IMG/VR virus record: IMGVR_UViG_3300025873_000035
Location: 1 to 27,661 of that record
Strand: one strand, 5' to 3'
Source: a virus
Length of the DNA stretch: 27,661 nucleotides
Below, piece by piece: positions 1-27,661 of this stretch. Each line of letters opens with the position of its first letter. Positions within the stretch are counted from its first letter, which is position 1. A program made the position numbers and the translations under genes. The notes beneath the pieces were generated by a model. It had not been told where the DNA came from. It did not search any database and was given only the letters and a program-made list of their open reading frames with translations.

Positions 1-39
1 CAGAATTATAATGCAGGCAAATCAAAACATAAGAACTAA
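1..39 (+). CDS. C-terminal tail of an upstream gene (partial)
   Basis: Frame 1 is open from the window edge and encodes about 12 residues ending GKSKHKN before a TAA at 37-39. That TAA overlaps the ATG of the next gene as TAATG, the same coupling seen at five other junctions here, which is the main reason to believe it is a real gene end. Nothing can be said about function. Confidence 0.5.
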   Translation, partial: QNYNAGKSKHKN

Positions 40-398
40 TGAGAGGTAATATATTTATATGCTTAAACGAGCAGACGTACAACTCGGAGATTCCCGACAT
101 ACTATCGAGATGCAGACGAGTAGAGTTTAGCAAAGATGGCAGTTCATCAAAGATACTGCCCACTACTTTTGCTCAGATGGGCGAGGATAACACAACAGAT
201 TTTGGGAAAGTGCAGTCTTTGTCTGTTGATGGTGTTAACTTCTACATACTACAGTTTAATGCGAGTTGGTTGAACGGCGAGGTATCTTATTTAAAAGATT
301 TGGGCAAGGGATTAAGTTACCCTAACAACGCATTACTTCTTAATGCAGAGGCAAGGAAATTATTGGAAGAGAATATATCTAAAGAATATGAGGGGTAG
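39..398 (+). CDS. Unknown protein, first copy of a tandem paralogous pair
   Basis: A 119-aa soluble protein of unknown function. It starts MRGNIFICLNEQTY and carries a C-terminal block with SWL, then LGKGLSYPNN and an EA pair. The next gene has the same signature at both ends, so the two are diverged duplicates. No membrane segment or catalytic motif is visible. Its ATG overlaps the stop of the upstream gene, and its own end overlaps the next ATG by 11 bases, so the pair is probably translated together. It sits just ahead of the lysis genes, which is the only hint to its role. I do not recognise the family. Confidence 0.8.
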   Translation: MRGNIFICLNEQTYNSEIPDILSRCRRVEFSKDGSSSKILPTTFAQMGEDNTTDFGKVQSLSVDGVNFYILQFNASWLNGEVSYLKDLGKGLSYPNNALLLNAEARKLLEENISKEYEG

Positions 399-750
399 TA
401 TATTTTTTTGTTTAAACACACAGACTTATGAGGCTGAAGTGCCTGAGTCTTTCTTAGAGAATTATAGTGTAGAAGACTTTAATGAAAACGGGGTCGATGT
501 TAATTTAGAAAAGATTACCTTTAAAGGGTTAAGTACACTCAACGGTAAGGTGCTTGGTTTTGCGGTAGAAGTCAGTATAGAGAACATACCTCATTACGTT
601 ATAGAATTTTATTCTAGTTGGTTAAGTGATGAAGCGGTATCTTCTTTGGTTCTAGGAAAAGGATTACAATATCCAAGCAATTCTACGCTCACAGAAAAAG
701 AGGCACAAGTAATAATATCAAAATACAGAATTAATGAATTGGGTAACTAA
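388..750 (+). CDS. Unknown protein, second copy of a tandem paralogous pair
   Basis: A 120-aa protein starting MRGSIFFCLNTQTYEAEVPE. An in-frame ATG at 343 would add 15 residues, but 388 is preferred because the resulting N-terminus aligns residue for residue with the N-terminus of the preceding gene. The shared C-terminal block is SSWL, then LGKGLQYP and an EA pair. The middle third is much more diverged than the ends. The start lies inside the last codons of its paralogue (ATGAGGGGTAG), an overlap typical of a translationally coupled duplicate. Function is unknown. A virion or lysis-accessory role is only a guess from position. Confidence 0.8.
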   Translation: MRGSIFFCLNTQTYEAEVPESFLENYSVEDFNENGVDVNLEKITFKGLSTLNGKVLGFAVEVSIENIPHYVIEFYSSWLSDEAVSSLVLGKGLQYPSNSTLTEKEAQVIISKYRINELGN

Positions 751-792
751 CAGTACGTATAACATAAGTAAACTTATTTACGTAATAAAGAA

Positions 793-948
793 ATGAAAAG
801 CGAGATTTTAGATAATGTTACATTTAATAGTATTAACGTGGGGGCAATAGGTATGACGTTTATTAACCTAGAGCAGACATTAACCCTGCTAGTATTGGTT
901 ACGGCTTTAATTTATAATATAAAAAAAATAACGAAGGGCAATGAGTAA
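793..948 (+). CDS. Small single-pass membrane protein in the lysis block
   Basis: A 51-aa protein beginning MKSEILDNVTF. One hydrophobic segment spans about residues 29-43 (core LTLLVLVTALIY) and is followed by a basic tail (NIKKITKGNE). It ends eight bases inside the M15 peptidase gene, which implies coupling. A short N-terminal part, one membrane helix and a positive cytoplasmic end fit a holin or spanin-like accessory protein. Similar tiny proteins beside endolysins are common in Bacteroidota phages, but the exact lysis role cannot be assigned from sequence alone. Confidence 0.65.
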   Translation: MKSEILDNVTFNSINVGAIGMTFINLEQTLTLLVLVTALIYNIKKITKGNE

Positions 949-1297
949 TAGATATTTCTCTAAAGACGAGTTTAAGTGTTGCTGCGGCAACTCTTTTGAT
1001 AAGATGGATAGTAATCTGTTAAAGATGCTTGATGTCGCTAGAGGGGTGGCGGATATACCGTTTAATATTACTAGTAGCTATAGGTGTAGCAAGAAGAACA
1101 AAGAAGTTGGAGGAGTAGATAATTCTGCACACACTCGTGGTACGGCAGTTGATATATCTTGCACCAACAGCTCAGATAGATTTATTGTATTAGATGCCCT
1201 TTTATCCGCAGGATTTGAAAGGATTGGGATTGCAAAAACATTTATTCATGCTGATGTAGATACGGAACTACCTACGGGAGTAATTTGGTTATACTAA
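941..1297 (+). CDS. M15A-type zinc peptidase, probable endolysin
   Basis: A 118-aa protein with the D-Ala-D-Ala-carboxypeptidase / L-Ala-D-Glu-endopeptidase fold. Visible marks are a cysteine-rich FKCCCG start of the family type (residues 11-16), SSYR at 45-48, the zinc-ligand motif SAHTRGTAVDI (His64, Asp71) and FIHADVD (His103, Asp105). Its length matches stand-alone M15A phage enzymes. It should cut peptidoglycan cross-links at the end of infection. It has no signal peptide, so export must come from a holin, and small membrane proteins flank it on both sides. An alternative is a virion-associated peptidase, but the surrounding small membrane genes favour a lysis role. Confidence 0.9.
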   Translation: MSNRYFSKDEFKCCCGNSFDKMDSNLLKMLDVARGVADIPFNITSSYRCSKKNKEVGGVDNSAHTRGTAVDISCTNSSDRFIVLDALLSAGFERIGIAKTFIHADVDTELPTGVIWLY

Positions 1298-1380
1298 TGA
1301 TTATGCTTTGCCCTATACTTATGATATGCGTTGTAGTAAGTGCGTTTATTTATTATTGGAAATTAATAACTAAAGATTAG
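1297..1380 (+). CDS. 27-residue hydrophobic membrane peptide
   Basis: A very short open frame starting with ATG inside the stop of the peptidase gene (TAATG). It encodes MIMLCPILMICVVVSAFIYY, then WKLITKD and TAG. About residues 2-20 form a single membrane helix with a short basic cytoplasmic tail. The coupling and tight packing (two bases to the next ATG) argue it is real. A role in lysis, for instance a mini-holin or a regulator of one, is inferred from context only. Confidence 0.5.
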   Translation: MIMLCPILMICVVVSAFIYYWKLITKD

Positions 1381-1382
1381 AT

Positions 1383-1556
1383 ATGGAAGTTTTAAAAGAA
1401 AGTTGGTTAGAAATATTAATAGGCTTTATGATATTCATAAAGGTTCTAGTAAATGTTACGCCTACAGAGAAAGACAACAAAGTATTCGGGTGGTTAGATT
1501 CTATATTTGACTCTGTCATCCCTAATTACAATAAGAACGGTGGTAAGCATAGTTAA
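1383..1556 (+). CDS. 57-aa membrane-anchored protein in the lysis block
   Basis: A protein starting MEVLKESWLEILIGFMIFIK. It has one hydrophobic segment (about residues 8-25), then the motif DNKVFGWLDSIFDSVIPNYN and a basic end (KNGGKHS). I recall this pattern of one helix followed by a KVFGWLD-I-P motif from small phage proteins of Bacteroidota, with no assigned function. It lies between a 27-aa membrane peptide and a holin-like gene and overlaps the latter. The likely role is lysis timing or spanin-like function, inferred from place and topology. Confidence 0.6.
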   Translation: MEVLKESWLEILIGFMIFIKVLVNVTPTEKDNKVFGWLDSIFDSVIPNYNKNGGKHS

Positions 1557-1761
1557 AATATTACAGGGGCTAGACTTAACTGCTATCTTTAAGGATAAGA
1601 AATCCGGTGACGGAAGGCGTTGGTCAGCTAAAAGAACTATAGGAGGGGCTATTGTAACATACGCCCTTACATCAATGAATGGTGAGATAGAGTGGGAAGG
1701 TGTAGTTCTTTGTGCTATAGGAGTTTTACCACTATGCCTATCTATGTTTGAGAAGAATTAA
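1540..1761 (+). CDS. Holin-like small membrane protein
   Basis: About 73 aa with two hydrophobic stretches (around IGGAIVTYALTSM and GVVLCAIGVLPLCLSMF) joined by an acidic turn. They are preceded by a short amphipathic segment and a charged stretch (KDKKSGDGRRWSAKR). Two helices in under 80 residues beside an endolysin fit a class II or III holin. The start is uncertain: no ATG is in frame, GTG at 1540 is preferred, and TTG at 1507 would make 84 aa with a longer overlap of the upstream gene. The frame ends 33 bases before the next gene, with a promoter-like box in between. Confidence 0.6.
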   Translation: MVSIVKILQGLDLTAIFKDKKSGDGRRWSAKRTIGGAIVTYALTSMNGEIEWEGVVLCAIGVLPLCLSMFEKN

Positions 1762-1766
1762 TTTAG

Positions 1767-1774
1767 TATCTTTA
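1767..1774 (+). promoter_or_regulatory. Possible -7 box (TATCTTTA) for the packaging block
   Basis: TATCTTTA matches the Bacteroidota -7 consensus TAnnTTTG at all but the last position and lies 20 bases before the ATG at 1795. A TTTG at 1747-1750 might be the -33 element, but the 16-base spacing is short. It sits in one of the few non-coding gaps. Confidence 0.4.
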
Positions 1775-1794
1775 CTTAAATTAAATTCACTCAA

Positions 1795-2028
1795 ATGAAA
1801 AAGCTAGAGCAAAAAGAGTTAGACACTCTAAAGGAGTCTATGAGACAATACAACGAATGCAAGTTGCAGTTAGGCGAAACCGTTTTACAGCAACAATCCT
1901 TAATGAGTAAGGTTGAGGTAATAAAGAGAGAGTCTAAGTCTTACGAGGATTTATTAATTAAAAAATACGGGCAAGACACTGTTATTAATATAGAGACAGG
2001 CGAAGTCAAACCTTCAAAAAAAGAATAA
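1795..2028 (+). CDS. Small coiled-coil protein
   Basis: A 77-aa highly charged helical protein. It begins MKKLEQKELDTLKESMRQYN, continues with a heptad-like helix to about residue 60, and ends KYGQDTVINIETGEVKPSKK. The last part (KYG, then INIETGE) resembles small coiled-coil proteins of unknown role that are frequent in Bacteroidota phages. Its leader is A/T-rich with no clear Shine-Dalgarno sequence, in the Bacteroidota style. It is the first gene after a candidate promoter. An oligomerising or chaperone-like structural role is possible but not demonstrated. Confidence 0.75.
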   Translation: MKKLEQKELDTLKESMRQYNECKLQLGETVLQQQSLMSKVEVIKRESKSYEDLLIKKYGQDTVINIETGEVKPSKKE

Positions 2029-2031
2029 GAT

Positions 2032-2283
2032 ATGCCTAAGATTAGTTCGTATACAACAAAAGCACCTGCCCTTGGCGATGTGCTTCTAGGGAGTGATGCA
2101 GGGACTTCTAACGAAACAAGTAACTTTACTGCAGAAGGTCTTTTAACATTATTTAATAATAATACCGTCCCGGCAACATCTACTGATGCAGGAACAAAAG
2201 GTCAGATTGCGGTTAATGCGACACATATATACATCTGCATCTCTACTGATACTTGGATGAGGGCGGCTATAGCTACATTCTAA
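2032..2283 (+). CDS. Small head- or tail-fibre-like protein
   Basis: An 83-aa protein beginning MPKISSYTTKAPALGDVLLG, then an SDAGTSNETSNFTAE stretch and a C-terminus with GQIAVNATHIYICISTDTWM. The N-terminal pattern (polar Ser/Thr-rich, APALGD-LLGSD) and the C-terminal pattern (G-I-A, H-IYIC, T-TW-R-A) recall small trimeric fibre proteins of phages. The first part would anchor on the virion and the last would be a short beta-strand end. No enzymatic motif is seen. It packs three bases after the coiled-coil gene. The assignment is by pattern memory, so moderate. Confidence 0.6.
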   Translation: MPKISSYTTKAPALGDVLLGSDAGTSNETSNFTAEGLLTLFNNNTVPATSTDAGTKGQIAVNATHIYICISTDTWMRAAIATF

Positions 2284-2287
2284 TATA

Positions 2288-2512
2288 ATGGATATTAGAA
2301 AGATATCCGTAGGTCCTGACTACAAGTCGGGGGCAATGCATTATATTGTTGGGCAAGATATTCTTAATGCTTCGCATAAGATTCATCTTATTCAGCAAGA
2401 TAAAACCTCTCAATTCATAAAGGTTTGGATTCGACGGGAGGATGAGGTTATTCTTTGGAAAGAGTTTAACTCTAATATGCCAATTTCAATCGAGTACAAT
2501 ATAAACTTTTAA
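2288..2512 (+). CDS. Small unknown phage protein
   Basis: A 74-aa beta-rich soluble protein containing GPDYKSGAMHYIVGQ near the start and several hydrophobic/charged alternating strands (HKIHLIQQD, QFIKVWIRRED, VILWKEF). It lies four bases after the fibre-like gene and one base before the next gene. A virion or assembly role is likely from position. No motif allows a firmer statement. Confidence 0.65.
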   Translation: MDIRKISVGPDYKSGAMHYIVGQDILNASHKIHLIQQDKTSQFIKVWIRREDEVILWKEFNSNMPISIEYNINF

Positions 2513-2513
2513 T

Positions 2514-2669
2514 ATGAATAAAGATACCGACTTCCTAAAAGACTCAGCGAAGAGAGCTGAAGAGTCTCGCAATGACACATTCGAGTCGTGGGTAGTAGAC
2601 TTGGAAGATAAGGACCAACCTGATACTTGCAGTGTCGATGACGATGACTGCGAAGCTTGTGGGTCATAA
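2514..2669 (+). CDS. Small acidic protein with C-terminal cysteines
   Basis: A 51-aa frame from ATG 2514 to TAA 2667-2669. It starts MNKDTDFLKDSAKRAEESRN and ends with a strongly acidic stretch carrying three cysteines (DTCSVDDDDCEACGS). The tight fit between the flanking genes (one base upstream, TAATG overlap downstream) supports translation. The CEAC pair could bind metal or form disulfides, which is inference only. Function is unknown. Confidence 0.55.
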   Translation: MNKDTDFLKDSAKRAEESRNDTFESWVVDLEDKDQPDTCSVDDDDCEACGS

Positions 2670-3232
2670 TGAAATCTCCATTTAATTTTATTGTACGCCC
2701 TCTAAAGGGTAAGAGATACAATAACACGAAGACTATCGGAGGGATGGAGTTCGTTGTTAGCACTTCTGAGGAAGACCATAAGTTTTCCAATCGTGAGGCT
2801 GTTGTTGTAGAGACTCCTATAGATTACAAGGGCTCTATATGTGCAGGGGATATTCTTCTTGTTCATCATAATGTCTTTAAGTTTTATAACGATATAAAGG
2901 GTAATCGCAAAAGTGGAAAGAGCTACTTTAAAGATGACCTATTCTTTGTTGATAGCGAGCAGTTCTATCTATATAAAAAAGAAGGAAAGTGGTATAGCCA
3001 CGATAGATATTGTTTTATAAAGCCTATAGATAAGCTTGACGGTTTCTTAGAGAAGTCTTGTAAGTACGAACCTTTGATGGGAGATATGGTGTATCCAAAT
3101 GAGTATTTAAAGTCTAAAGGAATTAACGAAGGCGATAGAGTGTACTTTACTCCTAATAGCGAGTATGAGTTTACGGTAGAAGACAAGACTTTATATAGAG
3201 TGTTTGACCACCAAGTAACTATGAAAGCTTAA
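2669..3232 (+). CDS. GroES-like co-chaperonin (two-lobed)
   Basis: A 187-aa protein started at the ATG overlapping the previous stop; an ATG at 2657 would lie inside the preceding gene. Residues 7-70 follow a GroES course: FIVRPLKGKRY at the start, a TIGG turn, EAVVVETP for the GEV-like strand, and CAGDILLVHH for the GD-V strand. Residues 138-187 repeat the second half (GINEGDRVYFTPN, then TLYRVFDHQVTMK), with a charged insertion between. GroES proteins cap the GroEL folding cage, and phages encode versions such as T4 gp31 to fold their capsid protein. Lying upstream of terminase, portal and capsid genes fits that job. The insertion is not usual for the family. Confidence 0.5.
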   Translation: MKSPFNFIVRPLKGKRYNNTKTIGGMEFVVSTSEEDHKFSNREAVVVETPIDYKGSICAGDILLVHHNVFKFYNDIKGNRKSGKSYFKDDLFFVDSEQFYLYKKEGKWYSHDRYCFIKPIDKLDGFLEKSCKYEPLMGDMVYPNEYLKSKGINEGDRVYFTPNSEYEFTVEDKTLYRVFDHQVTMKA

Positions 3233-3696
3233 TGGTTGGTGTTATAGATGATATAATATTAAATCCTAAGCAGTATGTTAACGATATACTTAACAACCCT
3301 TTTATAGATTTCGCTGATGGCGACTATATCTTTAAAGGAATACAACCTAGGGAAGATGATGCTTTTTCAAAATATGTATTAGACAAGTTTAAAGGATATA
3401 AGATTGCTTTTAATTTTATAAGACAGTCTCCATACAAGCAGTTAGAGCCTAATTATATTCATACAGATGAAATGATGGGGGATGTAACTGTTTTGTTGTA
3501 TCTTAATGAAGAATATCCTAAAGGAGCAGGAACAACTATATACAGCCTAAAGGAAGGGATTAAAGTTGTAGATTATAAGTTTAATAGAATGTGTTACTTT
3601 GACTCTAAAGAATCTCACTCTAGAAACCTTAAAGATAATTTTGGGGAAGGAGACGAGTCTAGGTTAGTCCAAGTAATATTTTTAAAAAAAATATAA
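3232..3696 (+). CDS. 2-oxoglutarate/Fe(II)-dependent oxygenase
   Basis: A 154-aa protein with the prolyl-4-hydroxylase-like double-stranded beta-helix pattern. Fe(II) ligands are seen in YIHTDE (His77, Asp79) and ESHSR (His129), with Arg144 in DESRLVQVIFL as the likely 2-oxoglutarate salt-bridge residue. The strand VTVLLYLNEE follows the HxD as expected, and GAGTTIYS fits the next turn. It would hydroxylate a protein or small-molecule substrate using oxygen and 2-oxoglutarate. It is coupled by TAATG to the genes on both sides, so it is made with the packaging proteins. The substrate is unknown. Phage versions are known in marine viruses. Confidence 0.8.
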   Translation: MVGVIDDIILNPKQYVNDILNNPFIDFADGDYIFKGIQPREDDAFSKYVLDKFKGYKIAFNFIRQSPYKQLEPNYIHTDEMMGDVTVLLYLNEEYPKGAGTTIYSLKEGIKVVDYKFNRMCYFDSKESHSRNLKDNFGEGDESRLVQVIFLKKI

Positions 3697-3977
3697 TGGA
3701 TTCAACGGAGTTAAGGAAAGAAATTATAGAAGCAGGTTATAAGGCTGTCAAGCAATTGATTAAAGTTGCTAAGGAGGAGATTATAAAGCCTGACCCTGAG
3801 GATGAGTTAGCGGCAGACAAGTTAAAGAACGCTGCAGCCTCAAAGAAGCTATCTATATTTGATGCATTTGAAATACTTAAACGTATTGATACTGAGAAAG
3901 ATAATATTAAGTTAGAGTCTCAAGGACCTAACAGAACAGATACAAAACAAGGATTTGCAGAGCGAAGGTCTAAATAA
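3696..3977 (+). CDS. Putative terminase small subunit
   Basis: A 93-aa helical protein starting MDSTELRKEIIEAGYKAVKQ. A central helix carries SKKLSIFDAFEILKRID and a polar tail ends GFAERRSK. It directly precedes and overlaps the large terminase gene, the normal place for a small subunit, which recognises viral DNA and loads the motor. Size and all-helical character fit, but no helix-turn-helix can be drawn with certainty. The assignment is by context. The ATG overlaps the oxygenase stop. Confidence 0.55.
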   Translation: MDSTELRKEIIEAGYKAVKQLIKVAKEEIIKPDPEDELAADKLKNAAASKKLSIFDAFEILKRIDTEKDNIKLESQGPNRTDTKQGFAERRSK

Positions 3978-6201
3978 ATTATACCGTGTAGTCCATGATT
4001 ACATTCCGTCACGCCCGTTATCTAAGAAGAATAGTGGGCGTAGTTGGGTTTATGGGTATAATTCTGAGTATGACTTTGTTAATATATCTAAGACAGGACA
4101 GATAGGTGAGGTGGTAGAGATATCGGGATTAAAGATAGGATTACCTCCCACCCCTAAGGAATGCCACAAAAGACACGACACTAAATCTTTACAGTTTTGG
4201 GAACGAGAAGGACTCCCTAAGGAGTTACAAAAAATTAACTCTATATTCCAATGGAATGATATGTCCTCTCCATTTAAAGATAGGTGGGTTGACTATATAG
4301 AGTCTGAGTTCGATAGAAGGGATGAGGGGTTTTGGTTTATGAATCAAGGAGACCCCACCTACATAACGGGGTCACATTATATGTACTTACAATGGACTAG
4401 TATTGATGTGGGCTATCCTGATTACCGTGAAGCAAATAGAATCTTTTTTATTTTTTGGGAAGCAAGTAGGGCTGATAAGCGTTCCTTTGGAATGGCATAC
4501 CTAAAGATTAGGCGTTCAGGATTTTCATTTATGGGCTCATCAGAGGCTGTTAATATAGGGACGTTAGCTAAAGACTCTAGAGTAGGGATACTATCAAAGA
4601 CGGGGTCTGATGCTAAGAAAATGTTTACCGATAAAGTAGTTCCTATATCTAATAGGCTGCCTTTCTTCTTTAAGCCAATTCAAGATGGTATGGATAAGCC
4701 TAAGACGGAGCTTGCCTTTAGGATTCCTGCATCTAAGATTACTAAGAAGAATATGTATGACGTATCAGTAGAAGAGTTAGAGGGGTTAGATACGACTATA
4801 GATTGGAAGAATACAGATGATAACTCATATGATGGTGAGAAGCTACTCCTACTAGTACATGATGAAAGCGGAAAGTGGATTAAGCCGAATAATATATTAA
4901 ACAATTGGAGGGTAACTAAAACTTGTTTACGATTAGGTAGCAAGATTATAGGTAAATGCCTTATGGGTTCTACATCTAACGCCTTATCAAAGGGTGGTGG
5001 CAACTTTAAGAAGCTTTATGAAGACTCAAGTGTTGAAAGTAGGAATGCTAACGGTCAAACGAAAAGCGGGTTGTACTCTTTATTTATCCCTATGGAGTGG
5101 AACATGGAGGGGTTTATTGATAGATACGGAATGCCTGTATTTAAAAAGCCAAAACAACCTGTACTTGGGGTAGATAATGAGATGATAGACAACGGGGCAG
5201 TTGATTATTGGGAGGCTGAGGTAGCCTCACTAAAGAGTGATGCAGATGCATTGAATGAGTTTTACCGACAATTTCCTCGTACTGAGTCACACGCTTTTAG
5301 AGATGAAAGTAAGTCTTCATTATTCAACCTAACTAAGATATATCAGCAAATAGATTATAACGACTCATTAATTATGGAGCACCACGTTACTCGTGGGTCA
5401 TTCCATTGGAAAGATGGTCAGAAGGATACTCAAGTTATATTTAGTCCTGACACGAGGGGTAGATTCTTGGTAAGTTGGATGCCTAATAAGTCTTTACAAA
5501 ATAGAAAGGTAAGTAAGAGAGGGCAGTTCTATCCGGGGAACGAACATATCGGGTCGTTTGGATGTGACTCCTATGATATATCAGGAACAGTAGGAGGTAA
5601 GGGGTCTAATGGTTCTCTTCATGGGCTTACTAAATTTAATATGGACGAAGCCCCTAGTAGTGAGTTTTTTCTTGAGTACATAGCTAGACCTCAAACTGCA
5701 GAGATATTCTTTGAAGAGGTTCTTATGGCTTGTATATTTTACGGAATGCCAATCCTGTGTGAGAATAATAAACCAAGACTACTATATCACTTTAAGAATA
5801 GGGGCTATAGGGGATACTCTATGAATAGACCTGACAAGCTTTTTAATAAACTATCAAAGACAGAGAAGGAGTTGGGAGGAATACCAAACTCTTCTGAGGA
5901 TGTTAAGCAGTCACACGCATCTGCTATTGAATCTTATATAGAGAAACACGTAGGGTTGGATATGATTGGTTCATACAGAGATTCAGATGAGATAGGTTCA
6001 ATGCCTTTTGCTAGAACTCTTGAAGATTGGGCTAGATTCGATATTAACAACAGAACAAAGTTTGATGCATCTATTAGCTCAGGGTTAGCAATTATGGCTA
6101 ACCAAAAGCACCTCTACCTTCCCGAACAAAAACAGTCAAAAATAAGTGTTACCTTTGCTAGATACAATAACAAGGGGTCAATTAGTGAATTATTAAGATA
6201 G
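3955..6201 (+). CDS. terL: Terminase large subunit (DNA-packaging motor)
   Basis: A 748-aa packaging ATPase and nuclease. The ATPase half shows a Walker-A-like LKIRRSGFSF (residues 183-192), Walker B LLLLVHDES (297-305) with catalytic Glu304, and a coupling motif GSTSN (338-342). The nuclease half shows GCDSYDISG with acidic residues 538 and 541, and a later Glu603 (LCENNKP). It cuts concatemeric DNA and drives it into the procapsid through the portal. Length and these motifs resemble the long terminases of crAss-like and related Bacteroidota phages. The start is a TTG at 3955, as the open frame upstream (from 3916) holds no ATG. It overlaps the small-subunit gene by 23 bases and abuts the portal gene. 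Confidence 0.92.
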   Translation: MQSEGLNKLYRVVHDYIPSRPLSKKNSGRSWVYGYNSEYDFVNISKTGQIGEVVEISGLKIGLPPTPKECHKRHDTKSLQFWEREGLPKELQKINSIFQWNDMSSPFKDRWVDYIESEFDRRDEGFWFMNQGDPTYITGSHYMYLQWTSIDVGYPDYREANRIFFIFWEASRADKRSFGMAYLKIRRSGFSFMGSSEAVNIGTLAKDSRVGILSKTGSDAKKMFTDKVVPISNRLPFFFKPIQDGMDKPKTELAFRIPASKITKKNMYDVSVEELEGLDTTIDWKNTDDNSYDGEKLLLLVHDESGKWIKPNNILNNWRVTKTCLRLGSKIIGKCLMGSTSNALSKGGGNFKKLYEDSSVESRNANGQTKSGLYSLFIPMEWNMEGFIDRYGMPVFKKPKQPVLGVDNEMIDNGAVDYWEAEVASLKSDADALNEFYRQFPRTESHAFRDESKSSLFNLTKIYQQIDYNDSLIMEHHVTRGSFHWKDGQKDTQVIFSPDTRGRFLVSWMPNKSLQNRKVSKRGQFYPGNEHIGSFGCDSYDISGTVGGKGSNGSLHGLTKFNMDEAPSSEFFLEYIARPQTAEIFFEEVLMACIFYGMPILCENNKPRLLYHFKNRGYRGYSMNRPDKLFNKLSKTEKELGGIPNSSEDVKQSHASAIESYIEKHVGLDMIGSYRDSDEIGSMPFARTLEDWARFDINNRTKFDASISSGLAIMANQKHLYLPEQKQSKISVTFARYNNKGSISELLR

Positions 6202-8637
6202 ATGAAAGAGGTAAACATTAACATATCGGCTGCCGGTTTTCCTAGTCAACTTGTGTCGGATAGTGAGAAGGCGACTGATGAGTTTGGACTTCAGATAGGG
6301 CAGGCTATTCAATACGAGTGGTTTAAAAAGGATTCAAATTCTTGTAGATATTACGACCAATGGAGAGATTTCCATAAGTTAAGATTATATGCAAGAGGTG
6401 AGCAGTCTGTAGCGAAGTATAAGAATGAGTTAGCCATAGATGGGGACTTATCTTATTTGAATTTAGATTGGACACCCGTTCCTATACTATCTAAGTTTGT
6501 TGATATTGTAGTAAATGGAATGTCAGACAGGCTTTTTAAAGTTAATGCCTACGCAGAGGATGCTATGTCTCAGTCTAAGAGGAGCATATATCAAGACATG
6601 ATAGAGGGGCAGATGGCTGCTAAGGACGTGCTTACAACTATTCAGGAGAAGTCGGGGATGAATCCGTTTACAATGAATCCTGATGACCTTCCTGAAAATG
6701 ACGAGGAGCTTTCCTTGTATATGAATTTAAACTACAAGCCTGCTATTGAGATAGCAGAGGAGGAGGCTATTAATACTTTATTTGCTGAAAATAAATACGT
6801 TGACCTTAGGAAAAGGTTTGATTACGATTTAACTGTATTAGGTGTAAGTGTAGCAAAGCACGAGTTCCTTCCCGGAGCAGGTGTAAAAGTTAGCTATGTA
6901 GACCCTGCAAATGTTATATACAGTTACACTGAAGACCCTCACTTTAAAGATTGTTTTTATTGGGGGGAAGTTAAAACCATCCCAATCATTGAGCTTAATA
7001 AGATTGACACATCATTAACTAACGAGGATTTAGAGAAGATTTCTAAATACAGCCAAAGTTGGTACAATTATTATAATACAGCTCAATTTTCTGATAACGA
7101 TATTTTCCGTAAAGATACAGCTACAGTAATGTACTTCAACTATAAGACTACCAATAAGATAGTCTACAAGAAGAAGTCTTATGATAATGGTAACTCTAAA
7201 ATGATAGAGAAGGATGACCAATTTAACCCACCTACAGAAATGATGGAGGAGGGTAATTTTGAGAAAGTTGAAAGGACTATTGATGTTTGGTATGAGGGAG
7301 TTATGGTTATGGGAACTAACATAATCCTTAAGTGGGAGTTGGCGGAGAATATGGTTAGACCTAAGTCTGCTAGTCAACACGCTATACCGAATTATGTTGC
7401 TGTTGCCCCTAGGATGTATAAGGGAGCGATTGAGTCATTAGTAAGAAGAATGATTCCTTTTGCAGACTTAATACAAATAACTCACTTAAAACTACAGCAG
7501 GTTATATCTAAGGTAGTCCCTGATGGTGTATTTATAGATGCCGATGGATTAAATGAGATTGACCTTGGGACAGGTAACGCATATAATCCCGAAGACGCTT
7601 TAAGGCTGTACTTTCAAACAGGTAGTGTTATTGGTAGAAGCTATACGCAAGATGGTGACTACAATCAAGGTAAAGTACCTATCACTCAGCTAACATCAAA
7701 TTCAGGGGCTAGCAAGACTCAAATGCTTATAGGTAACTATAATCATTACTTAGGAATGATACGTGCTGTAACAGGCTTAAATGAAGCGAGAGACGGCTCT
7801 ACTCCTGACCCTAACTCTTTGGTTGGTGTTCAGAAGTTAGCAGCGTTAAACTCTAATACTGCAACAAGGCATATACTTGATGCAAGTCTTTATATGTATA
7901 GGTCGTTAGCTGAGGCTTTAACTTATAGAGTGGCTGATGTCTTAGAGTACGCAGACTTTAAAGATGAATTTGCTAATCAGATTGGAAAGTATAATGTTTC
8001 TATACTTAAAGATATTAGTGAATTATACATATATGACTTCGGAATCTTTATAGAGGTCTCTCCTGATGAGGAAGAGAAAGCTCAGCTAGAAGCAAACATA
8101 CAGATGGCTCTATCTAAGGGCGATATAAATCTTGAAGATGCAATTGATATTAGAGAGCTTAGGAATCTTAAACTAGCTAATCAGCTACTTAAGGTTAAGA
8201 GAGTTAAGAAGCAAGAGCGTGATGAAAAAATGGCTATGCAGCAACAAGCTATAACGGCACAGCAACAAATAAAATCACAGCAGCTAGCTTCTCAGACAGC
8301 CATGCAAAAGATTCAAGCAGAATCTCAGGCGAAGATGCAAATCAAGCAAGCCGAGATTGCATTTGAGATTGAGAAGATGAATAATGAGGCTAAGCTTAAG
8401 GCTGTGCTTATGGATAAAGAGTTTGATTTAAATATGAGATTAAGAGGTATATCTGAGAGTGCTTTACAAGAAAGAGAGACTCAAAGAGAGGGAGCGAAGA
8501 GTTCTCGTATTAGTCAGCAGAATACAGAACAGAGCAAGTTAATTTCTCAACGGAAGAATAATTTACCTCCTATGACTTTTGAATCGAATGAGGATAGCTT
8601 AGATGGGTTTGACTTATCAGAGTTTAGCCCAAGGTAA
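6202..8637 (+). CDS. Portal protein
   Basis: An 811-aa protein that should form the twelve-subunit ring at the DNA-entry vertex. Typical portal blocks are visible: YARGEQSVAKYK (residues 63-74), LDWTPVPILSKFVDIVVNGM (88-107), and a mid-section with VGVQKLAALNSNTATRHI. From about 670 to 755 a long Gln/Lys/Glu-rich helix forms the coiled coil or barrel seen in podovirus and crAss-like portals. It starts directly after the terminase stop without a gap. The tail (GFDLSEFSPR) ends before a promoter-containing gap. The family call rests on these blocks and on the terminase-portal-scaffold-capsid order. Confidence 0.9.
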   Translation: MKEVNINISAAGFPSQLVSDSEKATDEFGLQIGQAIQYEWFKKDSNSCRYYDQWRDFHKLRLYARGEQSVAKYKNELAIDGDLSYLNLDWTPVPILSKFVDIVVNGMSDRLFKVNAYAEDAMSQSKRSIYQDMIEGQMAAKDVLTTIQEKSGMNPFTMNPDDLPENDEELSLYMNLNYKPAIEIAEEEAINTLFAENKYVDLRKRFDYDLTVLGVSVAKHEFLPGAGVKVSYVDPANVIYSYTEDPHFKDCFYWGEVKTIPIIELNKIDTSLTNEDLEKISKYSQSWYNYYNTAQFSDNDIFRKDTATVMYFNYKTTNKIVYKKKSYDNGNSKMIEKDDQFNPPTEMMEEGNFEKVERTIDVWYEGVMVMGTNIILKWELAENMVRPKSASQHAIPNYVAVAPRMYKGAIESLVRRMIPFADLIQITHLKLQQVISKVVPDGVFIDADGLNEIDLGTGNAYNPEDALRLYFQTGSVIGRSYTQDGDYNQGKVPITQLTSNSGASKTQMLIGNYNHYLGMIRAVTGLNEARDGSTPDPNSLVGVQKLAALNSNTATRHILDASLYMYRSLAEALTYRVADVLEYADFKDEFANQIGKYNVSILKDISELYIYDFGIFIEVSPDEEEKAQLEANIQMALSKGDINLEDAIDIRELRNLKLANQLLKVKRVKKQERDEKMAMQQQAITAQQQIKSQQLASQTAMQKIQAESQAKMQIKQAEIAFEIEKMNNEAKLKAVLMDKEFDLNMRLRGISESALQERETQREGAKSSRISQQNTEQSKLISQRKNNLPPMTFESNEDSLDGFDLSEFSPR

Positions 8638-8665
8638 TCCGTCTAAAATATAAATAAATTTTGTT

Positions 8666-8673
8666 TAACTTTG
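8666..8673 (+). promoter_or_regulatory. -7 box (TAACTTTG) for scaffold and capsid genes
   Basis: A perfect match to the Bacteroidota -7 consensus TAnnTTTG in the 52-base gap after the portal gene, 16 bases before the ATG at 8690. No convincing -33 TTTG lies at the usual distance. Position ahead of the two most highly needed head genes supports function. Confidence 0.6.
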
Positions 8674-8689
8674 CATAAACTCAAATCAA

Positions 8690-9790
8690 ATGGAAATTAA
8701 AGTAAAGTCATTAGAGGCTGTAGAACAGAAATCAACAGCAGAAATTGAAGAGGGATTACTTCAGAAGCATGAAGAATCCGTAGAGGGTACAGATAACGGC
8801 AATGAAGTAGGGGCAGGCAATGATAGTTCTGAATCTACCCAAGAGCAAGAAGAGGTACAGGGAATAACTGAAGAGCAAGTTCTTTCACATATTAGAGAAA
8901 GGTATAATAAGGAGATTACATCAGTAGATGAGTTGTTCGAAGAGCGTGAGGCTCAAGAAGAATTACCTGAAGATGTGGCTGCTTATTTTAAATATAAAAA
9001 AGAAACGGGAAGAGGTATTAGCGATTACGTTAAGTTACAGCGTGATTTTAATGATATGAATCCTGATGATTTAATAAGAGAATATCTTAAGACAACTGAG
9101 ACTGCTCTTGATGATGATGACATACAATCATTAATGGAAGAGTATTCTTACGATGAAGACTTAGATGATGAGTCTGATATTAAGAAGATTAAGATATCTA
9201 AGAAAAAAGCTATTGCTAAGGCTAAGAATTTTTTCAATGAGCAAAAAGACATTTACAAGCAACCCCTTGAGTCAAGGGCGGAAGCTTTGTCTAACGGCGA
9301 ACAGGAACAATACCAAGCTTATAAGCAATACTTAAATGAGGCTGTTACGCAACAGGAGGAGACTAAACGTAAGTCTGATTGGTTTACCAAAAAGACTGAT
9401 GAGGTATTCAACAATGAGTTCAAAGGTTTTGAGTTCAATATTGGGGAAGACCAATTAACATTTAGTCCCGGAAATGCAGATGACATTAGAAAAGCTCAAC
9501 TTTCGCCTATGAATTTTGTTAACAAATACTTAGACGATAAAGGGTTAATGAATGACGCTGCAGGATACCATAGAGCGTTAGCAGTCGCAATGAATCCTGA
9601 GAAGTTTGCTCAATTTTTTTATGAGCAAGGAAGGTCAAGTGCAACGGAAGACGTTATGAGAAAGACAAAAAATATAAATATGACTACTCGTAACGCCCCT
9701 ATGTCAACACCTAAATCGGGGACGCAGTTTAAATCTTTAAATGATGATTCAGGTCGAGGTTTAAAGATTAGAAGTATTAAAAGAAAATAA
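8690..9790 (+). CDS. Capsid scaffold protein
   Basis: A 366-aa, strongly acidic, largely helical and disordered protein, with a Glu/Gln/Ser-rich stretch over residues 20-65 and DDDD-type clusters near 140-160. The C-terminus is basic (GRGLKIRSIKRK), the usual capsid-binding end of scaffold proteins. It sits between portal and major capsid genes, the classic place. It would guide capsid assembly and then leave or be degraded. No protease domain is seen, so release without cleavage, or by another protein, must be assumed. The call is from composition and order rather than strict homology. Confidence 0.75.
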   Translation: MEIKVKSLEAVEQKSTAEIEEGLLQKHEESVEGTDNGNEVGAGNDSSESTQEQEEVQGITEEQVLSHIRERYNKEITSVDELFEEREAQEELPEDVAAYFKYKKETGRGISDYVKLQRDFNDMNPDDLIREYLKTTETALDDDDIQSLMEEYSYDEDLDDESDIKKIKISKKKAIAKAKNFFNEQKDIYKQPLESRAEALSNGEQEQYQAYKQYLNEAVTQQEETKRKSDWFTKKTDEVFNNEFKGFEFNIGEDQLTFSPGNADDIRKAQLSPMNFVNKYLDDKGLMNDAAGYHRALAVAMNPEKFAQFFYEQGRSSATEDVMRKTKNINMTTRNAPMSTPKSGTQFKSLNDDSGRGLKIRSIKRK

Positions 9791-9809
9791 ATTTTAAAAA
9801 AACAAAAAA

Positions 9810-11207
9810 ATGGCAGTAGATGTATCACCGGGCTATGACTTACAACCTAGCTCAGAGCAAGTTGCTTTAGCGAGTAACTATATTACAAACTTTGATTTCT
9901 TGAATCAGTATCTTCCTGATACTTATGAAAAGGAATTTGAAAGATACGGTAATCGTACCGTAGCATCTTTTCTACGTTTAGTAGGAGCAGAGATGCCCTC
10001 TAACTCAGACCTTATTAAGTGGGCTGAGCAAGGAAGATTACATACTAAATACACAAGCTGTGCTTCGGATGGGGCAGCAGCAGCAGACACTGCAACTATT
10101 ACGGTATCCGATTCCGGAGTTACAGGTATCGCCGTTCGTGTAGGGAATACAGTTATGATTTCCGATAATGCAGGAGCAGGAAGCAACAAAGCAATTGTTA
10201 CTGACGTAAATACTAGCGCAGGAACTTTCGATGTTTCTTACTATGAAGCCGCCGGACAAGTAGGTGGTACAGGTCTCACTAGAACTGTATTTATTTATGG
10301 GTCTGAATTTGGAAAAGGAACAACCGGGATGGAAGGCTCTTTAGAGTCTGAAGACGTATTCTTTGACAACAAGCCTATTATCCTTAAAGATAAGTACTCT
10401 GTATCAGGTTCTGATATGGCACAAATCGGATGGGTTGAGGTTACTACAGAGAATGGAGCAGCAGGATACCTTTGGTATTTAAAGTCAGAGCACGAGACTC
10501 GTCTACGTTTTGATGATTACTTAGAGACAGCTATGTTGGAAGCAGTTCCTGCAGAAGCAGATTCAGGGGCAATTTTAGAAACAGGTATTGCAGGTTCTGA
10601 TGGCGTATTCTATGTAGTTAAAAATAGAGGTAATGTATGGTCGGGAGCAAACCCAACTACTTTAGCAAACTTCGATACTGTCATCCAACGTCTTGACAAG
10701 CAAGGTTCTATCGAAGAGAATGTTATCTTTGTTGACCGTCAGTTTGGGTTCGATATTGATGATATGCTAGCAGCTCAAAACTCTTACGGAGGAAGTGGTA
10801 CTTCATACGGTCTATTTGATAATGACAAGGATATGGCGTTGAACTTAGGATTCACAGGATTCCGAAGAGGATACGACTTCTACAAGTCTGATTGGAAATA
10901 TTTAAACGACCCTACAATGCGTGGTGGGCTTTCGTCTATTGCAGATTCAGGCTTCATCAATGGGCTTTTAGTTCCTGCAGGTTCGACTACAGTGTATGAC
11001 CAAGTGTTAGGAAAGAACGCTAAGCGACCTTACTTACACGTGCGTTACCGTGCTTCAGAAACTGAAGACAGACGTTACAAGACTTGGATTACAGGTTCAG
11101 CAGGTGGTGCTTCTACCTCTGACTTAGATGCAATGGAGGTTAACTTTTTGTCTGAGAGAGCTGTATGTACCTTAGGGGCAAACAACTTCTTCTTATTCGA
11201 ATCGTAG
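9810..11207 (+). CDS. Major capsid protein (HK97-like fold)
   Basis: A 465-aa capsid subunit. The N-terminus reads MAVDVSPGYDLQPSSEQVAL. Residues about 76-165 form a beta-rich inserted segment with VRVGNTVMISD and YGSEFGKGTTGM at its end. The body carries LKSEHETRLRFDDYLETAML, and the C-terminus has HVRYRASETEDRR, KTWITGSAGG and FLSERAVCTLGANNFF. The last blocks match my memory of capsid proteins of crAss-like and related marine phages. The leader is TTTTAAAAAAACAAAAAA, an A-rich start typical for strong translation in Bacteroidota. A strong terminator follows directly, so this ends the scaffold-capsid unit. Confidence 0.9.
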   Translation: MAVDVSPGYDLQPSSEQVALASNYITNFDFLNQYLPDTYEKEFERYGNRTVASFLRLVGAEMPSNSDLIKWAEQGRLHTKYTSCASDGAAAADTATITVSDSGVTGIAVRVGNTVMISDNAGAGSNKAIVTDVNTSAGTFDVSYYEAAGQVGGTGLTRTVFIYGSEFGKGTTGMEGSLESEDVFFDNKPIILKDKYSVSGSDMAQIGWVEVTTENGAAGYLWYLKSEHETRLRFDDYLETAMLEAVPAEADSGAILETGIAGSDGVFYVVKNRGNVWSGANPTTLANFDTVIQRLDKQGSIEENVIFVDRQFGFDIDDMLAAQNSYGGSGTSYGLFDNDKDMALNLGFTGFRRGYDFYKSDWKYLNDPTMRGGLSSIADSGFINGLLVPAGSTTVYDQVLGKNAKRPYLHVRYRASETEDRRYKTWITGSAGGASTSDLDAMEVNFLSERAVCTLGANNFFLFES

Positions 11208-11216
11208 TATATTTAA

Positions 11217-11253
11217 AAAGAGAGTCCGTTTGAACGGACTCTCTTTATTTTTT
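11217..11253 (+). terminator. Strong intrinsic terminator after the capsid gene
   Basis: A perfect 14-bp inverted repeat, AAAGAGAGTCCGTT at 11217-11230 and AACGGACTCTCTTT at 11233-11246, with the turn at TG. ATTTTTT follows. It begins ten bases after the capsid stop. Confidence 0.92.
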
Positions 11254-11272
11254 AAATTCAAATTAAATTCAA

Positions 11273-12025
11273 ATGAAAAAAACAGTAGAGTATACAGATA
11301 AGCAGTATAAGTTAGTAGGTCAATCTACCCCGCTAACATTTATTCTAACATCAAGAAGCACAAGAAGAGTTCCGTTATTATGGTTTGACGAGAAAGAGGG
11401 AGTTAATAAACCACTTCGATATGCCCGTAACCAAAAGAGTCCTTTTGAGGATGAGCAAGATGGGAACGCAATATTAGAGCCTATTATATTTGAAGACGGG
11501 TTCTTAACTGTTCCAAAAAACAACCAAGTTTTACAAAAGTTTTTAGAGGTACACCCTTCAAATGGAATTAAGTATTCATTAATTGATAAAGCTAAAGAGG
11601 CTATTGATGTTGTTGAGGACCTTAATCTAGAGGTTGACGCTTTAATAGCAGCTCGTGAGTTATCTATTGACCAAGTTGAGGCTATTACTCGTGTAGCATT
11701 TGGTACAGACCCTAGATTAATAACGTCATCTGAACTTCGGAGAGACATTATTTTATTTGCTAAGAAAGACCCTAAAGGGTTCTTAGATTTGGTTGGAGAT
11801 GCTTCTTTACATATTGACTCAAAGGTGCAGTCATTCTTTGATAATAGCATTTTAACTTTTAGAAAAAATAAGAAAGAGGTATTCTTTAATACCCCAAGTA
11901 ATAAGAAGAGAATGCTCGTCATCCCATTTGGTGAAGACCCACTATATGTGGTATCTTCATATCTACAGAGTGATGAAGGGTTAGAGGTCTTAGAGTTTTT
12001 AGAAAAGGTCTCAGAGACTAAGTAG
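11273..12025 (+). CDS. Unknown head-region protein
   Basis: A 250-aa protein starting MKKTVEYTDKQYKLVGQSTP. The first 110 residues hold conserved-looking blocks (VPLLWFDEKEGVNKPLRYAR, NQKSPFEDEQDGNAI, VPKNNQVLQKFLEVHP) that I recall from unassigned proteins next to capsid genes in Bacteroidota phages. Residues 110-175 are helical, and the end includes MLVIPFGEDPLYVVSSYLQS. No enzyme motif is seen. It lies alone between a terminator at 11217-11253 and another at 12029-12060, so it may be expressed at its own level. A capsid-accessory or vertex protein is plausible but unproven. Confidence 0.75.
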   Translation: MKKTVEYTDKQYKLVGQSTPLTFILTSRSTRRVPLLWFDEKEGVNKPLRYARNQKSPFEDEQDGNAILEPIIFEDGFLTVPKNNQVLQKFLEVHPSNGIKYSLIDKAKEAIDVVEDLNLEVDALIAARELSIDQVEAITRVAFGTDPRLITSSELRRDIILFAKKDPKGFLDLVGDASLHIDSKVQSFFDNSILTFRKNKKEVFFNTPSNKKRMLVIPFGEDPLYVVSSYLQSDEGLEVLEFLEKVSETK

Positions 12026-12028
12026 TAT

Positions 12029-12060
12029 AAAGAGGGAGCAGAAACGCTTCCTTTTTTTTT
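12029..12060 (+). terminator. Intrinsic terminator after the 250-aa head-region gene
   Basis: A hairpin with arms AAAGAGGGAGC and GCTTCCTTTTT (one G-T pair in the core and one further out) around a six-base loop AGAAAC, running into a tract of ten T. It starts four bases after the stop codon and runs straight into a promoter box. Confidence 0.8.
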
Positions 12061-12062
12061 AT

Positions 12063-12070
12063 TATCTTTG
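12063..12070 (+). promoter_or_regulatory. -7 box (TATCTTTG) for the modular surface genes
   Basis: A perfect TAnnTTTG match three bases after the terminator T tract and 27 bases before the ATG at 12098. The terminator hairpin occupies the place where a -33 element would lie. Confidence 0.6.
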
Positions 12071-12097
12071 TGCATATTAATAGTCTAATATTAAGAG

Positions 12098-13438
12098 ATG
12101 GCAAAATTTTTAGGTGTACCAAATAGAATGTCAAATGGAGCTTTCACTGAGTTCGCCACCACGGGTGCTGAGTTAGTTGTAAACGGGGACTTCTCATTTG
12201 GGACTGACCAATGGACTGCTACTAATGCTACATTAACAGAATCAGGAGGAGAATTAACTGTAACTGAAACGGGTGGCACGTTATATGGCGAGGCAAAGCA
12301 ATCCGTACCTATAGAAAAAGGTAAGGCTTATGTTGTGACTGTGACTCTTAAGTCCGAGGCTTTAAATGCTGTTGATGTTGAGATAACTTCAGGGTCAAGT
12401 GTTGGGGGTGGTATGTTTGTTGATGGAACAGCTACAACATCTACAGCTTTTGTAACTCAGCAATATAGATTTGCAGCATACACCGATACAGCAGGTATAT
12501 CATTAAGGGCTATAACTACTACTATCGACGAGACAGGGGTGTTTAGCGAAATCTCTATAAAGGAAGCACTTTATAGTATTAGTGATGACGAGTCGGTTGT
12601 TAATGGTGATTTTATCACTGACACGGATTGGACTAAAAATGGTGGAGCTACAATTACAGGAGGTGCAGCCTACATACCTACAGGAGGTGCGTGGGTATCT
12701 CAAGGTATTGGTGCAGAAGTAGGACGAATCTATAACTACACTTTAGTAGTCAAATCAGATGCGGGAGCGGGTGCTTTGGAGATTATTAGCGACCTTGTAG
12801 TTGAACATTATGAAAGCATACCATCCGCTTACACCACCTATACGGGTACTTTTATAGCGGGTGATGGTGATATTAAATTACGAGAAGAGGGTGATGGCGG
12901 CGGAGTTTATGTTGACAGCTTATCAGTAAAAGCTGCAGTATATAACAACTTACAATCTACAGGGGAAAGCTTCCTTACTACAGCTAAGGTTGGAGATGTT
13001 GTATTTAACACCTCTGATAATACTGAGGCGGTTGTAACTGAAGTGGTTGATGATAATACGTTAACGCTATCTAATGAGAACTTATCTTTTGAGAAGAGCG
13101 GTAGTAAATCTTGGACAACATTCGCCGCTAATGGAGACACGAGAGGGAATACTATCTTTAAGATAGACGACTTTATGATGTCAAATTATGATTTATCTAC
13201 TGCCTTCTCTAACACTACTTGGTTTTTCTTTTCAGGAGGAGTGTACGCAAGTAAGCTTGTGTTTACATCTCTAAATATGGCTACTGACTCTGAGTTTGTC
13301 TCAAATGTTATAGAGAGAAACATTGAAGTACTTAATAGTAAGTCTGCAACCGTAACAAGATTAGATATACCTTTAAATGAATTTAGGGATAGTATATATA
13401 ATGAGGTTTTAGCAATATCCACGATAACAACATCTTAA
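12098..13438 (+). CDS. Modular virion surface protein with two carbohydrate-binding-like modules
   Basis: A 446-aa protein starting MAKFLGVPNRMSNGAF. Residues about 24-157 and 164-280 are two jelly-roll modules of the CBM type, opening VVNGDF and closing with EISIKEA or DSLSVKAA strands. Residues 290-335 contain a small beta unit (VGDVVFNTSDN, VVDDNTLTLSNE). The C-terminus carries LDIPLNEFRDSIYNEVLAIS, related to the end of the next gene. The N- and C-terminal parts look like the original small virion protein, with modules added between. It likely sits on the particle surface and may bind glycans. It follows a -7 box and is co-transcribed with its paralogue 12 bases downstream. Confidence 0.7.
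   Translation: MAKFLGVPNRMSNGAFTEFATTGAELVVNGDFSFGTDQWTATNATLTESGGELTVTETGGTLYGEAKQSVPIEKGKAYVVTVTLKSEALNAVDVEITSGSSVGGGMFVDGTATTSTAFVTQQYRFAAYTDTAGISLRAITTTIDETGVFSEISIKEALYSISDDESVVNGDFITDTDWTKNGGATITGGAAYIPTGGAWVSQGIGAEVGRIYNYTLVVKSDAGAGALEIISDLVVEHYESIPSAYTTYTGTFIAGDGDIKLREEGDGGGVYVDSLSVKAAVYNNLQSTGESFLTTAKVGDVVFNTSDNTEAVVTEVVDDNTLTLSNENLSFEKSGSKSWTTFAANGDTRGNTIFKIDDFMMSNYDLSTAFSNTTWFFFSGGVYASKLVFTSLNMATDSEFVSNVIERNIEVLNSKSATVTRLDIPLNEFRDSIYNEVLAISTITTS
12167..12568 (+). other. Jelly-roll module 1 of the 446-aa surface protein
   Basis: Residues 24-157. It opens ELVVNGDFSFGTDQWTA and closes GVFSEISIKEA. The layout (NGDF, a Trp, alternating strands, a final D/E-x-S-I/V strand) is the usual shape of CBM4/9-like or galactose-binding-like folds. 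Boundaries are by eye. Confidence 0.6.
12587..12937 (+). other. Jelly-roll module 2 of the 446-aa surface protein
   Basis: Residues 164-280. It opens ESVVNGDFITDTDWTKNG and closes GVYVDSLSVKAA. It is diverged from module 1 apart from the opening and closing motifs. Confidence 0.6.
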
Positions 13439-13450
13439 GACTAAATAGTA

Positions 13451-14995
13451 ATGGCAAAATTTTTAAAACTTAATAAGGCTTATCAAATAAATCACCTTTT
13501 AGATAACCCTGACTTTGACGAGTATGGTCCTGAAGCGGTTACTAATGGTGATTTTAGCGACGGAATAACGGGATGGTCTCCTGCTGATTCCGGCTCACAT
13601 ATATCTATATCCGACGGTGAACTAAAAGTCACTAACCGTGATAGCACTGCATCAATGGCTACTACTAGTGTAACTATAGTGGATGGTAAGACGTATTCAG
13701 TAACCTATAAAAGCTCTCAAGGAAATTCTTCTAGTGCTATATCTAGTATGGGGTTTGGCTCTACAGCGGGGAATATGAGCCTATCGGGGCAGTCTACAGC
13801 GATAAGTTTTGATAGCAATGGGGTTCACACCCATACTTGGCTAGCCACCTTATCAGGCGTTGTTTATTTTACGTTAAAAATTGATTCGACAACAGAGGAT
13901 GACTATATGCTCTTTGATGATGTTTCTATAAAAGAGTCAGGAGATGTACAGACTGTAGAGAACGGGTGGTTTTCAGGTGTGGTAAATGGAGCTATTTCAG
14001 ATTCATACCCTACTGACCAATGGGACACTTACATTCCGGGCGGTGTTCCGACCACATCGGCGATTGAATCCGAAAAACTTACTATAGATACCGCTTTTAC
14101 TAATAGTGGTGCGGCACTTTCTGTACCAACAGTTAGTGGTGCAGAGTATAGGCTTACTATTGATTCTGTTACGAAAATTAGTGGTAACGACTTAGGTCCT
14201 GCTACAGTAAATATTAATTTGATTGGAAATGTAGACTGTACAGACGGTTCAGCAGACTTCGTATTTACGGCTGTAGGAGACACTTCAACTATATATTTTA
14301 GAGCAGGGAACAATAATTCAGGAAAGGTCACGTATAAAGGAATATCTGTAACGGCTACAAATAAATTTGCTAATGATTGGACAAGAGCAAGTTCGGGAGT
14401 ATCTGAGTCGGGGAATATGTTTGACTTTAATTTCGCCAATAACACTTTAACAATGAGTAGCCCTACCGATTCGGTGTATGTTATGAAAAACACAGGGGCT
14501 GTAACTAGTGGCGAGAACTATGCTGTTAATTTCAATGTAAGGTCAATCAGCGGAACGCCTACAGTGCAAATTTATAATGGCAGCACTTATCTAACTGTTA
14601 TTCCTAAAGAAGGAGATAATAAGTTTCTATTTGATATGGGTGGCTCAGGAGCACAAGACCTTTCTTTTGGAATTAAAAGTGACGACTCGGCAGACTACAT
14701 AATTCTTAATAGCATAGATTTAAGTTTAATTAAGAATCAACCTAAGCTAATAGGTATTGATACTATTACAAGGGTTGATGCTCCCGATACAAATACTGTC
14801 GATTTGCTTTATACGAATACTCCAAGTGGTAGTGATTTTCTCTCTATCACATATGACGGAGAAAGTGCGTCCTCTGTTTTTCAAATGAGAAACTTCTTTC
14901 AAGACAGTATTACTAGACTATCCGCCTTTAGCGACACAAATAAAATCCTTAACATTAATCCTCCTGTGGATATTGAAGATATTATAGCGGGGTAA
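13451..14995 (+). CDS. Modular virion surface protein with three carbohydrate-binding-like modules
   Basis: A 514-aa paralogue of the preceding gene. It starts MAKFLKLNKAYQINHLL, and its first 15 bases are identical to those of the neighbour. Modules lie at about residues 27-163 (opens AVTNGDF, closes FDDVSIKES), 166-302 (opens TVENGWF, closes YKGISVTAT) and 303-428 (weaker start, closes LNSIDLSLIK). The C-terminal 85 residues (ITRVDAPDTNTVDLLY, then FFQDSITRLSAFS) correspond to the end of the neighbour. It probably forms a surface decoration or fibre able to bind polysaccharide on the host. A weaker terminator follows. The ligand is unknown. Confidence 0.7.
   Translation: MAKFLKLNKAYQINHLLDNPDFDEYGPEAVTNGDFSDGITGWSPADSGSHISISDGELKVTNRDSTASMATTSVTIVDGKTYSVTYKSSQGNSSSAISSMGFGSTAGNMSLSGQSTAISFDSNGVHTHTWLATLSGVVYFTLKIDSTTEDDYMLFDDVSIKESGDVQTVENGWFSGVVNGAISDSYPTDQWDTYIPGGVPTTSAIESEKLTIDTAFTNSGAALSVPTVSGAEYRLTIDSVTKISGNDLGPATVNINLIGNVDCTDGSADFVFTAVGDTSTIYFRAGNNNSGKVTYKGISVTATNKFANDWTRASSGVSESGNMFDFNFANNTLTMSSPTDSVYVMKNTGAVTSGENYAVNFNVRSISGTPTVQIYNGSTYLTVIPKEGDNKFLFDMGGSGAQDLSFGIKSDDSADYIILNSIDLSLIKNQPKLIGIDTITRVDAPDTNTVDLLYTNTPSGSDFLSITYDGESASSVFQMRNFFQDSITRLSAFSDTNKILNINPPVDIEDIIAG
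13529..14734 (+). other. Three consecutive jelly-roll modules in the 514-aa surface protein
   Basis: The three modules take up 13529-13939, 13946-14356 and 14357-14734. The first two share the NGDF/NGWF opening and the D-V/I-S-V/I closing strand. The third lacks a clear NGDF (FANDWTRASSGVSESG) but keeps the length and the closing IDLSL strand. Borders are approximate. Confidence 0.5.
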
Positions 14996-15017
14996 TGTGA
15001 TGATATAATATACTACT

Positions 15018-15047
15018 AAAGGGCTCTATGGGGGCTCTTTTTTTTTT
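15018..15047 (+). terminator. Weaker intrinsic terminator after the surface genes
   Basis: Arms AAAGGGCT (15018-15025) and GGCTCTTT (15033-15040) pair with two G-T pairs around a seven-base loop. The second arm runs into a tract of ten T (15038-15047). The stem is modest, but the T tract and gap position fit a terminator. Confidence 0.6.
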
Positions 15048-15050
15048 GCG

Positions 15051-15058
15051 TATATTTG
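15051..15058 (+). promoter_or_regulatory. -7 box (TATATTTG) for the tail block
   Basis: A perfect TAnnTTTG match three bases after the terminator T tract and 15 bases before the ATG at 15074. No clear -33 element is visible. Confidence 0.6.
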
Positions 15059-15073
15059 TAAAAAGATTTTAAA

Positions 15074-16186
15074 ATGATTGATTCAGTTAGAACCACAGTC
15101 CTTGCTGTACTAAACAAGAACAACTACGGATACCTTTCTCCTTCTGATTTCAACCTGTACGCTAAGCAGGCTCAGTTAGAGATATTTGAGAGCTACTTCT
15201 ATGATTATAATAATCAATTAAATCAAGAGAATATACGTAAGTCAGGTACTGATTATGCAGATATATCTAAAGGCATTCTTGAGGCAATAGACTTGTTCTC
15301 TGTAACTAAGACTTTAGAGCAAACGCCATCATTGGTAAATGATTATTTTATGCCATCAGTTGCTACAACAGGCTCAGACTACTACCTTATAAATAAGGTT
15401 TTATGTTTATGTAAAAAGCCTCAGTTATTAAATAACAATGAATTTAAATCGGGTGATTATTGGTACTTAAGTGATTCATCGGTAGCTATTGATAATACAA
15501 CTGAAACTTTGGATTTTACAGCCGCACCTCTAGATACTTATACCGATACTACCTATAGGGTTTTTGAAAATGGTAAACATTATGTGGCAATAATTGATAT
15601 AGAATCTTTATCATCAGGTAAGATAGCTTTTGTCGCTAATGGTGATGCTGCTACCTATAGTGCTGAATATACTACTGCGGGTGTATATACTCACAACTTT
15701 ACAGTTACCACGACAGTTACCGGGGTGTTTGAAGTCTTTGCTAAAGATGCGTCAGCCACTACAGCAGTGATAAACAGTATTGATGTTTATGAAGTTGAGT
15801 TTAGAGATGTAGAGAGAATTAGTCAGGGTAAGATTTCAGCACTTAACATATCACCTCTTACCGCTCCTAGTTGTGAGTTTCCCGCATATACTACTGAAGG
15901 TGTGACTATGACTATACATCCATTGACAATTAACGGCACAGGAGATATAACGTGTCAGTATATACGATACCCTAAAGACCCCGTGTGGACATATAGTTCA
16001 ACTCTCGTTGGGCAAGCCCCATTATTTAATGCATCTGCTGCAGATTATCAAGATTTTGAGTTACCACTAGATAATCAAAATGATTTGGTAGTTAAAATAC
16101 TTCAGTATGCAGGGGTAGAGGTACGTGAGGATATGGTCTATAAGTTTGGAAAAGTAGAAGAGCAAGAAAATAACATAGAACAATAA
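15074..16186 (+). CDS. Head-to-tail adaptor/ring protein carrying an inserted jelly-roll module
   Basis: A 370-aa protein. Residues 1-110 (MIDSVRTTVLAVLNKNNYGY, SDFNLYAKQAQLEIFES, YYLINKVL) and residues 242-370 (FRDVERISQGKISAL, TAPSCEFPAYT, CQYIRYPKDPVWTY, DLVVKILQYAGVEVRED) read as the two halves of one ring/adaptor protein of the crAss-like and marine podovirus type. Residues about 112-241 are a CBM-like module opening LLNNNEF and closing INSIDVYEV, placed between them. The core would attach to the portal ring. The module would project from the neck. It is the first gene after a -7 box and lies two bases before the next gene. Confidence 0.75.
   Translation: MIDSVRTTVLAVLNKNNYGYLSPSDFNLYAKQAQLEIFESYFYDYNNQLNQENIRKSGTDYADISKGILEAIDLFSVTKTLEQTPSLVNDYFMPSVATTGSDYYLINKVLCLCKKPQLLNNNEFKSGDYWYLSDSSVAIDNTTETLDFTAAPLDTYTDTTYRVFENGKHYVAIIDIESLSSGKIAFVANGDAATYSAEYTTAGVYTHNFTVTTTVTGVFEVFAKDASATTAVINSIDVYEVEFRDVERISQGKISALNISPLTAPSCEFPAYTTEGVTMTIHPLTINGTGDITCQYIRYPKDPVWTYSSTLVGQAPLFNASAADYQDFELPLDNQNDLVVKILQYAGVEVREDMVYKFGKVEEQENNIEQ
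15407..15796 (+). other. Inserted jelly-roll module within the ring protein
   Basis: Residues 112-241 of the 370-aa ring protein. The sides are NKVL before and FRDVERISQ after, which read as one continuous core if the module is removed. The insert is Thr/Ser/Ala-rich and beta-stranded, unlike the mixed core around it. Confidence 0.6.
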
Positions 16187-16188
16187 CA

Positions 16189-17112
16189 ATGGCATATATA
16201 TCTCAACACCAATACTACGAAAATAGCGGTAAAACTCCTGAGAATAAAGATTGGGGGTCGTATCAATACGTTAGCTTAAGAGATGTAGTAAATAATTTTA
16301 TGCTAATGTATCAAGGAAACCACTCCCTTGTAAATAACGAGGAGAGGTATAAGGTTCTGTTTCACGCAAAACGTGCAATACAAGAGCTTAACTACGATGC
16401 GTTTAAGGAAATTAAAGCTATTGAGCTAACCCTATCCGATAGCGTAAGATATATATTACCGTCAGATTATGTTAATTGGGTTAGAGTATCAATGTTTGAA
16501 AACGGAGTTCTATATCCGTTAACAGAGAATATTAATCTAACTACTGCTCAGGGTTATCTGCAGGATAATAACTACGACCTTCTATTTGATGAAAATGGTA
16601 GCGTCTTAAAATCAGAATACTCAGAGTTAGATTTTGCTAGAATAAAAGGGACTAAGAAGAGTATATATCTAAATAGCTCTAGCCCTTTTAATGGTGATGA
16701 GGGATACTGCTATAATGGTTCTTGGTACTTTGACTTTCAGATAGGAGCTAGGTATGGTTTAAATACTGAGACAGCTAATTGCAATCCTACATTTAAGATA
16801 AACCCAAAAGCAGGGGTGATAAATTTCGACTCTACTATGTCAGGGAAGTCTGTAATCCTAGAGTATGTCTCTGATGGTATGGAGGGTGGTGATAACTCAC
16901 TTATAACAGTAAATAAATTATTTGAAGACTTTGTATATGCGTACATACAATACGCTATATTAAACAGTAAGCTTGGGGTTCAAGAGTATATAGTCTCTAG
17001 GGCTAAGAAGCAAAAGATAGCGTTGCTACGTAACGCTAAAATCAGAATCAGTAACATACATCCCGGTAGATTGCTTATGAATCTAAGAGGGCAAAGCAAG
17101 TGGATTAAGTAG
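16189..17112 (+). CDS. Ring/adaptor protein of the neck or tail
   Basis: A 307-aa protein starting MAYISQHQYYENSGKTPENK. Blocks such as ERYKVLFHAKRAIQELNYDA, LSDSVRYILPSDYVNWVRVS and LLMNLRGQSKWIK fit ring/adaptor proteins found next to the muzzle gene in crAss-like and related phages, with an overall course like T7 tail tubular protein A. The middle (about residues 140-225) is a beta-rich region ending in VILEYVSDGME. It ends one base before the 1551-aa gene and would join portal/adaptor to muzzle. No inserted jelly-roll module is seen here, unlike its neighbour. Confidence 0.75.
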   Translation: MAYISQHQYYENSGKTPENKDWGSYQYVSLRDVVNNFMLMYQGNHSLVNNEERYKVLFHAKRAIQELNYDAFKEIKAIELTLSDSVRYILPSDYVNWVRVSMFENGVLYPLTENINLTTAQGYLQDNNYDLLFDENGSVLKSEYSELDFARIKGTKKSIYLNSSSPFNGDEGYCYNGSWYFDFQIGARYGLNTETANCNPTFKINPKAGVINFDSTMSGKSVILEYVSDGMEGGDNSLITVNKLFEDFVYAYIQYAILNSKLGVQEYIVSRAKKQKIALLRNAKIRISNIHPGRLLMNLRGQSKWIK

Positions 17113-17113
17113 T

Positions 17114-20100
17114 ATGGGCAATAGTAAAAGAAACTTTGTAGCCGGAAGGATGAATAAGATGACTGATGAGCGTCTTGTTCCTAACGGAGAGTACGTTGAT
17201 GCAATGAATGTTCGTCTTGGCTCTACTGAGGGCTCGGAGGTTGGTTCTGTTGAGTCGTCGAAAGGGAATGATATGTTAACTGCAATCTCTTTAGGCGTAT
17301 ATGGGATTACTCAATATTCTTTGAGTGCTAGTGCTAGGTGTATTGGGGCTTTTGAGGATGGTGCTTGTGAGACTATTTATTGGTTTATACATGATAGCGA
17401 CGCTTCATCTACAGCCACCGGGAAGGCAGACCTGATAGTATCGTATGATACTAAGGTTAAAAGTTCTGAGTATCATATTGTGAGTTTTCAAAATTCTGAA
17501 GACACACTAAATACTACGTTAAACTTCAATCCAAAATATCTTATAACTAATGTTAATAAGGTTGGTGAGTTATTATTTTTTACAGACAACTACAATCCTC
17601 CAAGGAAAATAAATGTAAGTAAAAACTATCCTTACCCAACAGGTATAGATAGCGTAGACGAATTTGACTACAATGATTTACTAGTTGTTGTTGACCCTCC
17701 CGCCCAAGCTCCGTTAGTATCAGCTATTGATAGCAACATTACAGACACCTTCATGGAGGAGAGGTTTATTTGTTTTGGGTATAGATATAGATATGCTGAC
17801 AATGAATACTCAGCTACATCGCAATTTACAAACCCTAGCTTTACCCCTAAACCTTTTAGCTTGTCTACAGAAAGCTATCTGAATGACGGGATGGTTAACA
17901 GTTCGAATACGGCAGATGTTGTTTTTTACACAGGAGGACCACAAGTAAAGGCTATTGACATTCTTTTTAAGGAGTCAGACTCAAGCATAATTAAAGTTAT
18001 TGAGTGTTTAGATAAGGATAGATTAAATTATTCTGATTACACAAGCTACACGTACTCATTTATTAATAGTAAAATATTTACAGTCCTTTCAAGTTCAGAG
18101 ATATTACGCTTGTACGATAATGTCCCTTTGCTTGCAAAGTCTCAGACCTTAATGGGTAACCGTATTATGTATGGAAATTATGTTGACGGATATGACTTAG
18201 CTCGTGATGGGATTGGAACAAGGCTAAATTATTCTATAGACACTACAAATACTAATATTGAACTTAGCGAATTAACTAGTTCTGTAGCATCAAAAACATA
18301 TGCCATTGATTCAGCCGAATCTTCTAATGGTACGGTTATAGTTGATTTAGAGCCTGTTAGCAATAACTTAACAAAAGGTGCTGTAATTTCATTTTCATTT
18401 ACAGTAACCGGAGGTACATTTTCAGGTATTCCCGATGACCCCGAAACAACAACTAGTGGCTTAGAGGTAGGGTTTACTTATAGATTACTTCAGGATTTTG
18501 CTAACGTGTCAGACCTTGTTACTTCTCCTGATTTTCAATCCAAGATAGGGGTTGAAGGTGCAATTGAGGCGGTTGATAGTTCTTGCGACGGAAGTACCTT
18601 TACAGATGTTTTCAACTGTGCCTTACCAAGTTCTCTATCTGACTTTTCGAAGTTTGAGAGCGGGATTACCGCATCTTTGCAGCCCATTACAGCCGTAGTA
18701 TCAGGTAATTCATTATCTATAACTATATTAGCAATGGGCTATACAACCGACATCGCAACTCCTACTGCTGCCAATTCTGTTTATGAGTATTATGATATTA
18801 GCCTAGCTGAATTTTATTTTCAAGAGGTAGGTAGCCCTACTAGCTTACATAGTAATAGAGGTTATGAGGTTGGTATTGTATATATGGATGAGTTTAATAG
18901 AGCAACAACAGCTTTAGTTAGCCCACAAAACACAGTATATATTCCTTGCTCTGCAAGTACTACACAAAACAAAATTAAAGTTAACATACCAACATCACAA
19001 TTAGCTCCTGATTTTGCTAGTAGATATAAGTTTGTAATTAAGCCTGATGGTGAAAACTATGAGACCATATATTCACAGTTATACTTCGTTGACCCTGCTG
19101 ACAACTCAACATACTTCAAGCTAGAAGGAGAGAATATAGCTAAGGTAGAGGAAGGGGATAGATATATAATCAAGAGAGACTCGCAAGGGGCTATGGGTAA
19201 TTGTGCTATAGCAACTGTTTTAGAAAAGAAGTCTCAAGAGAATGATTTCATTTCTCCTGTTGATGGAGATGATAATGTAGTCCCAACTCCTTCGGGGGTA
19301 TATATGAAGATGTTTGCTAATGACTTTTCTACAGTTTTAGGTGATGATGCAACTATATTACCGGGAAGACAACACGCTGAAGAAAACTCAGGAGGGGAGA
19401 TAGTTTACCTGCAATATAAAGGCTTTGGTACTGAGGATGAAAGTGGGAATTTCGACAACTTAGACATACCTTCAGGCTCTATTATTAAGATTGATTTTGA
19501 TTTATATAGAAACGAGCACGGGAGCGGTAATTCTTGCGAGTATAGAAGCTATAAGCTTAAGAGAGAGTTTGTGTCCTCAAATGAATATGCCAATATAATT
19601 GATTGGTGGAATGGAGATAATATAGGTTCTATAATTAACACGGGGACTAAAAGCCCTACGTCAATTAATAATATCTACAACTCCGATTTGGCTATAGATG
19701 AGGGAGATATAGATGCCTTTGAAGATAGCGGTTCTTTAGGCACTAACCACTATAGATGGTATAAAGACGAAACTACCTCTGAGATTAGGTTTTTAATGAG
19801 CGGAACTAAGTCTTGTTCGGGTAGCGGTAGTGATGCTAATATAAGAGCTACCTTCGAAGTATATAGAGCTCAGAATTTAATTGTATTTGAGACTGAACCT
19901 GTAGAGTCTCTACCTGAGATTTGGTATGAAGGTCAGGATTCGTATCCAATTGATACTACCACAGGCTACCACTTAGATGGTGGTAATTTTGCAAATGCTG
20001 AAGACCAAGACCAAACCTCTACTCTTCCTGCGATATTACACTTAAACTTTTCTAACTGCTATACTTTTGGTAATGGGGTTGAAAGTTTTACTATTAGAGA

Positions 20101-21769
20101 TTCAGTTAAAGGTAAGGCAATGAGAATAGGTAATCGTGTTACTACGGTATCTGCTCAAGAAACCAAGGAATCACATAGAAAGACTGACATTACTTATAGC
20201 GGAATATATAATGATGAGACCAACCTTAATAGATTAAATGAATTTAACTTAGGGTTAGCCAACTTTAAATCTCTTGAAGACTCTTTTGGTCCTATCAATA
20301 AAATGTATGCTCGTGAAACCGACATACTTGTCTTGCAAGAAGATAAAATATCCTACGTTCTATCGGGTAAGAATTTATTATCAGATGCGTCAGGAGGTGA
20401 TGTGCTAACGTCAGTGCCTGAGGTTTTAGGAAAGCAGATAGCTCGACTAGAAAATTATGGCATTAGCGATAATACAGAGAGCTTTGCTGCCTACGGTCAT
20501 GACAAGTTCTTTACTGATGCCAAGAGGGGTGCAGTAATACAGCTTAAAGGAGGAGGTCATGCCAATGAGTCTCTAACAGTAATATCCGATATGGGTATGC
20601 GTAGTTGGTTTAGAGATTTGTTTACTGAAAGTTTTGACACGCAAAAGCTAGGGGCTTATGACCCGTACATGAATGAGTATGTTCTATCTAATAACGATAT
20701 AAGTTTACCTTCAGAAGATGAGTGTATCCCTTGTGGTCAGAAGCAGTCTTTTGTCTTAAATGACGATGACAGCCTTTCTTACTGCATAGATATGCCTACA
20801 ACCCTAGGTTTAGTGGACTTTGCCTTCCAAGTCCCTATTGCCGCCCCTGTTAATCTAGAGGTTACATGGGATGGAATCGTACAAATTAACGACGAAATGT
20901 CCGGCTTAGGGACGCACTCTTTTGATAAAGATAAGCAGCTCCCGTCTAAGGTTTATGTTACGATTTCTAAAATTGATGGCTTGGACGCTACGTTTGACAT
21001 TACCTCTAATTGTCCTGCAGGAAATGAGCTTACGGTTTTTGATATTGTTTTAACCAATAACGATGATTCGGGAAAAACTCTACACCATAATTGGAGTTAT
21101 GATAGTGATGGGCTTACTACGTACAGCCCCGAACAGATTATCAATTTCGCCGAGAACTCTAGCGACCTTATATTTTCATCTACCTATGAATCAAGTACAG
21201 GAGAGCAAGGAGATGGTAATATTCCCATTAAAGGGAACACGGTAACTATGACCACTAATAAGTGGACCTCTGATGACTATTCGAATAGTGCGGGGGATAG
21301 GTTTATGTACGTATCTACAAGTACATTATACCCAAACACTGCAGAGGGATTAAGTGATTTATTAGATGATATAGCAGGCGGAGGAGTGGGTAGAGGAACA
21401 TTAACCCCTACAGTAGACTACAGTAGGTATCACGCTGAATTTTTATTATATGACGGGGTATACGATTATATATACTTAGTTTGGGATTTACGTACCATTA
21501 ACCCCACCTTACTATGTCATCAGGCGGGGGATGAGAGTAGCGCAAACCTAGAAGAGGTATGCTGTCAATGTGCTTGTGTATCAGCAACCTCTCAATATAT
21601 GGTGTCTAACACAGGTTCGTCTACAGTGTTAGTACTTTATAATAATGGGGTCGATGATACTACATTATTAGGTAATACTAGTCAACTTATATGCTCTACT
21701 ACTAGACCTACTTTTACACCTACTTCTGCTGAAGGGGTTACAATAACTATTAAAGAATGTGATTGCTAA
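17114..21769 (+). CDS. Large tail muzzle/nozzle-like protein
   Basis: A 1551-aa protein starting MGNSKRNFVAGRMNKMTDER, then LVPNGEYVDAMNVRLGSTEG, a start I know from the very large tail-tip proteins following the ring protein in crAss-like and marine Bacteroidota phages. Residues 130-390 have beta-propeller-like strands (VGELLFFTDNYNPPRKINVS) as in T7 gp12-type nozzles. Residues about 396-578 look like an added beta domain. A conserved late part includes NKMYARETDILVLQEDKISY and VLGKQIARLENYGIS. Cysteine pairs occur near 1205 (ECIPCG) and 1482 (VCCQCAC), after which a last beta domain follows. It would close the tail channel and let DNA out. Its stop overlaps the next ATG. Confidence 0.8.
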   Translation: MGNSKRNFVAGRMNKMTDERLVPNGEYVDAMNVRLGSTEGSEVGSVESSKGNDMLTAISLGVYGITQYSLSASARCIGAFEDGACETIYWFIHDSDASSTATGKADLIVSYDTKVKSSEYHIVSFQNSEDTLNTTLNFNPKYLITNVNKVGELLFFTDNYNPPRKINVSKNYPYPTGIDSVDEFDYNDLLVVVDPPAQAPLVSAIDSNITDTFMEERFICFGYRYRYADNEYSATSQFTNPSFTPKPFSLSTESYLNDGMVNSSNTADVVFYTGGPQVKAIDILFKESDSSIIKVIECLDKDRLNYSDYTSYTYSFINSKIFTVLSSSEILRLYDNVPLLAKSQTLMGNRIMYGNYVDGYDLARDGIGTRLNYSIDTTNTNIELSELTSSVASKTYAIDSAESSNGTVIVDLEPVSNNLTKGAVISFSFTVTGGTFSGIPDDPETTTSGLEVGFTYRLLQDFANVSDLVTSPDFQSKIGVEGAIEAVDSSCDGSTFTDVFNCALPSSLSDFSKFESGITASLQPITAVVSGNSLSITILAMGYTTDIATPTAANSVYEYYDISLAEFYFQEVGSPTSLHSNRGYEVGIVYMDEFNRATTALVSPQNTVYIPCSASTTQNKIKVNIPTSQLAPDFASRYKFVIKPDGENYETIYSQLYFVDPADNSTYFKLEGENIAKVEEGDRYIIKRDSQGAMGNCAIATVLEKKSQENDFISPVDGDDNVVPTPSGVYMKMFANDFSTVLGDDATILPGRQHAEENSGGEIVYLQYKGFGTEDESGNFDNLDIPSGSIIKIDFDLYRNEHGSGNSCEYRSYKLKREFVSSNEYANIIDWWNGDNIGSIINTGTKSPTSINNIYNSDLAIDEGDIDAFEDSGSLGTNHYRWYKDETTSEIRFLMSGTKSCSGSGSDANIRATFEVYRAQNLIVFETEPVESLPEIWYEGQDSYPIDTTTGYHLDGGNFANAEDQDQTSTLPAILHLNFSNCYTFGNGVESFTIRDSVKGKAMRIGNRVTTVSAQETKESHRKTDITYSGIYNDETNLNRLNEFNLGLANFKSLEDSFGPINKMYARETDILVLQEDKISYVLSGKNLLSDASGGDVLTSVPEVLGKQIARLENYGISDNTESFAAYGHDKFFTDAKRGAVIQLKGGGHANESLTVISDMGMRSWFRDLFTESFDTQKLGAYDPYMNEYVLSNNDISLPSEDECIPCGQKQSFVLNDDDSLSYCIDMPTTLGLVDFAFQVPIAAPVNLEVTWDGIVQINDEMSGLGTHSFDKDKQLPSKVYVTISKIDGLDATFDITSNCPAGNELTVFDIVLTNNDDSGKTLHHNWSYDSDGLTTYSPEQIINFAENSSDLIFSSTYESSTGEQGDGNIPIKGNTVTMTTNKWTSDDYSNSAGDRFMYVSTSTLYPNTAEGLSDLLDDIAGGGVGRGTLTPTVDYSRYHAEFLLYDGVYDYIYLVWDLRTINPTLLCHQAGDESSANLEEVCCQCACVSATSQYMVSNTGSSTVLVLYNNGVDDTTLLGNTSQLICSTTRPTFTPTSAEGVTITIKECDC

Positions 21770-23193
21770 TGGGGGAATTTGGAGAATATTATTTAAACGG
21801 AATAAACCTAGAGAGCTCTACGGCGGTATACACTAGCGATGTTATGACTACCTTAGCCCCTACGGGTTACTACTCTGATGGAGAAGTTACTAGATTTCAG
21901 AGTTCGGGCGGTCTAGGCGTGGAATTACTTACTAACGGAGAGCTTGCCCCTCCGGGGACAGGGTGGACCACTGTTGACGTAGGCGTTTCGGGGTTTGCTT
22001 TTGGGTTTTTGCTTGTAACGACTCTTAATGCTACAACTACTAATTTAGCTCGTGTTAAGCAAACAAGCTCGTCAATTACAGAGCCCTTAAAAACGTATGT
22101 GTTGGAGTATCAGATTTCAGCTATAGGGGGAACACCTACATTTCAATACCACAATGGATATGAGTTTGTCTCAGGACCTTCTACGGTTGACACTCATACT
22201 ATTGAGTATACGAGGCTTGGAGACTCTGATGAGTTTAAAATAAATATACAAGGCTTGAGTAATACCGATACTATGCGTTTTACTGAGATGTCTTTAAAAG
22301 AAAAAGAGCCTGATGGGTTAAAGCCTATTGTAGATTGCCCTCTATGCTCAACTGTTTCGTGTACTACGCAAGTTTCAATATCCTCATTATATAGTGGTAG
22401 GTATCTATTAGAGACAACTTTTGGGTCGGCTGTAGGTGCTATTAAGGTCACCGTAACAGGAGTGTCCAATAGACCTTTAGGTATGTATTTAGAGCACAGT
22501 GATACGGGAACTAAATACATGAGCTTTTCAACAACCGGAGTCCCCGGAGCTGCTTACCCCGATATAATTGAAGCTTCAATCCCTGCCTCATTATCGTATT
22601 TTTATTCTACAGGTGGGGCAGATGACTGTTCTAATTGGAATGATGTTTTAATGGATGGTGGACAGGTTACTTATGATATGTATTCATACAATCCTACAAC
22701 TGATGAGTTTGAATTTACAGGTGATACTGAAAGTAGTGGGGTGATAAACAGGATACCGACTGCACTTCTTGAATATACTGCAGGAAGCCTTATCCAATAT
22801 ATCCCTAAAGCAGATGTTGCTGATATCACTTTAATTGGTCAGTTTGATTTTCCGTGTGGGGCAAGTTCTTTATCTCAGTCACCTACTATTAATATTCAGT
22901 GTCCTGAAGTATTACCTACAATTAATCAGATTTCTTTGCGATTCGCCACAAGCGTCTTAGCCTGTGAATCATCAAGTTTAACTCAAGTTGAGTATCACGG
23001 GGTCGTTAGAGGAACTTCGGGTGTCGAAATAGCGGTAAGAGATTTTATGTTCCAAGACACTAACGCTGAAGATGTATTAGTTGACGGATGGTATAAAACA
23101 TACGGCACAAAGCTAGAAGGAGTTGATGAAACTCACGGGGTATTCGAGATTGCCAACGGAGTGGTTAAAACGATTCTAGATTGTGTCCCTTAA
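21769..23193 (+). CDS. Tail protein with inserted jelly-roll module
   Basis: A 474-aa beta-rich protein. ATG 21769 is chosen over 21763 because it overlaps the preceding stop as TAATG and gives the natural start MGEFGEYYLNGINLESSTAV. Residues 48-182 form a CBM-like module (opens ELLTNGEL, closes FTEMSLKEKE). The core resumes with GLKPIVDCPLCSTVSC. The rest is a series of beta segments with scattered cysteines (DDCSNW, DFPCGAS, INIQCPEV). It probably attaches to the muzzle and may serve as a tail-tip or receptor-contact protein. The partner and ligand are unknown. Confidence 0.7.
   Translation: MGEFGEYYLNGINLESSTAVYTSDVMTTLAPTGYYSDGEVTRFQSSGGLGVELLTNGELAPPGTGWTTVDVGVSGFAFGFLLVTTLNATTTNLARVKQTSSSITEPLKTYVLEYQISAIGGTPTFQYHNGYEFVSGPSTVDTHTIEYTRLGDSDEFKINIQGLSNTDTMRFTEMSLKEKEPDGLKPIVDCPLCSTVSCTTQVSISSLYSGRYLLETTFGSAVGAIKVTVTGVSNRPLGMYLEHSDTGTKYMSFSTTGVPGAAYPDIIEASIPASLSYFYSTGGADDCSNWNDVLMDGGQVTYDMYSYNPTTDEFEFTGDTESSGVINRIPTALLEYTAGSLIQYIPKADVADITLIGQFDFPCGASSLSQSPTINIQCPEVLPTINQISLRFATSVLACESSSLTQVEYHGVVRGTSGVEIAVRDFMFQDTNAEDVLVDGWYKTYGTKLEGVDETHGVFEIANGVVKTILDCVP
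21910..22314 (+). other. Inserted jelly-roll module within the 474-aa tail protein
   Basis: Residues 48-182. The core before ends GEVTRFQSSG and the core after starts GLKPIVDCPLC. The insert has the NGEL opening, TGW, a QYHNGYEF strand and a final TEMSLKEKE, as in the other modules. Confidence 0.55.
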
Positions 23194-23211
23194 TAATATT
23201 AATATATCTAA

Positions 23212-24027
23212 ATGGCGAACTATACATTAACATACAGCGAAAGAGCTAAAGGATTTCCATCTTTCTATAGCTACTATCCCGAATTTATAGTAGGGATGAA
23301 CAACTACCTATACAGTTTTAGTGGCGGGCAGTTATATAGGCACAACACAAATGATACTCATAATGAGTATTACGGAGCGACGACAAGCTCTATGATAAAG
23401 ACTGTTATAAATGAGTCCCCTTTAGATAATAAGCTCTTTAAAACGCTTAATTTAGAGGCAACAGATGCTTGGGATGTGTCCTTGCTTACAGATGTAGGCT
23501 CACAAACAAGTACTATTACTAGCACTTCATTTGTAAAAAAAGAAGGGGATTGGTTTTCCTATGTTCGTAATGATGGTGTAGACGCATCGGGAAGTAATTT
23601 AACAGAGTCTGACTATAAGTCTAGGGCTACAGGAGGTATCGGAGAAGCTTTAGCTGTTAGCGGAGGTCCTACATATTCTATAGAGTTTAAAATTACTGTT
23701 GATTTAAGTAGCAAAGTTTGTGTAGGTGACTTTATATATGCCGCAACCGAAGGCGACACTGAAGCTAGATATGTAGGTCAGATTCTAACTATTACTCCTC
23801 AGTACGAAGCTGTTCCACATTCAGTTACACTTACTGTTGATTCCTCTGTTGGCTCAGGAGTAGCTCCTTTGGTAGATGATTTTATTTTATACGCTAAAAA
23901 TACTACCGCTGAATCAATGGGAGTCTTAGGTCATTATGTTGAGGTTACATTAACCCTGCCTACCTCAGTAACCTCTTCTAGCGAGTTGTTCGCTATAGAG
24001 TCTGAGGTTATGAAAAGCTATCCTTAA
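23212..24027 (+). CDS. Virion structural protein, tail-associated
   Basis: A 271-aa protein starting MANYTLTYSERAKGFPSFYS. Conserved-looking blocks YPEFIVGMNNYLYSFSGGQL, ESPLDNKLFKTLNLE and a beta unit with VCVGDFIYAAT and YVGQILTITPQ are visible. I recall this combination from unassigned virion proteins following the muzzle gene in Bacteroidota phages. It reads as mostly beta with no catalytic motif. It ends 22 bases before a separate gene with its own promoter-like box, so it probably closes the tail block. A tail hub or plug role is possible. Confidence 0.7.
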   Translation: MANYTLTYSERAKGFPSFYSYYPEFIVGMNNYLYSFSGGQLYRHNTNDTHNEYYGATTSSMIKTVINESPLDNKLFKTLNLEATDAWDVSLLTDVGSQTSTITSTSFVKKEGDWFSYVRNDGVDASGSNLTESDYKSRATGGIGEALAVSGGPTYSIEFKITVDLSSKVCVGDFIYAATEGDTEARYVGQILTITPQYEAVPHSVTLTVDSSVGSGVAPLVDDFILYAKNTTAESMGVLGHYVEVTLTLPTSVTSSSELFAIESEVMKSYP

Positions 24028-24034
24028 AATTTAG

Positions 24035-24042
24035 TATCTTTG
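24035..24042 (+). promoter_or_regulatory. -7 box (TATCTTTG), nearly leaderless
   Basis: A perfect TAnnTTTG match ending seven bases before the ATG at 24050. As transcription in Bacteroidota usually starts about six to eight bases after this box, the mRNA would have almost no leader. Confidence 0.55.
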
Positions 24043-24049
24043 CTATTAA

Positions 24050-24454
24050 ATGAAATTTACTATAAAACCACTACAATACGAAGACTACGACCTCATTCTT
24101 ACAGGATGGTGGAAGGCTTGGGGTTGGGAAGCTCCTAATAGAGATTTCCTCCCTCAAGATGGTAAGGGTGGTATTATGGTGTGGGATGGAGATACGCCTG
24201 TATGTGCAGGGTTTTTATATAGTACCAACTCAAAGGTAGCGTGGGTAGATTGGATTATATCTAACAAGGAGTATAGAGAATTACGAAAAGAAGCACTTAT
24301 GGTTTTAATAGAATCGTTAACATCTATTGCAAAGAACTTAGACAATAAGTTTGCTTATGCCTTAATAAAGCATAATGGTCTTATAAATGTATACGAGAAA
24401 CAAGGGTACACTCAGGGTGATTCATATAATAAAGAAATGATTAAAGCATTGTAA
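24050..24454 (+). CDS. GNAT-family N-acyltransferase
   Basis: A 134-aa protein with the single-domain GNAT course. IKPLQYEDYDLILTGWWKAW forms the first strand and helix, GGIMVWDGDTPVCAGFLY the central strands, KVAWVDWIISNKEYR the acetyl-CoA-side strand, a helix follows, and YEKQGYTQGD is the usual late Tyr motif. The classical Q/R-x-x-G-x-G/A pyrophosphate loop is not plain; LRKEA takes its place. It would transfer an acyl group from a CoA donor to an unknown amine. It sits among virion genes under its own -7 box and precedes internal virion genes, so a virion protein or the host surface could be its target. Confidence 0.75.
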   Translation: MKFTIKPLQYEDYDLILTGWWKAWGWEAPNRDFLPQDGKGGIMVWDGDTPVCAGFLYSTNSKVAWVDWIISNKEYRELRKEALMVLIESLTSIAKNLDNKFAYALIKHNGLINVYEKQGYTQGDSYNKEMIKAL

Positions 24455-24455
24455 T

Positions 24456-25163
24456 ATGGCAGTAGCAACAGCAGCAGCAGTAGTATTAGGAGCAGCTTCA
24501 GCGACTATGTCTTTCGTTCAAGCAGGAAAGCAAAGTAAACTAGCAAGGAGTGCACAGAGAGATGCAGACGAAGCTTTTGCGGCTGCAGAAAAACAAATGG
24601 ATATTAATTATATGGAGCAGCTTAGCATTTCTAAGCAACCGTATTTAGCTCAACGTGAAGCTTTAAATCAAGTTGCTAGCCAAGCGATAGGTGTGGGTGC
24701 TGAGTCTGAAAGACAAGCAGCAGCTACGGCAGGAAGGGTTCTTGCTCAGTCGCAAAAATCAGAGCAGGCTATAACAAATCAGCAGATTAAAGAGATTCAA
24801 GGACTTGAAACATTAGTGGCTACTGAAGAAGGCTCTCTTAGAGATAAGAGGGCAGAGCTTAACCTTGCTCAGGCAGAAGGGGCGGGGATAGCCGCAGCTC
24901 AAGCTATGAATGCTAGAAACAAATCTCTTCAAGCAGGAGTAACAAGCCTTGGGAATATGGCAACAAGTCTTTATAAGGGCTCTGAGTTGTATTCTCAAAA
25001 TCCCGACACTCCGGACACCACAACCACTCCGGAAATAAATTGGGACAATCCAACACAAACAAATACTACAGATATATGGGCTAATCCTTCAGTAACATCT
25101 CAATCTTTTCCCACACCTCCAATATTAGTTTATGACTCAAACGGAAACCCTATATACCAATAA
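24456..25163 (+). CDS. Internal virion (ejection) protein, membrane-active type
   Basis: A 235-aa protein. The N-terminus is Ala/Val-rich and hydrophobic (MAVATAAAVVLGAASATMSF), followed by a long helical part with many Gln, Ala and Glu residues to about residue 165. A Pro/Thr-rich tail follows (DTTTTPEINWDNP) and ends DSNGNPIYQ. This resembles T7 gp14 or P22 gp7/gp16-type ejection proteins, which leave the head first and insert in the host envelope. It directly precedes a large helical cargo gene, two bases away. The call is from architecture and order, not a proven match. Confidence 0.65.
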   Translation: MAVATAAAVVLGAASATMSFVQAGKQSKLARSAQRDADEAFAAAEKQMDINYMEQLSISKQPYLAQREALNQVASQAIGVGAESERQAAATAGRVLAQSQKSEQAITNQQIKEIQGLETLVATEEGSLRDKRAELNLAQAEGAGIAAAQAMNARNKSLQAGVTSLGNMATSLYKGSELYSQNPDTPDTTTTPEINWDNPTQTNTTDIWANPSVTSQSFPTPPILVYDSNGNPIYQ

Positions 25164-25165
25164 AA

Positions 25166-27391
25166 ATGGCTACATCATATTATAAATTTGGCGAACGTCC
25201 TGAGGTAAGTGGCGTAGATTGGGGCAAGATTGGCTCGGACCTAACAAAACAAATAGGCGATGAAACTATTCGTAGAGAAGAGTTAAAGGTTGAGATTGAT
25301 AAATCTTCAAATGACTACGTTAGAGGCTTTAATGAGATGCCTCAAGGTATAGACCAAGGAGCAAATGAAAGAATGTCAGCTTTCGCTGACGATGCTTCTC
25401 AGTATATGCTGATGCTTAATAAAAAACTTAAGGCGGGTCAAATAAAGCTTAGAGATTATAGTGCTATGAAGGCAAATCTTGAGCAGGGTACAACTGATAT
25501 GTTTTCTGTTTCAGAAAAATATAATACCGACTTTGAAGAAACAATGACAAGGGCTAGTAATGGTGACGCATCGGCTTTAGAGGTTTGGAATAATTCAAAC
25601 CTTCAGAAGTTTGCTAACCCATCTGCTTCAGGAATTTACATTAACCCTACTACAGGTCAAATCTCTATGGCTAAAATGATTGTAGATGAAAATGGGATAA
25701 AAACAATGTCTCAAGACCCTAATGATTTATCATCTATATTTAGTTTAAAGAATAAACAGACTCAGAAGATTGATAGGCTTGATGTTGGGAAGTGGGCTGA
25801 AAACCAAGTAGCTTCATTTCAAAACAAACATAAAGCAGTTTTCCTTTCTAATGATGTTGGTACGATTGAATCTCTCCTTGGGAGCGAAAAGTTTCTAGCG
25901 GCTAAGAAAGGTCTTATTGAAGCTAAACTTAAAGAAACGTATGCAGGTCAAAGTATATTAGCAGACGGAGGTGATGAGGAGTATAGGTATTCCAAGAATC
26001 CTGACGATGAGGGTAAAGAAGATGTTATATTCCTTGCTCCCGACCCTGACAATCCTAATAGCGGTGTGTTAATACCACACCTTACTACCAATCAATACGA
26101 CAAAGCTTATAAGCGTCTTGAAGAGCAAATAGACGGGCGGTTAGGTTATGAAGAAACTATAAGTGAAGACGTAGACAGAGCACAGAAGCAAGCAAACTTA
26201 GAGGAATCACAGCAATCTATTGATTATTTTAATGATACCAAGGATATTAAAATAGATGCATTGTTACTTAAGAATGATACTGCTCGCCAACACCTTGCGG
26301 TTATAGCTGCTAAGACCCCACTTGAATTAGAGAGCATGGGATTGTCAAACGCTAAAATAGACCAACTTATAAAGCACTTAGCTAAAAAGAATGTTTCGGA
26401 GCTAAAAACAATGGACTTGTCTATTGAAAATACTGAGGCTATTATGGGAGAACGTGCAACTAAGCACGAGTCTGATATGGCTGCAGCTAAAACTAAACAA
26501 GAGAAAGCACAAATAGAGCTTGAGTTTACGAGAGACAATGAGGAATACGATGTTTTAATAAAAGCTGCTCAACTTAAAAAAATAAACAAACCTACACAGT
26601 GGGAAGCTAAAGATAAGGAGGAGAAAAAACTTGTATCTAACTACGTTAGTAAGATTGGTCACGTGTTTGACGGTTCTGAATCTCAAATTGATGCAGCTCT
26701 AAACTACATATCTAACGCTAACAGAGATATTACAAGTATTGAAAGAAATAATGACGAGGTTGTTATTGAAATGTTTGACGTTGATGGAAAGACTTCTATA
26801 GTTAAACGTATACCAATAGACAACAAAAGAGACTTTGTTGAGTCTATGTCTGCATTAGTGGCTAACGAGCTTAATGTTGTAGATATTATGGATGATATGG
26901 GTTATGACGACCAAGGTACTTACACTGACTACAATGCTTCTAGCGAGGTTCAAACCACTGAGGCGAAGGAAGCGGGATATAAAAAAGAAATTTCTGTAAT
27001 AGTTGACACTGCAATATCTAGAGATTTATTTCATGAGATTGATAAAGAGGCTGACTTCAAAACAGAGCTATTAAGGTTAACTGAAAAAGGTGGTTCATTA
27101 GAAGCGTTTGATGATATAAAAATTGAAACATCAAAAGATTCTACAGGGAAAATAATATCTAATGAGCTTTACATATCATTCCCTGATGAAAAGACCTCTA
27201 TAACTATTGATACAAACAATTGGACCGACTCCGGAGACACTGACCAAATGAAGATACTAAGAGACTTCTTAAAGGATAGAGGTAGAGCTGACGCAAGTGG
27301 TCTCGCTAAGTTCTATGGGTTTGATAATAAAGAGTATGTATCCCCTGATGAAGTAGATTATACAACAGGCATAGACTATACTAAAATATAA
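25166..27391 (+). CDS. Large internal virion/cargo protein
   Basis: A 741-aa mainly helical, highly charged protein starting MATSYYKFGERPEVSGVDWG. No membrane segment or enzyme motif is obvious. Residues about 150-300 have mixed strands (SGIYINPTTGQISMAKMIVD), 340-480 look like a long coiled coil with Lys/Glu/Gln, and the end is mixed. It follows the membrane-active internal protein and precedes another large repeat-starting gene, like the cargo or ejection sets of podoviruses and crAss-like phages. It is expected to be packed inside the head and delivered with DNA. Lack of catalytic signs leaves its precise role open. Confidence 0.65.
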   Translation: MATSYYKFGERPEVSGVDWGKIGSDLTKQIGDETIRREELKVEIDKSSNDYVRGFNEMPQGIDQGANERMSAFADDASQYMLMLNKKLKAGQIKLRDYSAMKANLEQGTTDMFSVSEKYNTDFEETMTRASNGDASALEVWNNSNLQKFANPSASGIYINPTTGQISMAKMIVDENGIKTMSQDPNDLSSIFSLKNKQTQKIDRLDVGKWAENQVASFQNKHKAVFLSNDVGTIESLLGSEKFLAAKKGLIEAKLKETYAGQSILADGGDEEYRYSKNPDDEGKEDVIFLAPDPDNPNSGVLIPHLTTNQYDKAYKRLEEQIDGRLGYEETISEDVDRAQKQANLEESQQSIDYFNDTKDIKIDALLLKNDTARQHLAVIAAKTPLELESMGLSNAKIDQLIKHLAKKNVSELKTMDLSIENTEAIMGERATKHESDMAAAKTKQEKAQIELEFTRDNEEYDVLIKAAQLKKINKPTQWEAKDKEEKKLVSNYVSKIGHVFDGSESQIDAALNYISNANRDITSIERNNDEVVIEMFDVDGKTSIVKRIPIDNKRDFVESMSALVANELNVVDIMDDMGYDDQGTYTDYNASSEVQTTEAKEAGYKKEISVIVDTAISRDLFHEIDKEADFKTELLRLTEKGGSLEAFDDIKIETSKDSTGKIISNELYISFPDEKTSITIDTNNWTDSGDTDQMKILRDFLKDRGRADASGLAKFYGFDNKEYVSPDEVDYTTGIDYTKI

Positions 27392-27396
27392 AAGTA

Positions 27397-27661
27397 ATGA
27401 ACGAAGAAGTTTTAAATGACCTTTATAATAGAGCTGTCTCAAAAGGATATTCTAAATCTATAGAAGAGTTTTCATTATTACTTGATAGCAATAGCGATGT
27501 TTTAAATGACAACTATAATTACGTTAAAGAAAAAGGATACCAAAAATCTATAGATGAGTTCTCAACTCTTATTGGAGTAAAAAAAAAAGACGATTCAGAA
27601 TCTATTGTTCAAGAGGACGTTACGGAATCCATTACACCAACAGAGCAGGAAGAAGTTATCT
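27397..27661 (+). CDS. Start of a large protein with N-terminal tandem repeats (partial)
   Basis: The frame from ATG 27397 is open to the window end (88 codons). It begins MNEEVLND and holds two adjacent repeats of about 30 aa, each of the form VLND-x-Y-N-x(5)-KGY-x-KSI-x-EFS-x-L (residues 5-34 and 35-61). VKKKDDSES and a Gln/Glu/Ser/Thr-rich linker follow. This repeat and linker pattern opens very large internal proteins in many Bacteroidota phages, as I recall. It may be a packing or docking tag. The enzyme parts, if any, are beyond this window. Confidence 0.75.
   Translation, partial: MNEEVLNDLYNRAVSKGYSKSIEEFSLLLDSNSDVLNDNYNYVKEKGYQKSIDEFSTLIGVKKKDDSESIVQEDVTESITPTEQEEVI
27409..27579 (+). 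repeat. Two-copy ~30-aa coding repeat
   Basis: Copies at 27409-27498 and 27499-27579, both opening with the identical 12 bases GTTTTAAATGAC and encoding KGY-x-KSI-x-EFS cores. Similarity fades at the ends. The second copy is slightly shorter and passes into an A10 run. Confidence 0.75.

Follow-up and report, generated by a model that had tools for sequence, protein, structure and literature searches.

Jelly-roll modules of a predicted carbohydrate-binding module (CBM) type have probably been inserted, one to three per protein, at permissive sites in the virion proteins of a crassvirus-like podovirus, where they would constitute outward-facing accessory domains with a putative glycan-binding role. 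The DNA analysed here (the window) is the whole of the 27,661-base IMG/VR virus contig IMGVR_UViG_3300025873_000035. Its genes form a podovirus head-tail cluster, ordered as terminase, portal (phrog_6547), a 366-aa protein, an MCP-type protein (phrog_13704) and proteins of 250, 446, 514, 370 (phrog_14543), 307 (phrog_13977), 1551 (phrog_14478), 476 and 271 aa, the last of which contains the crassvirus muzzle C-terminal domain crAss_MUZ_C (52.6 bits; cut-off 27). By homology, the phage is a crAss-related podovirus; NCBI places Elemovirus, a related genus, in no order. The portal is 77% identical to that of an uncultured podovirus from Manatee Spring, the nearest named genome, followed by phages of Maribacter, Flavobacterium, Cellulophaga and Tenacibaculum, and the host is therefore probably a member of the Bacteroidota. 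A twin contig, IMGVR_UViG_3300002760_000212 (32,861 bases), is identical to the window at all 1,181 overlapping bases compared, agrees with it in nearly all shared proteins and reaches 7.8 kb further upstream.

Modules and carrier proteins

Pattern scans of IMG/VR yielded more than 100 contigs with an NGDF...W module, and a profile was constructed from approximately 230 modules at 124 other loci, none of them belonging to the window or the twin contig. When applied to the ORFs of the window, this outside profile gave exactly seven matches (E 1e-18 to 2e-5; Table 1), the next best hit having an E value of 0.24, and for each of the seven modules none of 1000 shuffles reached the real score. A profile made from the seven window modules alone, with one left out at a time, clearly recovered A1, B1, C1 and D1 (0/1000 shuffles), while B3 (15/1000) and A2 (28/1000) were marginal and B2 (201/1000) was unsupported; this test was too weak for A2, B2 and B3 and was replaced by the outside profile. 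Identity to A1 ranges from 16 to 35%, and on the profile evidence the modules constitute one homologous family.

Table 1. Module-bearing proteins and their modules in the window (E values of the jelly-roll modules are those of the outside profile)
Feature	Position	Strand	Remarks
720-aa LamG protein, last codons	1..38	+	remainder upstream, L163:5696-7858; carries modules E1 and E2
446-aa protein	12098..13438	+	in the head-protein slot that follows the MCP and 250-aa genes; holds jelly-roll modules A1 and A2 and one VGD module
Module A1, aa 24-158	12167..12571	+	E 3e-13; AF2 model
Module A2, aa 164-281	12587..12940	+	E 1e-18; closest relative is E1 in the 720-aa protein of the same phage
VGD module of 446-aa protein, aa 283-327	12944..13078	+	E 1.4e-14 (profile based mainly on ring inserts of relatives)
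514-aa protein	13451..14995	+	MAKFL head-slot scaffold (~aa 1-14 and 430-514), interrupted by three modules
Module B1	13526..13939	+	E 3e-16
Module B2	13943..14356	+	E 3e-6; divergent
Module B3	14357..14728	+	E 2e-5; degenerate opening
370-aa protein	15074..16186	+	putative ring / head-tail adaptor-type protein; phrog_14543; module between YYLINKV and VER segment
Module C1	15413..15805	+	E 1e-11; absent in L025, VGD module in most relatives
476-aa protein	21763..23193	+	flanked by the two muzzle-related genes; shares its first 50 aa and CPLC region with relatives
Module D1	21916..22302	+	E 8e-10; between RFQSSGG and DCPLC, nearly contiguous in relatives

The sequence-only reading had recognised seven related segments in four proteins, and the outside profile matches precisely these. 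It had also remarked that the third module of the 514-aa protein lacks a clear opening; the opening of B3 is degenerate, yet the module is real, though divergent. Two of its details require correction: the carrier it counted as 474 aa, which does bear a module, is 476 aa long from its TTG start, and its four carriers are those of the window, whereas the phage as represented by the window and the twin contig encodes at least nine modules in at least five proteins. The additional carrier, the 720-aa protein, whose modules E1 and E2 are likewise recovered by the outside profile, contains a LamG-type domain (Laminin_G_3, 76.7 bits). This protein also matches phrog_8510 and is likely an adhesin or fibre-type virion protein.

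The carriers can be assigned as virion or probable virion proteins by homology and gene position, and on the same grounds this phage has CBM-type domains in two or more distinct virion proteins. The earlier reading saw two surface-type and two neck/tail proteins in the four carriers; these are assigned here as two head-slot proteins, a ring protein (neck/tail barrel) and a muzzle-linked protein. Among 125 IMG/VR loci, mostly shorter than 15 kb and one of them from this phage, one module-bearing ORF was counted in 114, two in 10 and three in one. Contig G032, one of 29 longer contigs, has four or five module-bearing frames near both ends, so the number of carriers in this phage is high but perhaps not unique. 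What sets the phage apart is the spread of the module across head-slot, ring and muzzle-linked proteins.

Insertion sites and module-free relatives

The 370-aa protein is putatively a ring (tail-barrel) protein of the crassvirus type, as judged from phrog_14543 and a weak structural model, with the ring architecture of the crassvirus tail barrel taken from PMC10172136. The model is poor (pLDDT 49, and about 30 in the insert); its best match is the tail-barrel chain 7qoj_D of phiCrAss001 (Z 8.5, rmsd 4.9 over 172 residues), after which rank 14 phage neck/tail entries (neck adaptors), and a search with the sequence profile of the 370-aa protein found no solved relative. The ring protein of relative L025 has flanks 72% and 61% identical to those of the window protein, with 7 aa in place of the 134-aa stretch of the window. 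The same site measures 14 aa in MW202828, 10 aa in Maribacter phage Panino and 26 aa in the Elemovirus protein. Among 106 ring proteins with 87 distinct inserts, the site is shorter than 20 aa in three, 26 aa in one and filled with a VGD-type insert in approximately 101 (92 by profile and nine by eye), the window being the only case with a jelly roll. The patterns used to collect these proteins lie in the N-terminal part, outside the insert, so the count does not favour any particular insert, although the 80 loci retained were selected for closeness to the query set.

The VGD domain (VGDxxxNxTxxTxAxVTxVxxxTxLxLS) is small and is found in the ring proteins of loci L005-L024 and L164-L242. Head-slot proteins contain it as well, and inspection by eye places it in a tail-fibre-like gene of 155 aa (L163:5225-5692) upstream of the 720-aa gene, and the VGD domain of L006 matches phrog_28473, a tail fiber family. 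Comparison of the VGD module with the MCP insertion domain and with the jelly roll revealed no relation (hhalign probability of about 1%).

In relatives of the 476-aa protein the conserved 50-aa N-terminus runs straight into a Cys-rich CPLC-type region. With its module removed, the window protein scores 57.9 bits against the profile of these relatives, the highest score among shuffles being 9.0. The 514-aa protein shows a comparable arrangement on a larger scale. Its first 14 and last 85 residues, when joined, match the ~100-aa MEKFL proteins of relatives (39 bits; 0/1000 shuffles), which occupy the same gene place and are free of modules; by this homology the 514-aa protein is a head-slot protein of ~100 aa with three modules inside it. 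The 446-aa protein shares its start and gene place with the MEKFL-type proteins, and a relation of its scaffold tail to this family was not demonstrable by sequence. The head-slot genes are absent from two relatives (L001 and L003), and profile searches with the MEKFL family and with the 250-aa family matched no solved structure. Among close relatives of the 446-, 514- and 476-aa proteins, only those of the twin contig bear modules.

As relatives encode the same proteins without modules, the homology evidence argues that the modules were inserted and are not an old inheritance. At least two of the insertions, C1 in the ring protein and D1 in the 476-aa protein, are clean and lineage-specific by these comparisons. 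A ring site that is empty, holds one domain or holds an unrelated domain between similar flanks provides clean before-and-after pairs in essential virion proteins. With such pairs, the idea that neck and head proteins offer loops as general docking places for adhesin domains becomes testable. A more tentative extension, which we regard as possible but would not lean on, is that the ring, MAKFL head-slot and possibly the muzzle-linked sites are fixed, standard sockets that accept nothing, a VGD domain, a jelly roll or stacks of domains from a shared pool. If so, a neck ring that is essential for assembly would have become an exchangeable carrier of adhesins.

The 476-aa gene is situated within what seems to be a split muzzle-type protein (window 17114-24027), between its 1551-aa and 271-aa parts; the Elemovirus muzzle homologue is a single protein of 1493 aa.

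Predicted fold, putative function and precedents

For the fold, 77 modules were aligned and A1 was modelled with AF2, giving a model of ten strands (pLDDT 77, pTM 0.73). Structurally it is closest to the CBM-like domains at the C-terminus of Cry1 proteins (Z 15.9), a match of fold only. It further aligns with CBM16 (Z 14.3, rmsd 2.4 over 125 residues), the hyaluronan-binding module 4d0q (Z 14.2), CBM61 (Z 13.8), CBM4 (Z 13.4 over 130 residues) and a porphyran-binding CBM (Z 13.4), as well as with domains of phage tailspikes. The model is a beta-sandwich alignable over most of its length with the CBM4/16/22/35/61 group, and the module fold is accordingly predicted, from A1, to be a jelly roll of the CBM4/CBM16 type. 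The earlier proposal that the modules are of CBM or galactose-binding type, together with the comparison to CBM4/9 folds that it called for, is borne out at the level of one profile-defined family and the A1 model.

Family databases capture these modules unevenly. The Pfam search of the window returned no CBM_4_9 (PF02018) match, A1 reaching 25.5 bits against a cut-off of 25.9 and the other six window modules being unlisted, and a single sequence among the 77 aligned modules matches this family. By contrast, phrog_30593, for which PHROGs gives no function, matches 70 of the 77, with A1 itself giving no match to it at 1e-3, and 11 of the 77 match a tail-fibre family. Since most of the collected jelly-roll modules match phrog_30593, this abundant phage module family probably has a CBM-type fold, to judge from the model. 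The family was thus already clustered in PHROGs, and what is added here is the fold assignment, a prediction for an abundant group of phage modules that Pfam hardly detects and for which PHROGs lists no function.

Carbohydrate binding by the modules is putative and is proposed by analogy. The modules may face outward on head, tail-barrel and tail-tip-linked proteins, where their high copy number could provide many weak glycan contacts with the host capsule, exopolysaccharide or particles. Contacts of this kind may keep the phage near the cell ahead of the true receptor-binding step. The scaffold of each carrier would build the particle, and the modules would be exchangeable add-ons from a pool common to many phages. 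If the modules do bind sugars, the whole particle, head and tail, would be sticky, a property relevant to the way in which phages locate polysaccharide-coated hosts.

The alternative with the best standing, which is nevertheless unlikely in our estimation, is that the modules do not bind sugar but act as structural spacers, stabilise the particle or mediate protein-protein contacts, a compact beta-sandwich simply being tolerated at these sites. The ring site speaks for it: the unrelated VGD domain fills the site in most of the ring proteins, so that the site may want only some compact domain, and this keeps a non-sugar structural role alive. The residues conserved across the 77-module alignment (N, G, D, F and W near the module start) point the same way, as the NGDF...W motif is likely a fold signature and not a binding site, and the A1-type fold is also found in proteins that do not bind sugars, including ephrin receptors and meprin MAM domains. 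Against this, most of the close structural matches of A1 are carbohydrate-binding modules, some of the aligned modules match a tail-fibre family, the 720-aa carrier also has a LamG domain, and comparable modules of the lactococcal 936 phages bind host cells. An accessory glycan-binding role is therefore preferred.

The 936 siphophages represent the closest precedent. They carry CBMs in Dit, major tail and neck proteins, for which cell binding was measured, and phage MP1 has three CBM-type decorations (PMC6669499). As in the present phage, their CBM-type domains extend from neck to tail tip (evolved Dit, the MTP TpeX and the neck passage structure) and include an internal insertion, in their case in Dit (PMC6669499); virions studded with CBM-type domains are consequently not new in kind. 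The present phage differs from them in being a crassvirus-related podovirus in which the carriers are head-slot, ring, muzzle-linked and LamG proteins, in having at least nine modules of one family, three of them inside one ~100-aa scaffold, and in the use of the ring site by a second, unrelated module (VGD). Binding to host cells is established for the modules of the 936 phages, whereas here it is putative and drawn by analogy. The Ig-like domains that some phages carry on head and tail proteins (Fraser et al. 2006, cited in PMC13320782) are, in the account given in PMC13320782, likewise promiscuous small beta-domains on otherwise unrelated virion proteins; set against that account, the modules here have a predicted jelly-roll CBM-type fold and are internal insertions. 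The shuffling described for neck passage, fibre and lysin proteins (PMC10684548) similarly involves exchange of domains on a conserved scaffold and carbohydrate-binding domains in neck proteins, while the present case concerns insertion within a protein, at one site that is empty, VGD-filled or CBM-filled. Relative to the open-access papers searched, the novelty lies in ring and head-slot proteins as carriers, in their crassvirus-like setting, in the three-state site and in the fold of an unnamed abundant module.

Spread of the modules and neighbouring genes

Module A2 (446-aa protein) and module E1 (720-aa protein) are reciprocal best matches (48% identity over 115 aa, 95 bits), their best outside matches scoring 58 and 55 bits. 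They form a clade with support of 100/99 and share 70% identity over 122 nt, so the simplest reading of these sequences is copying within the genome that involved a head-slot gene and a probable adhesin gene. The sequence-only reading had envisaged a domain that moves or is copied between the structural genes of one phage and had called for a tree of modules. This holds for the A2/E1 pair, which groups within the genome; seven of the nine modules are matched better by modules of other phages than by any other module of this phage, and C1 groups with the module of another contig with support of 100/96. The remaining spread probably draws in part on a wide pool of phages.

A single acquisition followed by multiplication inside the genome would require all nine modules to descend from one ancestor; A2 and E1 are one clear pair of this kind. 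A tree with all nine in a single clade is 47.7 log units worse, though not rejected at 0.05 (AU p = 0.077). With some 121 aligned columns and long branches, the tree is weak outside the A2/E1 and C1 groupings and cannot firmly exclude a single origin. The p values of stricter nearest-neighbour and one-clade comparisons (0.0235 and 0.01) were withdrawn, as contig L120, counted there as another phage and containing E1 and E2, is the upstream part of the same phage. The position of C1 and the better matches elsewhere of most modules make this scenario improbable, and flanking DNA repeats of 22 bases or more, which might have pointed to a copying mechanism, were not found in the module region of the window. 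The G+C content of the modules (0.36-0.44, compared with 0.38 for the window) is not decisive. Old vertical inheritance of the modules as ancient fixed parts of their carriers, the outcome that the earlier reading had set against spread, could account for their strong divergence from each other and is hardly credible for the ring and 476-aa proteins short of precise parallel losses, given module-free ring proteins in L025, L001, L002 and L003, module-free members of the 476-aa family in L001, L012, L018, L019 and L021, and 12 related records without any module, among them a complete genome of 60,850 bases with a portal 77% identical. Insertion, in one case by copying within the genome and probably in part from other phages, is the history most consistent with these comparisons.

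Several other genes of the phage were observed around the module carriers. Directly after the last codons of the 720-aa gene, two adjacent paralogous ORFs (MRGNIFICLNEQTY.. and MRGSIFFCLNTQTY..; window 39-398 and 343-750) gave no Pfam match. A 154-aa protein beside the packaging genes (window 3232-3696) shows a sub-threshold match to 2OG-Fe(II) oxygenases (18.6 bits; cut-off 27). Upstream, the phage encodes its own GroEL-type protein (L163:1832-3439) with a PhoH-like ORF after it, and a GroEL-type protein is also annotated in the Manatee Spring, Panino and Elemovirus genomes. Within the tail cluster a GNAT-like gene is located at window 24050-24454; it gave no Pfam match, and MW202828 has a gene at this position that is annotated as an N-terminal acetyltransferase subunit.
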